Part shown: positions 1-64,000 of the stretch, piece by piece | Numbering within the stretch: the stretch's first letter is position 1 | Layout of the letters: each line of letters begins with the position of its first letter | From: Halarcobacter mediterraneus | Lineage (GTDB): Bacteria; Campylobacterota; Campylobacteria; Campylobacterales; Arcobacteraceae | Direction: 5' to 3' | Length of the DNA stretch: 64,000 nucleotides | Assembly: GCF_004116625.1 (NCBI RefSeq) | Contig: NZ_NXIE01000001.1 | Coordinates: 310,001-374,000 of the forward strand | Notes under the pieces: generated by a model | The model's database searches: none | The model's input: the letters and a program-made list of their open reading frames with translations, nothing else | What the model was told of the DNA's origin: nothing | Program-made: the position numbers and the translations under genes

Positions 1-1320
1 TGTATTATTAAATAAAATAGGCATTTGTAAAACTAAAAAAACAGACTCTCTTAATGATTTTTTATCAATATTTTCTATATTTATATTATTATAAAAAATA
101 TTCCCAGCATTTTTTTCATAAAAACCTGCAATTATTTGACTTAATGTTGTTTTCCCACTACCACTTGCTCCAATAAATGCAATTTTTTCTTTTGGTTTTA
201 TTTCTAAAGATATATTTTCTAATGTTTGTTTATCATTATTATAAGAAAAGTCTAAATCTTCTATTTTTATATGAATATTACCATCTTTATGTAGTTTTTC
301 TTTTCCATTTTTTTCTTTATTAAGGGTGAAAATCTTGTTTATTCTTTTTATTGCTGCTAAAGCTGTTGCGTAAGAGTATTGCATTGCTATGATATCTTGA
401 ACAGGTGTCATAATAAACCAAATATATCCAAACATTGCAAACATCATACCAATACTTAAGTCACTATAAGCAACCATCACTAGCCCAGCTGCTCTTAATA
501 TTTCAAAAGCTGAAAGAAAAATAGTAAAAGAAAACCTTTCATAGGCTACACTTTTGTAATTGTAGTCATTTGAAGTATTTTTTATAATATTTGCTTTTTT
601 TATAGAATTATTAAAAAAATAGGTTTCTTTATTACTTGCTTTTATTTGTCCAAATAATTCTAATGTTTCCCCAATATCATTTTGAAACTCTTCAATTGCT
701 TGATTTTCTTCTTTTTTTAGTGTTCCCACTTTCTTAGAAATTTTTTTAGAAAGTAGTAGTATTATTGGTTGTATTAATAAAATCATTATTCCTAAAATAG
801 GGTGAATGGTTATGATTACTATAGAAACTGCAATTAAAGTAAGTATTGATGAAATAAGTTTACTTGCGCCTTTTATAATAAAGTCATCTAAAGTATTTAC
901 ATCTGTTACTAAATTTGCTGCAATGGAACCACTTCCTAAGCTTTCATATTCATTCATTGAAACTTGTTCTAAATACAAGATTGTTTTTCTTCTTATTTCA
1001 TAGGTAATATATTTTGAAATTTTTGTAAATATTTTTGTTGTGATAATATTTAATAATAAATGGATAAAACGTAAAAATATAACTACAATAGTCACAATTG
1101 TAATATAATAAAAAGCATTTCCTATTCCAAATGATGAATTAATTATATTTACAAAAAAATCAGGTTTTTTTAAAAGTACTTCATCTACAAGAGCAGGAAG
1201 CATTAAAGGAATAGGAACACTTATTAAAATTGCAATTACAGTTATAATTTGTCCAAGAATTAAATCTTTTTTGTTATTTAGTAAAAGTTTAAAAAGGTAT
1301 TTAAAAGATAAATCTTTCAT
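1..1320 (-). CDS. ABC exporter, fused permease and ATPase (3' end outside window)
   Basis: This is a type I ABC exporter half-transporter: an N-terminal transmembrane domain fused to a nucleotide-binding domain, acting in the inner membrane as a dimer. 440 codons are visible from the ATG at 1320 down to the window edge, where the gene is cut just after the Q-loop, so the signature motif and Walker B lie outside. Residues 1 to about 320 carry hydrophobic segments typical of the six-helix exporter fold. The Walker A motif GASGSGKTT falls near residue 385. The gene starts 14 nt after the stop of the small lipoprotein gene at 1335-1622, so the two are probably cotranscribed. The substrate cannot be told; lipid or peptide-type exporters (MdlB/MsbA-like) are the nearest match. 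Confidence 0.85.
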   Translation of the reverse strand, partial: MKDLSFKYLFKLLLNNKKDLILGQIITVIAILISVPIPLMLPALVDEVLLKKPDFFVNIINSSFGIGNAFYYITIVTIVVIFLRFIHLLLNIITTKIFTKISKYITYEIRRKTILYLEQVSMNEYESLGSGSIAANLVTDVNTLDDFIIKGASKLISSILTLIAVSIVIITIHPILGIMILLIQPIILLLSKKISKKVGTLKKEENQAIEEFQNDIGETLELFGQIKASNKETYFFNNSIKKANIIKNTSNDYNYKSVAYERFSFTIFLSAFEILRAAGLVMVAYSDLSIGMMFAMFGYIWFIMTPVQDIIAMQYSYATALAAIKRINKIFTLNKEKNGKEKLHKDGNIHIKIEDLDFSYNNDKQTLENISLEIKPKEKIAFIGASGSGKTTLSQIIAGFYEKNAGNIFYNNINIENIDKKSLRESVFLVLQMPILFNNT

Positions 1321-1334
1321 AAAATATAAAAATA

Positions 1335-1622
1335 TTACTTACTTAGTTTTTCACAAATATCTAACTTCATTCCTTCATGAAATTTACAATTTAGTCCACA
1401 TTGGTAAGTTCCTCTTTCAGATAAGTTTAATCTTATCAACTCTTTTTTTGATTCTTCTCTACATTGTTCTAAAGAATTGAATACTCCATATTTTTTACTT
1501 CTTTTTTCATTTTCTTTATCAGGATAAATTAAAGAAGTCCATTTTTGATCTTTAACTTGTCCAGAGAAACAAGCTGATAAAATAATTGACATAAAAACTG
1601 AAAGTAGTAAAGTTTTTTTCAT
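1335..1622 (-). CDS. small lipoprotein, unknown function
   Basis: A 95-residue protein with a lipoprotein signal peptide: MKK, a hydrophobic stretch, then the lipobox LSAC with the lipidated cysteine at residue 18. The mature part is small and charged and has four further cysteines (one near the middle, then a C-x3-C pair and a last C near the end), which suggests disulfides in the periplasm. I do not recognise the family. It is the first gene of a short minus-strand unit with the ABC exporter that starts 14 nt downstream. The divergent small secreted protein at 1721 begins 98 bp away, so this intergenic region must carry both promoters. Confidence 0.7.
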   Translation of the reverse strand: MKKTLLLSVFMSIILSACFSGQVKDQKWTSLIYPDKENEKRSKKYGVFNSLEQCREESKKELIRLNLSERGTYQCGLNCKFHEGMKLDICEKLSK

Positions 1623-1661
1623 AATAATTCTCTTATTTATAATTTTTAATATAGATATATT

Positions 1662-1679
1662 TACAATTTTTCTACAATT
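1662..1679 (+). promoter_or_regulatory. direct repeat TACAATT x2, 11-bp period; candidate response-regulator box
   Basis: TACAATT occurs at 1662-1668 and again at 1673-1679, exactly 11 bp apart, about 40 bp before the start of the two-component operon. The same core (YACAAT, 11-bp period) occurs upstream of the cytochrome gene at 4143. OmpR-family regulators bind head-to-tail half sites about one helical turn apart, so this is a candidate autoregulatory site. It is inferred from the sequence only. Confidence 0.4.
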
Positions 1680-1720
1680 AATATGTTATCATATCACAAA
1701 AATAATTAAGAGATGGAAAA

Positions 1721-1936
1721 ATGAAAAAACTGATTATTATATTGATGTTTTTAGGAGTTTTCTTATATGCAGAAAATTTTTCTGAAATGAGTAATCAAGA
1801 ACTAATTTCTATAATGGGATATGTTGATAAAAAAAATCAAAAAAAATTTGAACAGGAACTAAAAAGTAGAATTTCAACAATGAGTGAAAAAGAAAAAGAA
1901 ATGTATAAAGAAAATCTAAAAAAGATGAAAAAGTGA
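1721..1936 (+). CDS. small secreted protein, DUF1104-like
   Basis: A 71-residue protein with a signal peptide (residues 1 to about 17, ending in LYA before EN) and a short charged helical mature part of about 50 residues containing MSNQELISIMGYV. Size, signal and helical charge pattern match the small periplasmic DUF1104-type proteins common in Campylobacterota, often found beside two-component systems and cytochromes. Its stop codon overlaps the start of the response regulator gene (TGATG at 1934-1938), so translation is coupled. It may be a periplasmic partner of the sensor kinase. That role is a guess from context. Confidence 0.6.
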   Translation: MKKLIIILMFLGVFLYAENFSEMSNQELISIMGYVDKKNQKKFEQELKSRISTMSEKEKEMYKENLKKMKK

Positions 1937-2607
1937 TGAAAACAAAGCTTTTGTTATTAGAAGATGATTTAACACTTAGTGAAACAATTGTTGATTATTT
2001 TGAAGAAGTAGGGTTTGAAGTTATCCCTGTTTATGATGGGGATGAAGCAAATACAATAGTTTATGAACAAAATTTTGATTTACTTTTGCTAGATGTAAAT
2101 GTTCCTTCTTTAAATGGTTTTGAATTGCTTAAAAGTTTAAGACAAAAAGCTATCTTTACTCCTGCAATTTTTATTACTTCTTTAAATTCAATGGAATCTT
2201 TAGAAGAGGGCTTTGAAAGTGGTTGTGATGATTATATAAGAAAACCTTTTGAATTAAAGGAATTATTATTAAGAGTTCAAACAATAATTAAAAAAGAGTA
2301 TTCTAAAAATAAGAATGAATTAATAAATATTTGTGATAATATTGAATTTAATGTAAGTACAAATGAATTAATTAAAGATAAAAAAGTAATTTCTCTAAAT
2401 TCAAAAGAATTAAAACTTCTAAAGTTTTTTTTACAAAATAGTGATGAGTTATTAACACATGATAGAATTTATGATTATTTGTGGACTTATGAAGAAGAAC
2501 CAAGTGATTCCTCTTTAAGAACATATATAAAAAATTTACGAAAAATATTAGGAAAAGAAAAAATTGTTAGTCTTAAAAAGCTTGGATATCGATTTAACAC
2601 AAAGTGA
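1936..2607 (+). CDS. two-component response regulator, OmpR family
   Basis: A 223-residue response regulator: receiver domain at residues 1-120 with the acidic pair ED-D at 9-11, phosphoacceptor Asp53 in LLLLDVNVP and the conserved Lys103 in RKPF, then an OmpR/PhoB winged helix (about 130-223) ending in the usual GYRF hairpin. I chose the ATG at 1936, which overlaps the upstream stop as TGATG. A GTG at 1933 is also open but less likely. The kinase gene overlaps its 3' end. It probably controls the YACAAT direct repeats at 1662 and 4084, one in front of its own operon and one in front of a cytochrome gene. The signal is unknown. Confidence 0.93.
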   Translation: MKTKLLLLEDDLTLSETIVDYFEEVGFEVIPVYDGDEANTIVYEQNFDLLLLDVNVPSLNGFELLKSLRQKAIFTPAIFITSLNSMESLEEGFESGCDDYIRKPFELKELLLRVQTIIKKEYSKNKNELINICDNIEFNVSTNELIKDKKVISLNSKELKLLKFFLQNSDELLTHDRIYDYLWTYEEEPSDSSLRTYIKNLRKILGKEKIVSLKKLGYRFNTK

Positions 2608-3757
2608 GAAAAAGACTTTATTTGGTTTTTTAGTCTTATATTCTTTTTTTACTATAGTTATATTAGTTTTTATCTCTTTTCTATATTACTCTTTTCAAAA
2701 AGATTTAATGCTTCAGAAAAAAAGAGTTCTTATGCAAGACTATTCTAGTGAATTGATTTTTAGACTAAAAGAGTTACATATAAATTTTGATAAGTATAAA
2801 TATTATCCAAGAGATGAAAGATTTAATTCTGCTATTTATGATAGTGATAAAAAACTTATTTTTTCTACTTTAGAATCAGATGATATAGATTTTAATAGTG
2901 AAGTTTATACAAGTAATTCAAAAATTCATTTTATAGAACAGCCTGAGTCTTACTATTTAGGAGCTAAATATGTTATTCTTGAAATTAATGATAATTTAAT
3001 TTGGTTAAAAAAATTAGAAAATGAAATTATTCTTTTTATAATAAGTGCTTTTTCTTTTATGGTTTTTTTAGGATATTTTTTATTAAAACTTTTTTTAAAA
3101 CCAATGAAAGATGCTTTACATTTATTAGATAGATTTATTAAAGATACTACTCATGAGTTAAATACTCCTGTTTCTGCAATAATTACAAATATAGAAATGA
3201 TAGATATTAATTCTTTAGATGAAAAATTAGCTAAAAAAATAAAAAGAATAGATATTGGAGCTAAAACAGTTTCTAATATTTATGAAGATTTAACTTACTT
3301 GACATTAAATAATAAAATTATTTCCCAAAATGAGAATTTAGATTTCTCTTTAATTGTAAAACAAAGAGTAGATTACTTTAAAACCCTAGCCGATGTTAAA
3401 AAAATAGAAATTGATGCAAAAATAGAAAAGAATATATTTATTTTTTCTGATAAAAAAAAGATTTCAAAATTAGTGGATAATCTTTTATCCAATGCAATTA
3501 AATATAATAAAGTCAAAGGCAAGATATTTGTTAGTTTAAATAAAAATTCTTTAATTATTGAAGATACAGGAAAAGGAATTTCACAAAAAGAATTATTCAA
3601 TCTTTTTGAACGATATAGTAGATTTGATAATAGTGTGGGAGGCTTTGGTATTGGCTTAAATATAGTTTCTTTAATTGCAAAAGAATATAATTTTGAAATT
3701 AAAGTAGAATCAAAAATTAAAGAAGGAACAAAGGTATCTATTCTATGGGAAGATTAA
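2564..3757 (+). CDS. sensor histidine kinase
   Basis: The membrane sensor kinase paired with the preceding regulator. Transmembrane segments lie at about residues 21-43 and 153-178 and flank a periplasmic loop of about 110 residues with no named domain. The HisKA motif TTHELNTP places the phosphorylated histidine at His197. The ATP-binding domain has the N box (NLLSNAIKYN), the G1 box (DTGKGI) and the G2 box (GGFGIGLN). No ATG exists near the start: the TTG at 2564 gives this length and overlaps the regulator gene by 44 nt, while a TTG at 2582 is an alternative. The 3' end overlaps the next gene by 13 nt, so the operon is tightly coupled. Confidence 0.9.
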   Translation: MLVLKSLDIDLTQSEKKTLFGFLVLYSFFTIVILVFISFLYYSFQKDLMLQKKRVLMQDYSSELIFRLKELHINFDKYKYYPRDERFNSAIYDSDKKLIFSTLESDDIDFNSEVYTSNSKIHFIEQPESYYLGAKYVILEINDNLIWLKKLENEIILFIISAFSFMVFLGYFLLKLFLKPMKDALHLLDRFIKDTTHELNTPVSAIITNIEMIDINSLDEKLAKKIKRIDIGAKTVSNIYEDLTYLTLNNKIISQNENLDFSLIVKQRVDYFKTLADVKKIEIDAKIEKNIFIFSDKKKISKLVDNLLSNAIKYNKVKGKIFVSLNKNSLIIEDTGKGISQKELFNLFERYSRFDNSVGGFGIGLNIVSLIAKEYNFEIKVESKIKEGTKVSILWED

Positions 3758-4077
3758 TTATTGTTTTTATTGTTTTTTTTACTTATTTGAATGCAAATAA
3801 TGTGTATGAAAAAAATTGTGTTCAATGTCATAATAAATTACCTGTTTCAATTGATAAGTACTTCTACAGATATCTTTTAAAGTACAGTAGTGAAAAGGAA
3901 GTAAAAAGTGCAATAAAGAAATATTTGGAAAACCCTTCTAAGGAAACTACAGTAATGCCTCAAGCTTTTATTAAGAGGTTTGGAGTCAAAGAAAAGACTA
4001 ACTTATCAAAAGAGGATTTAACTAAAGCTTTAGATATTTATTGGGATAAATATAAAGTTTTTGGGAAATTAAAATAG
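3745..4077 (+). CDS. small periplasmic c-type heme protein
   Basis: A 110-residue secreted protein with an N-terminal signal peptide (about residues 1-17) and one heme c motif CVQCH at residues 25-29. The C-terminal half contains VMPQAF, whose Met could be the distal heme ligand. It starts inside the sensor kinase gene (13-nt overlap) and is therefore part of the two-component operon. A cytochrome translated with a sensor kinase suggests a redox link, either as regulated partner or as part of signal sensing. It is only distantly like the cytochrome encoded next at 4143. Confidence 0.75.
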   Translation: MGRLIIVFIVFFTYLNANNVYEKNCVQCHNKLPVSIDKYFYRYLLKYSSEKEVKSAIKKYLENPSKETTVMPQAFIKRFGVKEKTNLSKEDLTKALDIYWDKYKVFGKLK

Positions 4078-4079
4078 TA

Positions 4080-4101
4080 ACTTCACAATCACTTCACAAT
4101 T
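4080..4101 (+). promoter_or_regulatory. tandem ACTTCACAAT repeats, 11-bp period; candidate response-regulator box
   Basis: ACTTCACAAT is repeated at 4080-4089 and 4091-4100, giving CACAAT cores at 4084 and 4095. The array lies 42 bp before the cytochrome c start and is followed by an AT-rich stretch (TTTATACTTC) that could hold the -10. The 11-bp head-to-tail spacing is what OmpR-family dimers bind, and the same spacing and core occur at 1662-1679. The regulator at 1936-2607 is the obvious candidate. Confidence 0.5.
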
Positions 4102-4142
4102 AATTTTTATACTTCTTTTATAAAACATTTAAGGAGTTTAAA

Positions 4143-4445
4143 ATGAAAACTAGAAAAATTTTATTAGGTCTAGCAGTTTTAGGATTAACAACTGTTTTTG
4201 CAAATAATGGTGCAAAAATTTATACTGCCTGTGCTGCATGTCATGGTGTAAATGGAGAAAAAGCAGCATTAGGAAAATCAAAAGTTATAAAATCTTGGGA
4301 TAGTAAAAAAACTATTGCTGCTTTAGAAGGGTATAAAAAAGGTACTTATGGTGGCGCTATGAAGGGTGTTATGAAAGGTCAAGTTGCAAGACTTTCAAGT
4401 GAAGATATAAAGGCAGTTGCTAAACATATTGAAACATTAAAATAG
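4143..4445 (+). CDS. class I cytochrome c, periplasmic
   Basis: A 100-residue single-heme cytochrome c: signal peptide to about residue 20 (VFA before NNG), heme motif CAACH at residues 30-34, then GANGEK-like and GGAMKGVMKGQ segments that supply the likely Met ligand. It is a close paralogue of the cytochrome at 20016-20294 and belongs to the cytochrome c553 type used as a small electron carrier to oxidases in Campylobacterota. It has its own promoter region with a candidate response-regulator box, a good ribosome binding site (AAGGAG, 4132-4137) and its own terminator, so it is likely monocistronic and strongly expressed under control of the upstream two-component system. Confidence 0.92.
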   Translation: MKTRKILLGLAVLGLTTVFANNGAKIYTACAACHGVNGEKAALGKSKVIKSWDSKKTIAALEGYKKGTYGGAMKGVMKGQVARLSSEDIKAVAKHIETLK

Positions 4446-4475
4446 AAGAAGGAACAATTAATTCCTTCTTCTTTT
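4444..4475 (+). terminator. rho-independent terminator after cytochrome c
   Basis: An 11-bp perfect stem (4444-4454 with 4462-4472), a 7-nt loop and a following T run. The stem overlaps the cytochrome stop codon and ends just before the ribosome binding site of the next gene. Confidence 0.85.
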
Positions 4476-4488
4476 AAAAGGAGATGTT

Positions 4489-5013
4489 ATGAAAAAATTT
4501 ATATTAATCTTAGTAATACTAGCAAGTTCTCTTTTTGCAAGACATAATGATTTTTATGACTATGCAAAGGTAAGATATTCTGAACCTATTTATGAGTATG
4601 TTTATGAAGATAGACCTCAAACTCAGTGTAAAGATGTTACCCATAAAGTAAGAGTTGGGAAAGAAAGAGAATATAGTAATGATAGTTTAGGTATAGATAC
4701 TTTAGTTGGTGTAGCTGCAGGAGCTGTTTTAGGTAGTCAAGTTGGAAAAGGAAATGGTAGGGTTGCTGCACAAATAGTAGGTGGACTTTTAGGTGGAAAA
4801 GTTGCACATGAAATAAGAGAAAGTCCTTCTTATGAAAGAGGAAATAGATATAAATATGTGACACAAAAAGAGTGTTATGAAACATATACGACGGTAAAAA
4901 GAAAAGTTTTAACAGGATATAAAAATTATTTTAAATATAAAGGAAAAGAATACTCTAAAGTTACAAGAGAGCCTAAAAAAAGAATAAGAATTACACATAC
5001 TATAAATTTTTAA
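4489..5013 (+). CDS. glycine-zipper 2TM-domain envelope protein
   Basis: A 174-residue secreted protein: signal peptide to about residue 17 (LFA), then a glycine-zipper region near residues 65-105 (GVAAGAVLGSQVGKG and IVGGLLGGKVAHEI) of the kind found in the SlyB / Rickettsia 17-kDa antigen families. Flanking regions are rich in Tyr, Arg and Lys and contain two cysteines (TQCKDV and KECYET) that may pair. The zipper probably inserts in or associates with the outer membrane. There is no lipobox, unlike SlyB. It follows a strong AAGGAG site and ends in a terminator shared with the convergent flagellin gene. Confidence 0.75.
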   Translation: MKKFILILVILASSLFARHNDFYDYAKVRYSEPIYEYVYEDRPQTQCKDVTHKVRVGKEREYSNDSLGIDTLVGVAAGAVLGSQVGKGNGRVAAQIVGGLLGGKVAHEIRESPSYERGNRYKYVTQKECYETYTTVKRKVLTGYKNYFKYKGKEYSKVTREPKKRIRITHTINF

Positions 5014-5040
5014 AAGCTAAGACTTTCTCTTAGCTTTTTT
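5012..5040. terminator. shared bidirectional terminator
   Basis: An 11-bp perfect stem (5012-5022 with 5028-5038), a 5-nt loop and flanking A and T runs. It overlaps the stop codon of the plus-strand gene and abuts the stop of the minus-strand flagellin gene, so it can serve both transcripts. Confidence 0.85.
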
Positions 5041-5869
5041 ATGTAAGTAGTCTATTTACAATATTTTGATTTATATTAGAAGATTGTGCTGCCCCATAAG
5101 CTCCAATTTGAGCTAATATATTTTGTTTATTGAAATTTGATACTTCTTTAGAATAGTCTAAGTCTGAAATTGCAGAGTTAGCTTCTTGTGTTGAAACATA
5201 TTCTGAGAATAAATTCCTTGCTGAACTTTGAAGTTGATTTTGAGTAGAACCTAAATCTCCTCTATAATTATTTATTGTAGTTAAAGCAGAATCAATATCT
5301 CCTAAATATGCTCTTGCTGTAGCTGCATCAAAAGAAGTAGGGTCTTGATTTATTAAGTTTTCTAAACCTACTCCTTGAGTATTTGATTGAATAGTAGTAC
5401 TTTCAATAATATCTTCAGAAGAAGTTCCTGCTTGAAACTGTAAACTTTGACTTTCACTAGAGTCATCACTAGAGTTTTGTAATAGAGTTTCCCCATTGTA
5501 GTTTGTACTAGATGCAATTTGATCAAAATTTGTTAATAAATCTTTTATTTCATCCAAAATTTGTTCTCTTCCATCTTGTGAAGTTGTATCTGTAGATGCT
5601 TGTAAGAGTTTTTCTTTTACTGTATCTAATATATTTGATTGTTCACTTATTGATTTATCTGCAATTTGTAATGAAGCTAATCCACTATTAACATTATCAA
5701 TAGATTGAGACAATCCACTAGCTTCAGTTCTTAGTTTATCTGAAATTGATAAAGATGAAGCATCATCAGCCGCACTATTTATTTCTAAACCAGTAGAAAT
5801 TCTATTTAAAGATTGATTTAAATTTAAATATGTAGATTGGTCAAATTGTACATTATTATTAACTTGCAT
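5039..5869 (-). CDS. flagellin
   Basis: A 276-residue flagellin, the filament subunit exported through the flagellar type III apparatus. The N-terminal D0/D1 helices carry the family pattern LNQSLNRISTGLEINSAADD, SLSISDKLR and SGLASLQIADKS. The C-terminal D0/D1 part is seen in SARNLFSEYVSTQEANSAISDLDYSKE and ends in NIVNRLL. The variable central region is very short (about residues 130-190), giving a minimal flagellin of the size usual in Arcobacter-like bacteria. It stands alone, away from other flagellar genes, with a strong AAGGAG site 6-7 nt before the ATG. I see neither a clear sigma-28 nor a sigma-54 promoter. Confidence 0.95.
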   Translation of the reverse strand: MQVNNNVQFDQSTYLNLNQSLNRISTGLEINSAADDASSLSISDKLRTEASGLSQSIDNVNSGLASLQIADKSISEQSNILDTVKEKLLQASTDTTSQDGREQILDEIKDLLTNFDQIASSTNYNGETLLQNSSDDSSESQSLQFQAGTSSEDIIESTTIQSNTQGVGLENLINQDPTSFDAATARAYLGDIDSALTTINNYRGDLGSTQNQLQSSARNLFSEYVSTQEANSAISDLDYSKEVSNFNKQNILAQIGAYGAAQSSNINQNIVNRLLT

Positions 5870-5893
5870 AATTTACTCCTTATAAAAGGCTTA

Positions 5894-5908
5894 TATACAA
5901 ATTGTATA
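5894..5908. promoter_or_regulatory. palindrome TATACAAATTGTATA in flagellin leader
   Basis: A perfect 7-1-7 palindrome centred about 32 nt before the flagellin start codon. It could be an operator or simply overlap the -10 element (TATACAAT on the minus strand). No binding protein can be named. Confidence 0.35.
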
Positions 5909-6013
5909 ACTACACTCTTTAAAGAAACATTAAGAAAATAGATTAATTATTTTGAAATAACTTTTTATATCATTAGAATATCTTAATAAAAGAGCTTATA
6001 ATGAAAGCACTAA

Positions 6014-6056
6014 AGAAGCATAAATTTAAACCCTTTATCTTTAAATTTATGCTTCT
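6014..6056 (-). terminator. long hairpin terminator after sensor kinase
   Basis: A 17-bp perfect stem (6014-6030 with 6040-6056) with a 9-nt loop. It overlaps the stop codon of the minus-strand kinase gene. The following U tract on the minus strand is weak, but stem length and position support termination. Confidence 0.65.
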
Positions 6057-8149
6057 AGTTTTATATATATTTTAAATGTAGCACCATCTTTGTTATTTTC
6101 TGCCAAAATATCACCTTTAAAGCTATTTATCATAATTCTTTTTGAAATTGATAAACCAATACCTGAGCCTTTATCTCCTTTAGTAGTAAACCTTTCATCA
6201 AAAATTTTTTTAATAATTCCTGAATCAATTCCTCCTGCATTATCTTTTATTGTTATAATTAAATTATCATCATCTTTTATAGAGCTAACTTCAATAGTTT
6301 TATTTTCCAAATGACTATTTTCTACAAATTTGTCTAAGGCATTATTTATTATATTAAGAACTACCTGGCAAAATTCACTTTTGTACCCATAAATATTAAT
6401 TTGTTTATCTATTTTATTATTTATAAGTATTTGATTTTTCTTAAACTTAAAATATAAGATTTTTGTAATTTTATTTATACATTCATAAATATTGAAATCA
6501 ACTTTAATTTTATTTGGAGCTAAAAATCTTCTAAAGTCATCAGCTGTATCTACCATAAAATCAATATTTTGGTTAATGTTATTTAAATAGGTTCTTTTTT
6601 GCTCTTCTGTTAGATTATGTAGTTCTTCATTAAATTCTAAAGCTTGAGTTGTTGCTTTTATTATACTTAGTGGTTGCTTCCATTGATGAATTATATTATC
6701 AATCATATTCCCCATTTCTGCAAGTTTTGCTTTTTCTGTTAAAAGTTTTTCAGTATCAATTCTTTTGGTGACTTCTTCAAATACTTTTTGTTCTAATTCT
6801 TCATTTAATATTTTCATTGCAGTAATATCAATGGCAACACCTAGAATATAGGTTTTATTAAATATTCCTAAAAAAGATAATTTAATGATTTTCGTATCAT
6901 AATAAAGTTTTTTATTGTTTTTTAAAATTACAATATCTTCAAATTCTATTTTTCGTTTTTTTATAACTTCATCATCTCTTTTTTTACAAGAGTAGGGTAG
7001 CTTCTGATGTTCAAAATCATAAGAATTTTTTCCAATAAGCTCCTCTTTTGATTTACAGCCATATAGTTTTGTTAAACAATTATTCACAATTAGAAAAACA
7101 CCCTTATTGTCTTTTAAACAAATAGGGAAAGGAATATTATTTATAAGATTTTCTAGTATTCTCATTTTTATTGATTGTAAATATGCACCTAAAAATACAA
7201 AAGGAAGGGACAATATGAAAATAGAAATAAAGAAAAATATGATTTCTCTACTTATTTTGTCCATATATTTTTTGAAAATCTCTTCTTTTATTGAATATAT
7301 AATATAAAAATCTTTATCTGTAATACTTATTGTATTAAGATAGAAAGTCCAGTTACTATCATTAAATCTTTTATTTTTAGAAAGGGAGTTGAAGTTTTTA
7401 ATTTCGGCAAATACTTTATAATTAGTCTTAAGTTGAGTACTCCAATTTTTTTTAGAATCAGGATGAATTAAAAAATTCTTTTTATTATCTATAAAATAGA
7501 CATTAAAATCTTTTTTATTTTTAATATGATTGATTAAATCATTTGCTAGAAAATTAATGATGAGAATACCTTTTAGTTTATCATTTATATAAATGGGAGT
7601 CCCCACTCTAATAGTTGCTTTAAAGGGTTTTTCTATTTCATTATTTTCAACATTTAAATCAAAGTCTGATATATAAAACTCTCCTTTTTTTAATTTTAGA
7701 GTTTGCTGAAAATAATATCTTTTACTTTTATCTTGAAAAACCTTTGCAGCATAAACTTTATTCTTATCATTTTTTTCTATTCTAATGATTTCTAGACCAC
7801 TTTTATCAATATATCTTAATTGAAATATATTTTTATTTGCTTTTGTAAAATCTATGTAGTCTTCTACTAAATAGTTATATGTATTTTGTTTATCATTTAA
7901 AAATCTTTTTAAATCTTTGTTTTCTTTTAAAGCTTTTAATATAAGTTTATAATGTTCTAGTTCAGTAGTTAATTGCTCTTGGGTTTTTTGAAACTCCAAT
8001 TTAGCAATCTCGAGCTTTGCTTTGTAGAGTGATTCCTTTTGTTCATTTTTTAGAAAGAAAAAAACTATGATGGCAAGTACTGTATTTATTATACCTATTG
8101 TGGAAATAAATAAAATGGTATTTTTCTTTGTAGAAGTTAAATAAGACAT
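6047..8149 (-). CDS. large sensor histidine kinase (Cache, PAS, HisKA, HATPase)
   Basis: A 700-residue membrane sensor kinase. An N-terminal helix (about 13-35) and a second one (about 300-322) bracket a large periplasmic region that looks like a double Cache sensor, with FIDNKKNFLIHPDS and LKGILIINFLANDL. A PAS domain follows (about 330-445, NNIPFPICLKDNKGVFLIVNN). A coiled stretch leads to the HisKA motif IIHQWKQPLS near residue 490, then NIINNALDKF, DNAGGID and GSGIGLSISKR of the ATPase domain. The HQWKQPL form of the phosphorylation site is typical of Campylobacterota Cache-PAS kinases. No response regulator lies next to it, so its partner is encoded elsewhere. The ligand is unknown; small organic acids or amino acids bind many Cache domains. 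Confidence 0.9.
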   Translation of the reverse strand: MSYLTSTKKNTILFISTIGIINTVLAIIVFFFLKNEQKESLYKAKLEIAKLEFQKTQEQLTTELEHYKLILKALKENKDLKRFLNDKQNTYNYLVEDYIDFTKANKNIFQLRYIDKSGLEIIRIEKNDKNKVYAAKVFQDKSKRYYFQQTLKLKKGEFYISDFDLNVENNEIEKPFKATIRVGTPIYINDKLKGILIINFLANDLINHIKNKKDFNVYFIDNKKNFLIHPDSKKNWSTQLKTNYKVFAEIKNFNSLSKNKRFNDSNWTFYLNTISITDKDFYIIYSIKEEIFKKYMDKISREIIFFFISIFILSLPFVFLGAYLQSIKMRILENLINNIPFPICLKDNKGVFLIVNNCLTKLYGCKSKEELIGKNSYDFEHQKLPYSCKKRDDEVIKKRKIEFEDIVILKNNKKLYYDTKIIKLSFLGIFNKTYILGVAIDITAMKILNEELEQKVFEEVTKRIDTEKLLTEKAKLAEMGNMIDNIIHQWKQPLSIIKATTQALEFNEELHNLTEEQKRTYLNNINQNIDFMVDTADDFRRFLAPNKIKVDFNIYECINKITKILYFKFKKNQILINNKIDKQINIYGYKSEFCQVVLNIINNALDKFVENSHLENKTIEVSSIKDDDNLIITIKDNAGGIDSGIIKKIFDERFTTKGDKGSGIGLSISKRIMINSFKGDILAENNKDGATFKIYIKLEA

Positions 8150-8230
8150 GAAGGCTCCTTTTCAACTACAAGAATAACATTATTTGTTCTTAAAATCAAT
8201 AAAATAATAAAATATTAATTATTTTTTTAT

Positions 8231-9160
8231 TTAAGTAATAATTCTGTTTAAATATTTCTCAAATTTGTAAAAGAAATTTTCTCTTCCTCTTCTTATTAGT
8301 TCTTCCAGTTCAAAAACGCAAGATAGGGCATCTAGAGTTTTTAATAGTATTAATCCATTATTAATATATCTATAAATATATAACTTTGTATCTATTGTTG
8401 AATTATTATGAATAATGATTGAATAATTTTCTATTAAACTATTTTCTAGAACAATTTTTTTGAAATTTTCAAAACTATATTCTTTATCTATATATCTTGC
8501 TTGTATATAATATACATTTTTTTCTTTTATATTATTATCAATATAGCTATTTTCAAATTCAATAAAATTTGTCTTTAAAAATTCTAAATTACAATATTCA
8601 CTTGTATCATCTACTAGATCTATTTTAATTTTATTTGGATTTTCAATTTTTATTTCAGTTTTATTATTAGTTTCATTTTCTTCATTAAGATTTGAAATAT
8701 TATCATATTCAATAAGTTCTTCATATCCTTTATCTTTTAAGAATTCTTTTAATAGATTGATGAATGTAGAATAATCAATTGAGGAGTCTTTTTTATTTCT
8801 AAATTGTTTTAAAGAACCATTTTCTAATAATTTTTTATAGAGTTCACTTGCTTTTGGATTTTTTTCTTCAGTTATAAAATAAGCTATTGTTTTTAAATTT
8901 CTTAGAAATAGTGTATTGAGTAAACCTTTTTCATACTCTTCTTTTAAAAACTCTTTACAATATTTTTCGTAAGCAGATCTAGATATTATATCAATTTCTT
9001 CACAAAATTTATCTACTTGCCTTTTTGTTGATAATCCACTAAATAAAAGCTTTTTTATATATTCTATATTTTGTAAGAATAAGTCTTTTTTAGAGATTTT
9101 AATATTAGTTTCATCTAGACATGAGATTAAGTCAATGAATATTTCTTTTTTATTTTTCAT
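8231..9160 (-). CDS. unrecognised 309-residue protein, possibly DNA-binding
   Basis: I do not recognise this protein. It is soluble, rich in Lys, Glu, Asn and Ile, and has no signal peptide. The N-terminal 140 residues are predicted helical (KRQVDKFCEEIDIISRSAYE reads like a helix-turn-helix segment). A short Asn/Glu-rich linker near 155-175 leads to a C-terminal mixed alpha/beta domain. Its upstream region holds four phased AAACTATAA repeats (9173-9235), the pattern of an autoregulated plasmid replication or partition-type protein, so a DNA-binding role is a reasonable guess. The neighbouring small membrane protein and the tRNA gene make a mobile-element remnant possible. Confidence 0.5.
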   Translation of the reverse strand: MKNKKEIFIDLISCLDETNIKISKKDLFLQNIEYIKKLLFSGLSTKRQVDKFCEEIDIISRSAYEKYCKEFLKEEYEKGLLNTLFLRNLKTIAYFITEEKNPKASELYKKLLENGSLKQFRNKKDSSIDYSTFINLLKEFLKDKGYEELIEYDNISNLNEENETNNKTEIKIENPNKIKIDLVDDTSEYCNLEFLKTNFIEFENSYIDNNIKEKNVYYIQARYIDKEYSFENFKKIVLENSLIENYSIIIHNNSTIDTKLYIYRYINNGLILLKTLDALSCVFELEELIRRGRENFFYKFEKYLNRIIT

Positions 9161-9172
9161 GATTTACCTTTA

Positions 9173-9235
9173 AAACTATAATAAAACTATAATATAATAT
9201 TTTTTAAACTATAATAAAATATATAAAAACTATAA
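9173..9235. repeat. four phased direct repeats AAACTATAA (iteron-like)
   Basis: AAACTATAA occurs at 9173-9181, 9184-9192, 9206-9214 and 9227-9235. The starts are 11, 22 and 21 bp apart, so all copies fall on one face of the helix. The array begins 13 bp upstream of the ATG of the 309-residue gene and lies between it and the divergent membrane gene. It looks like an operator or iteron array. Confidence 0.6.
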
Positions 9236-9298
9236 AAATGATACAAAATTAAAAGTTTTATTGGATATTATCTCTTAATAAATTTTATAGGTTAGTTA

Positions 9299-9556
9299 AT
9301 GATACTTGAATACCTTTTTTACTTTTTATCATGTACTTTGATACTTATTATTTATAGTTTCTATTTAATAAATCTTTTTAAATCAACTATTATAAGAATA
9401 AAAGATTTTGAATCAATAGTTTTGATTTTAATGATAATATTATGGATAATTATAGCAGTATTTTTAGGTTTTGATATTATTAGTAGAGATATTGGATTAT
9501 CAGTTTTTATAATAACTTTTATTCCTTTTTCTCTTTTTAAATTATTAAAAAAATAA
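9299..9556 (+). CDS. small membrane protein, unknown
   Basis: An 85-residue, almost wholly hydrophobic protein with about three membrane helices (residues 3-25, 38-60 and 62-80) ending in KLLKK. No family recognised. The ribosome binding site is weak. The gene stops 4 nt before the 3' end of the tRNA-Leu gene on the other strand, so any transcription past its end would run antisense through the tRNA. Confidence 0.5.
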   Translation: MILEYLFYFLSCTLILIIYSFYLINLFKSTIIRIKDFESIVLILMIILWIIIAVFLGFDIISRDIGLSVFIITFIPFSLFKLLKK

Positions 9557-9559
9557 AAG

Positions 9560-9644
9560 TGGTACCTGTGGAGGGACTCGAACCCTCAAGACCTAAGTCA
9601 TCGGATTTTGAATCCGACGTGTTTACCAGTTTCACCACACAGGC
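9560..9644 (-). tRNA. tRNA-Leu (anticodon CAA)
   Basis: An 85-nt class II tRNA read on the minus strand: acceptor stem GCCTGTG pairing with CACAGGT (one G-U), anticodon stem TCGGA/TCCGA around the loop TTCAAAA with anticodon CAA, a long variable arm, T loop GGTTCGAGTCC, discriminator A and an encoded CCA at 9560-9562. CAA reads the UUG leucine codon. Confidence 0.97.
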
Positions 9645-9668
9645 ATAAAGTAAGTAGAATAAAAAAAA

Positions 9669-9690
9669 GGATCTATCAAAAGATAGACCC
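9669..9690 (-). terminator. rho-independent terminator of the HU gene
   Basis: On the minus strand GGGTCTATC pairs with GATAGATCC around a TTTT loop and is followed by a long T run (the A run at 9659-9668). It lies 24 nt after the HU stop codon and just before the tRNA. Confidence 0.88.
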
Positions 9691-9713
9691 TTTTCCCTTT
9701 GAAGATGTAGTAA

Positions 9714-9989
9714 TTACTTAGCTACTGCTTCTTTTAAAGCTTTTCCAACTTTGAATTTTGCTACAGTTGTAGCTGGTACTTTAACAGTTTTATCAGTACC
9801 TGGAACTTTTGCAGTTCTTTCAGCTCTATCTGCTGTAGTAAATGTTCCAAATCCAATAAAACTTACAGATTCTTTTTTTACTAAAGTTTCAGTAATAGTC
9901 TCTAATACTGCATCAACAGCACCCTTTGCATCTTTTTTAGAAAGACCAGCTTTAGTTGCAACCGCATCAATAAATTCAGCTTTGTTCAT
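9714..9989 (-). CDS. hup: HU-family nucleoid protein
   Basis: A 91-residue DNA-bending protein of the HU/IHF family, the major nucleoid protein, acting as a dimer. It starts MNKAEFIDAVA, has the helical dimer region with SKKDAKGAVDAVLETI, the FIGFGTF turn, and the DNA-gripping arm with the conserved proline in KVPATTVAKFKVG. Length equals that of typical HU proteins. It has a good site (AAGGAG) before the ATG and its own terminator. As the only HU-type gene in the window it is named hup without a subunit letter. Confidence 0.97.
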   Translation of the reverse strand: MNKAEFIDAVATKAGLSKKDAKGAVDAVLETITETLVKKESVSFIGFGTFTTADRAERTAKVPGTDKTVKVPATTVAKFKVGKALKEAVAK

Positions 9990-10103
9990 AGACGAACTCC
10001 TTATGTAAGATAAAAATTAAGTAAACTTTATAGTAATTAACCTTTAAAATAGCTAAAAAACCTCATAACTAGGGGCTAAATTCTTATGAAATTTAATAAT
10101 TTA

Positions 10104-10682
10104 TTATCTAAAAGTAGATTTTATACTTAAAAGTCGACAAGAGTTTTCTAAAATGGCAATTCTTTTTACTAAATTATTTATATCTCTGTCATACACATAT
10201 GTACCAATACCTTTTATTACCATTATATGATTATTTGATTCTTTTAAGTATTTAGTTATTTCTAAAGCATTTCTAGCATACCATGATTCATAGTCTCCTG
10301 GGTCATATACTTCTATTTTAGAAAATTGTGTTTTTCCAAAATAATCACTAAAAATAATTTCATTATGTTCAAAAGTATATGCAGTTGTATAAATAGGCAT
10401 TCCAAATGCAATATATTTTGCTTCATGTATATTATTGTAGATAGTAGAATGTATTTCCGATTCAATACTTGCTATATTCCATCTGTAGTCTCTTTTATTC
10501 ATATTCAATTTACAAAAAGATCTTTCTGTCATTTCATCAAATATTGCATCTGAAGTATTTATTACAAAAGTATTATGGTCTTCTTTTGCAGAGATTGCTC
10601 CATGATATATCCCAAAAAAGTTTTTTCTAAACATTGTTAAAGATAAGTCACTAAGAAGTTTTACTGTATTTGGATCTATCAT
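10104..10682 (-). CDS. class II aldolase/adducin-family protein
   Basis: A 192-residue protein of the class II aldolase/adducin fold, as in fuculose-phosphate aldolase and related zinc enzymes. It is shorter than the classical enzymes (about 210-220). The expected metal histidines of the HxH motif are not obvious: IYHGAISAK matches the start of the family, and KYIAFGMPIYTTAY takes the place of the usual HxH strand. This loss suggests either a different metal site or a non-aldolase role. Such small aldolase-like genes next to rsmH are found in Campylobacterota with unknown substrates. It is transcribed away from rsmH, 61 bp apart. Confidence 0.65.
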   Translation of the reverse strand: MIDPNTVKLLSDLSLTMFRKNFFGIYHGAISAKEDHNTFVINTSDAIFDEMTERSFCKLNMNKRDYRWNIASIESEIHSTIYNNIHEAKYIAFGMPIYTTAYTFEHNEIIFSDYFGKTQFSKIEVYDPGDYESWYARNALEITKYLKESNNHIMVIKGIGTYVYDRDINNLVKRIAILENSCRLLSIKSTFR

Positions 10683-10743
10683 TTTAAAATACCTTAAATA
10701 AAAATTTAGCTATTATACAGAAAAATTACTAAGGACATTTTTA

Positions 10744-11646
10744 ATGCAGATTCCCCATATTCCAGTACTTTTTCAAGAGACTCTTGATGCTTTTGAAGGT
10801 ATAAATGATGGATATATTATTGATTGTACTACTGGTTATGGTGGTCATAGTGAAGGATTATTAAAACAATATCCAAATATAAAGTTAATATGTAATGATC
10901 AAGATGATGAGGCTTTAAGTTTTTCAAAAGAGAGATTAAAAAGTTTTGAAAACCGAATAATTTTCAATAAAGGTAATTTTGAACATGTTATTGAAAAGTA
11001 TAAAAATGAAAGTGTTAAAGGTATTTTAGCTGATATTGGTGTTTCTTCTTTACAGTTAGATAAAGAAGAAAGAGGGTTTGGTTTTGAAAGTTCTTCTTTG
11101 GATATGAGAATGAATCAAGATCAAACTCTAGATGCTTCAACCGTTGTAAATACTTATTCTCAATTTGATTTGGAAAGAGTTTTAAAAGAATATGGGGAAG
11201 TTAGAGAATATAAAAAAGTTGCATCTTTAATTGTTAATAATAGACCTTTTTCTTCTGCCAAACAATTATCAGATTTATTGCTAAAAAAGATGTATAAAGG
11301 AAAAATTCATCCTGCTACATTACCATTTCAAGGTATTAGAATAGAAGTAAATGATGAATTAGGTGTTTTAGAAAGACTTTTTGATTCAATTGAGAAGGCT
11401 AAATTTAAAGATTGTACTATTGCTATAATCTCTTTTCATTCTTTAGAGGATAGAATAGTTAAAAATTATTTTAAAAAATGGAGTAAATCTTGTATTTGTC
11501 CAAGTGATGCTTTTCGTTGTACTTGTGGTAATAATCACTCTTTAGGGAAAATCATAACAAGAAAACCTATTATTCCAACAAAAGAAGAAATAAAGCAGAA
11601 CCCTAGAAGTAGAAGTTCAAAATTAAGGATTTTTAAATTTGATTAG
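10744..11646 (+). CDS. rsmH: 16S rRNA m4C1402 N4-methyltransferase RsmH
   Basis: A 300-residue S-adenosylmethionine-dependent enzyme that methylates N4 of C1402 in 16S rRNA at the decoding centre. It has the family start HIPVLFQETLDAF, the SAM-binding loop DCTTGYGGHSEGLL (residues 26-39), ADIGVSSLQLD, the RGFGFESSSLDMRM segment, RPFSSAKQLSDLL, ISFHSLEDRIVKN and the C-terminal NPRSRSSKLR. Length matches the family. The next gene overlaps it by 8 nt and looks like ftsL, the usual division-cluster neighbour of rsmH (mraW). Confidence 0.97.
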   Translation: MQIPHIPVLFQETLDAFEGINDGYIIDCTTGYGGHSEGLLKQYPNIKLICNDQDDEALSFSKERLKSFENRIIFNKGNFEHVIEKYKNESVKGILADIGVSSLQLDKEERGFGFESSSLDMRMNQDQTLDASTVVNTYSQFDLERVLKEYGEVREYKKVASLIVNNRPFSSAKQLSDLLLKKMYKGKIHPATLPFQGIRIEVNDELGVLERLFDSIEKAKFKDCTIAIISFHSLEDRIVKNYFKKWSKSCICPSDAFRCTCGNNHSLGKIITRKPIIPTKEEIKQNPRSRSSKLRIFKFD

Positions 11647-11908
11647 ACTTAATTCTAAAAGCTCAATTTTAATAGTACTTTGTACTTTATTTTTTTCTCT
11701 TGTTTTATTTTTCCCAAAAATTTTTTTGGCAAACAATATTTATTATGTAAGTAAAGATATAAATAAGCTTTATGCTCATTATACTTCTTTAAAAGAAGAG
11801 AATAAGTTTTTGGCTCAACAATTAGAAGATATGAAATTTAAAAATCAAATTGAAGATTCTTTAATAATTTATTCAATAGAAGAGGCTTATGGTAAAAACA
11901 ATAATTGA
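11639..11908 (+). CDS. FtsL-like small division protein
   Basis: An 89-residue bitopic membrane protein: a short basic N-terminus, one membrane helix (about residues 8-32) and a coiled-coil periplasmic tail (YYVSKDINKLYAHYTSLKEENKFLAQQLEDM). This is the architecture of FtsL, which joins FtsB and FtsQ in the divisome, and the position right behind rsmH supports it. The start is a TTG inside the rsmH 3' end (8-nt overlap). Sequence similarity in FtsL is always weak, so the call rests on topology and context. The RND permease gene overlaps its end by 20 nt. Confidence 0.65.
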   Translation: MIRLNSKSSILIVLCTLFFSLVLFFPKIFLANNIYYVSKDINKLYAHYTSLKEENKFLAQQLEDMKFKNQIEDSLIIYSIEEAYGKNNN

Positions 11909-14900
11909 GTTTTCATTAAGAAAACCTATTCTTAATCATTTTTTATTATTTTTCTTATTAGTATTATCTATACTTGCATATTCAAATATTTCAAAAGAAA
12001 TTTTTCCACCTTCTTCTTTAGATGCAGTTTCTATTACTGGTTCTTATGCAGGGGCTAGTTCTGATTTACTGGATAAAATGGCAGTGGAAGATATTGAAGA
12101 TGAACTTGGTTCTATCGAAGAAGCTAGTGAGGTAACTTCTGTAATAAAAAATGGATATTTTTCTATTAATATAGAATTAAAAAAAGGTTTTATTGCTCAA
12201 GATATAATTGATGATGTAAAAGATATTGTTACAAAAACAAAGGTTAATCTTCCTACTGATATGGATGAGCCTATAGTAAAGGAAGTAGTTGCAGAGATTC
12301 CTCTTATTACTGTAGTTATTTATGGGGAGGAGAAAAAAGAAAATCTTCTTAAAATTGCCGATGATATTAAGTCTAGAATCTCTTCTTTAAAAGACTTAAG
12401 TTCAATTTCTATTTGGGGAGATAGTGATAAAGAGTTATTAATAAAATTTGATGAGAATAAAATTTCAGCTTATGGTTTAAATTTACAAGATGTTATTAAC
12501 TCTGTACAAAATATAAGTTCTATTTTCCCTGCAGGGATTATAAAAGACTCAAAAAGGCATTATTATTTAAGTACTTTTAATGGTGAAAAGAGTATTGAAG
12601 CTGTAAATAATACAATTATTAAGGTTTCAGATAAAAAGCTTTTATTAAAAGATATTGCTAAAATAGAGTTTAAATTAGCAGATGTGAATACTATATCTCG
12701 TTTTAATAGAAACCGTGATGTTTCTATTGGAATAAATAAAAGTGAAACAGGTGATGCAATAGAGCTTGTAAAAAGAATAAGAGAGATTTTAGAAGAAGCA
12801 AAAAATGATTATCCTAATATTGAGTTTGCAACACATACTGATACTTCTGTATGGATTAAAAATAGACTTAATACAGTAGTTTCAAATATATTTTTTGGAC
12901 TTTGTCTTTTATTTATAGCTTTATTTTATTTTATAAATATAAGAATAGCAATTGTAATTGCAATAGGAATTCCTACTTCTTTTATGATTGGTCTTATTTC
13001 AGCTGAATTAATGGGTTACAGTTTAAATATGCTTTCTTTATTAGGTGCTTTAATTGCTTTAGGTATGCTTGTAGATGAAGCAATTGTTGTTGGTGAAAAT
13101 ATCTATAGACATATGGAAATGGGAAAAACTCGATTTCAAGCAGCATTAGATGGTTCAATGGAAGTCTACCCTGCAGTTTTAACTGCTACAGCAACTACTA
13201 TTTTTGCATTTCTTCCCATTTTACTTATGAGTGGAGAAATGGGTAAATTTATGAAAGTTTTACCTATAATGATTACTATCTTACTTTTATCTTCTTTAGT
13301 AGAAGCTTTTTTCTTTTTACCCTTACATGCTAAACAAATATTTAATGTTCATTCAAAAGAAAAAAGGGCAGATAGAATTTGGCAGGTAAATAAAAAAATT
13401 TATAAAACTATTTTAGCTTATTTATTAAAAAAGAGATTTATAGCTTTATTTTCTATGGTATTAATAATTTTATTTTCTACTGTTTTTGTAGCTTCTAAAT
13501 CAAAATTTGAACTTTTACCTGAGTTTGATACTACTCAATTATTTATAAGTGGTTCTGTTGGAGTTGGTAAAAAAATAGAACAAACCGAACAATTAATAAA
13601 AAGAATAGAAGAGAAAATTTTAAAAGAATATGATTTTTCAAATAATATTGATTCTTTATCTTCTGTTGTTGGTATAAAGTTAGATGGTAAGAATCTACCT
13701 CAAAATGAAGAGTTTTATTTTCAAATTTTTGTAAATTTATATGAAAGAGCACCACAAAATATTTTTGATAAATACATAAATCCTTATTTATCTCCTGAAT
13801 ATGATGATACAAATATGATTAGAGAAAAATCAGCTCAAGATATTGAAAAAGAGTTAAAAGTATTGTTGAAACCTCTTATTGATTCTAAGGATTTTTCTGA
13901 ATTAAAAGTTTCAGCTTCAGGAGCAGGAATAGTAAAAAATGATATTGAATTAGCTATATCAAGTTCTAAGGATCAAAATATAAATAAAGCTGTTAAACTT
14001 TTAAAAGATAAACTTAATTTAATAGATGGTGTTTCTAATGTAGCAGATGATATTTTAGTTGGAAATATTGAATTGAAATTTAAAATAAATGAATATGGAC
14101 AGAAGTTAGGATTTAGTGAAAGCTATATATTATCTTCTATTAGACCTTTTTATTTTAAAGGGGCTTATGCCAAAATGTTTGATAATAATGGAATAGTTGA
14201 GATAATTTTTCAAAGTAAAAACAAAGATGAATTATCCTCATTAGATAATTTTGAAGTTTTAATTCCTAACACCAATCAAAAAGTTTTGTTAAAAGAAGTT
14301 GTGACAATTGTTAGAAAAAATGCACAATCACAAATATTTAAAGAAGATTCAAAGAGAATTGTTTCTGTAACTGCAAGTATAAATGAAACAACATCTTCTG
14401 AAGTTTTTGAACAATTAAATCCTTTATTAGAAGAGTTAAAAAGTCTTGTAAAAATAGATATAAAAGGAGAACAAGAAGAAAATGAAAAAGTTCAAAAAGA
14501 GATGGCTCAGGCTGCATTAATTTCGATTATTCTTATTTTTCTTGCTCTTATTTGGATGTTTGATTCTTTAGTTAAATCTTTAATAATTCTTTCTACAATT
14601 CCTTTATCTTTTTTAGGTGTTTTAATAGGTCATATTTTGTTGGATTTAAATATTTCAATGCCAAGTTTAATTGGAATTGTAGGACTTGCAGGTGTAATTG
14701 TAAATGATGGAATTATTATGATGGATTTTATAAAAAAAGCAAAAAACTTAGAAGAAATACAAACTTATGCGCTTATGCGTTTACGGCCAATTCTTTTAAC
14801 TTCTATAACAACTATTTTAGGACTTTTTACTTTAACTTTTTTTGCATCTGGTCAAGCTTTAATTCTTCAACCTATGGCAGTTTCTCTAGCCTTTGGTATT

Positions 14901-14978
14901 CTTTGGGCAACGGTATTAAATCTTTATTATATACCTATGTTATACAGATTAGTTTATTTAAGAAAAGCTCAAAACTAG
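11889..14978 (+). CDS. RND-family efflux permease
   Basis: A 1029-residue inner-membrane RND transporter of the AcrB/HAE type, about 12 membrane helices with two large periplasmic loops. Visible features: the first helix after SLRKPILNHF, the conserved FFP-like start of the porter domain (EIFPPSSLDAVSITGSYAGAS), helix 4 with GMLVDEAIVVGENIYRHME (the proton-relay Asp, followed by Glu where AcrB has a second Asp), and the second-half segment GVIVNDGIIMMDF where AcrB has its relay lysine. The changed relay residues place it in a subgroup apart from AcrB. No adaptor or outer-membrane channel gene is adjacent, and the gene overlaps the ftsL-like gene by 20 nt. Substrate unknown. Confidence 0.9.
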   Translation: MVKTIIEFSLRKPILNHFLLFFLLVLSILAYSNISKEIFPPSSLDAVSITGSYAGASSDLLDKMAVEDIEDELGSIEEASEVTSVIKNGYFSINIELKKGFIAQDIIDDVKDIVTKTKVNLPTDMDEPIVKEVVAEIPLITVVIYGEEKKENLLKIADDIKSRISSLKDLSSISIWGDSDKELLIKFDENKISAYGLNLQDVINSVQNISSIFPAGIIKDSKRHYYLSTFNGEKSIEAVNNTIIKVSDKKLLLKDIAKIEFKLADVNTISRFNRNRDVSIGINKSETGDAIELVKRIREILEEAKNDYPNIEFATHTDTSVWIKNRLNTVVSNIFFGLCLLFIALFYFINIRIAIVIAIGIPTSFMIGLISAELMGYSLNMLSLLGALIALGMLVDEAIVVGENIYRHMEMGKTRFQAALDGSMEVYPAVLTATATTIFAFLPILLMSGEMGKFMKVLPIMITILLLSSLVEAFFFLPLHAKQIFNVHSKEKRADRIWQVNKKIYKTILAYLLKKRFIALFSMVLIILFSTVFVASKSKFELLPEFDTTQLFISGSVGVGKKIEQTEQLIKRIEEKILKEYDFSNNIDSLSSVVGIKLDGKNLPQNEEFYFQIFVNLYERAPQNIFDKYINPYLSPEYDDTNMIREKSAQDIEKELKVLLKPLIDSKDFSELKVSASGAGIVKNDIELAISSSKDQNINKAVKLLKDKLNLIDGVSNVADDILVGNIELKFKINEYGQKLGFSESYILSSIRPFYFKGAYAKMFDNNGIVEIIFQSKNKDELSSLDNFEVLIPNTNQKVLLKEVVTIVRKNAQSQIFKEDSKRIVSVTASINETTSSEVFEQLNPLLEELKSLVKIDIKGEQEENEKVQKEMAQAALISIILIFLALIWMFDSLVKSLIILSTIPLSFLGVLIGHILLDLNISMPSLIGIVGLAGVIVNDGIIMMDFIKKAKNLEEIQTYALMRLRPILLTSITTILGLFTLTFFASGQALILQPMAVSLAFGILWATVLNLYYIPMLYRLVYLRKAQN

Positions 14979-16402
14979 AGCTTTTCTGCTTTTTTTATAA
15001 TAGAGTTAATCATATTATTAAATACTAAATAATGAATAGGGACTAGACTATACCAATAAATTCTTCCAAATAAACCCTTTGGATAAAAATATGCTGATTG
15101 AATTAGTTTATTATCCTCAATTTTAAACTCCAACCAAGCATCTCCTGGAACTTTCATTTGAGCATATAAAAGTAGTCTTTCATTTTCTTTTATATCAACA
15201 ACTTTCCAAAAATCTAAACTTTCTCCTATATTAAGACTATATTGATTTTTTCTACCTCTATTTAGTCCGACTCCTCCTAATAATTTATCAATAAAACCAC
15301 GAACTTCCCATAGTGAATCAAAAATAAACCAGCCATCTTTCCCTCCAATACTTATAAAACTTTTATAAACTTGTACTTTAGATACTGTTAAAATCTCTTT
15401 TTCCTTTCTATCTACATAAATAGCATCGGCAATTTCTTTTTCATGGTCTTTATCCCAAACTTTAGCTGAGTTATCTGTATCTGACCAACGACTTATAACT
15501 TGATTCATTTTTATTTCTTTTACGGCTTTTTTAACAGCTTTTTCATAAGATAAAGGATTTATTCCTGGAAAATATTTTCTTGCATTGTTATTTTGTATAA
15601 TGACTTCTGATTTTAAACCTTCAATTAGTGCTTTTGCTACTTTAAATTGTACGGGAGTAAAAAGATTTAGCCAGTAAGATGAAAGATTAATTGATAAAAA
15701 AGGTAATGGAATAATTATTCTTTTTAACTTTAAAACTTTTGCAGTAAGCAACATCATTTGTTTATAGGTTAGCTGTTCACTTCCTATATCAATTATTAGG
15801 TTTTTTTTCTCTTTTAAGTATAAAGATTGTTCTAAATATTTTAAAACATCATCTACTGCGATAGGCTGTGCTTTTGTATTTACCCATTTAGGGGTTGTCA
15901 TAATAGGCAGTTTTTCTGTTAAGTTTCTGATAATCTCAAAACTAGTACTTCCTGAACCTATAATAACCCCAGCTCTTATCCAAATAGTTTGAATATCTTT
16001 TTTAGAACTTAAAATTTCTCCTGTTTGTATTCTACTTAAGAGGTGTTCACTTGTTTGTTCATTTTTAACACCAAGTCCACCTAAATAGATAACTTTTTTA
16101 ACGCCACATTGCTGGGCTATATCAATAAAGTTTTGGGCTGAAATTTTATCTAAATCTTTATAATTATCCCTAGATAAAGAGTGTATTAAATAATAAGCTA
16201 CATCGATTCCTGTAAGAGCCTTTTTTAACTTTTCTTTATCAAAAGTATCTCCTTCAAAAATTTCAAAATTTTTATTTATATCTTTTGATAAAGTTTTTTT
16301 ATTTCTAACATAAACTCTTAATGTTATTTCTTTATTTTCAAGAAGTTTTCTTTTTAATCTTCTTCCGATATACCCAGTTGAACCAGTAAGTAGTACTTTC
16401 AT
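14975..16402 (-). CDS. SDR-family NAD(P)-binding protein with DUF2867
   Basis: A 475-residue two-domain protein. The N-terminal half is an atypical short-chain dehydrogenase/NmrA-like Rossmann domain with TGSTGYIGRRL (residues 7-17) and VAYYLIHSLS in place of the catalytic YxxxK strand. The C-terminal half (about 325-475) is a DUF2867 domain, a START/polyketide-cyclase-like fold that binds small hydrophobic molecules, ending with FGRIYWYSLVPIHYLVF. This fusion is widespread in proteobacteria and its reaction is not established; a role in lipid or quinone metabolism has been proposed for relatives. The gene overlaps the convergent RND gene by 4 nt. Confidence 0.85.
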   Translation of the reverse strand: MKVLLTGSTGYIGRRLKRKLLENKEITLRVYVRNKKTLSKDINKNFEIFEGDTFDKEKLKKALTGIDVAYYLIHSLSRDNYKDLDKISAQNFIDIAQQCGVKKVIYLGGLGVKNEQTSEHLLSRIQTGEILSSKKDIQTIWIRAGVIIGSGSTSFEIIRNLTEKLPIMTTPKWVNTKAQPIAVDDVLKYLEQSLYLKEKKNLIIDIGSEQLTYKQMMLLTAKVLKLKRIIIPLPFLSINLSSYWLNLFTPVQFKVAKALIEGLKSEVIIQNNNARKYFPGINPLSYEKAVKKAVKEIKMNQVISRWSDTDNSAKVWDKDHEKEIADAIYVDRKEKEILTVSKVQVYKSFISIGGKDGWFIFDSLWEVRGFIDKLLGGVGLNRGRKNQYSLNIGESLDFWKVVDIKENERLLLYAQMKVPGDAWLEFKIEDNKLIQSAYFYPKGLFGRIYWYSLVPIHYLVFNNMINSIIKKAEKL

Positions 16403-16482
16403 GATATATCCTTTTTTTATTATTTTATCATTACTTATGGTTTCTTTGTATTAAAAAAATGTTATTAAATCTATATTTAAAG

Positions 16483-17781
16483 TTAATTCTCTTCATCTAA
16501 GATAACGATTCCCTCAATTTTACTTAATACATTATCTTCGTTACTATAGTTTTTTAATTCTTTTCCAAACTCTAAAGAACTTATTATATTTTTTCCTATA
16601 ATATTTCTTCCTTTATTATTTAGAAAGTCTTTTGTTTTTACTCCCCAAACATTGTGCATTACTAATGGTTCATTATTTTTTTCTCCAACATACAACATGA
16701 TATGCCCTTTTAAATAAACAAGTGTTTTAAAAGGTTTTGCATTTTTAAGAATAAAATCTTTTTTTTCTTGGTTTGATAAATCATTTATTTTTAGATATTT
16801 GCCATTTTTGGTTTGTTGTTTTGAGTTCCTATGAAGATAAATACCAAAAGTAGTAAAAAAATCTTGGGTAAAACTTGAACAATCTCTAAAACCAAAAAGT
16901 CCACCCCAACCATATTGTTCTTCTATTAACTCTTTTGCTATTTTTTCAATATTTTCTTTTTTGAAAACTAAAGGTTTTAAACTTATATTTTTTGAATCAA
17001 TTTTAATTTTTGTTAAATATGCTTTATGGTTTTTGTCTTTTTTAGCTATATAAAAACTATTTTTTTTGTATGGAAGGATTGTTCCTAATTGAAGATTTTC
17101 TATAAAAAAATTATCATATATATTTATTTTATCTTTTATTGTTATTGCATAGTTATTAGTTTTAAATTTATTGATAAAGTTTTTATCAACAAAAGCTATA
17201 TTATTTATAGGAATCCATCCATAAAAAGAGGGTGCTTTTATATATGCCCAAGCTTTATCTTTTGAAAAATGTGATACTAAAATAGGAGTATTTATTTTTA
17301 GGTGTGAGTTTTGATTATAATCAAAGGGAAAACCTTCCCCTTCTTTATATGGATTATGAAACATCATTTCATTTGTTGGAAAAACTCTTATATTACTATT
17401 TTTTATTGTAATTGCTTTTTTTAATTCTTTTTTAAAGTCATTAAAGTTTGAATTTTTTATGTGAATATCAAACCATTCTTTTGATGCTTTAGAAAAGTTT
17501 TGTAAATATATATCTTGTTTTGCATATGAAAACCCCCAAGTTGCTCCTCTTTTAGTAATATTCATAGAAGGCTTATTCCAAACTTCAAAATATTTTTGAA
17601 AAAATCGAGTATTGTAGAGGTTTTGATTATTAAAAGTTACTTCATCTTTTAAATAAATGCTAGGTTCTTGAGAATAAATTTTTAAATCATTTATTTGTAT
17701 ATTTTTATTAGAACAAGCTGTAAATGTTAAAATAAAAAAAATAAATGAACTTATATATTTGCAAAATTTTAGTTTATTCAT
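16483..17781 (-). CDS. SH3-domain NlpC/P60 lipoprotein, peptidoglycan peptidase
   Basis: A 432-residue cell-wall hydrolase anchored as a lipoprotein. The signal ends in the lipobox FTAC. The N-terminal half includes SH3-like segments (HFSKDKAWAYIKAPSFYGWI). The C-terminal NlpC/P60 domain has the catalytic Cys in GFRDCSSFTQDFF, the catalytic His in KGHIMLYVG and a polar third site near VMHNVWG. Such enzymes cut D-Glu-meso-DAP bonds in peptidoglycan stems. I chose the ATG at 17781 (MNKLKFCKY) because the longer GTG-started frame from 17823 would put the signal peptide internally and would translate a 14-bp hairpin. The AGGAG site lies within that hairpin. Confidence 0.85.
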   Translation of the reverse strand: MNKLKFCKYISSFIFFILTFTACSNKNIQINDLKIYSQEPSIYLKDEVTFNNQNLYNTRFFQKYFEVWNKPSMNITKRGATWGFSYAKQDIYLQNFSKASKEWFDIHIKNSNFNDFKKELKKAITIKNSNIRVFPTNEMMFHNPYKEGEGFPFDYNQNSHLKINTPILVSHFSKDKAWAYIKAPSFYGWIPINNIAFVDKNFINKFKTNNYAITIKDKINIYDNFFIENLQLGTILPYKKNSFYIAKKDKNHKAYLTKIKIDSKNISLKPLVFKKENIEKIAKELIEEQYGWGGLFGFRDCSSFTQDFFTTFGIYLHRNSKQQTKNGKYLKINDLSNQEKKDFILKNAKPFKTLVYLKGHIMLYVGEKNNEPLVMHNVWGVKTKDFLNNKGRNIIGKNIISSLEFGKELKNYSNEDNVLSKIEGIVILDEEN

Positions 17782-17783
17782 AT

Positions 17784-17821
17784 GATACAATCTCCTAGTT
17801 TTAGGTTTAGGAGATTGTATC
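17784..17821 (-). promoter_or_regulatory. 14-bp hairpin occluding the ribosome binding site of the NlpC/P60 gene
   Basis: A perfect 14-bp stem (17784-17797 with 17808-17821) and a 10-nt loop. On the minus strand the 3' arm contains TAGGAGATTGTATC, so AGGAG, about 10-11 nt before the ATG, is fully paired. There is no U tract on either strand, which argues against a plain terminator. It may control translation, or process the transcript from the upstream membrane-protein gene. Confidence 0.6.
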
Positions 17822-17834
17822 ACAAAGACAATTG

Positions 17835-18998
17835 TTAGAAGTTAAATTTTCTTTTTAATTTAAAGAAATATTGAATTGTTTTTAGTTGAATGAAAATAAA
17901 AGGAATCATCAAAATAAAATACATTATAGAATATTTTGCTATAACAGAGTTAAATGTAAGACCAAAGTTAATAAAAAACATTCCTAGTACAAAAAAAGCA
18001 ACACCAGGACAAATTAAAGCAAAAGATACTGAAGATTTTGTTTTTTCATCATCTACATATGTTTCAAAATATTTATTCATTTTCATTACTTTATATCCTA
18101 ATATACCAAAAATGATTTGTAAAGATACAAGTACTGAAGTTAAAGTAAATAAAGATGATTTGCTCATTTGTGAATTGAAATTATGGTCAAGTCCAAAAGT
18201 AACTCTAATCATCATAATTCCAAGAAGAGTTAATATTGGTAAAATTATCCATAACGAAGGACTTGCTTCAACAGAAATACCTTGTTCAAACATATTTTTA
18301 AATCCCATAGTTATTTTTATGATTAATAATAAAACTGCAAAAGAAGCAAAGAATAAAGCTCCAAAAATACCAATGGCATTTATTGCAATATTATGACTCA
18401 TAGCACCAGGTGCTGCAAAACCTACTGCAACCATTGATAATGAGAAAATAGAAATCATTTGAGATAGATTATTGTTTTTTGTAAAATCAAATTCTCCCTT
18501 TACGAGTAATCTTGAAAAGTAAGTAAATATGATTTTTAAAGCAAAATAACCTGCTATAATAAAACCTAAAAGAGCAAATGGAAACATAAACTCTACAATT
18601 GACCAAAGGTTTGGAATAAAAACTGCACCTAAAACAAAGCAAACATTAATTGTCATTGCAAAAGTTAATGGTATAGTCATTAATGTTATTTCCGCATTTG
18701 AGTTCACAAGTGTGTCATAACTTTCAGTTTTTTTATATAAAAGAAATTGTCTTGTATTCCAAATTAATAATTTAAAGTGGAAAAAAGCAAATATAATTAT
18801 TCCTATAAGTGCAATTGCTACAACTACTGATAACCAAGTACCTTTTATAAGCTCAGGAAATACATGGTTAAATGTTGCCATAGGAGTATCTTTATGTGGT
18901 ACTAAAAACATTAGATACATAAAGAAGGAAACAGAAAGTCCACCAGCTCCTAATGAAGCTAGAAAACACATAGGGTTAAACTTCTCTCGTAAAGTCAT
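17835..18998 (-). CDS. ten-helix membrane protein, TDT/SLAC1-like
   Basis: A 387-residue inner-membrane protein with about ten helices and short loops, beginning MTLREKFNPMCFLASLGAGGLSV. Size and the LASLGAGGLSVSFF / GFAAPGAMSHN pattern resemble a Campylobacterota membrane family that I think is annotated as TsoY-type, related to the TDT/SLAC1 anion-transporter group. I am not sure of that name. TsoY-type proteins exist in selenoprotein and cysteine forms; here no in-frame TGA occurs and a cysteine sits at residue 11. Substrate unknown. The NlpC/P60 gene follows 53 nt downstream, separated by the hairpin at 17784-17821. Confidence 0.6.
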   Translation of the reverse strand: MTLREKFNPMCFLASLGAGGLSVSFFMYLMFLVPHKDTPMATFNHVFPELIKGTWLSVVVAIALIGIIIFAFFHFKLLIWNTRQFLLYKKTESYDTLVNSNAEITLMTIPLTFAMTINVCFVLGAVFIPNLWSIVEFMFPFALLGFIIAGYFALKIIFTYFSRLLVKGEFDFTKNNNLSQMISIFSLSMVAVGFAAPGAMSHNIAINAIGIFGALFFASFAVLLLIIKITMGFKNMFEQGISVEASPSLWIILPILTLLGIMMIRVTFGLDHNFNSQMSKSSLFTLTSVLVSLQIIFGILGYKVMKMNKYFETYVDDEKTKSSVSFALICPGVAFFVLGMFFINFGLTFNSVIAKYSIMYFILMIPFIFIQLKTIQYFFKLKRKFNF

Positions 18999-19140
18999 TT
19001 CTATCCTTTGAAATATAGATTTTAATTATGGAAATATACTTGAATTAAGATTAAATATACATTAGTAATATAATAAGTTTTAATTATAATACTAAAATAT
19101 GATATTTTAATATTAAGCACTTAACTGCTAGTATTCTTTT

Positions 19141-19980
19141 ATGTATAAAATTTCAGTTAATAAAGAAATATTCAATGACCTTTTATTAAAAAAATTAAAA
19201 GTATTAGAGAAAAGTACATCTTCTTATTGGAAAAGAGAATTACTTGAACCCAAAATAATCAATGATAAAATAAAATACACTATTAAACAAATTGACAAAA
19301 TAAAAATAACCAATGGTTTAGGAGAAGATAAACCTCAAATGATAATAGAGTGTAAAAAAGTTGATTATTCTTTTAAAAAGGATTTATTTGAATTTCATTT
19401 TGGAAAAATATTAGAACAAAAGAACTCTGATATGAGTGAAGATTATAAAGATACTTTAATTCAAGTTTTATTGCAAGAAAGAGTTCAACTACAAGACAGT
19501 ATGAACCGAGACCATTTAACAGGTGTTTATAATAGACGTAAAATGGAAAATGATTTATCAGCATTTGTAAACCAAAATAACAAAGATTTATTAACTGCAG
19601 TTTTTATTGATGCAGATAGATTTAAAGGAATAAATGATAATTTTGGTCATGAGACAGGAGATAAAGCATTAATATATCTTGCCAAAAGAATTCAAAAATA
19701 TGCAGATATTTTGAATGGGGAAGCATATAGGTATGGTGGAGAAGAGTTCTTAATCTTATGTTTTTTACCTAAAGATGAATTATTAAAAAAATTAGAACAA
19801 TTAAAAGAAGATATAAAATCTCAAAAAATTTATCATAGTAAAAAAGATATTTCACTTACTGTTAGTATGGGAGTAGCATTCTATAAAGATTGTAAAACAA
19901 AAGATGAACTTATTAAAAAAGCAGATGATTGTGTTTATATTGCAAAAGATAGGGGAAGAGATACTATTGTTGTTAGTTAA
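19141..19980 (+). CDS. diguanylate cyclase (GGDEF domain)
   Basis: A 279-residue cytoplasmic diguanylate cyclase that makes cyclic di-GMP from two GTP. The GGDEF domain covers about residues 120-279: DHLTGVYNRRKM, VFIDADRFKGINDNFGH, the active-site signature YRYGGEEF and SMGVAF. The RxxD inhibitory site that normally lies five residues before the signature is absent (ILNG at that position), so product inhibition through this site is unlikely. The N-terminal 115 residues have no recognised sensor domain. The gene has its own promoter region and a terminator shared with the convergent cytochrome gene. Confidence 0.92.
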   Translation: MYKISVNKEIFNDLLLKKLKVLEKSTSSYWKRELLEPKIINDKIKYTIKQIDKIKITNGLGEDKPQMIIECKKVDYSFKKDLFEFHFGKILEQKNSDMSEDYKDTLIQVLLQERVQLQDSMNRDHLTGVYNRRKMENDLSAFVNQNNKDLLTAVFIDADRFKGINDNFGHETGDKALIYLAKRIQKYADILNGEAYRYGGEEFLILCFLPKDELLKKLEQLKEDIKSQKIYHSKKDISLTVSMGVAFYKDCKTKDELIKKADDCVYIAKDRGRDTIVVS

Positions 19981-20004
19981 AAGTTAGGATAATTCCTAAC
20001 TTTT
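19979..20004. terminator. shared terminator between cyclase and cytochrome c
   Basis: An 11-bp perfect stem (19979-19989 with 19994-20004) with a 4-nt loop, overlapping the cyclase stop codon. The plus strand has TTTT at the end of the stem; the minus strand is similar because the stem begins AAAA. Confidence 0.85.
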
Positions 20005-20015
20005 AGATTTCAAAA

Positions 20016-20294
20016 TTATTTTGAAGTAATTTTATCAGCAATTGCTTCAATATCAGCGTCACTTAAAGTTGCAACTTGACCTTTCATAACACCTTTCATA
20101 GCTCCACCATAAGTACCATCTTTATAACCTTTCATAGCTTTAATGAAGTCTTCTTTAGTCATATCTTTAATGATTTTAGATTTACCTAAAGCAACTTTTT
20201 CTCCATTTGCCCCATGACAGGCTACACATTTTGCATAAGGGTTAGCAAAAGCAACACATGCTAAAACAGAAGTTAACAGTAAAATTTTTTTCAT
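20016..20294 (-). CDS. class I cytochrome c, periplasmic (paralogue of the 4143 gene)
   Basis: A 92-residue single-heme cytochrome: signal peptide to about residue 17, heme motif CVACH at residues 23-27, GANGEKVALGKSKII, and GGAMKGVMKGQ with the likely Met ligand. It shares most of its mature sequence with the cytochrome at 4143-4445 and is the same c553-type electron carrier. Unlike that copy, its upstream region has no CACAAT direct repeat, so the two are likely regulated differently. A good AAGGA site precedes the ATG. It lies downstream of the ligase gene but is separated by about 190 nt and a hairpin. Confidence 0.92.
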   Translation of the reverse strand: MKKILLLTSVLACVAFANPYAKCVACHGANGEKVALGKSKIIKDMTKEDFIKAMKGYKDGTYGGAMKGVMKGQVATLSDADIEAIADKITSK

Positions 20295-20460
20295 AAGAAA
20301 TCCTTTTTTTTAAATTTATCTTAGAATTCTAACTTAATAAACTTAATTTTGCTTTGATTTATGTCAAATCTAATTTAATTTTAAGCTAAATATTTCAAGA
20401 CCTTATTTTTGAGGTGAATTTTATGAATTATATGTGTAGAAATTGTGGAGAATAGGGGAG

Positions 20461-20496
20461 TAGACAATGATATAGTTTAACTATATTAATTGTCTA
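20461..20496 (-). terminator. hairpin after the AMP-ligase gene
   Basis: TAGACAAT (20461-20468) pairs with ATTGTCTA (20489-20496), with an inner ATATAG/CTATAT stem. It overlaps the ligase stop codon. On the plus strand a T run follows eight bases later; on the minus strand no U run is present, so efficiency is uncertain. Confidence 0.55.
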
Positions 20497-22063
20497 GGAA
20501 CTCTTTTTTTAGCTCTTCTTTATTTATTTTACTTTTATCACTAGGAATTAAAGGTAGTGATTTTTTATAAATAATTTTATTTGGAATCATATATGAAGCT
20601 AAATGTTTTTTTAATTCAAAGATTATCTCTTTTGAAACAATTTCACTTCTTGAACTATAAACCATAACTATCTCTTCTTCTATTTCTTCATTAGCAATTG
20701 AGAAGATTGCACACTGGTCTATTTGTGGTAAGTTATTTGCTACAACTGATTCTATTTCAAAAGGACTTACTCTAAAACCTCTAGTTTTAATCATATCATC
20801 ATGTCTTGAAACAAAATAGAAGTAACCTTCTTCATCTTTATAAACATAATCTCCTGTTGCCACAACTATTTCATCTGTTAGTTGTCCTTCTAAGTTAATT
20901 ACATCTTTTAATATTTGAATTGATTTAAATCTCTCTTTTGTTTCAATAGGTGCATTCCAGTATCCTTTATAAATATAACCACCTCTATGAATAAGCTCAC
21001 CAACTTCTCTTGGTTTACACTCTTTGCCTTCTTCATTGATGACATATAGTTCAACATCAGGAATTGCTTTACCAATAGAATTAGGTCTAATCCAAATCTG
21101 AGATGGCTCTAAATATGTTGATCTAAAGGCTTCTGTTAATCCATGCATAGAGTAAAACTTAGCATCAGGGAAGTATTTATCTAAGTCATTTAACATCTTA
21201 TGTGTAACATTACCACCAGAAGAAGTTAATACTCTAACTTTTGAAAGTAAATCTGCACTTGGAAGCTTATGTTCATCTTCATCAAACATAGATGAAATAT
21301 TAATAGGCATTAAAGGTACAACTGTAACTTCATCATTAATTAGGTGATTAAAGAAATCACCTGCAAGAATAAATCTATGTAAAGCTAAAGTAGCTCTTTT
21401 ATATAAAGAACAGAAAATTTGATTTAATCCATAATCCAGATTGAAAATTAAAGTTCCTGAAATAATGTCATCTTCTTTTAAATCTAAATATTGACTAACA
21501 ACTCTCGCACTATCAATTAAGTTTCTATGTGAGATTACAATACCTTTAGGAGTTCCTGTTAATCCAAAAGAGTATGTAATAGCAGCATTGTCATGTCCAT
21601 TTATTTCACAAGTATATGGTTTATTGTAGTATTTGAAAATTTCTTCAAATGAAGCAATATCTTTATGTGTAGTTTCATAAGATACAATATGTCCATCAAA
21701 ATTTATCTCTTCAATTGATTCAAGCTTTAATCTATCAGTTATAATACATTTTATATCACAATCTTTTATTATGTATTCAACTTGTTCAGGCTTTAAAAGT
21801 CTAGTAAGAGGAACAAGCACATAATCAGTAGATAAAATACTAAGTATAGCAATTACTTGTTCAATACTTTTTGTAGAGTAAATACCAACTCTACTGCCTT
21901 TTGGTAAGTTTAACTCTTTTAGATAAAATGCAATTTGATTTACTTTTGTAAATAACTCATCATAAGTTATCTCTTTTTCATTAAATTTTATCGCAACTTT
22001 TTCTGGGTGAGATGCTTGTGCATCTTCAATAAGTGTTCTAATACAGTTAATAGACATATTCAT
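20486..22063 (-). CDS. AMP-forming acyl/amino-acid ligase
   Basis: A 525-residue member of the ANL superfamily (acyl-CoA synthetases, NRPS adenylation domains), which activates a carboxylate as an acyl-AMP. Visible motifs: the phosphate-binding loop SFGLTGTPKGIVISH (residues about 168-182), YSMHGLTEA, ATGDYVYKDEEGYFYFVSRHDD, KTRGFRVSPFEIE and the C-terminal catalytic lysine region SDKSKINKEEL. Length fits a free-standing ligase; there is no carrier-protein domain. It follows glmL by 125 nt with a hairpin between. Its place behind a glutamate mutase suggests that it activates 3-methylaspartate or a product of it, either to CoA or to a carrier encoded elsewhere. That substrate is inference. Confidence 0.85.
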   Translation of the reverse strand: MNMSINCIRTLIEDAQASHPEKVAIKFNEKEITYDELFTKVNQIAFYLKELNLPKGSRVGIYSTKSIEQVIAILSILSTDYVLVPLTRLLKPEQVEYIIKDCDIKCIITDRLKLESIEEINFDGHIVSYETTHKDIASFEEIFKYYNKPYTCEINGHDNAAITYSFGLTGTPKGIVISHRNLIDSARVVSQYLDLKEDDIISGTLIFNLDYGLNQIFCSLYKRATLALHRFILAGDFFNHLINDEVTVVPLMPINISSMFDEDEHKLPSADLLSKVRVLTSSGGNVTHKMLNDLDKYFPDAKFYSMHGLTEAFRSTYLEPSQIWIRPNSIGKAIPDVELYVINEEGKECKPREVGELIHRGGYIYKGYWNAPIETKERFKSIQILKDVINLEGQLTDEIVVATGDYVYKDEEGYFYFVSRHDDMIKTRGFRVSPFEIESVVANNLPQIDQCAIFSIANEEIEEEIVMVYSSRSEIVSKEIIFELKKHLASYMIPNKIIYKKSLPLIPSDKSKINKEELKKEFLDN

Positions 22064-22151
22064 TCCTTAAAATTTGTCCCAAATTTGAAGGGACCTTATT
22101 TAATAACTTCTTTTTAGCAAAGGAAATAAATTCCTTTTAAAAGAAGCAAAA

Positions 22152-22182
22152 CTCTAAAGGGCTTTACGAGTAAAGCCTTGAG
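22152..22182 (-). terminator. hairpin between glmL and the ligase gene
   Basis: AAGGGCTTTA and TAAAGCCTT form a short GC-containing stem around CGAG. On the minus strand it is followed by TTTAGAGTTTTGC, a weak terminator. It may reduce transcription into the ligase gene rather than end it. Confidence 0.45.
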
Positions 22183-22188
22183 ATTTAA

Positions 22189-23379
22189 TTACTTTTCTAA
22201 CATTCCAAGAGTCCATACATCATAATTATTATCCATTACGATTGTAGGATTATGTTGTGAATTTAATATTTTCTTATAGAAGAATGTTACTATATCTTCT
22301 ATTTCTTCTTGTTTTAATACTTTTGTAATCCCACCTGTTAAAACAATAGAGTTTAAAGCATTTAGTTTTAGGTTTACATATGCTTTTCTATAAGCTGATA
22401 CTTTACAAAGTACTAAGAAGATAGCAAGTTGCATTAAAATTCTAGTTGCTTTTTCACTTGATTCCTCAAAGATATTCTCTGTAACTTTTAAGTGAGCTAA
22501 TAATTCATAAACAAACTCATTGTTTTTTGCTGCAAAGATTAAAGACTCTTTTGATTTATAAACACCAAGTTTTTTAAATACAAGTCTATCATACTCATTT
22601 TCTGTAACCATATTCTCTTCAACTAAGTCTTTAGAGTAATGAATATCTGTTGTTGCTCCACCTATATCTATTAAAATATATGGATCAGCAACTTTAAATT
22701 TTGAATCAATCATTGGTAGAGTTTTATTTACAATATATGGAGTTGAAAAAATTTGATTAGAAGTGATATTATATAGGTGTTTGATATCTTCTTTCCCCAT
22801 AATATCTGCTTGATAAAGATTTGTTAAATACTCTTTTAAATTCTCTTCTTCCACATGAAGTTTTTCATTAATAATATTTGGTAGAATACTTAAATTTTGA
22901 ATATTCTCTTTTAAAAATGCAGAATCCTTTTCACTTCCAACATATACGATATTTGAGTAGTTTAAACCATCTAAAAATTTAAATAATCTTTCATCAAAGA
23001 TATTTGAAACAGAATCAATACCTCCAACAACTATTACAACATCAATTAAGTCACTTGGAATAGAAGTTTTTTCAATATCTCTAAATAAAACTGTATCAAT
23101 AATATTGATACCAGAATTAAAAGCAATGTTTGTTGCATATTTTAAAGAAAAAGAGTTAGTAATACCGATAATAAGTGTACTTAGCCCACCATTTGCAGAA
23201 GAACAAATATGTATATTCTCTTTGTTATAATTTTTGATTATATCTGCACATTTATAAGTTAAATCATCATAAATGTCTTTGTTAAAATCTCTAAAATGTT
23301 GTTGTACATTATCTTTTGTACATAGTTTAAAGTATGTACTTCCTACATCAATTAATAGTTTATTTTCTAATTTACTCAT
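22189..23379 (-). CDS. glmL: glutamate mutase reactivase MutL/GlmL
   Basis: A 396-residue ASKHA-fold ATPase of the MutL/GlmL family, the presumed reactivating chaperone of coenzyme-B12-dependent glutamate mutase. The phosphate-binding loops LLIDVGSTYFKL (near the N-terminus) and LIDIGGATTDIHYS (middle) and the adenosine motif VLTGGITKV are all present. It overlaps glmE by 4 nt and is translated with it. The family normally runs to about 460 residues, so this copy is somewhat short. Its presence with glmS and glmE makes a complete mutase operon. Confidence 0.88.
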   Translation of the reverse strand: MSKLENKLLIDVGSTYFKLCTKDNVQQHFRDFNKDIYDDLTYKCADIIKNYNKENIHICSSANGGLSTLIIGITNSFSLKYATNIAFNSGINIIDTVLFRDIEKTSIPSDLIDVVIVVGGIDSVSNIFDERLFKFLDGLNYSNIVYVGSEKDSAFLKENIQNLSILPNIINEKLHVEEENLKEYLTNLYQADIMGKEDIKHLYNITSNQIFSTPYIVNKTLPMIDSKFKVADPYILIDIGGATTDIHYSKDLVEENMVTENEYDRLVFKKLGVYKSKESLIFAAKNNEFVYELLAHLKVTENIFEESSEKATRILMQLAIFLVLCKVSAYRKAYVNLKLNALNSIVLTGGITKVLKQEEIEDIVTFFYKKILNSQHNPTIVMDNNYDVWTLGMLEK

Positions 23380-24740
23380 TGCATAATTCCTATATCATGG
23401 ATAATATCATTTACAATAGATGTTGTATCTTTATTTAAATCACATTGATTTTTTTCATACTCAAAACATCTATGGGGAATTGGAACTTTTCCTCTTTTTA
23501 TGATTCTAATATTTTTATTTCTATCTCTTACTGTAATCATTTCATTGTTATTGATGATATGTGGAGAGAATGGAACATCTATTGTTCCATTTTTAATAGA
23601 GTTAAATACTTTTCTCCAAAGTGTATCTGCTGGGTCATTGAATACAGCTTCCATAATAGCCATAACTTCAGCAGTTAAAATCTCTTCTTCCTGCTCATCT
23701 TTCAATTTTGGTAAACCATTTAAAATTCTAAGTAAATATTGTGTATTTGCAACTGTTTCTGCATTTGCTTCTTTTGTAGGAATACCTGAAGCCTCTTGCT
23801 TTGTTTTTGTAATAATCTTATTTGCCCCAACCATAGAAGCAATTACTGTACTCATATTTATAAGTTGAGATGCATAGTTTTGATCCATTGGGAATGCACC
23901 CATCCATTGATGGTAAACTAAGTGAATATCTGCATCAGTTACACCTATCTCTTCAGAATAGTGACGAGCTAGTTTTCTAATAACTGCACCCATTACGATA
24001 TCTTGATTCATAGAGCCAGTTTGAGAAAATGATACAGAGAATGATTTTACACCTTCTTCTAAAGATAATAGCATCTCTAATAATTGAATTACAATAGTAA
24101 TACAAGGAGGAACAAGTGTTGCTGTTAGTGGTCCAAATGATTCTCTATTTATTGGTTCATTTAGTTTTGAATATTCTGCACAAACTCTTTCTACATATTT
24201 CCAATAAAGAAATGCCTTGTCTAATGGAAAGTTTTTAGAATAAGGTAGTAAATATGTAATTGGTCCACCTTCAATTTCAAAAATACCAGAAGCAATTGCT
24301 GTTTCAATAAGAAGTCTTGCATCAGGAGTACCATGTCTTAGTGAAATTGGTTTGTTAAAGTGAGTCATCATCTTTCTTGATGTTCTATACCCATGAGTTA
24401 CTAATGGGTAACCATTTAGCATATCAACTTCATTCTCTTCACTAAGTCTTAACATTTTTTTTGCAGTTGCATAGTCATTTAATCTTGTGTTTGAATCAAT
24501 AGTACAAGGTAATACATCCACATCTGCTTTATCAAAAAAATCATAAAGTGCAAACATTTTGTCATATGTTGGGAAACCACCACGGGGTTGAACTAACATC
24601 TTATTTTTTGTCTTAAAGTTGTAAGATATAAATAGGTCTTTAGAAGCATTTTTTACAAAATCTTCAACTTCTGCAAAATCAAAATTATCAACGTGTTCGT
24701 TGTTTAATATTATATTTCTTTCTTCTTGTAGTAAACTCAT
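23376..24740 (-). CDS. glmE: glutamate mutase epsilon subunit
   Basis: The catalytic TIM-barrel subunit (454 residues) of glutamate mutase, which converts L-glutamate to (2S,3S)-3-methylaspartate by a radical rearrangement started by adenosylcobalamin. Family segments visible include VQPRGGFPTYDKM, LRHGTPDARLLIETAIASGIFEIEGG (substrate arginine region), SFSQTGSMNQDI, VYHQWMGAFPMD and ANKIITKTKQEASGIPT. Length is slightly under the clostridial enzyme (about 480). It overlaps glmS by one base and glmL by 4. No methylaspartate ammonia-lyase follows, so glutamate fermentation by the classical route is not supported here. Confidence 0.93.
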   Translation of the reverse strand: MSLLQEERNIILNNEHVDNFDFAEVEDFVKNASKDLFISYNFKTKNKMLVQPRGGFPTYDKMFALYDFFDKADVDVLPCTIDSNTRLNDYATAKKMLRLSEENEVDMLNGYPLVTHGYRTSRKMMTHFNKPISLRHGTPDARLLIETAIASGIFEIEGGPITYLLPYSKNFPLDKAFLYWKYVERVCAEYSKLNEPINRESFGPLTATLVPPCITIVIQLLEMLLSLEEGVKSFSVSFSQTGSMNQDIVMGAVIRKLARHYSEEIGVTDADIHLVYHQWMGAFPMDQNYASQLINMSTVIASMVGANKIITKTKQEASGIPTKEANAETVANTQYLLRILNGLPKLKDEQEEEILTAEVMAIMEAVFNDPADTLWRKVFNSIKNGTIDVPFSPHIINNNEMITVRDRNKNIRIIKRGKVPIPHRCFEYEKNQCDLNKDTTSIVNDIIHDIGIMQ

Positions 24741-25150
24741 TAGTTTCTTTCCTTCATGAATTTTTCTAACTCATCTAATCCAGTATTTAAGTCAATTTGG
24801 TGGAATACTAAATCAAATCCATAGTTTTTGAATCTAGGGATAATATCAGAAGCATCTCCTGTACCAACTACAAGGTTTCCACCAATCATAAATACTACAT
24901 TATCAAGGAGATTTCCATATTTTGCTTTTAGGATTTTAACTTCTCTACACCAACCTTCAGCTTCTCCATTTAATGAAGAGATTAGAAGAATATCTGCATT
25001 AGTTTCTACCACTGCATCAACAAACTCTTCTAAGTAAGTATTAACACCTAAGTTAAATACTTCAAAGCCTCTAGCTTGCAGTGAAAGTTCTATAAGTCTA
25101 TTTGCTACAACGTGGATGTCATTTCCAACTACACCTGTTACTACTTTCAT
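24740..25150 (-). CDS. glmS: glutamate mutase sigma subunit, B12-binding
   Basis: The small (136-residue) cobalamin-binding subunit of glutamate mutase with the Rossmann-like B12 fold. The cobalt-ligating histidine lies in GNDIHVVAN as His13 with Asp11 before it. The usual DxHxxG motif therefore reads DxHxxA here. The other two B12 motifs are intact: LLISSLNGE (SxL) and MIGGNLVVG (GG). Length equals the clostridial subunit. It is the first gene of the operon, with its promoter in the 90-nt gap after the lipoprotein gene. Confidence 0.93.
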   Translation of the reverse strand: MKVVTGVVGNDIHVVANRLIELSLQARGFEVFNLGVNTYLEEFVDAVVETNADILLISSLNGEAEGWCREVKILKAKYGNLLDNVVFMIGGNLVVGTGDASDIIPRFKNYGFDLVFHQIDLNTGLDELEKFMKERN

Positions 25151-25240
25151 TTTATTACCTATATTGTTTATTCTTAAAAGATAATTACTATAACAAAACT
25201 CTTATTAGAGCCTTATTAGTAAGATTTATTTTTACTTTTC

Positions 25241-26212
25241 TTATTTATTTAGTTGAGATTTTGCTTTTTTTACTTTTTTTTCAATTTCCAATAAATTATT
25301 TATTGCTTTATCTAGGAATTCTTTATTTTCTTGTGATGGAGTGATTTTTTTTGCTACATCATAAAAAGTTTTTGCTTTTTTATATTCTAAATTTAATTCT
25401 GAAAGTATTGCGAGGTTATAATAAACTTCCCAACTTTTATTTTTTAAATGCTTGTTTAAATAAAGTAATTTATTCTTTGCTTGAATATAGCTTTTGTTTT
25501 CTAATAATTGTATACTTTCATCAAATATCTTTTTATGTGAGTTATCTAATTCTATTGAGTTTATAGTATCAATAATTTTGATTTTATAATATCTATAATG
25601 TACAGAAATATCATTAGTAAAATCTATTGCAATTTTTTTTGCAAGTCTAGAATTATATCTTTCAATATCATTACTTCTTTCTGTATAGTTATAGAAAAAA
25701 GGACTATATAAATAGTTGAATCTATAACATCTATCTTCAATTTTGGTTTTTTCATAGACTTTTGAAAAAAGAGTTTTTTGTTTTTTATTTAATACTTTTA
25801 TTTCTACTTCAAGCTCAAAGTCTTTTCTTTGACAAGGAATAAGTTCTCTTCCATATTCTATACATCTTGCATAATCATTAGTTGTAATATAACTTAAGCA
25901 TTTAATTGTACCACTATCTTGAAAATAAAAGTCTGAATAAACTTTTGAGCTTAAAATATTTGCTTTTATTTTTGCATCGAATAGTTCATCCTTTTCTTTC
26001 AAAAAGAAAAGTTTTTCTGAATCTAGTTTTTTATTTACAAGTTCATTTTCTAAATAATTCTTTAATTTAATATTATCATTTTGTATATCTTCTATATAAA
26101 TAGATTTTATTTTTTCATCTACTTTTGAAGGTTCTAAGGTTTTAATATTTATATATTTATTGGAACAAGCAGTAAAAAATATAGAAATAACAAGTAGAAA
26201 ATATAATTGCAT
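25241..26212 (-). CDS. lipoprotein with C-terminal TPR-like repeat
   Basis: A 323-residue lipoprotein: signal with lipobox FTAC (lipidated Cys at residue 16), a long beta-rich middle part with paired cysteines (near residues 105-125), and a C-terminal helical part with TPR-like units (SWEVYYNLAILSELNLEYKKAKTFYDVAKKITP). I do not recognise the family beyond that. It may sit in the outer membrane facing the periplasm. glmS starts 90 nt downstream on the same strand, so cotranscription with the mutase genes is possible but not shown. Confidence 0.65.
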   Translation of the reverse strand: MQLYFLLVISIFFTACSNKYINIKTLEPSKVDEKIKSIYIEDIQNDNIKLKNYLENELVNKKLDSEKLFFLKEKDELFDAKIKANILSSKVYSDFYFQDSGTIKCLSYITTNDYARCIEYGRELIPCQRKDFELEVEIKVLNKKQKTLFSKVYEKTKIEDRCYRFNYLYSPFFYNYTERSNDIERYNSRLAKKIAIDFTNDISVHYRYYKIKIIDTINSIELDNSHKKIFDESIQLLENKSYIQAKNKLLYLNKHLKNKSWEVYYNLAILSELNLEYKKAKTFYDVAKKITPSQENKEFLDKAINNLLEIEKKVKKAKSQLNK

Positions 26213-26309
26213 TATTGTCCTTTTAGAATAAGTTTTATAATTATAATCAAAAAAAGTTAATTCACTTTGATACTTAACATTAAATTAACAATATTTGTAT
26301 AAACTTCTT

Positions 26310-26408
26310 CATATAAGAAAATTAAAACCTCCTACTACTTATATACTTTAATTTTCTATATCTTAATATTTTTTTTAGCTTCACTTTTTTAAGTGAAGCT
26401 TTTATTTT
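26310..26408 (+). ncRNA. candidate small RNA with a CCUCC loop and terminator
   Basis: An orphan transcription unit can be read here. TATAAA at 26298-26303 is placed as a -10. An 11-bp perfect stem (26316-26326 with 26347-26357) follows with a 20-nt loop ACCTCCTACTACTTATATAC. Then come an AU-rich linker and a strong intrinsic terminator (10-bp stem 26377-26386 with 26391-26400, loop TTTT, then TTTATTTT). No gene on the plus strand ends in front of this terminator, since the neighbour at 25241-26212 is on the minus strand. The unpaired CCUCC is complementary to a Shine-Dalgarno sequence, so the RNA may block translation of target mRNAs. The transcript itself is inferred. Confidence 0.5.
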
Positions 26409-26460
26409 GTAGTTTTTAAACATAATTGCTATATCATTAATAAAATTTTTTAGGTAAATA

Positions 26461-27171
26461 ATGGAAAGTATAAATATTTTAACAATCATTTCAATTGCAT
26501 TTTTAGGTTCTTTTGGTCACTGTATTGGAATGTGTGGCGGTATAGTAGTCGCTTATTCTAGTACTAAAATAAATAGTTCTTGGAGTAAATCAAAACAATC
26601 AATTTCTCATATCTTGTATTCTTTAGGTAGAGTAAGTACTTATGTACTTTTAGGTGCATTTTTTGGTTTTGTTGGTTCGGTTGTTACTTTTGATAATACA
26701 ACTAATGGTATTTTATTAATTGTTACTGGTATTTTAATGGTTTTAATTGGTTTATCATTAAGTGGAAAATTTAAATTTTTGACCTCAATTGAACACTCTG
26801 TATCAAAGACAGAACTTTATCAAAAAAGTTTTAGAAAACTTCTTAGCTCTGATTCTTTGTTTAGTTTTTATTTTCTTGGTATGTTAAATGGTTTATTACC
26901 TTGTGGTTTTGTTTATGTTTTTGCAATAACTGCTGCAAGTACTGCAAGTGCTTTATGGGGTGCTTTTGTAATGTTGATTTTTGGATTAAGTACTCTTCCT
27001 GCAATGTTTTCTTTAGGTTTTTTTGTTGGAATTTTTAAGCAGTTAGCACTTAGAAATCTTTTTGTTACTCTTGCTGCTATTCTAGTAATCTTATTTGGAA
27101 TATATACAGCTTATAATGGTTATAAATTTATGGTATCAAAAGATAAAGAAAACCTTATATATACTAATTAA
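26461..27171 (+). CDS. TauE/SafE-like or DsbD_2-type membrane protein
   Basis: A 236-residue inner-membrane protein with about six helices in two halves, each opening with a cysteine motif: GHCIGMCGG (residues 20-28) and GLLPCGFVYVF (about 143-153). This is the pattern of the DsbD_2 / sulfite exporter TauE-like family often found with cytochrome oxidase and copper genes in Campylobacterota. The paired cysteines suggest thiol or copper handling across the membrane rather than sulfite export. Monocistronic by position: an intrinsic terminator lies upstream and the btuB unit starts after it. Confidence 0.75.
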   Translation: MESINILTIISIAFLGSFGHCIGMCGGIVVAYSSTKINSSWSKSKQSISHILYSLGRVSTYVLLGAFFGFVGSVVTFDNTTNGILLIVTGILMVLIGLSLSGKFKFLTSIEHSVSKTELYQKSFRKLLSSDSLFSFYFLGMLNGLLPCGFVYVFAITAASTASALWGAFVMLIFGLSTLPAMFSLGFFVGIFKQLALRNLFVTLAAILVILFGIYTAYNGYKFMVSKDKENLIYTN

Positions 27172-27241
27172 GTAAAAAATTAAAGCTTTTTTTATTTTAC
27201 TGCACTAAAATTCGTTCCTATTTTATAAGGAGGTAATAAAG

Positions 27242-27457
27242 ATGACTAGATGTTTTAAAAAATATTTTTCATTTTTTGGTGTATTGTGTGCAACAGTAAA
27301 TAGAAAAATAAAATCAATGTTAATTAGTTTAGATTCTCATATTTCAAATAATCTACCTAAAATACTGAAAATTCTTCATTCTAAGCAATTAAAACCTATA
27401 AGTCTTTATTCAACAAATAAATACAATTCACAACAAGGAAACCTTTATGCAAAATAA
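27242..27457 (+). CDS. 71-codon leader ORF overlapping btuB start
   Basis: A 71-codon frame preceded by an almost perfect ribosome binding site (AAGGAGGT, 27229-27236). A promoter-like TAAAAT lies about 30 nt upstream (TGCACTAAAATTCG). The product is basic, rich in Lys, Ser, Asn and Leu, with two cysteines at residues 4 and 16 and no recognised domain. Its stop codon lies 10 nt inside btuB, so ribosomes finishing it could hand over to btuB. I take it as a translated leader that may control btuB, or a small protein of unknown function. No cobalamin riboswitch is visible here. Confidence 0.5.
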   Translation: MTRCFKKYFSFFGVLCATVNRKIKSMLISLDSHISNNLPKILKILHSKQLKPISLYSTNKYNSQQGNLYAK

Positions 27458-29291
27458 AATCTGTATAAGTAGCGTAGTTGCTTCGCTTTTAATAGCAACA
27501 AATCTTCAAGCTAACTCTTCAAAAATTTCAGATGTTACAGTTTATTCTGCAACAAAAACAGAACAATCTATTAAAGATGTAACTTCTAGTGTAAATGTTA
27601 TTACTAAAGAAGAAATTCAAGAAAAAAACTTTACTACAGTAAATCAAGCCTTAAACTCTCTTAGTGGAGTATCTATTGTCTCAAATGGAGGATTAGGTAG
27701 TTCTTCTAGTACGTTTTTAAGAGGTTTATCTACAAAAAGAGTTTTAGTTTTAATTGATGGTGTAACATATAAAGACCCAGCAAATTCAAGTGGAGCTTCA
27801 TTTCAACATTTAATGATTAATGATATAGAAAGAATAGAAGTTATAAAAGGTGCTCAAAGTGGTATTTGGGGTGCAGACGCAAGTGCTGGGGTTATCAATA
27901 TCATAACATCTAAAGCAAAAGAAGGTTTTTCTGGTAATGTTAACTTGGAATATGGTTCATATGATACAAAAAAAGCTTCTACAGTTTTATCTTATGGAGC
28001 TAAAAAATATGATATTAGATTAAGTGCAGATAAAACAAAAACTACTGGTTTTACAAGTAAACTTCCATATGGAAAAGACAGAGATGATTTTGAAAATGAT
28101 GCTTATGATAATACAACTGTAAATCTTACTTCAAATTACTATATTACTGAAAATTCTAAAATTTCATTTGGTATAAAAAATATTAATTTTTTATCAGAAT
28201 ATGATACATCTTCAGCAGATGATAGTAATATGAGAAGTAATGGAGAAACAACTTTATATAATCTTGGGTATTCTCATAAAATTAAAAACCATGAATTAAA
28301 AGTAAAATATGAATTATCAAAATTTAATAGAGTTGAGGAAGGAACTGTAGGTTCTGCTTGGGGAGAAAATGTTTTAGAGTTTAATGGTGAAAACCAAAAT
28401 ATAGAGATTTCAGATGAATTTACTTATATGTCTAATAGTTTTTTACTTATGGGAGCTGGAATAAAAAAAGATGATGTTGATTATGTTTTAACAGATAATT
28501 CAACAAATCAAAGAGATAGTGAAAATAAATATATATATCTTACAAACTCAAATAAATTTGATAATTTAATATTAACTCAAAGTTTAAGATATGATAAATT
28601 TGATAATTATGAAAATAAAACTACTGGAAAGTTAGGTGTTAAGTATTATTTTACAAAGGATTTAAGTACTTTTGCTAATTATGGAACGGCTTATAATGTT
28701 CCAAATATAATTGATGAACTTAATCCTTGGGGAACAACTAATACTAATTTAAAACCAGAAAAAACAAAAGGTTTTGATTTAGGAATTACTTATAAAAACT
28801 TGACTTTAACTTATTTTGAAACAAAAGTTGAAGATTTAATCACTTGGGATTCAATTACTTCAAAAAATGAAAATATAGGTGGAGAATCAAAATTCAAAGG
28901 TTTAGAATTAGAATATAGCAATGAAGTTTTAAATGATACTTTTATAACTTTTAACTATACTATTCAAAGTGCTAAAGATGATGAAGATAAAGACTTAGAA
29001 AGAAGAGCAAAACAATTATATAAACTAAGTTTAGATTATCATGGTTTGGATAAAATACATTTTAATGTAAATGCTCAATATATTGGAGATAGAGTGATTA
29101 ATGATTGGACAGATGGTAGGGTTCAAACTGGAAACTATGCTGTAGTAAATGGTGTAATTAATTATGAAATGAATGATAATACAAGATTATATTTAAAACT
29201 TGATAATATTTTTGATGAAGATTACAATACAGTTTATGGTTATGCAACAGCAGGTAGAAGTGCATATGTAGGATTAAGATATAATTTCTAA
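27447..29291 (+). CDS. btuB: TonB-dependent outer-membrane receptor, BtuB-like
   Basis: A 614-residue TonB-dependent receptor. Signal peptide to about residue 22, a TonB-box-like start SDVTVYSATKTEQ, a plug domain (about 35-150: VNVITKEEIQEKNFTTVNQALNSL, STFLRGLSTKRVLVLIDG, IERIEVIKGAQSGIWGADASAGVINI) and a 22-strand barrel ending in the terminal aromatic YVGLRYNF. The plug motifs and the compact size are those of BtuB, the vitamin B12 receptor. The btuF, btuD and btuC genes directly downstream support corrinoid as substrate, although siderophore or heme receptors share this fold. Confidence 0.88.
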   Translation: MQNKICISSVVASLLIATNLQANSSKISDVTVYSATKTEQSIKDVTSSVNVITKEEIQEKNFTTVNQALNSLSGVSIVSNGGLGSSSSTFLRGLSTKRVLVLIDGVTYKDPANSSGASFQHLMINDIERIEVIKGAQSGIWGADASAGVINIITSKAKEGFSGNVNLEYGSYDTKKASTVLSYGAKKYDIRLSADKTKTTGFTSKLPYGKDRDDFENDAYDNTTVNLTSNYYITENSKISFGIKNINFLSEYDTSSADDSNMRSNGETTLYNLGYSHKIKNHELKVKYELSKFNRVEEGTVGSAWGENVLEFNGENQNIEISDEFTYMSNSFLLMGAGIKKDDVDYVLTDNSTNQRDSENKYIYLTNSNKFDNLILTQSLRYDKFDNYENKTTGKLGVKYYFTKDLSTFANYGTAYNVPNIIDELNPWGTTNTNLKPEKTKGFDLGITYKNLTLTYFETKVEDLITWDSITSKNENIGGESKFKGLELEYSNEVLNDTFITFNYTIQSAKDDEDKDLERRAKQLYKLSLDYHGLDKIHFNVNAQYIGDRVINDWTDGRVQTGNYAVVNGVINYEMNDNTRLYLKLDNIFDEDYNTVYGYATAGRSAYVGLRYNF

Positions 29292-29292
29292 G

Positions 29293-30120
29293 ATGAAAAA
29301 ATATTTATTAATTCTTTTTTGTATTGTTAATTTATTTGCCAATGAGCAAAGAATAGTAACACTATCTCCTTCTTTAAATGAGATAGTTTTTGCTCTTGGA
29401 AAGGGAGATAAAATAGTTGCAAATACTCAGTATTGCAACTATCCCCCTGAATCGAAAAAAATACCTAAAATTGGTGGTTATTCCTCAATCTCTTTAGAAA
29501 AATTATTAAAAGCTAAACCTAGCTTAGTTCTTGCCCAAAACTATGATGAAAAACTATTATCAAATTTGGAAAAATTAAACTTTAATTATCACTCTTTTAA
29601 AACAGATAATTTAGCTTCAATAAAAACTACGATAAAAAATATTTCTTTATTATTAAATAAAGAAAAAAAAGCGAATGAATTAATAAATAAAATAAATATT
29701 AAACTAAATAGTCTTTCAAATATTGTTTCAAATAAAGAAATTATGATTGTAATAGGTGCTCAACCAACTTTGGAAAAAGCTATTTATATTACGGGAAATA
29801 ATTTATATTTTAATGATATAATAAAAGCTTCAGGTAATAAAAATGCATATAAATCTAAAAGTTCAGCACAGCCAATAGTAAATGTTGAAAATATTATAAA
29901 TATGAATCCTGATATTATAATTTTACTTGCACCTTATATTCATGACAACAATATTAGTTTTGATGAATTAAAAAAGCCTTGGAAAAAACTTCCAATAAAG
30001 GCAAGTAAAAATGATAATATTTATATTATAGATAAAGAATATGCAGGAATTCCTAGTCATAGAGTAATTTATTTTATGGAAGATTTTAAAGATATATTAG
30101 TAAATGTTAGAGATAAATAG
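29293..30120 (+). CDS. btuF: periplasmic corrinoid-binding protein BtuF-like
   Basis: A 275-residue periplasmic binding protein of the helical-backbone class III: signal peptide to about residue 16 (LFA), then RIVTLSPSLNEIVFALGKGDKIV, the family entry motif, and SLEKLLKAKPSLVLAQ, VNVENIINMNPDIIILLAPY. It delivers corrinoid from the receptor to the BtuCD-type transporter. The gene begins 1 nt after btuB and overlaps the ATPase gene by 17 nt. Iron-complex binding proteins have the same fold; the B12 assignment comes from the operon and the adjacent cobalamin genes. Confidence 0.85.
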   Translation: MKKYLLILFCIVNLFANEQRIVTLSPSLNEIVFALGKGDKIVANTQYCNYPPESKKIPKIGGYSSISLEKLLKAKPSLVLAQNYDEKLLSNLEKLNFNYHSFKTDNLASIKTTIKNISLLLNKEKKANELINKINIKLNSLSNIVSNKEIMIVIGAQPTLEKAIYITGNNLYFNDIIKASGNKNAYKSKSSAQPIVNVENIINMNPDIIILLAPYIHDNNISFDELKKPWKKLPIKASKNDNIYIIDKEYAGIPSHRVIYFMEDFKDILVNVRDK

Positions 30121-30802
30121 TTTTTCAAATCATATTTTAAAAGATATTTCATTCTTTTTGAAAGAGAATGAAAACCTTATAATCCTTGGTGCCAATGGAG
30201 CAGGGAAGTCAACCTTAGCAAAAGTTCTTTCAAATCTTATATCAAATGATAAAGTAACCCTTCAAAATAAAAATATCTCTTCTTTAGATGATGAACAAAG
30301 AGCAAAACTAATAAACTATATTCCTCCAAAACTTGAAGTATTTGATGAGTATATTTGCGTTTATGAGTTTTTAGAACTTTCATTTATAGGAAAAATAAAT
30401 AAAGAAAAGATTGATGAAACAATATCTTTATTAAAACTAGAAAAAATAAAAAATAGAGCCTGCAATGATTTAAGTTCAGGAGAAAAACAGCTTTTATTAC
30501 TTGCTTCAAGCATTATACATAATGCAAAAATCACAATCTTTGATGAACTAACTGCAAATATGGATATTACAAGAGTTAAAGAAGTATTTGAGCTTTTTAA
30601 TTCACAATATTTACAACAAAAAATAATCATAACTCATAATTTAGATTTAGCCTTTAATCTAAAATATAAGGTTTTATATTTAGATGAGGGAGAGCTTAAG
30701 TTCTTTGGAGATAGCAGTGAATTTTTTTCTAAAGAAGTTTTAGAAAAATTCTATCATAACTGCTTAGAAGTAGTAAATAATCACTTGGTGGTAAAACTAT
30801 GA
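30104..30802 (+). CDS. btuD: ABC transporter ATPase BtuD-like
   Basis: A 232-residue ABC ATPase of the FecE/BtuD type: Walker A GANGAGKST (residues 35-43), signature DLSSGEKQ, Walker B KITIFDEL and the switch His in IIITHNLDL. It powers the permease encoded next, which its 3' end overlaps by 4 nt. It starts within btuF. Walker B ends in Asp-Glu as required for activity. Confidence 0.88.
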   Translation: MLEINSFSNHILKDISFFLKENENLIILGANGAGKSTLAKVLSNLISNDKVTLQNKNISSLDDEQRAKLINYIPPKLEVFDEYICVYEFLELSFIGKINKEKIDETISLLKLEKIKNRACNDLSSGEKQLLLLASSIIHNAKITIFDELTANMDITRVKEVFELFNSQYLQQKIIITHNLDLAFNLKYKVLYLDEGELKFFGDSSEFFSKEVLEKFYHNCLEVVNNHLVVKL

Positions 30803-31770
30803 GTTCTATAAAGTATTTAGCTTATATTGTAAGTGTAGTTTTAATTTTTATTTCATGTTTTATTGGGGAAACTACTATCTCTTTAAATGAAATATTTGAT
30901 AGTACAACTACTTCATATATGATATTTTGGGAACTTAGAGTTCCTAGAATTATCCTAGCCTTTTTTGTGGGAGCTGTTTTAAGTCTAAGTGGACTTATTT
31001 TTCAAACTATTTTTAAAAATATTTTAATAACTCCATATACTTTAGGAATAGCAAGTGGAACAACACTTTTTACAGCTATTTCAATAGTGTTTTTTCCTAT
31101 GGTAGCTCTTTATATCTCTGGTATATTAGGCTCTTTTCTAACTATTCTTGTTTTATATATTATTTCAAAACAAATAAATAAAAATGCAACATTTTCTTCA
31201 ACAAACTCTATACTTTTAATAGGTATTGCTTTATCATTTTTTTATTCATCTGCATTGATGTTGATATTCTTTTTAAGTACTTTACAAGAGAATTATTCTA
31301 TTGTGAGGTTTACCCTTGGAAGTCTTGATGTCGTAGGCTATAATAGTTCTTTAGCTGTGTTTTTTGTTGCCCTTATTCTTTTAGCAGTATCAATAATAAA
31401 AAGAAAAGATATAAAACTTTTACTTCTATCAAATGATATTGCATTTTTAAAAGGACTAAATGTAAATAGACTGAATCTAATACTTCTTATGACTATCTCT
31501 TTAGCTGTTGGAGTAAGTATTAGTTTCGTAGGTCCAATTGGTTTTGTAGGACTTATTATACCTCATATTTTAAGGCTTATTTATAAACAAAGTGCCGATA
31601 AACTTATTTTACCAGTATTTTTTTATGGTGGTGTATTTCTAGTACTTTCTGATTTGATTTCAAGGGTTTTAAATACAGCTTCTTCTTTACCTATTGGAGT
31701 TGTTACTTCATTTATTGGTGCGCCATTTTTTGTATATTTATTATTTAGAAAACATAAGAAAAAAGCTTAA
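30799..31770 (+). CDS. btuC: ABC transporter permease BtuC-like
   Basis: A 323-residue permease of the FecCD/BtuC family with about ten membrane helices: FWELRVPRIILAFFVGAVLSLSG, the GLIFQTIFKNILITPYTLGIASGTT segment, FVGPIGFVGLIIPHILRLI (coupling region with the ATPase) and a short basic C-terminus. It is the last gene of the uptake operon. Its 3' end overlaps the convergent cbiB gene by 30 bp, so the uptake operon and the biosynthesis operon run into each other. Confidence 0.9.
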   Translation: MSSIKYLAYIVSVVLIFISCFIGETTISLNEIFDSTTTSYMIFWELRVPRIILAFFVGAVLSLSGLIFQTIFKNILITPYTLGIASGTTLFTAISIVFFPMVALYISGILGSFLTILVLYIISKQINKNATFSSTNSILLIGIALSFFYSSALMLIFFLSTLQENYSIVRFTLGSLDVVGYNSSLAVFFVALILLAVSIIKRKDIKLLLLSNDIAFLKGLNVNRLNLILLMTISLAVGVSISFVGPIGFVGLIIPHILRLIYKQSADKLILPVFFYGGVFLVLSDLISRVLNTASSLPIGVVTSFIGAPFFVYLLFRKHKKKA

Positions 31771-32628
31771 AACTATTAAAACAAAGATATCAAATCTTAG
31801 TTTGAAATCTAGTGCTTTTTTTACATCTTCTTTTTCTATATTTTTTTTACCATCTCCAAAGTAGGGCTTTTCTTTTATTTTCCCAAAGTATGACGTAGGG
31901 CCTCCTAAAGAGACATTTAAAACTAGTGCCATTGCTGAGATTGGATGTCCAGCATTTGGACTTTCATGTTTTTTTCCATAAGAATAAAACTCTTTAAAAG
32001 TTTTTTTTGAAAAGAAAAGTAGGGCTATTAAAAGTGCAGTTATTCTAGCTGGAATAAAATTTACTACATCATCAAGTTTAGCTGCAAACTTACCAAAGTT
32101 TTCATATTTTTCATTTCTATATCCAACCATAGAGTCTAAGGTATTAATTGCTTTATAAATAAAAGCTCCCACAATACCAAAAAAAATCATATAAAACATT
32201 GGAGCAATAACTCCATCACTTAAGTTTTCCGCATAAGTCTCAATAGCAGCCTTATTTATATCACTTTCACTCATTTCCTTTGTATCTCGACTTACAAGCA
32301 TAGAAATGGCATGTTTAGGATTGTCTGAGGATATTACTTCTTTTACACTATCATAAAGCATTTTAGAAGAGATAGTAAAAGAGCAAAGTAGGGCTTGAAA
32401 ATATATATTATCAATTTTGCTTAATAAAAAAGTAACTAAAAAAACAAGAGTTAGTAAGGATATAGTTAATAAAAAACCTCTAAAGATACAGTCTTTATAA
32501 AACTTCTTTTCAAACCATTTTATGTAGTTTCCAAAAAGAATAATAGGGTGATAAAGAGTTTTGATTAGATGAAACTCTCCAAAGATAAAATCAATAAGAT
32601 ATGCAAAAAATAGAAGCTCTAAATACAT
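31741..32628 (-). CDS. cbiB: adenosylcobinamide-phosphate synthase CbiB
   Basis: A 295-residue membrane enzyme that joins aminopropanol (phosphate) to adenosylcobyric acid. Family features: DFIFGEFHLIKTLYHPIILFGNYIKWFEK at the start, VSRDTKEMSESDINKAAIETYAENLSDGVIAPMFYMIFFG, NTLDSMVGYRNEKYENFGKFAAKLDDVVNFIPARI and ESPNAGHPISAMA. About 6-8 membrane helices. It is the last gene of the long minus-strand cobalamin operon, overlapping the aminotransferase gene by 10 nt and the convergent btuC by 30 bp. Confidence 0.94.
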   Translation of the reverse strand: MYLELLFFAYLIDFIFGEFHLIKTLYHPIILFGNYIKWFEKKFYKDCIFRGFLLTISLLTLVFLVTFLLSKIDNIYFQALLCSFTISSKMLYDSVKEVISSDNPKHAISMLVSRDTKEMSESDINKAAIETYAENLSDGVIAPMFYMIFFGIVGAFIYKAINTLDSMVGYRNEKYENFGKFAAKLDDVVNFIPARITALLIALLFFSKKTFKEFYSYGKKHESPNAGHPISAMALVLNVSLGGPTSYFGKIKEKPYFGDGKKNIEKEDVKKALDFKLRFDIFVLIVLSFFLMFSK

Positions 32629-33644
32629 TTATCAATTTCTTTAAAAGCTTTATCTAAAAGTTTAATACTCTTTTTACTCTTTACCGCAATTCTTATATGA
32701 TACTTCTCTAAAAAATCAAAGTTGGAACAATCTCTTATCATGATTTTATATGGTATTAGTTTTTCTTGTAACTCTTTTACTTTTATACCTTGTAGTTTTA
32801 CTAAAATGTAGTTTGCTTCACTTTGGTGTTGTATCATTTTGATAAAAGAGTGTTTCTTAACTGTAGAATACAATAACTCTAGATTTTCTCTGTTTTTCTT
32901 TTTCGCTTTTTTGTAGAAGCTTTTGTATTTTAAAACTTCTATTAAATAATTCATATCAAAAGTAGAAATCTTCCACATAGGCTCTTTCTCTTTTAGTTTT
33001 TTGATATTTTCTTTTGATGAGATAATAGTGCCAACTCTAATTCCAGCAGATGAATAAAACTTTGTCATAGATTTTAGAATATAAAGTTTGTTATACTCTT
33101 TTAAATATTTTGTTGCAGATTCAAAATCAGTAAACTCTAAAAAGCTTTCATCTATTAAAATTATACATTCTTTTTTTATCCAATAATTTAATAGTTTCTT
33201 TATATCATAACATTTTGCATCGGGTGTTGAAGGATTTACAAATATTACAAATGAGCCCTTTTTAACCTCTTTATTGATATCTTTAAATCTATTGATTAAA
33301 TCAATCTTATAGCCAAAGTTTTGAGCTGCTTTCTTGTATTCTAGGTATGCAGGGGAATAAATAGTACAATGTTTTATGTTCAGATTTTCAAAGAGTTTAA
33401 AGATAGCAGAACTACCACCGTTGTATAGTTCAATTTGTGACTTCATTACCTTATAGTGGTTTGAAATAGCTTTATACAGCTTGTCATAATTTGGGTAAGA
33501 AGATATATTTAATGTATTAAAATCAATGTCAAGTTTTGGTTTTAAAAAGTTTATATTTGAAGATAAATCAATTACTTCTTTTTCTTCACATTCTGCTTTT
33601 TTTGCAAAACTTTTTGTATCTCCACCATGTTCAAACTTTTTCAT
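32619..33644 (-). CDS. PLP-dependent threonine-phosphate decarboxylase/aminotransferase (CobD/CobC type)
   Basis: A 341-residue fold-type I PLP enzyme related to histidinol-phosphate aminotransferase. In cobalamin operons this family makes (R)-1-amino-2-propanol phosphate by decarboxylating threonine phosphate. Visible: SSNINFLKP (substrate end), NGGSSAIFKLFE, FVNPSTPDA (PLP-binding Asn-Pro), ILIDESFLEF (Asp to the pyridine nitrogen) and the PLP lysine in ILKSMTKFYSSAGIRVG. Its place just before cbiB, the enzyme that uses the product, supports the role. At 341 residues it matches enzymes without the zinc-finger tail of Salmonella CobD. No threonine kinase is seen. Confidence 0.85.
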   Translation of the reverse strand: MKKFEHGGDTKSFAKKAECEEKEVIDLSSNINFLKPKLDIDFNTLNISSYPNYDKLYKAISNHYKVMKSQIELYNGGSSAIFKLFENLNIKHCTIYSPAYLEYKKAAQNFGYKIDLINRFKDINKEVKKGSFVIFVNPSTPDAKCYDIKKLLNYWIKKECIILIDESFLEFTDFESATKYLKEYNKLYILKSMTKFYSSAGIRVGTIISSKENIKKLKEKEPMWKISTFDMNYLIEVLKYKSFYKKAKKKNRENLELLYSTVKKHSFIKMIQHQSEANYILVKLQGIKVKELQEKLIPYKIMIRDCSNFDFLEKYHIRIAVKSKKSIKLLDKAFKEIDKCI

Positions 33645-33648
33645 ATGA

Positions 33649-34395
33649 TTAGTCTAAAACCTTTCCCGTTCTAAGGGCATGTGCCCAATCTTCTCTTCCA
33701 TTCTCTTCTGCTTTTTTTGCTGCTTTTTCAAAGTCATAGGCAACTCTTACTTGCTCAACACTATATTGATTTTCTTCTACTGTTAAAATAGAATAGGCTG
33801 CATCAGGGGTATGGTTTTCCATCTTGTGTTTAGTTGGAAGTTCATCTTCATAGGCTTGAAGTCCAACAGAACCTGGATTTATAACTATCTGTCCAGAACT
33901 TAGTTTATGAATTCTTGGCAAATGTGAATGTCCACAAAAAATAAATGGGGCTTCAATATTATCTGTTAGTTTGATAATATCCTCATCACTTCTTAACTTT
34001 ATAGAACCTTCTGAAATATCTTCCAATAAATACTGGCTATCATCAAAATATGTTCCATGAATCATATAATATGTTCCACCAATAATTTTTTCAAATTGCA
34101 AATCTTGAATCCAGTATAAAACTTCATCCCCTAAATCTTCATAAGCATATCTTAAAGTAGGGTTTTCTTCAAGTTGAACTAAAGAAGATTCAAGGATTTC
34201 TCTATCTTGATTTCCACAGATATTTATGAATTTATTCTCTCTTATTAATTCATATGTAGCCCTTGGTTCAATTGGTCCATAAAACATATCTCCAAGGTTT
34301 AAAACAACTTCAATATTTCTATTCCTAATATCTTTTATTACTTCTTGTAGTGCATATATATTTGATTTAATATTTGAAATAATAGCTATTTGCAT
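33649..34395 (-). CDS. metallophosphoesterase-family protein with altered first motif
   Basis: A 248-residue calcineurin-like phosphoesterase of the YfcE/ApaH-related type. Motifs II-V are present: NLGDMFYGP (GD), CGNQDRE (GNxD in place of GNH) and CGHSHLPR (GHxH). Motif I, normally DxH, reads SNIKSN, so Asp and His are replaced by Asn and Lys and one metal position is likely weakened. The gene lies within the cobalamin operon (4 nt before the aminotransferase gene, 32 nt after cbiH), where a phosphatase for a nucleotide-loop intermediate would make sense, but a CobC-type phosphatase is also encoded at 54960. Function uncertain. Confidence 0.75.
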   Translation of the reverse strand: MQIAIISNIKSNIYALQEVIKDIRNRNIEVVLNLGDMFYGPIEPRATYELIRENKFINICGNQDREILESSLVQLEENPTLRYAYEDLGDEVLYWIQDLQFEKIIGGTYYMIHGTYFDDSQYLLEDISEGSIKLRSDEDIIKLTDNIEAPFIFCGHSHLPRIHKLSSGQIVINPGSVGLQAYEDELPTKHKMENHTPDAAYSILTVEENQYSVEQVRVAYDFEKAAKKAEENGREDWAHALRTGKVLD

Positions 34396-34427
34396 TAACT
34401 TCCTTTTTGTCTTATTTATTTTTTAAC

Positions 34428-35219
34428 TTATTTATTCTTTAGTTTGCCATCAAGTTTATATTTGTTTAAATATCCTCTAGGTGTTAAAACTTTTCCATTT
34501 TTAGTTAGTTTTGAGTTTGAATTGCAAATTATAATAAGAGTTGACATAGAAACAGCTGGATGTTCAATATCTTGGTCTATCAAATCTTGGGCTGTTGTTA
34601 TAGTGATTTTTTCTTTTTCAACTCTACCTACATGTGAAGCAATAATTGCTATTCTATCTTGGTATCCATTTTCTAAGGCTCTTAAAAAGTTTTGATAAGG
34701 AAGAATTCTTTTTTTAGATTTTGGATTATAAATACCTAAAACAAAGTCACAATCAAGGGCTGCTTTTACCCTTTTATCAATTAAATTTATATCTGTAAGT
34801 CTATCTGATAGAGAGATGATAGAAAAATCTTGTGATACAGGAGCTCCAACTTTACTTGCCGCTGCTAAAAATGAAGTAACACCAGGAAGTGATATAAGCT
34901 CAACTTTATCCCATAAATCTTTTTCATCCATAATTTCAACTATTAGTGTTGCCATTCCATAAACATTTGCATCTCCATTTGATACGATACAAGTAGTTTT
35001 ACCCTCAACAGCATACTGAATAGATTGATTACATCTTTCAATTTCATATGTCATCCCTGATGTATATAATTCCTTTCCAGCAAGCAATTCTTTTAACTCT
35101 CTTGCGTATTTACTATATGAAACTACAACTTCACACTCTTCTAAAGCATTTCTTGCTTCTGGTGTGATATATGATGTTCCACCAGCACCTGAACTAACTA
35201 TATATAATTTTTTTGCCAT
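34428..35219 (-). CDS. cbiH: cobalt-precorrin-3B C17-methyltransferase CbiH
   Basis: A 263-residue SAM-dependent methyltransferase of the tetrapyrrole methylase fold that methylates C17 and contracts the ring. Family features: KLYIVSSGAGGTSYITPEARNALEECEVVVSYSKY (residues 4-38), SNGDANVYGMATLIVEI, SLPGVTSFLAAASKVGAPVSQDFSIISLSD and LGIYNPKSKKR. It lies 14 nt downstream of cbiG. The glycine-rich entry loop reads SSGAGG where relatives have GIGPG, a conservative change also common in this family. Confidence 0.93.
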   Translation of the reverse strand: MAKKLYIVSSGAGGTSYITPEARNALEECEVVVSYSKYARELKELLAGKELYTSGMTYEIERCNQSIQYAVEGKTTCIVSNGDANVYGMATLIVEIMDEKDLWDKVELISLPGVTSFLAAASKVGAPVSQDFSIISLSDRLTDINLIDKRVKAALDCDFVLGIYNPKSKKRILPYQNFLRALENGYQDRIAIIASHVGRVEKEKITITTAQDLIDQDIEHPAVSMSTLIIICNSNSKLTKNGKVLTPRGYLNKYKLDGKLKNK

Positions 35220-35233
35220 TTTATTTTTTCCTT

Positions 35234-36250
35234 TTATACTGCGGCTGCTATTGTGATTTTTTTCTCATACACATTTTTAGGTATGATAAGTTCTTTGTAT
35301 TTTGAAACTAATATAGATGAAGGTTCACTAACACCTTTAAGTCCAAAAAACTTTGTTGCTTGAGAAGGGCTAAACTCTCCTTGAAGTGAGTTTATTTCTT
35401 GCTCGTTGTAAAACTTGATATCAAAGTTGTATTTTAAAGCAAACTCTAAAAGTCCTTTTTCATCTGCTTTTGCTTCAAAGGAAGCTATATTTTCTATTTG
35501 TTCTTTTTTTAGATTATGTTTTTCTAAAAACCAAAAAAATGATGCCTCAATATCTTCAAATGGTGTATCTCTATTGCAACCAATACCTAAATATACTTTT
35601 GGTTTTAAGCTTAGGTTATCATCTGAAAATGGAGTTATATTTACACAAAGGTCAGAACTTTGTTCATCTACTCTTTTTAGATTTGTTTTATTTGGAATAG
35701 TTTCAAAAATACTTTTATAGGTTTTTACTTCAACTTGTTTTTTATTTAGAAGTGAGTTTGAGATTTTTGCTAAGCATTTTAGGTTTTCTATTTCAAGATT
35801 GTTTTTCTTTGCAAACATATCAAAGGCAAAAGTTTTTGTTTGGTCTGTTGCTGTTGAAACAAAGTTCATACAGTTTGGAACTCTAGAAGCTAATAAATCA
35901 CTTAACTCATTTGCTCCACCAATATGACCACTAAGAAGAGGAATAACTTTTGTTAAATCCATACTCATAACTATAATAGCTGGATCAGTTGCTTTGCTTT
36001 CAAGAAGTGGTGCAATTTTTCTAACAACAATGCCCATAGCTAAAATACATATAATCGCATCATATTTTTTCCAACCCTCTTGTAAAACTGTATCTATCTT
36101 TTCGTAAGTAAGTAGGTTTTCTAAGTTATGTTCTAAATCTTTTTTACCATAAACATCAACTTCAAAATCTTCTAGGTAATCTAAAAGTTTACTAGCAGAA
36201 TTTAGACTTGGTTGGTTTATTGAAACTAGGGCTATTTTTAACTTACCCAT
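35234..36250 (-). CDS. cbiG: cobalt-precorrin-5A hydrolase CbiG
   Basis: A 338-residue enzyme that opens the delta-lactone of cobalt-precorrin-5A and releases acetaldehyde, a step found only in the anaerobic cobalamin route. The N-terminal domain has CILAMGIVVRKIAPLLESKATDPAIIVM and LSGHIGGANELSDLLAS. The C-terminal domain has LGIGCNRDTPFEDIEASF and the SVCEPS-like GVSEPSSIL. It overlaps cbiF by 8 nt. Its presence marks this pathway as the early-cobalt type. Confidence 0.93.
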   Translation of the reverse strand: MGKLKIALVSINQPSLNSASKLLDYLEDFEVDVYGKKDLEHNLENLLTYEKIDTVLQEGWKKYDAIICILAMGIVVRKIAPLLESKATDPAIIVMSMDLTKVIPLLSGHIGGANELSDLLASRVPNCMNFVSTATDQTKTFAFDMFAKKNNLEIENLKCLAKISNSLLNKKQVEVKTYKSIFETIPNKTNLKRVDEQSSDLCVNITPFSDDNLSLKPKVYLGIGCNRDTPFEDIEASFFWFLEKHNLKKEQIENIASFEAKADEKGLLEFALKYNFDIKFYNEQEINSLQGEFSPSQATKFFGLKGVSEPSSILVSKYKELIIPKNVYEKKITIAAAV

Positions 36251-36995
36251 TATTAGCCTTTTTCTCTTGCAACTCTTTAACTAAAGGCTTAACATAAAGG
36301 TGAGATTCTTCTGTCTCTTCTTGTTTTAAAAAGTCTCCAAATAAAATCAAAGCAACACCTTTGATATGAGATACTTGATTTTCAATATCTGAAATTGTTC
36401 CTTTGAAAATCTCTTCTTCCTTCCATGTTGCTTTTTCAACTACCCAACAAGGAGTATCTGGTGAATATCCTAGTTCTAAAGCTTTTTTCTTTAACTTTTT
36501 AAGAAGTAAAATTGATAGATAAAAAACTAATGATGAGTTTTTACAAGCAAGTATATTTTCTAATTTTTCTGGATTTGGAGTTTTACCTTCTACACGTGTT
36601 AGAATCATAGTTTGAGAAACACCTGGTATAGTATATTCTATCCCAAGACTAGCAGCAGCACCAAAAGCTGCTGTGATACCTGGTATAACTTCATATTTGA
36701 TATTTTCTTTTTGTAAAAACTCTATTTGTTTTGCAATAGTTGAGTAAATAGATGGATCACCCGTATGAACTCTTGCTATTACTTTATTTTTATATTTTTC
36801 TATAAAGGCAAATATCTCAGGGTATTTCATCCCTTGAGAGTCTTCTATGATAGCTTCATCTTTACACCAAGAAAGTACCTCTTTGGGAACTAAGGAACCA
36901 GTATATAAAACTACATCAGCTTTCTGAAGTATCTTTTGGGCTTTTACTGTTACTAAGTCTGGATCCCCTGGACCAGCTCCTATAAAATATATCAT
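36243..36995 (-). CDS. cbiF: cobalt-precorrin-4 C11-methyltransferase CbiF
   Basis: A 250-residue tetrapyrrole methylase: IGAGPGDPDLVTVKAQKILQKADVVLYTGSLVP at the N-terminus, ARVHTGDPSIYSTIAKQIEFL, VIPGITAAFGAAASLGIEYTIPG and SLVFYLSILLL. It methylates C11 using S-adenosylmethionine. It is the first gene of the downstream half of the minus-strand cobalamin operon: a 175-nt gap with its own AT-rich promoter-like sequence separates it from hipB, so it may be transcribed independently of the upstream half. Confidence 0.94.
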   Translation of the reverse strand: MIYFIGAGPGDPDLVTVKAQKILQKADVVLYTGSLVPKEVLSWCKDEAIIEDSQGMKYPEIFAFIEKYKNKVIARVHTGDPSIYSTIAKQIEFLQKENIKYEVIPGITAAFGAAASLGIEYTIPGVSQTMILTRVEGKTPNPEKLENILACKNSSLVFYLSILLLKKLKKKALELGYSPDTPCWVVEKATWKEEEIFKGTISDIENQVSHIKGVALILFGDFLKQEETEESHLYVKPLVKELQEKKANNG

Positions 36996-37119
36996 TTATT
37001 TTGATTCCTTATTTGTATTGTAGAAGATGAAATTATAACAAAGAGTAAATTATTCTCTGATATTAATGGATAAGTTTTAGTATTTGTGGTTAATTTTTAC
37101 TTTTTATTATATTATAAAT

Positions 37120-37155
37120 TATAAGTAAGATTTGATTTATGGGGACTTACTTATA
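37120..37155. repeat. 10-bp inverted repeat TATAAGTAAG / CTTACTTATA
   Basis: Perfect arms at 37120-37129 and 37146-37155 with a 16-nt spacer, 15 nt after the hipB stop. There is no T run on either strand. It could be a weak terminator, an operator, or a trace of the insertion of hipA-hipB. Confidence 0.4.
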
Positions 37156-37170
37156 TAAAACTAAATAAAA

Positions 37171-37560
37171 CTACTTTGTTTCCTTTTTTCGTACTCTTTT
37201 ATTTTTAGAATCATTCCCCTCATATATCTCTAATACATCTTTGATATCCGTAGGTTTAAAAAGTTCATCAAGTTGATCTAAAAGACCAAATTCTCTTACT
37301 ACTCTTATAAAATTTACCAAAGAGATAGTTCCTTTTTGCTCAAAATTTGAGTAAGTGCTCGCTGAGTTTAGCTCTAGATTTTTACTAAACTCTTTTTGTG
37401 TAAGTTTTTGTTTTAGCCTAAGTCTTTTTGCTCGAAGAGCTAAAACCATAGCTACTTCATCATCACTTATAGTCTCAAATTTACTCATGATATTGAGGTT
37501 TTTTTTCTTATCAAACTTTTTTTTACTCTCAATCATCTTTTTTAAAAGTTCTGAACTCAT
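37171..37560 (-). CDS. hipB: HipB-like XRE-family antitoxin
   Basis: A 129-residue DNA-binding protein with an XRE-type helix-turn-helix at about residues 40-95 (LRAKRLRLKQKLTQKEFSKNLELNSASTYSNFEQ) and a basic C-terminal tail. It overlaps the end of hipA by 4 nt. Paired with a HipA-type kinase it is the likely antitoxin and autorepressor. The order is toxin first, the reverse of the classical hipBA arrangement. The N-terminal 35 lysine-rich residues are an extension relative to E. coli HipB. Confidence 0.82.
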   Translation of the reverse strand: MSSELLKKMIESKKKFDKKKNLNIMSKFETISDDEVAMVLALRAKRLRLKQKLTQKEFSKNLELNSASTYSNFEQKGTISLVNFIRVVREFGLLDQLDELFKPTDIKDVLEIYEGNDSKNKRVRKKETK

Positions 37561-38816
37561 CTTAGCTCTCCTTGTAGATCTCTTTTTGATACCTCGTTTA
37601 GCACCTGTTCTTTTTTATTTTGTTTTATTTGATATTCTTCTAAAAGTTTAGGTAGTTTTTCCTCTCTTAGCTTTTTCATAAGTTCAAGTTTATCTGATAC
37701 AAACTCCAAATCTATATCAAACTCTACACAAAGTTGTACCACATCATCTAGAGTTATGGTTGATAGTGCTTTCCCATATAAACTTAGCTGGTGTTCTAGT
37801 GTTTGTTTAATTCCTTTAGCAAAAGTGATATCATAAGCAGGAGTTGCTCTCCATTTAAAGCTTTTATCACACATAAATGAAAAGTTTCTAGCATGGTCAT
37901 CTTGATTTACAAACATATAGTTAAAAAGCATTTGTAGTACCAATTGTGCTAAACTTTTTTTATTTACATTTAGTTTAATAGCAGTTCTTAGAAGTTCTTC
38001 ATACCCTATAAGTCTTGGTTCATTATAGTCTATTTCTAGTAATCCTGCTAGTGAGTGTACATGGTATCTTGTACCATCATCTTCTATATCAAATCTTTTA
38101 GTTACAAAGTGATGTTTACCTTCACTTTCTACCAAATGGCACTCACTCATATTTAGTCCAATATCTTTGGTTAGTAGATAGTATATGTATTCAAGTTTTG
38201 AATAAGTAGATTTGTTTTCATCTCCATGGGCTGTATCATCATATTTAATAATAGCTCGCAGAAAACCTTTAGGAATCTTTTCATTTTTTTTTCCTAGGTA
38301 TATCTCTTTTGTATCAAGGTTTATAGCTGCAACAGCCTTACTTCTAGCACCTCCCACAAAAGAGTGTGCAGATACTAAAAAGGCACTATGTATACTATGG
38401 AAGTTTCCACCTTTTTTCAACTCTTTTGCTTTTTCAAACATCTCTTTTAATTGGATAGTTTGTTCATCCTCTTTTTTTAGCTCTTTATTTGGTTTGTAAC
38501 TTAGTGCACCTAAACCATTATCTCCTATAAAAAGTAGTTTATCAACAATTGTAGGATAAGCTTTTATGGTATCTAAAAAATATTCGTTTAATATCTTTGT
38601 TCCAAAGTTTCCCGGTAAACTATCACTAACAAACCCAGGTACTCCTTCTAGGTATTTAAGGTTGCTAGTTTCTCTTTGCGTTGTATTTTTAGATATGCTT
38701 ATTGGGCTAGCATTATGTGCTTTTTGCTCTATCTGAGATAAAAATATTTTATCTTGCTGTATATATAAATCTGCAATATGTTCCTCAAATAAATATATAT
38801 GAACTATATCTGCCAT
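37557..38816 (-). CDS. hipA: HipA-like serine/threonine kinase toxin
   Basis: A 419-residue kinase of the HipA family. E. coli HipA phosphorylates glutamyl-tRNA synthetase and stops translation. Visible: SLPGNFGTKIL (N-terminal domain), GNGLGALSY-like DNGLGALSYKP, the P-loop region SAFLVSAHSFVGGARSKA, the catalytic NQDDHARNFSF (near residue 303, Asp-Asp-His), and PAYDITFA with the metal Asp. All catalytic residues are present, so the toxin should be active. The pair stands between recQ and cbiF inside the cobalamin gene series with AT-rich gaps of 201 and 175 nt on its two sides, which points to an insertion. Confidence 0.88.
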   Translation of the reverse strand: MADIVHIYLFEEHIADLYIQQDKIFLSQIEQKAHNASPISISKNTTQRETSNLKYLEGVPGFVSDSLPGNFGTKILNEYFLDTIKAYPTIVDKLLFIGDNGLGALSYKPNKELKKEDEQTIQLKEMFEKAKELKKGGNFHSIHSAFLVSAHSFVGGARSKAVAAINLDTKEIYLGKKNEKIPKGFLRAIIKYDDTAHGDENKSTYSKLEYIYYLLTKDIGLNMSECHLVESEGKHHFVTKRFDIEDDGTRYHVHSLAGLLEIDYNEPRLIGYEELLRTAIKLNVNKKSLAQLVLQMLFNYMFVNQDDHARNFSFMCDKSFKWRATPAYDITFAKGIKQTLEHQLSLYGKALSTITLDDVVQLCVEFDIDLEFVSDKLELMKKLREEKLPKLLEEYQIKQNKKEQVLNEVSKRDLQGELR

Positions 38817-39017
38817 TTTTCTTTCCTAAATATTATATATTTGTAATTATAGTTAAAATTAGTATATAAATACAATTATTTATAAATTAAATTATTTTAA
38901 CTTTTTTCTTCTTATGTTTATTTTAAACATATATATTTGTATTTAAATATTATTTACTAAAGTAATTACATATATATATTATTTAACTTTTTTGTATTAG
39001 ATGCTTTATTTTATATA

Positions 39018-41108
39018 TCATTTATTTTCTTTTTCTAAGAATAATTGTTCATAAAGATTTAAATAAGACTTTAGGTTTTTTATATTTTCTTTTTTTAGTC
39101 CTTCTTCACACCATTGTTTTATATGTAAAGGATAAGTATCTATAAAAGGAGTAAAAAGTTCATTTACTTGGTTTTCTAGTATTTTATCATGTTCTTTTAA
39201 AAGTTTAATATGTGAAATAGTTGTGGCTTCTTGTATTTGCTTTATTTCAGAGATTTCAGTAATAGTCTTTCCTTCTTCAATAAGTTCTAAAGTCTCAAGG
39301 TATGTTTTTGTAAGTTTTTTCTTCTGGTCTGGTTTAAACTTTTTAGTTAGTTCTAAAAAAGCTTCTCCATATTTTTCCCATTTTGTTTCACCTATACCAT
39401 TTATGTTTAAAAATTCTTCTTTTGTTAAAGGAAGTTTATCACTTATTTCAACTAAAACTTTATCACTAAATATTACATATGAAGGTACTTGTTCTTCTTT
39501 AGCTATTTTTGTTCGAAGATCTTTAAAGTCTTCAAAAAACTGTGAATATTGTTTATTTCCTTGTTTTATTTCTTCTTTTTCTATAATACCTATTTTATCA
39601 AGATCAATTAAAACTTGTTGTTTACCTTTTAGAATCTCATTTCCCAAAGAAGTTAGTTTTAAAGCTCTGTGTTCTCCTAATACTAATGCTTCAATATCAA
39701 AAAGTCTATCAACTATTGCATCCCATTCATTTTTACTTTTATCCTCTCCAATTCCATATACTGAAAGTTTCTCGTGAGAAAATTGAAATATTCTTTTATT
39801 TTTAGAAGCTCTTAAAATATCTATAATATGGTTTTGTCCAAAAGATTGATTAGCTCTTACTACAGCCGATAGAAATTTTCTAGCTTCAATTGTGATATCT
39901 AAAGTTTCTGTTTTTTCTTTTGTACAATTATCACACTTTGTATTGCAAGCTTCAATATTATCATCAAAATAAGAGGCAATAAATTTGTGTCTACAACTTG
40001 AACTGTTTGAAAACTGATACATTTTATTTAGTTTTTGAGTAAGAAGAATTTTATATTCAGGGTTTGTTATGTCCTCCATCATATTTAATCTACTTATTTC
40101 ATCGGCTTTTGTATATAAAAGTAATGTTTCACTTTCTAAACCATCTCTACCTGCACGACCAATTTCTTGATAATAGTTTTCAAGTGTTTTTGGCATAGAA
40201 GTATGAACTACAAAACGAATATTACTTTTGTCTATACCCATTCCAAAAGCTATCGTTGCAACAACAATATTTATTTCGTCATTTAAAAATTCAGTATAAA
40301 CCTTATGTCTAATTTCGGGATTTAAACCTGCATGATATGCTTTTGCTTTAAATTCGTGATTTTGCAAATATTTGGCTGTTGTTTCAGTCTCTTTCCTTGT
40401 AAAACAATATATTATACCTGTTTCTTTATTTTTGTTTTTTAAAAATTCTAGAACTTGGCTTTGCCCATTTGAAACTCTTTTTTTTGCTTTTATAGTAAGG
40501 TTTTCTCTTTTAGTTTTTCCCCTTAAAACTACAGGATTGCTAAGGTTTAGGCTTTTTATAATACTTTCTTGCACTTTTAAAGTTGCAGTTGCTGTAAAAG
40601 CAACCACAGGAGTATTTGGAAAGTATTTTTTCAACAATGAAAGTTTTTGATAATCAGCTCTAAACTCATGTCCCCATTCACTAACACAGTGGGCTTCATC
40701 TATAACAAAGAATGAGATATCAATTGACTTTAAAAAATCTAAAAAACCATTTGCACTAAATCTTTCAGGTGCTATATATAAAAGTTTAATATTCCCCTTT
40801 TTTACATCATTAAACACCTGATTTATTTCTTCAATACTTTGAGAAGAATTAATCATAGAAGCTTTAATATTATTTGCCTTTAAAGCAACTACTTGATCTT
40901 GCATAAGTGCTATTAGTGGAGAAATAACTATTGTTAAACCTTCAAAAATCAAAGATGGAAGTTGATAACATAAAGATTTACCAGCTCCTGTAGGGATAAT
41001 TGTTACTAAGTCTTTTTTTTCTAGTATAGAGTCAATAGCTTTTTCTTGAAAGTCTCTAAATGAGCTATGCCCAAAGGTTTTATTTAGTATTTCATATTTT
41101 TGATTCAT
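39018..41108 (-). CDS. recQ: RecQ-family ATP-dependent DNA helicase
   Basis: A 696-residue 3'-5' helicase for recombination and fork repair. Motifs in order: FRDFQEKAID (motif 0), PTGAGKSLCYQLP (Walker A, Lys44), VIDEAHCVSEWGHEFR (motif II near 138), FTATATLKV, IIYCFTRKE, AFGMGIDKSNIRFVVH, QEIGRAGRDG (motif VI), the zinc-binding cysteines SSCRHKFIASYFDD...CNTKCDNC, an RQC domain and an HRDC domain (about 520-600). It overlaps the end of cbiET by 17 nt, so it is translated as part of the cobalamin operon despite having no link to B12. Confidence 0.95.
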   Translation of the reverse strand: MNQKYEILNKTFGHSSFRDFQEKAIDSILEKKDLVTIIPTGAGKSLCYQLPSLIFEGLTIVISPLIALMQDQVVALKANNIKASMINSSQSIEEINQVFNDVKKGNIKLLYIAPERFSANGFLDFLKSIDISFFVIDEAHCVSEWGHEFRADYQKLSLLKKYFPNTPVVAFTATATLKVQESIIKSLNLSNPVVLRGKTKRENLTIKAKKRVSNGQSQVLEFLKNKNKETGIIYCFTRKETETTAKYLQNHEFKAKAYHAGLNPEIRHKVYTEFLNDEINIVVATIAFGMGIDKSNIRFVVHTSMPKTLENYYQEIGRAGRDGLESETLLLYTKADEISRLNMMEDITNPEYKILLTQKLNKMYQFSNSSSCRHKFIASYFDDNIEACNTKCDNCTKEKTETLDITIEARKFLSAVVRANQSFGQNHIIDILRASKNKRIFQFSHEKLSVYGIGEDKSKNEWDAIVDRLFDIEALVLGEHRALKLTSLGNEILKGKQQVLIDLDKIGIIEKEEIKQGNKQYSQFFEDFKDLRTKIAKEEQVPSYVIFSDKVLVEISDKLPLTKEEFLNINGIGETKWEKYGEAFLELTKKFKPDQKKKLTKTYLETLELIEEGKTITEISEIKQIQEATTISHIKLLKEHDKILENQVNELFTPFIDTYPLHIKQWCEEGLKKENIKNLKSYLNLYEQLFLEKENK

Positions 41109-42273
41109 TTATCTTCTTTTTTATTTTTATTTGAAATAGTTGTCTTTCAGGTTCTACTAAATCTAACTTTCCTTTATATGTTGTAAGTGAGATTGAGTGG
41201 ATTTCATACTCTATTTTTGCTTCATTTAATACAGTTAACATTAGGTTTAAATGTTTTAGTGTTATTGCATTAATAAGCATAATTCCATTTTCATCTAATT
41301 TTTTATAAAGTATTGGAAGTTGTTTTATAACTTCAACTCCACCACCACCTACAAAGATTCTTTGTGGAGTCTCTTCTAAAGTTGGGAGTATATCTTGTGC
41401 TTCACCTACAAGAAGTTTTGTATTTACTACATGATGATTTATAAGATTTTGTTTTATAAACTCTGCTCTTGTTTCATTTTTTTCAAAAAGTGTTGTTTTA
41501 ACCTTGTATCTTTTGTATGCTTCAATAGCACAAGAACCACTTCCTGCTCCAATATCCCATAAAAGATTGTTTGGTTCTAAATCAAGGTTTTGTAAAGTAA
41601 GTTGTCTTTTGTATTTCTTTGTAATCATTCCTCGTTCAGTCTCAAACTCTACATCTTCACTAATTATGTTTTTAGATTCAAACTCTTTTTTAATAAGTAG
41701 TACAAAAGGTTGAGACAAATCAAAAGATTTTTCATCAAAGTTAAGTAAATCTATCTCTTCTATTTTTTCATCAACGAAGCCAAGCTTATATCCTATAGTT
41801 GTAGTTATAGAAGAAGAGTTAAAAAATGAAAGGGCAGTTTTTAATCTTGCAATTGTAAATTTATCACAAAGCACAAAAGTATATTTATTTTGTAAAAAGT
41901 TTTCTAAATCAAAATCAACTCTTCCATGTAAAGATATAGTATCAATATCTGTTTCATTGATAAATAGTTTTTCTAACATATAGGTTTTAGAAGAAGTGTT
42001 ATTTATGATTTTTACTTTTTCTTTAGGTAAGTTTTTAGCAATAATTGTTCCAGCAGAAAAAAATAGAGGAGAACCTGTTACTACATATAAAATCTCTTCT
42101 TTATCGTAGTTTTCTAAAAGATACTCTTTTGCTTCTTTATATTTTAGTTTTAGAATATTTGAAGCTTCTTCTTTGAAGTTTGAATCACAGATAATCTTGT
42201 CAAACCTGCTAATATCAAAGTCTAAATTTGTAAAGGTATAATCTCCCATACCATTACCAGCTATTGTTACCAT
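41092..42273 (-). CDS. cbiET: fused cobalt-precorrin-7 C5- and cobalt-precorrin-6B C15-methyltransferase CbiET
   Basis: A 393-residue fusion. Residues 1 to about 190 are a CbiE tetrapyrrole methylase (IAGNGMGDYTFTNLDFDISRFDKII, VVTGSPLFFSAGTIIAK). Residues about 205-393 are the CbiT Rossmann methyltransferase with LLWDIGAGSGSCAIEAYKR and decarboxylation of the C12 acetate as its second activity. Together they methylate C5 and C15. It overlaps cbiD by 7 nt upstream and recQ by 17 nt downstream. Confidence 0.92.
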   Translation of the reverse strand: MVTIAGNGMGDYTFTNLDFDISRFDKIICDSNFKEEASNILKLKYKEAKEYLLENYDKEEILYVVTGSPLFFSAGTIIAKNLPKEKVKIINNTSSKTYMLEKLFINETDIDTISLHGRVDFDLENFLQNKYTFVLCDKFTIARLKTALSFFNSSSITTTIGYKLGFVDEKIEEIDLLNFDEKSFDLSQPFVLLIKKEFESKNIISEDVEFETERGMITKKYKRQLTLQNLDLEPNNLLWDIGAGSGSCAIEAYKRYKVKTTLFEKNETRAEFIKQNLINHHVVNTKLLVGEAQDILPTLEETPQRIFVGGGGVEVIKQLPILYKKLDENGIMLINAITLKHLNLMLTVLNEAKIEYEIHSISLTTYKGKLDLVEPERQLFQIKIKKKINESKI

Positions 42274-43292
42274 CCTAGTACCTCTTTTTGTTCTAATATT
42301 ATGGCTTTTACATTTGATGTTTTAAACCATTGTTTTATTTGTTCATTTGCTTTTTTTGTAATCATTTCATAAAAAGCATCAAGTAATCCCACTTTTTCAA
42401 GCTCTTGGGATATTCCCTTTACTGTTAAAGTTGCTTCAATATCAACTTCATAGCCTAGGTTTTCTTTTATGTCTAACTGAAGTTTTGTAAAATCAATTAC
42501 TCCAAATCTATTATGGGTGTTTTTAAAACCTTGATAAACCTTTGTCATCTTTCCAATCCCACATAAAAAGATTACTTCTTTTGCATTTTGTTTTGTTGCA
42601 AGTTCAACTGAGTCATAAATAAAATTTCCTATTTCGATAATTGCCTCTTCATTTGCCTTAGAGCAAGCTACTTTAAAAGCAGAGTTCCCAAGGGTAAAAT
42701 AGATGGTTTCATAGTTATTTTGTATTGCAAATTCTATTTCAGTTTTCACAGAGTCTATATAAGCTGAACTTGACACAGGTTTTACAATTCCTGTTGTTCC
42801 AAGTATTGAGATACCTTCAAGTACTCCAACTTTTAAGTTTGCTGTTTGTTTGGCTATTTCTTGACCATTTGTAACGCTTACACAACATTTTAAATGCAAG
42901 TTCTCTTTATTTTTTGTTTTTATTTCAAAATACTCTTGCATAGCCTCTAATGGAGCAGGGTTTATAGCAGGATAGGGTGCTTGTATTTTAAGTCCCTTTT
43001 TTGTTACCACTCCTACACCAAGACCTGCATAGATTTCCAAACTATTTGTTTTGCAAGAAAATATTTGAGGTTTTTGAAAAGTTGGATTTAATAAAAAGTT
43101 TTCAATATCAAAATCTAAAGATACAACTATCTCACAGCCTTTTGTTACATCTAAATCATCATTATCTATTTTATTTGTTTTCGTTGTTGTTTGAGAGTTT
43201 GTAATTAAAAATGTATCTAAACAAGACCTAAATGCAGCAACTGTGTGAGTTCCCGTTGTATAACCTTTTCTTAAGACCTTTTTTTCAGACAT
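42267..43292 (-). CDS. cbiD: cobalt-precorrin-5B C1-methyltransferase CbiD
   Basis: A 341-residue methyltransferase specific to the anaerobic route. Visible family motifs: LRKGYTTGTHTVAAFR (residues 6-21), GLGVGVVTKKGLKIQAPYPAINPAPLEAM, ISILGTTGIVKPVSSSAYIDSVKTEI, NSAFKVA and FLCGIGKMTKVYQGFKNTH. The gene follows cobA by 6 nt. With cbiG, cbiK and cbiT it shows that ring contraction does not need oxygen. Confidence 0.95.
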   Translation of the reverse strand: MSEKKVLRKGYTTGTHTVAAFRSCLDTFLITNSQTTTKTNKIDNDDLDVTKGCEIVVSLDFDIENFLLNPTFQKPQIFSCKTNSLEIYAGLGVGVVTKKGLKIQAPYPAINPAPLEAMQEYFEIKTKNKENLHLKCCVSVTNGQEIAKQTANLKVGVLEGISILGTTGIVKPVSSSAYIDSVKTEIEFAIQNNYETIYFTLGNSAFKVACSKANEEAIIEIGNFIYDSVELATKQNAKEVIFLCGIGKMTKVYQGFKNTHNRFGVIDFTKLQLDIKENLGYEVDIEATLTVKGISQELEKVGLLDAFYEMITKKANEQIKQWFKTSNVKAIILEQKEVLGW

Positions 43293-43298
43293 AAACTA

Positions 43299-44033
43299 TT
43301 ATTGAATCTCTTTCATTGCGTGAATTGTTCTTCCAATAAATAGTATCGCTGGAGTTAATTTTTTTAAATCTTCAAAAAACTCTTCATTTTGATTATTTAC
43401 CTCATCAAGAGAAAATATTTTTTGTGAAGAATCGTTTGTTGTTCCTCTACTTAATACTGCAATAGGTAAATCTTTTGGAAAACCAATACTTAGAAGATAC
43501 TCAACAATATTTTTGATTTTGTAAACACCCATTGTAATAATTAGATTTTCTCTTTCATGGTATGATTTAACAATACTTTTGAAAACATCAATATCATGTC
43601 CTGTGATAGTTCTATATGAGTCATTGAACTTTCTATCTACAAGTGGTAGCATAAAACTTTCTGGTACAGAAGTTGTTGAACTTACTCCTGATACTACTTC
43701 TACTTCAAAGCCAGCTTCTTTTATAGCTCTAACTTCTTCATATCCACGACCAAAAACAAAAGGAGTTCCTCCTTTTAGTCTTACAACTACTTCATGGGTT
43801 TTTGCATATTCAACTAGCAGGTCATTTATTTCTTCTTGTTGCTTTAGGTGTTTACCTTTTCTTTTTCCTACATTTACTTTTAGGCAGTTTTCTTTACAGA
43901 ACTGGAAAATCTCTTCATTTACTAAGGCATCATATAAAATTACATCTGCTTTTTTTATTATTTTAAGAGCTTTTACTGTTAGTAAATCTAACTCTCCAGG
44001 TCCTGCCCCTACTAGATATATTTTTTTAATCAT
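43299..44033 (-). CDS. cobA: uroporphyrinogen-III C-methyltransferase CobA
   Basis: A 244-residue SUMT that methylates C2 and C7 of uroporphyrinogen III to precorrin-2, the shared start of cobalamin and siroheme. Signature motifs: YLVGAGPGELDLLTVKALKIIKKADVILYDALV (residues 6-38), VVRLKGGTPFVFGRGYEE and VVSGVSSTTSVPESFMLPLVDR. It is a stand-alone SUMT without the CysG dehydrogenase domain, so precorrin-2 oxidation must be encoded elsewhere. It overlaps the [2Fe-2S] gene by 8 nt. Confidence 0.94.
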   Translation of the reverse strand: MIKKIYLVGAGPGELDLLTVKALKIIKKADVILYDALVNEEIFQFCKENCLKVNVGKRKGKHLKQQEEINDLLVEYAKTHEVVVRLKGGTPFVFGRGYEEVRAIKEAGFEVEVVSGVSSTTSVPESFMLPLVDRKFNDSYRTITGHDIDVFKSIVKSYHERENLIITMGVYKIKNIVEYLLSIGFPKDLPIAVLSRGTTNDSSQKIFSLDEVNNQNEEFFEDLKKLTPAILFIGRTIHAMKEIQ

Positions 44034-44496
44034 TTTTGTATGTGTCCATTTCTGACATTGGAACTATTTTAAATTCACTCATGTCAAGTTTTTCATTATT
44101 GCTTAATGTTTTAAATAATTTTATCCACTTTTCTTTATCATATCTATGAACATTTTTAAGCCAAATAGCATTATTTTCTAAATATCCATTTCTTTGTGTA
44201 TTTTCGTAAATATTTGCAACAGACCTAAATCTACATGCTCCAAAACAACCAGTTCTTACAACTTTGATTCTTTCTTCACCCTTTGATAGGTTTAACTCTT
44301 TTATAACTTCTCTTAAAGTTGCTGCTACATCTTTACCTTTGTGAGCTTTTGAACATCTCTCATCATCACATAAAAAAAGTTGAGTCTTAAAGTGCATAAT
44401 AGGTTTATTTGCATCAAACTGTTTTGGTTTGCAAGTAAAACCTTCTGCTACAACACTACCCATTGTGTTGTAAAGTACTTCTTTTTTATTTTCCAT
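44026..44496 (-). CDS. [2Fe-2S] ferredoxin-domain protein of the cobalamin operon
   Basis: A 156-residue thioredoxin-fold [2Fe-2S] protein. The four cluster cysteines are in LFLCDDERCSK (C-x4-C) and RTGCFGACRFR (C-x3-C), the pattern of NuoE/Shethna-type ferredoxins. It is encoded between cbiC and cobA with overlaps on both sides. I chose the ATG at 44496, which overlaps the cbiC stop; ATGs at 44508 and 44517 are also in frame. It may feed electrons to a corrin reduction such as the precorrin-6A step, for which no CbiJ is found in the window. That role is inference. Confidence 0.8.
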   Translation of the reverse strand: MENKKEVLYNTMGSVVAEGFTCKPKQFDANKPIMHFKTQLFLCDDERCSKAHKGKDVAATLREVIKELNLSKGEERIKVVRTGCFGACRFRSVANIYENTQRNGYLENNAIWLKNVHRYDKEKWIKLFKTLSNNEKLDMSEFKIVPMSEMDTYKND

Positions 44497-45196
44497 TATA
44501 TTTCTCATCTTTATCATAATCTTTGATTAGCTTATAGATTGCATGAAGAGTTGCTACTGTCATAGTAGAACTTCCAAATCTTCCTTCCATAATAATCCCA
44601 GCCACATCAAAATGGTCACAGAACTTTCTACCATAAGCTTTTGATTCAACAACATTTACAAAACCTACTGGAAATAGTAGTAAAGCAACATTGTTTAAAG
44701 CAACTTTTTGTTCTATTAACGTATTAATTGCAGCATAGATAAAAGTAGGGGCATTTCCACAAGCAAGTACTAAAGGCTCATCTTTGTGTCTCTTAATAGC
44801 TTCCACTACAGCTGCATAACTTCTTGTTGTTTTATTTTTTTCTGCCATCTCATAAGTAAATGGTTCGTTGATATAGCATACAACTTCATTTTCATATTGT
44901 TTTAGATAAAAGTCACTAAGCCCAACTTTTATCATATTTACATCAACTATTATTTTTGCTTTGTTTAATAGTAGTTTTTGCACCTTTTTAATTGCATCTT
45001 TTGAAAAGTAGATATTGTTTAATACTTCATCAAAACAAGTAGTAGTATGAATAAGTCTACTTATTACCTCTTGCTGTCCCTTATCAAATTCATTTATCTT
45101 TTCATAATCTTTTAATTCTTCACTAATCATTTCAAATGATTTATTTGAAATATCAGCACCTATATTTATTGGTGGTTGTTCTAGTTTAAATTCCAA
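44486..45196 (-). CDS. cbiC: cobalt-precorrin-8 methylmutase CbiC
   Basis: A 236-residue enzyme that moves the methyl from C11 to C12. Features: EISKxSF-like DISNKSFEMI near the start, the catalytic His in RLIHTTTCFDEV, IIVDVNMIKVGL, RSYAAVVEAI, LACGNAPTFIYAAINTLIEQ, LLFPVGFVNVVESK and EGRFGSSTMTVA at the end. The family normally has GRxGGSxxA; here GRFGSSTMTVA is a common variant. It overlaps cbiA upstream by 11 nt. Confidence 0.92.
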   Translation of the reverse strand: MEFKLEQPPINIGADISNKSFEMISEELKDYEKINEFDKGQQEVISRLIHTTTCFDEVLNNIYFSKDAIKKVQKLLLNKAKIIVDVNMIKVGLSDFYLKQYENEVVCYINEPFTYEMAEKNKTTRSYAAVVEAIKRHKDEPLVLACGNAPTFIYAAINTLIEQKVALNNVALLLFPVGFVNVVESKAYGRKFCDHFDVAGIIMEGRFGSSTMTVATLHAIYKLIKDYDKDEKYNGK

Positions 45197-46463
45197 AGTA
45201 ATCCTTTAATATATTTATATTATTTCTAAACATTGTATGCAGATAAGTTCCATATACATTTTTTTTCTTCCAAGCTCCTACTTCACCTTTTGAGTTAATC
45301 TTTTTACTTAAAATATCACAGCCCAAAGAAGTATCAAGGGGTTTTGTATAGTGAAAAGCATGACCTTTTAAACCACTTTGACTATGGTAATAGCCAAGTC
45401 GTACTCTTTTAGAGTCAAGTGAAAAGCTTACCTTTAAGATTTTTGCCATCTCTTTATCATCTACACTATTACTTAGATATAAAAGTCCTGCACACTCTGC
45501 ATAGATATGTTTGTTTTTGTTTGCATGCTCAATTAATGATGCTTTGAAGTTTTGAGAAGTTTTAACTCTTTCATAGGCTTCTTTTGTTTCTACATAACCC
45601 CCTGGGATAAAGACAAAATCACTATTAGAGCTTATCTTTTCATCTTTTGTTGAACTAATAATCTCTACTTCATCAAATAACTCTTTTAAAGTTTCTAAAT
45701 TATCGTGGTATAAGAAGGAGAAGTTTTCATCATAAACAACAGTAGCTTTTTTATTTATCTTTTTTATCTCTTCAAAGGGGTAGTTAGTAATAGCTTCTTT
45801 TTTATATAAAGATATCTCTTTTAAAGTTTCTAAATCAATATTCTCTAAAACCTCTTTAGAAATATTTTCTAAGACCTCTTTTTTTGCATCTTTTAAATCT
45901 AAGCCTAAGTGAGTGTCTCTTAAACTTTGTAAATCTTTTTTTATCCAGCCTAAAACTTTTATCTCATTTTCACCTTGGAAATCTTGTTCTATTTGTTTTT
46001 TGATTAGTTCAAAGTGCATTTTTGAAGAGACTTTATTTAAAACTACAGCTTTTATCGTATTATCTTCTTTATAGGTTTTAAGACCTTTTAATACAGCACT
46101 AATAGTTATATATGAACCACTAGCATCAAGAAGTAAAACTGTGGGGGTATTTAATAGTTTTCCTACATCATAAGCTGAACAGCCTTTATCCATACCATCA
46201 TAAAAGCCCATTACTCCTTCTAGGATAGATACTTCTTTATTTGAGTATTTATTAAATAGCCATTTTACTTGGGGTTTATTCATTATAAAGGTATCAAGGT
46301 TTATTGATTTTGTATTGCAAACTATTTCATGAAATTGTGGGTCAATATAGTCTGGACCAATTTTAAAAGGTCTTACACTATTTTTAAAGTAGTATAACAA
46401 TGCAGTAGAAAGAATAGTTTTCCCCTGATTTGATGAAACAGCAGAAATAAGAATAGAATTCAC
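45186..46463 (-). CDS. cbiA: cobyrinate a,c-diamide synthase CbiA
   Basis: A 425-residue glutamine amidotransferase that amidates the a and c side chains. N-terminal dethiobiotin-synthetase-like domain with VSSNQGKTILSTALL (P-loop), FKIGPDYIDPQFHEI and LEGVMGFYDG. C-terminal glutaminase with VFIPGGYVET and the catalytic Cys in IYAECAGLLYLS, then GTYLHTMF. It starts at GTG 46463 behind AGAGGTAA. It is the first gene of the minus-strand operon, divergent from the cobalt transporter operon. Confidence 0.94.
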   Translation of the reverse strand: MNSILISAVSSNQGKTILSTALLYYFKNSVRPFKIGPDYIDPQFHEIVCNTKSINLDTFIMNKPQVKWLFNKYSNKEVSILEGVMGFYDGMDKGCSAYDVGKLLNTPTVLLLDASGSYITISAVLKGLKTYKEDNTIKAVVLNKVSSKMHFELIKKQIEQDFQGENEIKVLGWIKKDLQSLRDTHLGLDLKDAKKEVLENISKEVLENIDLETLKEISLYKKEAITNYPFEEIKKINKKATVVYDENFSFLYHDNLETLKELFDEVEIISSTKDEKISSNSDFVFIPGGYVETKEAYERVKTSQNFKASLIEHANKNKHIYAECAGLLYLSNSVDDKEMAKILKVSFSLDSKRVRLGYYHSQSGLKGHAFHYTKPLDTSLGCDILSKKINSKGEVGAWKKKNVYGTYLHTMFRNNINILKDYFGI

Positions 46464-46490
46464 TTTTACCTCTATATTATTTTTTTTAGC

Positions 46491-46496
46491 TATAAT
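46491..46496 (+). promoter_or_regulatory. -10 element TATAAT of the cbiM operon
   Basis: A T-rich stretch TTTTTTTAGC followed by TATAAT, the promoter form usual in Campylobacterota. The predicted start is about 46503, on or next to the ATG of the 55-codon frame. The element sits inside TAGCTATAATTCAGCTA, an interrupted palindrome, where a repressor could act on both divergent operons. Confidence 0.6.
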
Positions 46497-46502
46497 TCAG
46501 CT

Positions 46503-46670
46503 ATGAAAAATCTTAGAGGTTATAATAAACGATACTTTAAATTGTCAACAATTGCGATGTTCTCGACAATTAATAAGTTATCTAAAATTGAAATCAATAT
46601 GTTATACCATAAGAAAGCTTACGAAAACGAAATAAACTCTTTAGACCCTCCCTTATTTTTTAAATTTTAA
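46503..46670 (+). CDS. 55-codon leader ORF or structured leader before cbiM
   Basis: An open frame of 55 codons (MKNLRGYNKRYFKLSTI... ending LFFKF) that begins at the predicted transcription start and would be leaderless. It lies in the 265-bp gap between cbiA and cbiM, about 60 nt before cbiM. The same stretch contains ATTGTC/GACAAT arms and more CG dinucleotides than the surroundings, so it may instead be a structured regulatory leader. I see no B12-box and thus no standard cobalamin riboswitch. Function unknown. Confidence 0.4.
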   Translation: MKNLRGYNKRYFKLSTIAMFSTINKLSKIEINMLYHKKAYENEINSLDPPLFFKF

Positions 46671-46728
46671 TAAATATTAAATTTCTATACTTAATGCATA
46701 GAAAAATTTACAAAAATTAGGAAATAAA

Positions 46729-47319
46729 ATGCATATTAGTGAAGGGGTTTTATCCACTCCAGTAATAGTCTCATCCTCTATAGTCTTGATACCTTTAATT
46801 ATTAATAGTATAAGAAAAATAGATTATGAAGATATATCAAAAGTTGCACTTGTTAGTGCATTGTTTTTTGTTGTTTCAACTATACATTTGCCCATTGGTG
46901 TAACAAGTATCCATTTTATGATGTTAGGTATTATCGGTATGCTATTAGGATGGCATAGCTTTACAGCCCTACTTATTGCTTTGTTATTACAAGCTTTATT
47001 AATTGGTTTTGGAGGTCTTAGTTCCTTAGCCGTAAATACTTTAAATACAGGAGTTGGGGCATTAGTAGCTTATTATCTTTTTAAATATTTAAATAATAAA
47101 TTACCTTTTGTTTTAATGTCTTTTATTGTTGGTTTTGTTCCAATAATTATTACTTCTTTTGGAATAGCAGTTGCTTTAATGTTTAGTAATGAAGAGTTTT
47201 TTACTGTTGCAAAAGTTGCAGTTATAGCACACCTTCCCCTTGCTTTGATTGAAGGACTTATTATGATTTTTTTATTTAAAACTTTAAAAAAATATCAAAT
47301 AAAAGGACTTAACTTATGA
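46729..47319 (+). CDS. cbiM: cobalt ECF transporter substrate-binding protein CbiM
   Basis: A 196-residue membrane S-component for Co2+. It begins MHISEGVLSTPV; the His at position 2 is the metal ligand that gives this family its fixed MHI start, so the start is certain. Further features: LPIGVTSIHFMMLGIIGMLLGWHSF and ALLLQALLIGFGGLSSLAVNTLNTG, about six helices. The AGGAAA site precedes the ATG. The gene overlaps the next by 4 nt. Confidence 0.95.
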   Translation: MHISEGVLSTPVIVSSSIVLIPLIINSIRKIDYEDISKVALVSALFFVVSTIHLPIGVTSIHFMMLGIIGMLLGWHSFTALLIALLLQALLIGFGGLSSLAVNTLNTGVGALVAYYLFKYLNNKLPFVLMSFIVGFVPIIITSFGIAVALMFSNEEFFTVAKVAVIAHLPLALIEGLIMIFLFKTLKKYQIKGLNL

Positions 47320-47840
47320 TTATAAAAATATTGATTGCTTTATTTCTTCCTCTTTTTTTATGGGCACACTCTTTAAGTGCTACAGCAGCTTATGAAGATG
47401 GAGAATTATTCATTGAAGCATACTTTAGTGATGGTTCTCCTTGTCATAAATGTTCTTTTACTTTAAAAAAGAGTAATGAAATAATTTACTCAGGAAAGCT
47501 TGATGATAAAGGCTTTATAGAAGAAAAAGTTCAATTAAAAGCACCTTTTACTATTTATGTAGATGGTGGAATGGGGCATCAAGGTGTTGTGTCTATTGAA
47601 GCTTTAGAAGAAGATCTTACAGAAAATGAAATTATAGAAAATAATGAAACAAAACAATTTACTTCAATTGATGAAGCAACAATTAGAAGTATTGTAAGAG
47701 GTGAATTAAATAAACAAAACACAAAAATAGAAGCAATGATTGAAAAAAATAAATCAACTTTAGAAAAGATGTTAGTAGGGCTAGGATATATTTTAGGAAT
47801 TTTTGGTATATGGCAACTTTTTGTAAGAAAAAAACAATAG
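47316..47840 (+). CDS. CbiL/NikL-like periplasmic component of the cobalt transporter
   Basis: A 174-residue secreted and membrane-anchored protein taking the place of CbiN. Signal peptide to about residue 16, then mature His (AHSLSATA), a beta-sandwich domain like DUF4198/CbiL with a CxxC (SPCHKCSF) and a GMGHQG histidine, an acidic linker, a coiled segment and a C-terminal membrane helix (LVGLGYILGIFGIWQLFV) with a KKQ tail. The position between cbiM and cbiQ and the potential metal ligands support a role in capturing cobalt or nickel for CbiM. The name CbiL is avoided as a symbol because it also denotes the C20-methyltransferase. Confidence 0.75.
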   Translation: MIIKILIALFLPLFLWAHSLSATAAYEDGELFIEAYFSDGSPCHKCSFTLKKSNEIIYSGKLDDKGFIEEKVQLKAPFTIYVDGGMGHQGVVSIEALEEDLTENEIIENNETKQFTSIDEATIRSIVRGELNKQNTKIEAMIEKNKSTLEKMLVGLGYILGIFGIWQLFVRKKQ

Positions 47841-48472
47841 ATTATTCTATTGCTTTTATTTCTTTGTTTTTTTACAGTTTTTTTATTGCTACAGCAAAGG
47901 AATTATCTATTTTATGGATAATTCCTATTTTTGTACAAGCTTTACTTTTAAGAGTTGATATCTTAGCTATTTTAAAAAAACTTTTAAAAGTAAATCTTTT
48001 TATTGTTTTGATGGTTATTGTTCTTTTCTTTGAAGAAAAATATTATTTGGCTTTATTGATTTTTATTAGGGCAAATTTAATTTTATGGTTTACTTTGAGT
48101 TTTGATTTTGATGGTTTTAAATTATATAAAGCCTTACATAATCTAAAATTTTCTAATAAATTCTCTTTAATATTTTTCTTTACAGTTAAATATATTGAGA
48201 TTTTATTATCAAATGCAAAAAGATTAATAGAACTTTTGAAAATAAGAGGTTTTAAATTTAGATTTTCATTAGAAACTTTTAAAACATATGGAGAACTTTT
48301 TGCTTTTCTAATTTATATAAGTATAAATAAAATGCAAAAAGTAGAGGATGTTATTAGGTTAAGAACTAGAAATAATAGTTTATTTCCTAGTCAAAAAATA
48401 ATAATAGGAAAAATAGAGTTATCTTTGATTTTTTCTATTTTAGGAGTGATTTTTGTCTATTATATTAAATAA
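47810..48472 (+). CDS. cbiQ: cobalt ECF transporter T-component CbiQ
   Basis: A 220-residue membrane protein that couples the substrate component to the ATPase. About five helices; the cytoplasmic coupling helices are seen in RLIELLKIRGFKFRFS and KVEDVIRLRTR, where the family has its ARG motifs (here IRG and LRT). It overlaps the preceding gene by 31 nt and cbiO by 20 nt. The sequence is divergent, so the call relies on the operon as well. Confidence 0.82.
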   Translation: MATFCKKKTIDYSIAFISLFFYSFFIATAKELSILWIIPIFVQALLLRVDILAILKKLLKVNLFIVLMVIVLFFEEKYYLALLIFIRANLILWFTLSFDFDGFKLYKALHNLKFSNKFSLIFFFTVKYIEILLSNAKRLIELLKIRGFKFRFSLETFKTYGELFAFLIYISINKMQKVEDVIRLRTRNNSLFPSQKIIIGKIELSLIFSILGVIFVYYIK

Positions 48473-49100
48473 TATAAAAACCCATTGTTTTAAAGATATT
48501 AATTTAGAATTGAAAGATAATGAAAAAATAGCGATATTAGGAGAAAATGGAGTTGGAAAAACTACACTTCTTCGAACTATTCTAGGATTAGTTGATTTTG
48601 AAGGACAAATAGATATTTTACAAAAATCAATGAAAGTTGAAAAAGACTTTAATAGTATTTATTCTGAAGTAGCTTATCTCTTTCAAGATAGTGATGATAG
48701 TTTTTTAACTTCAAGTGTTCTTGAAGAAATTGCATTTAATCTTTATAATAAAACAGATAACTATGATTTTTCTATAAAAAAAGCTTTAGAACTTTTAGAA
48801 GAGTTTAATATTTCCCAATTAAAAGAAAAGATTCCAATAAAACTTTCAGGTGGTCAAAAAAGAGTTGTAGCTTTTTGTGCTTGCATTTTATCAAATCCTA
48901 AAATACTACTTTTAGATGAACCCTTAAATGACTTAGATGAGAAAATGAAAAAAAGAGTTGAAGAAAAAATTCTTTTATATAAAGGTAGTGTAGTGCTAAT
49001 AGCACATGATTTAGAGTTTGCAAAAAGAGTTTGTAAAAAAATTTATAGATTAGAAAAAGATGGTTTAATTTTACTAAAGGCAGAAGATGAAAAGATTTAG
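48453..49100 (+). CDS. cbiO: cobalt ECF transporter ATPase CbiO
   Basis: A 215-residue ABC ATPase: Walker A GENGVGKTT (residues 30-38), Q-loop YLFQDSDDS, signature KLSGGQKR, Walker B ILLLDEPLND and switch His in LIAHDLEF. It is shorter than usual for CbiO (about 270) because it lacks the C-terminal dimer extension. The start is a TTG inside cbiQ. The 3' end overlaps cbiK by 14 nt. Confidence 0.9.
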   Translation: MSIILNNIKTHCFKDINLELKDNEKIAILGENGVGKTTLLRTILGLVDFEGQIDILQKSMKVEKDFNSIYSEVAYLFQDSDDSFLTSSVLEEIAFNLYNKTDNYDFSIKKALELLEEFNISQLKEKIPIKLSGGQKRVVAFCACILSNPKILLLDEPLNDLDEKMKKRVEEKILLYKGSVVLIAHDLEFAKRVCKKIYRLEKDGLILLKAEDEKI

Positions 49101-49929
49101 ACACTACAATAGAAAAAGAGCTATTGTATTAGCTTGTTTTGGTTCAGTTATTGAACAACAAAAATATTTAGACTTAGAAGATAAAGTAAAAGAGGAGTTT
49201 CCTGATTGTGAGGTATTTACTTCTTTTTCATCAAGAATGGTAATAAAACTTTTAAAGAAAAAGAAAAAAGAGAATTATAAAAACCTTCCACAAACTCTTT
49301 CTGATGTAGATATGCAAGGATACAAACATGTAGTAGTAGTTTCTGTAAATATTTATCCTACTGATGAACATGAATTTTTAAAGAAAATTGTTGATGGATT
49401 TAAACACTTTTCTCTGGGAAATCTTGGTATTACTAATGCTTTATTAACAACTACAAAAGATACAACTTCATATTTAAAAAATTTAAATGAACAAGTGAGT
49501 AAAGAAGATACTGCAAATCTATATATTATTCATGGAACACCAAAATTAAATACTATTGGAATTGATTCTATAACTTATACAAGTGATTTACTTGAAATGA
49601 TTGATAAAAGAAACTTTACTTGTTCCTTAGAAGGAGCTTTCCCTTATTTTGAAATTAATGAGGTAATAAAACAAAAAATTAAAGTAAAAGGCTTTAAAAA
49701 AGTTCAAGTTGTACCTTTACTTTTAGTTAGTGGAAATCATTATATAAAAGATATGTTTGAGATAAAAGATGATTTAAGTGATACCTTTGAATCTTTTATT
49801 GCATCTTCCTTAACAAAAAGTGAAAATTTTAACCTTTTAGAGTTGCCTCAAACACAAGAAATCCTTTTGAAAAATATCAAAGAATCATTTAAAATGCTTG
49901 GTGTTAGTCATAAAGTTATGAGTTATTAA
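49087..49929 (+). CDS. cbiK: sirohydrochlorin cobaltochelatase CbiK
   Basis: A 280-residue class II chelatase that inserts Co2+ into sirohydrochlorin (factor II), the step that defines the early-cobalt pathway. Features: AIVLACFGSVIEQQK, VSVNIYPTDEHEF (metal-side His/Glu), IIHGTPKLNTIG with one active-site His, and LLLVSGNHYIKDMF with the second. It lies directly behind the cobalt transporter, so uptake and insertion are coexpressed. Confidence 0.9.
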   Translation: MKRFRHYNRKRAIVLACFGSVIEQQKYLDLEDKVKEEFPDCEVFTSFSSRMVIKLLKKKKKENYKNLPQTLSDVDMQGYKHVVVVSVNIYPTDEHEFLKKIVDGFKHFSLGNLGITNALLTTTKDTTSYLKNLNEQVSKEDTANLYIIHGTPKLNTIGIDSITYTSDLLEMIDKRNFTCSLEGAFPYFEINEVIKQKIKVKGFKKVQVVPLLLVSGNHYIKDMFEIKDDLSDTFESFIASSLTKSENFNLLELPQTQEILLKNIKESFKMLGVSHKVMSY

Positions 49930-49931
49930 TA

Positions 49932-50606
49932 ATGAAAAAACTATATATGGTTTCTTTAGGTCCTGGAGATTATGAATTAATTACTATAAAAGCTTTAAAA
50001 GCATTACAAAATTGTGATGCAATATGTGTCCCTACAAAAAGTGCTGATAATAGTTTTACTAGATCCATGACCTTTAAAATAGTAGAAAAACTTATGAAGG
50101 AATATGCTTTTGAAAAAGATATTATTCCTGTATATGCTCCAATGAATTTTAAACAAGAAGATTGGCAAAAGCAAGTAGATATAATCGAAGACTCTTTTAA
50201 AAAATACGATAATTTATCTTTTGTAACTTTAGGGGATAGTGCTGTTTATAGCACAGTTTACTATTTATTAGATATTATTAAAGAACAACATAAAGAAATT
50301 TATGAAAAAAGTGAAGTTATCCCAGGAGTTACTTCTTTTTCCCATGCTTCTGCAAAAGTTAAAAAACCACTTTGTGTAGGGGATAGTAGTTTTCTTATAA
50401 GACCTTTACATAAAAGTAAAGTTCCTTTTACAACTGTTTATATGAGACCAAGGATTGGTATGAGTACAGATAGAATAAAAGAAAAAAATGATATATATAC
50501 CTTTGAAAATCTAAATTACAAAGGTGAGACAATTTTGGATTATAAAAAAGAAAAAGTTGATAAATATATGACATTATTTATTGATTTTTATGATAGAAAT
50601 GAATAA
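49932..50606 (+). CDS. cbiL: cobalt-factor II C20-methyltransferase CbiL
   Basis: A 224-residue tetrapyrrole methylase that adds the C20 methyl: YMVSLGPGDYELITIKALKALQNCDAICVPTKS (residues 4-36), VTLGDSAVYSTVYYLLDII, VIPGVTSFSHASAKVKKPLCVGD. CbiK makes its substrate and is encoded 2 nt upstream. Together with the minus-strand genes it completes the methylation set C2/C7, C20, C17, C11, C1 and C5/C15. Confidence 0.92.
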   Translation: MKKLYMVSLGPGDYELITIKALKALQNCDAICVPTKSADNSFTRSMTFKIVEKLMKEYAFEKDIIPVYAPMNFKQEDWQKQVDIIEDSFKKYDNLSFVTLGDSAVYSTVYYLLDIIKEQHKEIYEKSEVIPGVTSFSHASAKVKKPLCVGDSSFLIRPLHKSKVPFTTVYMRPRIGMSTDRIKEKNDIYTFENLNYKGETILDYKKEKVDKYMTLFIDFYDRNE

Positions 50607-51222
50607 ATTTAATAATAAGGCTATTTCTTCACTAAAAGCTATAATATCATCAAGAAGAGATATAAGAGGAAATAGATTTTTAAATAAAAAAATTGATGAT
50701 AAGATTTTAAATGAACTATTAGAAGCTGCTAATAATGCTCCTTCAGTAGGTTTTTCTCAACCTTGGAAATTTATAATTGTTAAAGATAATAAAAAAAGAG
50801 AAAAAGTCTATAAAAACTTTTTAAAAGAAAATAAAAAAGCAAAAAAGATTTTTAAAACAAATGAAATATATCCAAATTTAAAACTTGAGGGTATAAAAGA
50901 ATCATATTTAAATATTGCCGTTTTATATAAAAAGCCTAAAAAAGATGTTTTAGGGCAAACTACCCAAAAAAAAGTTGGAGAGTACAGTGTTGTTTGTGCT
51001 ATTCAAAACTTTTGGCTTATGGCAAGAGTTTATGGTATTGGAGTGGGCTGGGTTAGTATTTTAAAAGCAAAAAAGATTAAGAAAATATTAGGTATAAATG
51101 ATGATTATAAATTAATTGCATATTTAACAGTTGGATATGTAAAAGAGTTTTTAGATGAACCTGAGTTGAAAAAAATTGGCTGGGAAAAGAAAAGAACTCT
51201 TAATGATATTACTAAGTTATAG
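50599..51222 (+). CDS. bluB: 5,6-dimethylbenzimidazole synthase BluB
   Basis: A 207-residue flavin-destructase of the nitroreductase fold that cleaves FMNH2 with O2 to give 5,6-dimethylbenzimidazole, the lower ligand of B12. Features: SSRRDIRGNRF (FMN-binding Arg), AANNAPSVGFSQPWKFIIV, and GIGVGWVSIL with KKILGINDDYKLIAYLTVGYVKEF near the end. I chose the ATG at 50599, overlapping the cbiL stop as ATGAATAA; ATG 50590 is also in frame. Using an oxygen-dependent enzyme beside an anaerobic corrin pathway fits a microaerophile. A general nitroreductase is the alternative but the context favours BluB. Confidence 0.86.
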   Translation: MNKFNNKAISSLKAIISSRRDIRGNRFLNKKIDDKILNELLEAANNAPSVGFSQPWKFIIVKDNKKREKVYKNFLKENKKAKKIFKTNEIYPNLKLEGIKESYLNIAVLYKKPKKDVLGQTTQKKVGEYSVVCAIQNFWLMARVYGIGVGWVSILKAKKIKKILGINDDYKLIAYLTVGYVKEFLDEPELKKIGWEKKRTLNDITKL

Positions 51223-51230
51223 GAAAGATA

Positions 51231-52289
51231 ATGATAAAAAACATTCTTGGAACAAATGATTATATAGAGTTTTTAAGGGGAAAAAGTGTAACTTTTATGT
51301 TAGCTTTAAGCAATACAAAAACTGCTGATATAAAAGATATTACACAAGCTGGAATTCCAGGAAAAATATATTTAACACCTACACTAGATAGTGAGTTCTT
51401 AACTTGCGGTAAAGTTAGGAGTTTAGAAAATATTGCTCAAACTCCTAAAGGTGTACCAACTCCTGCTTTAATAACTAGAGCTACACATCTTTTAAAACCT
51501 TTTTCAAATATTGAACTTTTAAATTTAGGTTTAGAAGTTTTACCTAAAGTTGATTATTTTAAAATACATGATTTTAATCTTGCCCCTTCAGAAGATATTT
51601 CTTTGAATGCAAATATTGATACAATGGATGTATTTAAAAGAGGTTTAGATTTTGGACAAGAGTATGAGTGTAAAGATGATTATATAATTCTAGCTGAATC
51701 AGTTCCTTCAGGAACTACAACAGCTGCAGCAACTGCACTTGCTTTGGGCTATGAATGTAAAGAGTTTTTTAGCAGTAGTTTTAAAAATGTACCAGATGAT
51801 ATTAGAAATAAAACTATAGAAAAAGCCTTAGAAAATATTGATGAGAGAGATGATATTTTTACACGATTATCAAAAGTATCTGATAATATGCTTATCTTTA
51901 TAGCAGGGTTTATTTTGGGTTTGAATAATCAAACAAAATTTATCTTAGCCGGTGGAACTCAAATGGCTTGTGCCTTATTGATTGTAAACTCAATTTTAAA
52001 ACAGATGCAAGGACATTTAGAAACTTCTAATCTTGCTCTTTGTACTACAAAATGGGTTTATGAAGATGAAAAAAGTGATATAAAAGCACTTTTAGAATTA
52101 AATGATTTAAAAATTAATGCCTATTATGCAGATTTTGATTTTTCTTTATCAGAGCATCCTGCTTTAAAACTTTATGATGAAGGTGAAGCTAAAGAGGGTG
52201 TTGGAGCAGGAACTGCTTTAACTTATGCACTTTTAAATGGTATTTCAAAAGAAGAACTTACTAAAAAAATAGAAAGCCTATTGGGATAA
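51231..52289 (+). CDS. cobT: nicotinate-nucleotide-dimethylbenzimidazole phosphoribosyltransferase-type CobT
   Basis: A 352-residue protein of the TIGR00303 branch of the CobT family known from archaea, cyanobacteria and some Campylobacterota. It transfers phosphoribosyl from nicotinate mononucleotide to dimethylbenzimidazole to form alpha-ribazole phosphate. Visible: TFMLALSNTKTADI and TQAGIPGKIY near the start, LAESVPSGTTTAAATALALGY and ILAGGTQMACALLIV in the core, and GAGTALTYALL at the end. The substrate-making BluB is encoded 8 nt upstream. Confidence 0.87.
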   Translation: MIKNILGTNDYIEFLRGKSVTFMLALSNTKTADIKDITQAGIPGKIYLTPTLDSEFLTCGKVRSLENIAQTPKGVPTPALITRATHLLKPFSNIELLNLGLEVLPKVDYFKIHDFNLAPSEDISLNANIDTMDVFKRGLDFGQEYECKDDYIILAESVPSGTTTAAATALALGYECKEFFSSSFKNVPDDIRNKTIEKALENIDERDDIFTRLSKVSDNMLIFIAGFILGLNNQTKFILAGGTQMACALLIVNSILKQMQGHLETSNLALCTTKWVYEDEKSDIKALLELNDLKINAYYADFDFSLSEHPALKLYDEGEAKEGVGAGTALTYALLNGISKEELTKKIESLLG

Positions 52290-52299
52290 ATGAAATAAA

Positions 52300-52800
52300 A
52301 TGAAAATTCTTTATTTTGGTGGACAAAAGTCTGGTAAATCAAATCTTGCAGAACAAAAAACTTTAGAAATAAGTTCTAAAAAACCATATTATCTAGCAAC
52401 TTATGATAATAGTTTTAACGATAAAGAAATGCACAAAAGAATTGATAAGCATAAACTTCAAAGAAAAGAGCAGTTTACTACAATAGAGGAATCAAAGGAT
52501 TTAATAAAAGTATTAAGCAAATCAAAAAAAGAAGATACTTTTTTAGTAGATTGTATGTCAATGTGGCTATTTAACAATATTAAGCAGAATGAAGAGTATT
52601 TAATAAATCAATTAGAAGAAATTTCAAAGCTTGATGCGAATATTATTTTTGTATTAAATGATGTAAACTCTGGAATCATTCCCTTTGATAGTGAAAGTAG
52701 AAAGTTTGTAGATATGACAGGAATTGTTGGGCAAAAATTAGCTCAAATTTGTGATGAAGTTTATGAAGTAAAGCTTGGTTTAGCAAGTAGATTAAAGTAA
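52300..52800 (+). CDS. cobU: adenosylcobinamide kinase / guanylyltransferase CobU
   Basis: A 166-residue bifunctional enzyme that phosphorylates adenosylcobinamide and forms the GDP derivative. P-loop GGQKSGKSNLAEQ (residues 7-19), YLATYDNSFNDKEMHKRIDKHKLQR (the guanylylated His region) and FLVDCMSMWLFNN. The C-terminal VNDVNSG-type segment reads LNDVNSGIIPFDSESRKFVD. It is slightly shorter than the 180-residue E. coli form. Only 4 nt separate it from cbiP. Confidence 0.9.
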   Translation: MKILYFGGQKSGKSNLAEQKTLEISSKKPYYLATYDNSFNDKEMHKRIDKHKLQRKEQFTTIEESKDLIKVLSKSKKEDTFLVDCMSMWLFNNIKQNEEYLINQLEEISKLDANIIFVLNDVNSGIIPFDSESRKFVDMTGIVGQKLAQICDEVYEVKLGLASRLK

Positions 52801-52804
52801 AGAA

Positions 52805-54211
52805 ATGAAAAATATCTCAATCTTTGGTACAAGTAGCGATGCAGGTAAATCTACAATTACTTTTGTAATAGCAAAAATTCTACAAAACATGGGATATAGT
52901 GTAGCCCCTTTCAAAGCTCAAAATGTCTCTAATAATGCTTTTGTTTGTGATGATGGAAGTGAAATTGCAGTAGCTCAATACTTTCAAGCAAAGGTTTTAG
53001 GAGTTCCTATTTCTTATCATCTAAATCCAGTACTTTTAAAATCAGGACGTGGAAGTTCAGCTTCACTTATAGTTGAAGGGAAAGTTGTAACAAATAAAGA
53101 TGTAAGAGAGTATTATAGAGATTTAGACTTACTTAAACCAGCTGTAAATAGATGTTTTAACTATCTTAATGAAAAGTATGACTGTGTAGTTTGTGAAGGT
53201 GCAGGTAGTCCAGTAGAGCTTAATCTTATGGATAAAGACCTTTCAAATATTTACATAGCTGATGAGTTTAATACAAAAATCATACTTGTAGCAGATATTG
53301 AAAAAGGTGGAGTCTTTGCTTCTATTTATGGGGTTTATCATTTATTACCCGAAAAACTTCGTAAGAATGTAATAGGCGTAATAGTAAACAAGTTTAGAGG
53401 AGATTTAACTCTTTTTGATGAAGGTGTTAAAATCATAGAAGAAGATTTTAAAATACCAGTTTTAGGAGTATTGCCTTATACACCTTTTAACTTAGGTTTT
53501 GAAGATTCACAAAGCTTGAAAAACTATGCTCAAAATAGTAAAAGTGCTATTTTGAATATTGCAGTTATCTTTTATCCATATATGAGTAACTATAATGATT
53601 TTGAGCCTTTAATAGCCCATGAGCAAATAAACTTAGAGTTTGTAAAGACAAATATCTCTTTATATAAATTTGATATGGTAATAATGCCTGGTTCTAAACT
53701 TGTAATCAAAGATTTAAAATGGCTAAAAGAAAATGGACTATTTGATAGAGTAAAAGCATATGAAGGTAAACTTTTAGGTATCTGTGGTGGTTATGAAATG
53801 ATGTTTGAAACTCTTATAGACTCCTATGCTTTAGAAAATAATGAAGCTACAAAAGAAGAGGGCTTTAGCTTTATAGATGATGAGATATTTTTTAAAAAAG
53901 AGAAAACACTAGAAAAAGGAAACTATGAAATCTTTGGTGTACAGCTTGAAGGTTTTGAAATACACCATGGAAAAAGCAATAAATATCCACTTTTTTATGA
54001 AAATAAAAATAAAAATATATGCGGAACTTTTGTGCATGCAGTTTTTGATTCAGATGAATTTAGAACTTATCTTTTTAAAAATTTACACCAGGATTACAAA
54101 GAGTTTGATTTTAAAGCTTATAAAAAAGAGCATATAGATAGTTTTATAAGCTCTTTAGAGAGTAGACTTGATGTGAAAAAAATTAAAGATGAAATAGAAG
54201 AAAGAGAATAA
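52805..54211 (+). CDS. cbiP: cobyric acid synthase CbiP
   Basis: A 468-residue glutamine-dependent synthase that amidates side chains b, d, e and g. N-terminal FGTSSDAGKSTITFVIAK (P-loop), APFKAQNVSNNAFV, and CEGAGSPVELNLMDKDLSN. C-terminal glutaminase with VIMPGSKLVIKDL, the catalytic Cys in GICGGYEMMF and the His in GTFVHAVFD. Length matches the family (about 480-510) with a short C-terminus. The cobS gene starts directly at its stop. Confidence 0.95.
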   Translation: MKNISIFGTSSDAGKSTITFVIAKILQNMGYSVAPFKAQNVSNNAFVCDDGSEIAVAQYFQAKVLGVPISYHLNPVLLKSGRGSSASLIVEGKVVTNKDVREYYRDLDLLKPAVNRCFNYLNEKYDCVVCEGAGSPVELNLMDKDLSNIYIADEFNTKIILVADIEKGGVFASIYGVYHLLPEKLRKNVIGVIVNKFRGDLTLFDEGVKIIEEDFKIPVLGVLPYTPFNLGFEDSQSLKNYAQNSKSAILNIAVIFYPYMSNYNDFEPLIAHEQINLEFVKTNISLYKFDMVIMPGSKLVIKDLKWLKENGLFDRVKAYEGKLLGICGGYEMMFETLIDSYALENNEATKEEGFSFIDDEIFFKKEKTLEKGNYEIFGVQLEGFEIHHGKSNKYPLFYENKNKNICGTFVHAVFDSDEFRTYLFKNLHQDYKEFDFKAYKKEHIDSFISSLESRLDVKKIKDEIEERE

Positions 54212-54958
54212 ATGAATAAAGATTTGATATTAGGACTAAAGTTTGCCTTTAGTTATTTTTCAATAATACCAATAAAGTTTGATAATAGTGTAGATTTATC
54301 AAAAAAAGAGATTATAAACTATCTTATGTTTTTTCTTCCTCTTGTGGGAGCTATTTTATCTCTAGGGGCTTGTATTGTTTTTTATTTCTTAGAAGATTTA
54401 TCTTATCTTGGGGCAATTATTTGTGCTTTTTTGTATATGATGTTTTATGGTTTTATTCATACAGAAGCTATCTTAGACGTAGTAGATGCTTTATATGCTA
54501 AACATAGTGGTAAAGATGCCTATGAAGTTATAAAAGAGCCTACAATTGGAGCTATGGGCTTTTTATATGCTTTAGGTTTTGTTTGTATTAAAGTAGCAGC
54601 TTTAACAATGCTTTTTTTAAATCAAATGTATTTAGAGATAATTGCAATAGCTATTATAAGTAGAGTATCAGTTCAGTTTATGACAAAAACAAATGAGTTT
54701 AAATCTTCTTTTGTAGGATTAATGAAAAGTTCATTTACTAGCTTTAAAACAGCCTTTATTCTTTATTTTATAGTATGTTTAGTTCTTATTGGTTTTAAAG
54801 CTTTTACTCTATTTTTTATAGCTTTAGTTTTCACTTTTCTTTTCTCACTATTTTTAGAAAAAAACTTAGGTTTTTTAAATGGAGATACTTTAGGTTTTAA
54901 CTTAGAGTTTGTCGAGATTGTACTTTTTATAACTGTTTGTCTATTTTGGTTAAATTAA
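54212..54958 (+). CDS. cobS: adenosylcobalamin-5'-phosphate synthase CobS
   Basis: A 248-residue membrane enzyme joining adenosylcobinamide-GDP to alpha-ribazole (phosphate). Motifs: FSYFSIIPI, FFLPLVGAILSLGA, GFIHTEAILDVVDALYAKHSGKDAYEVIKEPTIGAMGF (conserved acidic residues for Mg2+) and ending with FNLEFVEIVLF. About six helices. It starts one base after the cbiP stop. Confidence 0.93.
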   Translation: MNKDLILGLKFAFSYFSIIPIKFDNSVDLSKKEIINYLMFFLPLVGAILSLGACIVFYFLEDLSYLGAIICAFLYMMFYGFIHTEAILDVVDALYAKHSGKDAYEVIKEPTIGAMGFLYALGFVCIKVAALTMLFLNQMYLEIIAIAIISRVSVQFMTKTNEFKSSFVGLMKSSFTSFKTAFILYFIVCLVLIGFKAFTLFFIALVFTFLFSLFLEKNLGFLNGDTLGFNLEFVEIVLFITVCLFWLN

Positions 54959-54959
54959 T

Positions 54960-55481
54960 ATGGCAAATATAACTTTTCTAAGACATGCTCCTCTACCTTT
55001 AAAAAATCAAAAGTGTTATAACGGACATATTGATTTAGAAATTGATACTTTACTTGTAGACTATAAAAAGATAGAAAATTTACAAAAACAAAAATATGAT
55101 TTAGTCTATTCTTCTGATTTAAAAAGATGTACTCAAACATTAGATTTATTAAATTTTTCATATAAAAAAGATGAAAGACTAAGGGAAGTAAAGTTTAAAG
55201 ATGAGTTTGAAGGCAAATCTTTTGATGAAATTTCAAAGATGCCTATTTATGATGAAAAATATCTCTCTTCTTTTGAGTCTTGGCATAAGTTTATTGCTAA
55301 AGAATCTATAAAAGAGTATAAACAAAGAGTAAACTCTTTTTTATCTGAACTTCCTAAAGACAAAGAAATATTAGTATGTTCCCATGGAGGAACAATTAAG
55401 TTAATTCACTCTATTTTAACAAATATAGAATATGAAAAAAGTAGATATTCTATCTTATATTTAGAAAGTTTTAAGGCATAA
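54960..55481 (+). CDS. cobC: alpha-ribazole phosphatase, histidine phosphatase family
   Basis: A 173-residue histidine phosphatase of the CobC/phosphoglycerate mutase fold: catalytic LRHAPLPLK (RHA at residues 7-9), YSSDLKRCTQTLDLL, FKDEFEGKSFDEI and the second His in CSHGGTIKL. It removes phosphate from alpha-ribazole-phosphate or from B12-5'-phosphate. As last gene of the plus-strand cobalamin operon directly after cobS the role is well supported, though fold relatives act on other phosphates. Confidence 0.88.
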   Translation: MANITFLRHAPLPLKNQKCYNGHIDLEIDTLLVDYKKIENLQKQKYDLVYSSDLKRCTQTLDLLNFSYKKDERLREVKFKDEFEGKSFDEISKMPIYDEKYLSSFESWHKFIAKESIKEYKQRVNSFLSELPKDKEILVCSHGGTIKLIHSILTNIEYEKSRYSILYLESFKA

Positions 55482-55555
55482 TTATAAGTAAATCTTATAA
55501 ATATTAATAAGTTGGATTAATAATAATTTTAACTTAAATGATATATAATTGTTTA

Positions 55556-55762
55556 TTATAATGGTTTGATTAAAGATTTAATACTTTTAGGTAAATGAGC
55601 AAAAACAATATTACTATCTTTCATGTATTTACCATTTTCATAAATTGTTATGTCAATGGTCATATTCTTTTTATTAAAAGTTTTTAGTTTTATTGTTTGA
55701 TTATTTTCCTGATACTCTATATTTTTGTGTTTTAAATCTATGATTGGTTTTTTATTAGCCAT
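55556..55762 (-). CDS. 68-residue protein of unknown function, flanked by inverted repeats
   Basis: A small basic soluble protein with the stretch IDITIYENGKYMKDSNIVFAHLPKSIKSLIKPL and no recognised domain. A ribosome binding site (AAGGAG, 55768-55773 on the minus strand) lies 5 nt before the ATG. A perfect 17-bp inverted repeat flanks the gene: one arm covers the stop codon, the other lies 13-29 nt before the start codon. The product is unknown; the unusual feature is the frame of repeats. Confidence 0.5.
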   Translation of the reverse strand: MANKKPIIDLKHKNIEYQENNQTIKLKTFNKKNMTIDITIYENGKYMKDSNIVFAHLPKSIKSLIKPL

Positions 55763-55791
55763 TCTTCTCCTTCCTAATCAAACCATTATAA
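55556..55791. repeat. 17-bp perfect inverted repeats around the 68-residue gene
   Basis: TTATAATGGTTTGATTA (55556-55572) and its exact reverse complement (55775-55791) bound a 236-bp unit. No target-site duplication is visible and the base after each arm does not extend the match. It may be a small non-autonomous element with a captured gene, or an mRNA whose ends pair. Confidence 0.7.
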
Positions 55792-55816
55792 CTTATTTTG
55801 TCAAAGGATATTTTAA

Positions 55817-56797
55817 ATGAAACAATCTGAAACTATTACAGCTATCCCTTCAGATAGATTACAGTTTTTCCCTATTATGATGTTTGCAGTTGTTATGGGG
55901 TTTTCTGGGCTTTCTTTAGTTTTTACTCGTCTTACAGAGTTTTTGTATTTTCCTAGTGTTGTAGCTGTTATTTTTACTTATATATCAACAGCTTTATTTT
56001 TTATAATTTTATTTTTTTATGGAAAGAAGCTACTTAAATATAAAGAAGAAGTTATAAAAGAATTATCTCATCCAATTAGAGTAAATTTCTTTGCAGCATT
56101 ATCTATTTCTATGCTTTTATTATCTTTACTTTATCAAAAAAGTGTACCTGATTTATCACATGGTTTCTTTATTTTAGGAGCAATAGTTCATATATTTTTT
56201 ACTTTTTACACTATTAAATATTGGATAAACAATAATTTAGAAATGCATCATTCAAATCCAGCTTGGTTTATTCCTATAGTTGGTAATATTATTGTTCCAA
56301 TTGCTGGAAAAGGTTTTGTTGATGATTCTATATTATATTTTTATTTTTCTATAGGAATCTTTTTTTGGATAGTTTTATTTGCAATTATATTAAATAGAAT
56401 AATTTTTCATAAACAGTTTGCTGCAAAATTTATGCCAACTTTATTTATACTTATTGCCCCACCAGCAATTGGTTTTATCTCATATATTAAATTAACAAAT
56501 GGTTCATTAGATTTCTTTGCACATATTCTTTATAGCTTGGCATTATTTTTTACAATTTTAGTATTTGTAATGTATAAGAATTATATTAATATTAAGTTTT
56601 TTATTTCTTGGTGGGCATTTACATTTCCTATGGCAGCTGTTACTTTAGCTACAATTTTAATGTTTCATTTAACTTCTTTTATGTTTTATTCAGTATTATC
56701 ATATTTTTTAGCATTTGTTACAACTTTTATAGTTTTTTTAGTTGCAAAAGAGACTATTAAACATATGTTTAAAAAAGAGATATGTATAATGGAGTAA
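55817..56797 (+). CDS. SLAC1/TehA-type anion channel or transporter
   Basis: A 326-residue membrane protein with ten helices, of the TDT / SLAC1 / TehA group. Features: FFPIMMFAVVMGFSGLSLVFTRL at the start, NPAWFIPIVGNIIVPIAGKGF in the middle (family PAWFIPPVG motif) and SWWAFTFPMAAVTLATIL near the end. The group includes anion channels and dicarboxylate/tellurite carriers. The conserved pore Phe region lies in the FFAALSISM segment. Upstream lies one arm of the 17-bp repeat. An aldo/keto reductase gene follows after 22 nt. Confidence 0.88.
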   Translation: MKQSETITAIPSDRLQFFPIMMFAVVMGFSGLSLVFTRLTEFLYFPSVVAVIFTYISTALFFIILFFYGKKLLKYKEEVIKELSHPIRVNFFAALSISMLLLSLLYQKSVPDLSHGFFILGAIVHIFFTFYTIKYWINNNLEMHHSNPAWFIPIVGNIIVPIAGKGFVDDSILYFYFSIGIFFWIVLFAIILNRIIFHKQFAAKFMPTLFILIAPPAIGFISYIKLTNGSLDFFAHILYSLALFFTILVFVMYKNYINIKFFISWWAFTFPMAAVTLATILMFHLTSFMFYSVLSYFLAFVTTFIVFLVAKETIKHMFKKEICIME

Positions 56798-56819
56798 TTT
56801 TCTTTAAGAAAGGTTATTT

Positions 56820-57839
56820 ATGGAATATAGATATATAGGAAGAAGTGGTTTAAGAGTTACACCAATTTGTTTAGGAACTATGACTTTTGGTTCTACAACA
56901 ACAAAAGAAGAAGCTTTTAAAATAATGGATAAAGCATACGATAGAGGAATAAACTTTTTTGATACAGCTGAACTTTATCCTGTGCCACCAAAAGCAGATA
57001 CTACAGGAATTACAGAAGAGATAGTAGGGGAATGGTTAAAAACAAAACCTAGAGACTCAGTTATTTTAGCTACAAAAGTAGCAGGTGCAGCTTCTGGTTG
57101 GTTTGTACCTCCAATTAGGCATGGCTTGACTGCAATTGATTCATTTCATATTAAAAGAGCAGTAGAACAAAGTCTTAAAAAGCTTCAAACAGATTATATA
57201 GATCTTTATCAGATGCATTGGCCAGATACAGTTGTGCCAGTAGAAGAGAGTATGAAAGCTTTTGATGAGCTAGTATGTGAAGGAAAAGTAAGATATGTTG
57301 GAACTTCGAATGATAGTGCTTATGGTTTAACAAAAGCAAATGAAGTTTCAAAGTATAATAAGTATGCAAGATTTGAATCTATTCAAAATAACTTCTCACT
57401 TTTAAATCCAAGATTTCATGATGAACTAGCAAATGTATGTAAAAGAGAAAATGTCTCACTACTTCCATATTCTCCAATGGCTGGAGGTGTTTTAAGTGGT
57501 AAATACAATGGAGGTTTTTATCCTGAAGATTCTAGGTTTGGTATTTATATGAAAAATAAAAGTAAAAGAGTTCAATCTATGGCAGATAGATTTGTAAATG
57601 AAAAAACACTTGAAGCTACAAGTAGATATATGAAATTAGCTCAAGAATATGAAATTTCTCCTGTTACTTTAGCTGTTGCTTATTCTATGCATTTTGATTT
57701 TATAGCTTCTACAATTATAGGAGCAAGACAGTTAAATCAATTAGATGATTCTTTTGCAGCATTTGATTTTAAAATAGATAAAGAATTGATGAATGAAATA
57801 GAAAAAGTTCAAAAAGATATTTTATATCCTATGGGATAG
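56820..57839 (+). CDS. aldo/keto reductase
   Basis: A 339-residue NADPH-dependent aldo/keto reductase (TIM barrel). The catalytic tetrad is visible: Asp and Tyr in FFDTAELYP, Lys in LATKVAGA, His in QMHWPDTV. The family signature GRSGLRVTPICLGTMTFGS starts the protein and STIIGARQLNQL near the end binds the cofactor phosphate. It resembles the Tas/YajO group. The substrate is unknown. It ends 3 nt before the convergent cyclase gene. Confidence 0.93.
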   Translation: MEYRYIGRSGLRVTPICLGTMTFGSTTTKEEAFKIMDKAYDRGINFFDTAELYPVPPKADTTGITEEIVGEWLKTKPRDSVILATKVAGAASGWFVPPIRHGLTAIDSFHIKRAVEQSLKKLQTDYIDLYQMHWPDTVVPVEESMKAFDELVCEGKVRYVGTSNDSAYGLTKANEVSKYNKYARFESIQNNFSLLNPRFHDELANVCKRENVSLLPYSPMAGGVLSGKYNGGFYPEDSRFGIYMKNKSKRVQSMADRFVNEKTLEATSRYMKLAQEYEISPVTLAVAYSMHFDFIASTIIGARQLNQLDDSFAAFDFKIDKELMNEIEKVQKDILYPMG

Positions 57840-57842
57840 AGT

Positions 57843-58898
57843 TTAAAGCTCTATTCCATTATCAAATACAATTTTATTTCTACCTTCTTTTTTTGCTTTA
57901 TATAATAAAGAATCTGCTTTTTTCTTTGTTTCTAAATAGTTTTTATATTTTGATCTAAAACTAACTCCTGCACTAAATTTTAAATTAATAGTAATATCTT
58001 CATATTTAAATTCAGTACTTTCGATTAAACTTTTTACTCTTTTTATGTATTTATATAATTCTTTTTCTTTATCATAATTTACAAGAGCTATAAATTCTTC
58101 CCCTCCATATCTTGCAATAGTATCTTCTTTTCTTGTAAGTTTATCTAGTACTTTTCCAAAGGTCTTTAAAACTTCATCTCCACAGCTATGTCCATAAGTA
58201 TCATTTATTTTTTTAAAATGATCGATATCATAAAAAACAATTGCATAAGAAGAGTTAAATATTTCATATTTTTTTTCTATTTTTTCAACTTCTTCTTGAT
58301 AAGCCCTTCTATTTAAAACAGAAGTTAAATAATCTGTAGCTTTTTCCTTTTTGACAAGATTTAATTCTTCTTGTAAACTTTCTATTGTTTTATGTAGGTT
58401 TAAAAATTTTTCTTTATTATTATTTAGTTCTTCTCTTCTATCTTCCATTGAATGTTCAATATTATAAATAGTATCAATGAGTCTTTTTTGTAATTGTCCT
58501 AATTCTCTTTGTGATGCATTGGATATATTTAATTCTTGAAGTTCATCTTTGATTTTATGAATTTTTTCACTTGAATTTGAGCTTTCTAATATAGTTTTAT
58601 CAAAATATCGCTCCATCAACGAACTAAGTTTTACAATATCATCAGTTTTATTTTGAAGTATTTTTCTATCTGATGTTATTCTATTTTTTGTAATTTCTTT
58701 TAATTCATTCATAGATTGTTTTGTTAAAAGTAGTTGAGGATTTTTGGAAACTTTATTTATAAAAGAATTAGTTTCTTCATCATTATTAAAATCTATAGAA
58801 GGAGAAAGTACCTCTTTTAATACTTTAATAAAGATTGATAAGGATAATAATTGTTCTTTTTCATTATTTTTTTCTATAATTTTTTCTACTAGTTCCAA
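57843..58898 (-). CDS. diguanylate cyclase (GGDEF) with coiled-coil N-terminus
   Basis: A 351-residue cytoplasmic diguanylate cyclase. The N-terminal 180 residues are helical and coiled-coil-like with no named sensor. The GGDEF domain (about 190-351) has DYLTSVLNRRAY, AIVFYDIDHFKKINDTYGHSCGDEVL, ARYGGEEFIALV and the RxxD inhibitory site (RKED) exactly five residues before the signature, so product inhibition is expected, unlike the cyclase at 19141. The promoter region carries ATTATCAT and ATGATAAT arms. Confidence 0.9.
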   Translation of the reverse strand: MELVEKIIEKNNEKEQLLSLSIFIKVLKEVLSPSIDFNNDEETNSFINKVSKNPQLLLTKQSMNELKEITKNRITSDRKILQNKTDDIVKLSSLMERYFDKTILESSNSSEKIHKIKDELQELNISNASQRELGQLQKRLIDTIYNIEHSMEDRREELNNNKEKFLNLHKTIESLQEELNLVKKEKATDYLTSVLNRRAYQEEVEKIEKKYEIFNSSYAIVFYDIDHFKKINDTYGHSCGDEVLKTFGKVLDKLTRKEDTIARYGGEEFIALVNYDKEKELYKYIKRVKSLIESTEFKYEDITINLKFSAGVSFRSKYKNYLETKKKADSLLYKAKKEGRNKIVFDNGIEL

Positions 58899-58915
58899 AC
58901 GAAATCCTTTTTATT

Positions 58916-58940
58916 ATTATCATTATATCACTATGATAAT
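58916..58940. promoter_or_regulatory. inverted repeat ATTATCAT / ATGATAAT upstream of the cyclase
   Basis: Arms at 58916-58923 and 58933-58940, 9-bp spacer, 18 bp before the cyclase ATG. The ATAATGATAAT wording resembles Fur-box units, but AT-rich DNA yields such matches easily. Confidence 0.3.
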
Positions 58941-59024
58941 TATAATAATTTAAAAATTATCAATATTTTATACTTTTTTTCTATAAAAAGTTAGATTTTA
59001 AATAAGAATCTATATAATATCAAA

Positions 59025-59219
59025 ATGAAAAAAGAAATTGAAAAAGAAGCTTATAAATTAAGGTTTGAATATTACAACTTGTATGAAAATAAAGAATTAA
59101 AATGGCATGAAAAATATAAAAAACACTATTTATATAATATTGTAGTAGAAAGTTTTAATTATAAGTTTCATGAAATAGGGCAAGTTATGCCAAAACTTTT
59201 AGAAAAAATAAAGAGTTAA
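59025..59219 (+). CDS. 64-residue protein, unknown
   Basis: A small, highly charged and aromatic soluble protein (Lys/Glu/Tyr-rich, helical), MKKEIEKEAYKLRFEYYN. No family recognised. It has no clear ribosome binding site; TATAAT at about 59012-59017 lies close enough that the mRNA could be nearly leaderless. It ends 8 nt before the convergent 129-residue gene. Confidence 0.4.
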   Translation: MKKEIEKEAYKLRFEYYNLYENKELKWHEKYKKHYLYNIVVESFNYKFHEIGQVMPKLLEKIKS

Positions 59220-59227
59220 GTTAAATA

Positions 59228-59617
59228 TTATTCTCTAAAACTAGCAAAAGCACTTTCAATACTTGGAATATTTTTATAGTGAGTTTTTGTAAGTTTTACA
59301 TTTTTTGTTTTTAGATTACAAATAGCAATTCTAAAACTTGAACCCATAAATGGTTCTACAATACAGATAATTTCATCATCAATTTGTCGTGTAGCATGAA
59401 TAGTACCTTGAAGATTATTGAAAAAATATTTGGGATAACTTAAAGGTGTTATTTCAACAATATCAATTGCTTCTTGATTTTCTAGAGTTTCAACTATATT
59501 CATAGCATCTTCATAAGTATCAAATTGAACACACCAATCATCAAAAATTTTATTAAAATGTTCTAAATCTTCATCTAAAAAACCACCAGCTAAAGATTGT
59601 AAAGCAAAAATAGACAC
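59228..59617 (-). CDS. 129-residue protein, unknown
   Basis: A soluble acidic protein, MSIFALQSLAGGFLDEDLEHFNKIFDDW, with a predicted alpha-beta C-terminal half (IICIVEPFMGSSFRIAICN). No motif or family recognised. Monocistronic by position, convergent with the 64-residue gene and divergent from the ATP-grasp gene across a 289-nt gap. Confidence 0.5.
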   Translation of the reverse strand: MSIFALQSLAGGFLDEDLEHFNKIFDDWCVQFDTYEDAMNIVETLENQEAIDIVEITPLSYPKYFFNNLQGTIHATRQIDDEIICIVEPFMGSSFRIAICNLKTKNVKLTKTHYKNIPSIESAFASFRE

Positions 59618-59691
59618 TAATACACCTTAAAATATAAATTAAATTAAAAATTAATTTTAACATATTTTTATTTTATTTCTTTAAATTAAGA

Positions 59692-59830
59692 TATAATATA
59701 AGGAAATAATAATACTTGATCTGTATTTTTATTCTATTTTTGTAATTTTATAAAAATATATAAATAATCTATTACAAAGCTTAGATCTACTTTAATTAAC
59801 AAAAAACTAATTCTTGTTAAGCTTTTTTTA
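59692..59830 (+). promoter_or_regulatory. promoter and leader with mutually exclusive hairpins before the ATP-grasp gene
   Basis: TATAAT at 59692-59697 can start a transcript at about 59704. Two stems then compete: AAAGCTTA (59776-59783) with TAAGCTTT (59818-59825), and TTAACAA (59796-59802) with TTGTTAA (59814-59820). They share TAA at 59818-59820, so only one can form fully. A run of seven Ts follows, so this may be an attenuator or an orphan terminator. No leader peptide with an ATG is present. Confidence 0.4.
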
Positions 59831-59906
59831 CAGTGTATACTTAATATAACAATCTAAAATTAAATATTATAAAAAAACTGTTACACATATTTTAAGGAAA
59901 AAATCG

Positions 59907-60884
59907 ATGTATATTGAAATTTTAACTACTTCAAATGAAGAATTAAAAGAGAGTGGATTTGGAAGTATTGAATCTTGTTTTAGCATACTTGAAGCAATAG
60001 AAAAAATGGGACATAACATTATATTAATGGTTTGTAAAAATAAAAAAGATTTAAAAAAGGTTGTAGATAGAAATCCTGACTTAGTAATATTAGCAGTAAA
60101 GTATCTAGTATTAGAAGATGGTACTAATCTTTGGTTAAGTGAATATTTTGATAAGTATTCTATTAATTATACAGCTTCATCTGTGGAAATATTAAAATTT
60201 GATTCAAACAAAGTTCTTGCAAAAGAATATTTAAAGAGGAAAGGAATAAAAACTGCAGATTATTTTACGGCAATTCCTAATCAATTTCAGTCTGTAAAAG
60301 AATTACCTATTTTATTTCCCTTATTTTTAAAGCCAATTGATGCAGCAAATGGAAATGGAATTGATGATCTTTCTTTTGTAACAAATTTTGATGAGTTTGA
60401 AAAAAAAGTAAAATCACTTTATGATTTATATGAAATACCAGTACTTGTTGAAGAGTATTTAGATGGAAAAGAATTTACTGTTTCAATAATAGAAACAGTA
60501 AATGGAGGGCTACTTACTTCAGCAATAGAAATATTACCCTTAATATCGACAAATGGCTTAAGAATTTTAGGACAAAAAGCAAAAAAAGATGATTCAGAAG
60601 AACTTAAAAAAATTAATAATAATGAAATTAAAATAAAATTAACAAAATTAGCAATTGATTCTTTTAAAGGTTTAGGAGTTAGAGATTATGGACGAATAGA
60701 TATAAAAACAAATAAAAAAGGTGATTGCTTTTTTATGGAAGCTAATTTAGTCCCTGGGATGACAAAAGGATCTAGTTACTTTCCTAGAGCTTGTGAAATA
60801 GAAAATGAACTAACTTATGATGAAGTCGTTCAATTAATGCTATTTAAAGGACTAAATCGTATTCCATTGAAAATAAATATATAA
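59907..60884 (+). CDS. ATP-grasp ligase, D-Ala-D-Ala ligase-like
   Basis: A 325-residue stand-alone ATP-grasp enzyme of the Ddl-like fold. N-terminal domain with SCFSILEAIEKMGHNI and PDLVILAVKY. The ATP-grasp core has FPLFLKPIDAANGNGIDDLS (phosphate-binding loop), PVLVEEYLDGKEFTVSII (adenine side) and a metal-site segment DCFFMEANLVPGMTKGSS in place of the Ddl NTxPGxT. The first and second sugar-peptide determinants of Ddl are altered (MTKGS in place of LT), so D-Ala-D-Ala is unlikely as product. It may join amino acids or a small acid. No partner gene lies next to it. Confidence 0.8.
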   Translation: MYIEILTTSNEELKESGFGSIESCFSILEAIEKMGHNIILMVCKNKKDLKKVVDRNPDLVILAVKYLVLEDGTNLWLSEYFDKYSINYTASSVEILKFDSNKVLAKEYLKRKGIKTADYFTAIPNQFQSVKELPILFPLFLKPIDAANGNGIDDLSFVTNFDEFEKKVKSLYDLYEIPVLVEEYLDGKEFTVSIIETVNGGLLTSAIEILPLISTNGLRILGQKAKKDDSEELKKINNNEIKIKLTKLAIDSFKGLGVRDYGRIDIKTNKKGDCFFMEANLVPGMTKGSSYFPRACEIENELTYDEVVQLMLFKGLNRIPLKINI

Positions 60885-60957
60885 TTATTTCTTTAAATAC
60901 TAAATAAAATATAAACTTTGTATAATAGATTGTATTAAAAGAAGAGGAATTAAATTA

Positions 60958-61023
60958 ATGAAGATTCGCGTTTATTATGAGAATACCTCATTATTTCAAT
61001 TTTCTGTAAAACCTATATTTTAA
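60958..61023 (+). CDS. 21-codon micro-ORF
   Basis: ATG at 60958 behind a good site (AGAGGAA, 60943-60949) and a TATAAT 32 nt upstream. It encodes MKIRVYYENTSLFQFSVKPIF and stops at 61023. Too short for family recognition; it may be a leader peptide or chance. Confidence 0.3.
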   Translation: MKIRVYYENTSLFQFSVKPIF

Positions 61024-61260
61024 ATTTTTAATATCAATATAAACTAATTTTTATTTACTTCTTTTTTAATATAATAGGCACGATTTTAGGCATAGAAATA
61101 ATTTAAATTATTGTCCTTTAATTAACTATTTACTAAACCCTTATATAATATAATTATTTTATAATTCATATGATTTGGGAATAAAAAAAGAGCAAATAAT
61201 TTCTATTTAATTTTCTTTTATAAAATACTACTATTATATAAAATTAAAATCTATATTTAA

Positions 61261-61289
61261 TTTACGGATTATCGTATTTTCAGTACAAT
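61261..61289 (+). promoter_or_regulatory. dndC promoter TTTACG-N17-TACAAT, leaderless
   Basis: TTTACG (61261-61266), a 17-bp spacer and TACAAT (61284-61289) form a regular sigma-70 promoter whose start would fall at the dndC ATG (61295). TACG (61263-61266) and CGTA (61273-61276) form a small palindrome across the -35 and spacer, a possible operator. Confidence 0.5.
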
Positions 61290-61294
61290 ATGAC

Positions 61295-62752
61295 ATGAGT
61301 ACAAATGACATAACATTAGCAGAAAAAGAAGTATTAGCTGTTAAAATTCTTAAACACTATTATTTAAAAGACCCTAGACCATTTTGTGTGGCATATAGTG
61401 GTGGTAAAGATAGTAGTGTAATTGTTTATTTAACTATTAAAATGCTTCAAGAATTGGTTAATGAAAATATAGATCTTAATAAAGAAATTTTAATTCTAAA
61501 CTCAAATACTTTAGCGGAACTACCACCAGTATTAAAACATTTAGAAGAATCTTTAAAATCTATACAATATTATTCAGATCAATATAATCTACCTGTAAAA
61601 GTAAAAGAAGTAACTCCTGAACTAAAAAACACTCTAAATGTACAGCTTTTAGGGGTTGGTATGCCACCACCATCAAATCAATTAAGATGGTGTACTGATA
61701 AATTAAAAGTATTTCCTATTGATAAAGAGATTACTTCAAATTTCCCTAACGGTAAATTCATATCTGTTATTGGTACAAGAAGAGATGAAAGCTTTTCAAG
61801 AGATGCAAGAATTGAAAAGAAAACAGTAAAAGGAACAAATCTTAAATTAAATGATAGATATAAAAATGCAAGTAATTTAATGCCTATTGAAGATTGGACT
61901 ACAAAAGATGTATGGGAATATCTATTTAAACAAACAAATGAACTTTTAAATGTAGATTTTCTTTGGAAAATATATAGTGATGCAAGTGGAAAAGATACTC
62001 ATGAATGTACTTTTGTTGCTGCAGGTGGAAAGCATATAGAAGAGGGAAAAATCGGTTGTGGTGTTTCTAGGTTTGGTTGTTGGCAATGTTATATGGTAAG
62101 AGACAAAGATAAAAGTCTTGATGGTCTTATGAAAAGTGGATATGAAAATATAGATTTATATAAAAAATATAGAGATAGTTTTTGGGATGAAACTCAAAAA
62201 GGTTGGGAGTTCACAAGAGATCCCTATAGCCATAGACACCAGGGTCAAGAGTTTTATAATAAGGGAGATGAATCAAATCCTAAGTTTGGAATGACAATGC
62301 CAAAAGGTCTAACTTTAAAACTAAGAAAAAGATTTTTTAAAGAATTATTGAAATTACAGTCTCAATTAAAAGAAGAGATTATAACAAAAGATGAAATTTA
62401 TCATATTCAATTAAGATGGATTCATGAGGGTGATCTTAATTTAGAAGCCTTTCAAGAAGCGAGAAAGTATAAAATCAAATTACGATTTACCGATTTAGAG
62501 AAAGATCTTCAAAAACAAATAAAAGAAGCTAGACTATTTTACAGAAATAAATTGCTAAAAAAAGATGTAAGAAAGTATTTTTCTATTGAAACAAGAAAAA
62601 GATTTGCAGTACAATATTTTTTAAATCCAGATAAAATAGAGAAAAAATTTTTCCCTTCATATGATCAGGAAAATCATATAAAGAAAGAATGGAAAAAAGA
62701 ACAAAAGATTAATCCTAATATTACTTTCAAAAATATATTAGATTATTCGTAA
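61295..62752 (+). CDS. dndC: DNA phosphorothioation sulfurtransferase DndC
   Basis: A 485-residue member of the PAPS-reductase/PP-loop family. In Dnd systems DndC activates the DNA backbone site and, with DndA/IscS-supplied sulfur, takes part in replacing a non-bridging oxygen by sulfur. The PP-loop SGGKDSS lies at residues 35-41. Cluster cysteines are seen in LRWCTDK (about 133) and CGVSRFGCWQC (about 255, 262, 265), the four-cysteine set for [4Fe-4S]. VIGTRRDESFSRDARIEKK and MPIEDWTTKDVWEYL follow the family. DndB, DndD and DndE are not in the window; the gene stands alone on the plus strand and overlaps the convergent gene by 10 bp. Confidence 0.88.
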   Translation: MSTNDITLAEKEVLAVKILKHYYLKDPRPFCVAYSGGKDSSVIVYLTIKMLQELVNENIDLNKEILILNSNTLAELPPVLKHLEESLKSIQYYSDQYNLPVKVKEVTPELKNTLNVQLLGVGMPPPSNQLRWCTDKLKVFPIDKEITSNFPNGKFISVIGTRRDESFSRDARIEKKTVKGTNLKLNDRYKNASNLMPIEDWTTKDVWEYLFKQTNELLNVDFLWKIYSDASGKDTHECTFVAAGGKHIEEGKIGCGVSRFGCWQCYMVRDKDKSLDGLMKSGYENIDLYKKYRDSFWDETQKGWEFTRDPYSHRHQGQEFYNKGDESNPKFGMTMPKGLTLKLRKRFFKELLKLQSQLKEEIITKDEIYHIQLRWIHEGDLNLEAFQEARKYKIKLRFTDLEKDLQKQIKEARLFYRNKLLKKDVRKYFSIETRKRFAVQYFLNPDKIEKKFFPSYDQENHIKKEWKKEQKINPNITFKNILDYS

Positions 62753-63726
62753 TGAAAATTTGTTTCTAATATTTTATCTATTATTTGAAAAGAATCAACT
62801 ACATTTTCTTCTTTTATACTTTCGAGAATTCTACTTCTATCAAAAATAATACTCTCTGAACTTTCTATATCATCTAGAAATTCAAATTCATCTTTAAAAT
62901 TACTAAATTCAAAGGGTATGGCAAATCCAAAATTCAGAATAGTTTTATTAACATCTAAAAATGTACAAATTTTTCTATTTTCTGCTAATTTGGTTTTCCA
63001 ATTAGCTCCACTTGCACATTGTACAAGCATTATAAACATATTTGGTATTTTGTCTTTAAATGGTGACCAGACAGCTAAATCTAAACCTCTATCTTTTGTT
63101 GAATATGTTGAAATATGTCTTTCAATTACGTCTGTTCTTGGTTTGACATTTAATTCACTTGCTAAACTAATAATTTTGTCTTTTGTTTTATTTTCATCAT
63201 AATCTTCATTATTACCAAACTCTTTAACTATTCCTATTCCTCCAAATTTATTTTGAAAAGAATAATATGAAATTTTTTCAAAATCATTTGTTAGATCTTT
63301 TTGAAATTCTTTAAATCTTTTTAAATTAGATGAACATAATAGAACAATATAAATTTTTTGTTTATTTGTTAAAGAAGGTTTTAACTTAATTGAATGATAG
63401 TCATTTTCTATTATAAAAGGATAGTCTTCTTCAAAAAGATCTCTTCTTTCTTTTAGTAGTGCAAAAAAATAATCAGTTTTAGATTCTGCATCATCTCTTT
63501 CTTCTACAATCTCCTCTTCTCCAAATTCTGATGAAGTATCAACTTGAATATTTAGTATTCTTGCAACATCACTTGAAGTTAGCTCTGTATTATAAATGAA
63601 AGAATAAAGTTCAATTTGATCTAATTTATGATTATAAATTAAATTTGTGCCACTTGCTGTAATTGCAAGATAATCTTGCATATTCCTTGTATATTCTATA
63701 AATTTACTATGAAAGTGTGAACTCAT
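62743..63726 (-). CDS. unrecognised 327-residue protein, possible PD-(D/E)XK nuclease
   Basis: No confident family. The C-terminal half contains DRGLDLAVWSPFKDKIPNMFIMLVQCASGANWKTKL (Asp near 214, the QCASGANW strand near 233), which looks like the D-x(n)-QxxxG..W core seen in nuclease-like proteins of defence islands, though the canonical lysine is not obvious. The acidic segment GEEEIVEERDDAESK near 68-82 is unstructured. It overlaps the upstream partial gene by 20 nt, so both are one operon, and is convergent with dndC (10-bp overlap). The nuclease idea is an inference from motif shape and context. Confidence 0.5.
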   Translation of the reverse strand: MSSHFHSKFIEYTRNMQDYLAITASGTNLIYNHKLDQIELYSFIYNTELTSSDVARILNIQVDTSSEFGEEEIVEERDDAESKTDYFFALLKERRDLFEEDYPFIIENDYHSIKLKPSLTNKQKIYIVLLCSSNLKRFKEFQKDLTNDFEKISYYSFQNKFGGIGIVKEFGNNEDYDENKTKDKIISLASELNVKPRTDVIERHISTYSTKDRGLDLAVWSPFKDKIPNMFIMLVQCASGANWKTKLAENRKICTFLDVNKTILNFGFAIPFEFSNFKDEFEFLDDIESSESIIFDRSRILESIKEENVVDSFQIIDKILETNFHYE

Positions 63727-64000
63727 TGTCTTCTTCTTGTTTTTTAGAGTTATTAATTCTATTTAAGTTTTTACAAATTGATAAGATTGTAGAAAGATTA
63801 TTTTCTAACTCAAAGTTAAACTCTTTTATACTATGTAATGGTTTCTCTGAATTTTCTAAATTTGAAATTGCTTTTTTAATTAATGAATCAAATAGTACAT
63901 CATTATCTTGTGCAAATACTAATGCTTCATCTAAAGTCTTTTCTTTTAATATAAATTCATCTTTTGAAGATTGACAAGCTAGTACTTTATCTAATTTACC
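63707..64000 (-). CDS. C-terminal part of a gene cut by the window edge
   Basis: The last 97 codons of a protein reading GKLDKVLACQSSKDEFILKE at the window edge and ending NEFTLS at the TAG (63707-63709). The visible part is helical and charged with no motif. It overlaps the start of the 327-residue gene by 20 nt and so forms an operon with it. It may belong to an ATPase or other large protein of the same defence-like cluster, which cannot be told from this part. Confidence 0.6.
   Translation of the reverse strand, partial: GKLDKVLACQSSKDEFILKEKTLDEALVFAQDNDVLFDSLIKKAISNLENSEKPLHSIKEFNFELENNLSTILSICKNLNRINNSKKQEEDNEFTLS

Follow-up and report, generated by a model that had tools for sequence, protein, structure and literature searches.

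Can a dndC-like gene standing alone, away from dndD and dndE, provide a defence system with its modification arm? The question is raised by the right-hand end of the stretch of Halarcobacter mediterraneus DNA analysed here (64,000 nucleotides, hereafter the window), where an intact frame for a solitary DndC-like sulfurtransferase of 485 aa, the proposed one-gene modification arm, occupies positions 61295–62752 (+). The opposite strand carries a two-gene operon. Its downstream gene, R (327 aa; 62743–63726, −), encodes a predicted winged helix plus PD-(D/E)XK nuclease and is the proposed restriction effector. The other gene encodes a ParB-like protein (378 aa); it overlaps R by 20 bp, its 3′ part lies in the window (63707–64000, −), and it extends to 64843 beyond the window edge (full ORF L002:7708–8844, −). 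The dndC-like gene and R are convergent and overlap by 10 bp at their ends (62743–62752), likewise 10 bp in the relative L022. A preliminary description of the window had reported the dndC frame, the 327-aa ORF on the opposite strand, a second gene codirectional with the latter and the 10-bp overlap, all with the coordinates and strands found here. It had also called dndC apparently leaderless, for which the evidence was divided. A −10-like box (TACAAT, 61284–61289, +) ends 5 nt ahead of the ATG, separated by a 17-nt spacer from TTTACG at 61261–61266, and its distance to the ATG is identical in L022, L023 and L024 (three of 10 other start regions compared); however, promoter-like sites across the region were no more frequent than expected from shuffling (25 versus 23.0, sd 5.1). 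A leaderless dndC transcript is plausible.

The DndC-like protein was matched by PADLOC's DndC (1.1e-78) and Pfam's PAPS_reduct (8.3e-13), and the PADLOC models for DndC (263 bits) clearly outscored those for SspD (33.5) and BrxP (52). Against TIGR03183, the NCBIfam DndC equivalog, it reached 213.4 bits and failed the cut-off of 290.4; five of five proteins scored from its clade failed (199–229), whereas three of three dndCDE-linked controls passed (352–374). Because of this score, the protein is referred to as DndC-like rather than as DndC proper. In the DndC tree, it belonged to a Campylobacterota clade of 12 loci with 100/100 support and without adjacent DndD or DndE (solo clade). Left out of the tree were L035, a weak partial hit, and L162, where just part of a solo-type gene is left. 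Eleven weak or partial DndC matches were also left out (G376, G400, G114, G329, G314, G255, G359, G296, G402, G266 and a second one in G384); L045 and L046 are repeats of L022 and L024, and G265, G299 and G334 were treated as L047, L048 and L049 by equal contig positions. The clade was seen in Campylobacterota alone, the scans having covered samples of genomes with a small number of peptide patterns. As the preliminary description had noted, the PP-loop and the putative cluster cysteines are in place: SGGKDS (residues 35–40) occurs in all 12 proteins of the solo clade and in 33 of 35 dndCDE-linked ORFs, and Cys133, 238, 255, 262 and 265 are conserved across both clades. Compared with the dndCDE-linked clade, solo DndC has insertions and a tail of its own; its frames measure 485–502 aa in all 12 loci. 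Structure comparison placed the PP-loop fold at residues 1–293 (best Z 15.6), and Foldseek matches included the Fe-S tRNA thiolases TtuA and NcsA; by sequence, no solved relative came up at E ≤ 0.01.

The claim that dndB, dndD and dndE are missing beside dndC was borne out, as none was recognised in the flanking ORFs, which were judged by eye, with models run on some. A normal dndBCDE set just beyond the window would have made the locus an ordinary one; it was sought by eye past the edge (ORFs of at least 70 aa to 12 kb, of at least 150 aa to 32 kb) and, for DndD and DndE, with models against the whole source genome, and was found by neither route. Within six genes of dndC, DndD was present at none of the 12 solo loci but in 35 of the 36 rows from the other clade. 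DndE was likewise present at 0 of 12; one profile hit in L024, six genes from dndC, is not counted because the protein, of 216 aa, proved to be an ABC-type ATPase that the profile matches at the P-loop. For the genome-wide search, the DndE model TIGR03184 was replaced by PF08870 because it missed the positive controls carrying dndCDE; PF08870 detected DndE in four of four dndCDE genomes and in 0 of 10 solo genomes. The DndD model TIGR03185 covered the whole gene in each of the four dndCDE genomes, although the match was split in two in G022 and always stayed under the cut-off. In the 10 solo genomes, it gave no gene-length match and in six nothing at all; the other four contained N-terminal matches, none longer than 137 positions, in open frames of 229–880 aa. 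The solo loci without DndD and DndE include those of the single-contig genomes G015, G054 and G246 (for G246, the neighbourhood only). A NifS-type desulfurase was matched in all 11 solo genomes searched for it, over the cut-off in nine.

The opposite-strand protein had been described as possibly nuclease-like, and the structure model (pLDDT 78.7, pTM 0.82) points the same way. R had no Pfam match at E ≤ 1 but matched phrog_3984 (4.6e-29), and residues D212, D216, Q236, C237, K246, D296 and R297 were invariant in 37 of 37 sequences. The model aligned to MspJI, N.BspD6I, EcoT38I, SgrAI and FokI with Z 7.0–7.6, all below 8, a range that the tool itself calls common, and with a best Foldseek E of 2e-3; AspBHI was also among the structural matches. 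R is thus predicted to be a nuclease of the PD-(D/E)XK fold. The ParB-like protein matched PADLOC's PD-Lambda-5_A over residues 5–158 of 378 (1.2e-22) and phrog_3694 over residues 6–375 (1.6e-74).

All three genes are cargo of an inovirus prophage of ∼12.7 kb, which the preliminary description had not recognised. Its left attachment repeat (21 nt; 61073–61093, +) is identical to L002:17795–17815, 12,721 bp away. Between these flanking repeats lie the features expected of an inovirus: a Zot/pI ATPase (Zot, 4e-17), a rolling-circle initiator (Phage_GPA, 7.8e-21), an integrase (Phage_integrase, 1.9e-24) and a coat-like ORF of 83 aa whose match to an unnamed PHROG is weak (2.7e-5). No methyltransferase was recognised among the prophage ORFs, which were read and scanned with Pfam (small ORFs in part), and the Rfam scan of L002 matched no family. 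In L022, the prophage is reduced to an 80-aa integrase piece, and the three cargo genes are kept at 79–88% identity.

What may replace dndC beside ParB+R was apparent from viral genomes. Direct searches of viral contigs with R gave no match; relatives were reached through a ParB search, which yielded 80 loci, 22 of them uncounted for lack of an R relative next to ParB or of a readable next gene. In all 58 readable pairs, a DNA methyltransferase lay no more than three genes away. In 52 (35 of 40 after dereplication), a C5-cytosine methyltransferase, assigned by motif, was immediately convergent at −4 to +45 bp; the remaining six had theirs within three genes. Pfam confirmed all 35 methyltransferases scanned (29 convergent ones and the six exceptions), 34 as C5 and one as D12 adenine type. 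Convergence, which had been listed as an oddity among Dnd loci, is therefore the usual geometry of ParB+R. In the viral pairs, the gene for the predicted nuclease R thus has a modification gene close by, the arrangement of a type II-like restriction-modification system. In bacteria, ParB+R is convergent with dndCDE in L029, goes with a D12 methyltransferase in L237 and is found with solo dndC in the window locus and in L022. Solo dndC occupies the place taken elsewhere by a methyltransferase or by dndCDE.

The partner is exchanged as well. Every solo-clade locus has a defence module next to dndC: ParB+R in two, a GmrSD-like module (GmrSD_N) in one, Menshen NsnABC in five and RADAR-like RdrAB in four. 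At least four partner switches are needed on the drawn DndC tree, and 36 of 2,000 label shuffles needed as few changes; partners are partly inherited within the clade. The partner holds a ParB-like or GmrSD_N domain in eight of the 12 loci (in L022, ParB by 88% identity), and dndC and partner are codirectional in six. The RADAR matches beside solo DndC are partial, and five of five loci of RADAR with a longer RdrB (873–910 aa) had no DndC nearby; the link is therefore with the 751–773-aa RdrB type, not with RADAR generally.

The preferred reading is that the locus is a restriction-modification–like module carried by an inovirus prophage, in which solo DndC marks DNA with sulfur and ParB+R attack unmarked DNA; its probability is put at roughly 0.6. 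Support comes from the interchange of genes in both the modification and the effector slot, from the failure to find partner proteins, from the NifS-type donor, from the nuclease-like R and from the retained PP-loop and cysteines. Against it count the low structural scores of R, the RADAR-like and Menshen partners, the three activities called for in a published review, the codirectional half of the solo loci, the partial inheritance of partners and the sighting of the clade in Campylobacterota alone. Sulfur would be delivered to solo DndC by the housekeeping NifS-type cysteine desulfurase. The enzyme would activate its target with ATP via the PP-loop and a [4Fe-4S] site, the cluster presumably held by the conserved cysteines, and would mark resident DNA at specific sites, either with phosphorothioate or with a thiolated base. 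The ParB-like protein would act as a nucleotide-dependent DNA sensor or clamp and, together with PD-(D/E)XK R, would attack DNA lacking the protective mark, which R would cleave. Solo DndC would thus modify DNA without DndD or DndE and be a one-gene arm exchangeable with a methyltransferase or with dndCDE. The preliminary proposal of a variant, Dnd-linked defence is thereby retained in part: DndC is solitary and has a nuclease-like partner, but that partner belongs to a widespread ParB+R module which elsewhere goes with a DNA methyltransferase, and the whole is filamentous prophage cargo. A broader reading, held only tentatively, sees solo DndC as a self-sufficient single-protein DNA sulfur enzyme, possibly thiolating bases in the manner of TtuA and NcsA, that provides a plug-in self-mark for unrelated effectors including RADAR-like and Menshen systems.

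The resemblance to TtuA and NcsA would also suit an enzyme that does not modify DNA but thiolates nucleotides or tRNA, or a DndC that is an independent effector or regulator collected in defence cargo. Since neither RADAR nor Menshen is a restriction system of the classical kind, DndC beside them might serve a purpose other than self-marking, and its score under the equivalog cut-off agrees with such a departure; replacement of methyltransferases and of dndCDE beside the same ParB+R pair, and PADLOC models that score best for DndC, nevertheless make this improbable. Slightly less credit is given to a DndC working with undetected DndD- or DndE-like partners encoded elsewhere, or with another unlinked ATPase. 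The short N-terminal DndD matches in four solo genomes could represent such a protein, but the DndE model that recovered all controls found nothing in the solo genomes, and DUF4007/SspB exceeded its cut-off in 0 of 11, a count from genomes that held no positive control.

The structural matches of R bear on a further alternative, in which ParB+R attack sulfur- or methyl-modified DNA in a type IV-like manner and DndC, for example, provokes or tunes the response. MspJI acts on modified DNA, as does AspBHI according to the title of its structure entry, and the GmrSD_N partner of one solo-clade relative is similar to SspE, which senses phosphorothioate. However, because all 58 viral cases have a methyltransferase in the unit with ParB+R, a unit of this kind would be self-toxic, and the alternative is unlikely. 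Least probable by far is a decayed dnd remnant or functionless, unrelated prophage cargo: the fragment L162 and the vestigial prophage of L022 show that decay occurs, but full-length frames with the PP-loop are maintained in 12 of 12 loci, and the L022 cargo persists although the phage genes are gone. The restriction-modification–like module is therefore retained as the preferred reading.

A one-gene form would be new, since published accounts require an ATPase and a DNA-recognising partner. A recent review of phosphorothioation names three core activities, those of DndC/SspD, of an ATPase and of a protein that recognises DNA (PMC12707154), and Rakesh et al (2024) treat the DndD/CxC-DndE pair as obligate and blame poor assemblies for most of the cases in which it is missing (PMC10853773). 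In the openly available literature (subscription papers and preprints being outside its scope), no report among the matches listed pairs solo DndC with ParB+R, Menshen, RADAR-like or GmrSD modules, and none among those listed links RADAR-like systems or Menshen to DNA sulfur modification; the one paper that turned up for DndC together with Menshen mentions the latter in a reference only. A single enzyme may put sulfur on DNA and so shield it from the nuclease encoded alongside. If solo DndC does so, DNA sulfur modification is reduced to a question about one enzyme, and comparing methyltransferase, dndCDE and solo DndC beside one ParB+R pair would directly test the protection that each mark confers. 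It also raises the question of whether self and non-self are distinguished by a DNA mark at the RADAR-like and Menshen loci of Campylobacterota.

Among known systems, SspABCD-SspE and type 4 BREX also build their modification arm on a PAPS-reductase–like enzyme (PMC12839542), but the SspD and BrxP models fall far below those of DndC here, and DUF4007 is not found over its cut-off in the 11 solo genomes. Dnd itself (DndCDE, with DndA/IscS) shares the DndC-family PP-loop enzyme, the cysteine set and a NifS-type donor; the solo clade differs in having no DndD or DndE found, in its separate position, in scores under the TIGR03183 cut-off and in its specific insertions and tail. The A protein of PD-lambda-5 has a similar ParB-like region at its N terminus (hhalign 99.8%, E 5e-29) but is a single protein (PADLOC profiles of mostly 428–592 positions), whereas ParB and R are separate here, and its full length is not matched, the best profile covering the N-terminal residues given above. 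The idea that A is a fusion of ParB and R was rejected, as an A-type profile did not match R (hhalign E 0.59). The partner in PD-lambda-5, protein B, is a methyltransferase (Vassallo et al, 2022; PMC9519451), whereas that in the window is DndC-like. Similar in layout is a unit that P2-like phages carry (Wphi gp98-gp96-mth; E. coli W), covered to at least 80% in 103 of 5,426 E. coli genomes, whose R matched no PADLOC model at E ≤ 0.001. It contains the same ParB+R pair, codirectional and overlapping or abutting, with the modification gene convergent; the difference is that modification is by a C5 methyltransferase there and would be by solo DndC here.

The dndC-like gene (485 aa; 61295-62752, + strand) and the gene for R (327 aa; 62743-63726, − strand) were read as ORFs whose 3′ ends overlap by 10 bp, as the preliminary description had stated. 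Codirectional with the latter and ahead of it, a ParB-like gene (378 aa, − strand) is cut by the window edge, and its ORF was followed past that edge. Beyond it lie a CI-type repressor, an 83-aa coat-like ORF, a Zot/pI ATPase, a GPA-type rolling-circle initiator and a tyrosine integrase, together with further small prophage ORFs assigned by position (SSB-, pIII-, pVI- and excisionase-like), and then ybgC. Identical copies of a 21-nt repeat stand at 61073-61093 and, at a distance of 12,721 bp, within the 3′ end of the integrase gene; they identify the element as an integrated inovirus, whose left end holds the trio. Extension beyond 64 kb had been proposed as a search for further dnd genes, and over the 32 kb past the window edge of this genome (2.83 Mb, 29 contigs) none was recognized. 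The trio also occurs in genome G063 (locus L022), with protein identities of 79-88% and an overlap of identical length, next to ybgC and an 80-aa remnant of the prophage's integrase. A TACAAT box ends 5 nt 5′ of the dndC start in four of the 11 start regions compared (window, L022, L023 and L024); since promoter-like sites across the whole region do not exceed chance level, it is solely the recurrence of this box that speaks for the earlier label "leaderless."

Left of the prophage, a 30-nt segment (60957-60986) matches the start of ybgC at 77% identity, as though an earlier event had left part of a related integration site behind. Two tandem related inovirus genes, read as pIII-like, share a 267-nt repeat (78% identical) in the contig stretch past the window (L002:11738-13560). 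Sulfur-modification genes also precede, as cargo, the SSB-like and coat-like genes of two further inovirus-like elements in this bacterial family: solo dndC with a GmrSD_N gene in L023, and dndCDE with two further genes in L031. That filamentous prophages can carry defence genes is shown by KKP in Pf phages (PMC11341870). Because phosphorothioation is described as able to activate a filamentous phage through altered repressor binding (PMC8569181), a regulatory side effect of sulfur modification on the present prophage is conceivable.

When the family (104 genomes), a phylum sample (397 genomes) and GTDB contigs were searched, 11 more solo loci were found besides fragments, with DndC 57-79% identical to that of the window; every named host belongs to the Campylobacterota. 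In a 52-row tree, the 12 solo DndC form a single group (support 100/100); long branches between groups, flagged for this tree, affect where the clade attaches, not its unity. DndD is adjacent in 35 of 36 rows of the other large clade and lies within six genes in none of the 12 solo loci. Genome-wide, DndE (PF08870) was matched in all four dndCDE genomes versus none of ten solo genomes. In all four dndCDE genomes the DndD model (TIGR03185) spanned the gene with scores under its curated cut-off; of the ten solo genomes, six had no match and four had short N-terminal ones only. In these searches the gene is solitary, as first described. A DndE-profile match six genes from the dndC of L024 was rejected as a 216-aa ABC-type ATPase. 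DUF4007 (SspB) exceeded its cut-off in none of 11 solo genomes, a set that holds no positive control (one 15-bit match contained a stop), and a NifS-type desulfurase was matched in all 11, over cut-off in nine. All five solo proteins scored fall below the NCBIfam DndC cut-off, which three of three dndCDE-linked controls pass. The cysteines common to the DndC clades are retained in the solo proteins, in agreement with the cluster cysteines noted initially; at ∼243-246, 303-313, 334 and the C-terminal end, the solo proteins carry residues or insertions that the other clade lacks. A third DndC group (581-628 aa; L027, L028, by position a plasmid record, L163 and L194) was also seen, for which the profiles applied gave no DndD or DndE.

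The ParB+R pair was also found by tblastn in P2-like phages (Wphi, 12474-type and D14A), where a convergent DNA cytosine methyltransferase occupies the position held by dndC in the window. Scanning viral contigs with the ParB alignment gave at least 80 loci, 60 genes matching the R profile and 58 pairs with a readable next gene; among the matches listed, that gene is a convergent C5 methyltransferase (by motif; −4 to +45 bp) in 52 of the 58, or in 35 of 40 after dereplication. Each of the remaining six among these matches has a DNA methyltransferase within three genes, be it behind an inserted element, one gene on, codirectional or upstream. Pfam assigned 34 of 35 methyltransferases, those of the six exceptions included, to the C5 and one to the D12 adenine type. 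Bacterial pairs accompany a D12-type methyltransferase (L237), canonical dndCDE (L029) or solo dndC (window and L022). Therefore, the pair appears to require a modification gene but no particular chemistry. Among 5426 complete E. coli genomes, 103 cover at least 80% of the ParB+R+methyltransferase unit of E. coli W and its relatives (L004); the R protein of this unit had no PADLOC match at E ≤ 0.001.

The preliminary suggestion that the opposite strand encodes a nuclease-like protein is supported by the AlphaFold2 model of R (pLDDT 78.7, pTM 0.82). Residues 27-117 are winged-helix-like (F-112, Z 7.1), and residues ∼95-315 align with the PD-(D/E)XK enzymes MspJI (Z 7.6), N.BspD6I (7.5), EcoT38I (7.2), SgrAI (7.1), FokI (7.0) and Shedu (6.8); D212, D216, Q236, C237, K246, D296 and R297 are invariant over 37 relatives. 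Because all Z scores are below 8 and the best Foldseek E value is 2e-3, R is predicted to be a PD-(D/E)XK nuclease from fold, motif and context jointly.

Solo DndC, in turn, sits beside varying partners, in convergent (six loci) or codirectional (six) orientation. These are ParB+R (window and L022), a GmrSD_N protein (HEC-06-like) with a 320-aa gene (L023, within an inovirus), Menshen (L024, L047, L048, L051 and L161; NsnA and NsnC models match all five, NsnB the three scanned, the other two being assigned by similarity) and RADAR-like modules (L025:10092-14970, L026:4161-9264, L049:11427-16350 and L050:11442-16245; RdrA and RdrB models match all four, partially over each protein). Because all five NsnA proteins carry GmrSD_N, the partner is a ParB-like or GmrSD_N protein in eight of 12 loci; GmrSD is assigned a ParB domain in a published survey (PMC12839542), and such a protein may be a common sensor, possibly a shared reader of the mark. 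The domain also unites the L023 partner with NsnA proteins including that of L239. The DndC tree requires at least four partner switches; since 36 of 2000 shuffles of the labels needed no more than this, inheritance also accounts for part of the pairing. Three of six dndCDE loci in the family have comparable partners, i.e., ParB+R (L029), GmrSD with a HATPase-domain gene (L030) and a RADAR-like module (L034:1206-6359); L031 and L032 are accompanied by different genes, and L033 is truncated at the end of its contig. Of the loci of the RADAR-like subtype with short RdrB (751-807 aa), four lie next to solo dndC and one next to dndCDE; none of five loci with longer RdrB (873-910 aa) has DndC nearby. 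At L239:1948-7712, Menshen adjoins the PD-lambda-5 pair (ParB+methyltransferase), which, with the five solo-dndC loci, suggests that Menshen may often accompany a DNA-modification gene.

Because solo DndC takes the place of a methyltransferase or of dndCDE, with varying effectors at the other position, we read it, with a probability of roughly 0.6, as a one-gene sulfur-modification arm. It would take sulfur from NifS, use ATP at its PP-loop and place the modification single-handedly, and ParB+R would attack unmarked DNA. PP-loop enzymes, PAPS/APS reductases among them, provide the closest solved folds for residues 1-293 (best Z 15.6). TtuA and NcsA, Fe-S tRNA thiolases that put sulfur on a base, are also on the Foldseek list, so base thiolation rather than phosphorothioation is a live alternative for the chemistry of this putative arm.

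The literature searched holds no report of a lone DndC tied to ParB+R, GmrSD_N, Menshen or RADAR-like modules. The proposed variant of sulfur-linked defence stands as a real locus which, on the evidence of exchange, would operate in the manner of restriction-modification, a DndC-like protein with putative sulfur chemistry serving as the modification arm; strictly, it is not a Dnd system, as two defining Dnd features were not found. As outlined in a 2025 review, the core of phosphorothioation comprises a PAPS-reductase-like enzyme, an ATPase and a DNA-recognising component (PMC12707154), and Rakesh et al. (2024) treat DndD/CxC and DndE as obligate and put most absences down to assemblies (PMC10853773). 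Nor is the locus strictly a member of PD-lambda-5, which was presented as a compacted prophage RM+Abi system and assayed in a host lacking the mrr region (PMC9519451): the N-terminal part of PD-lambda-5 A is common with the window's ParB-like protein, and R does not match the remainder. The DndDE-type cores accompanied by cytosine methylases that Rakesh et al. describe (PMC10853773) represent the reverse of the exchange seen at ParB+R.
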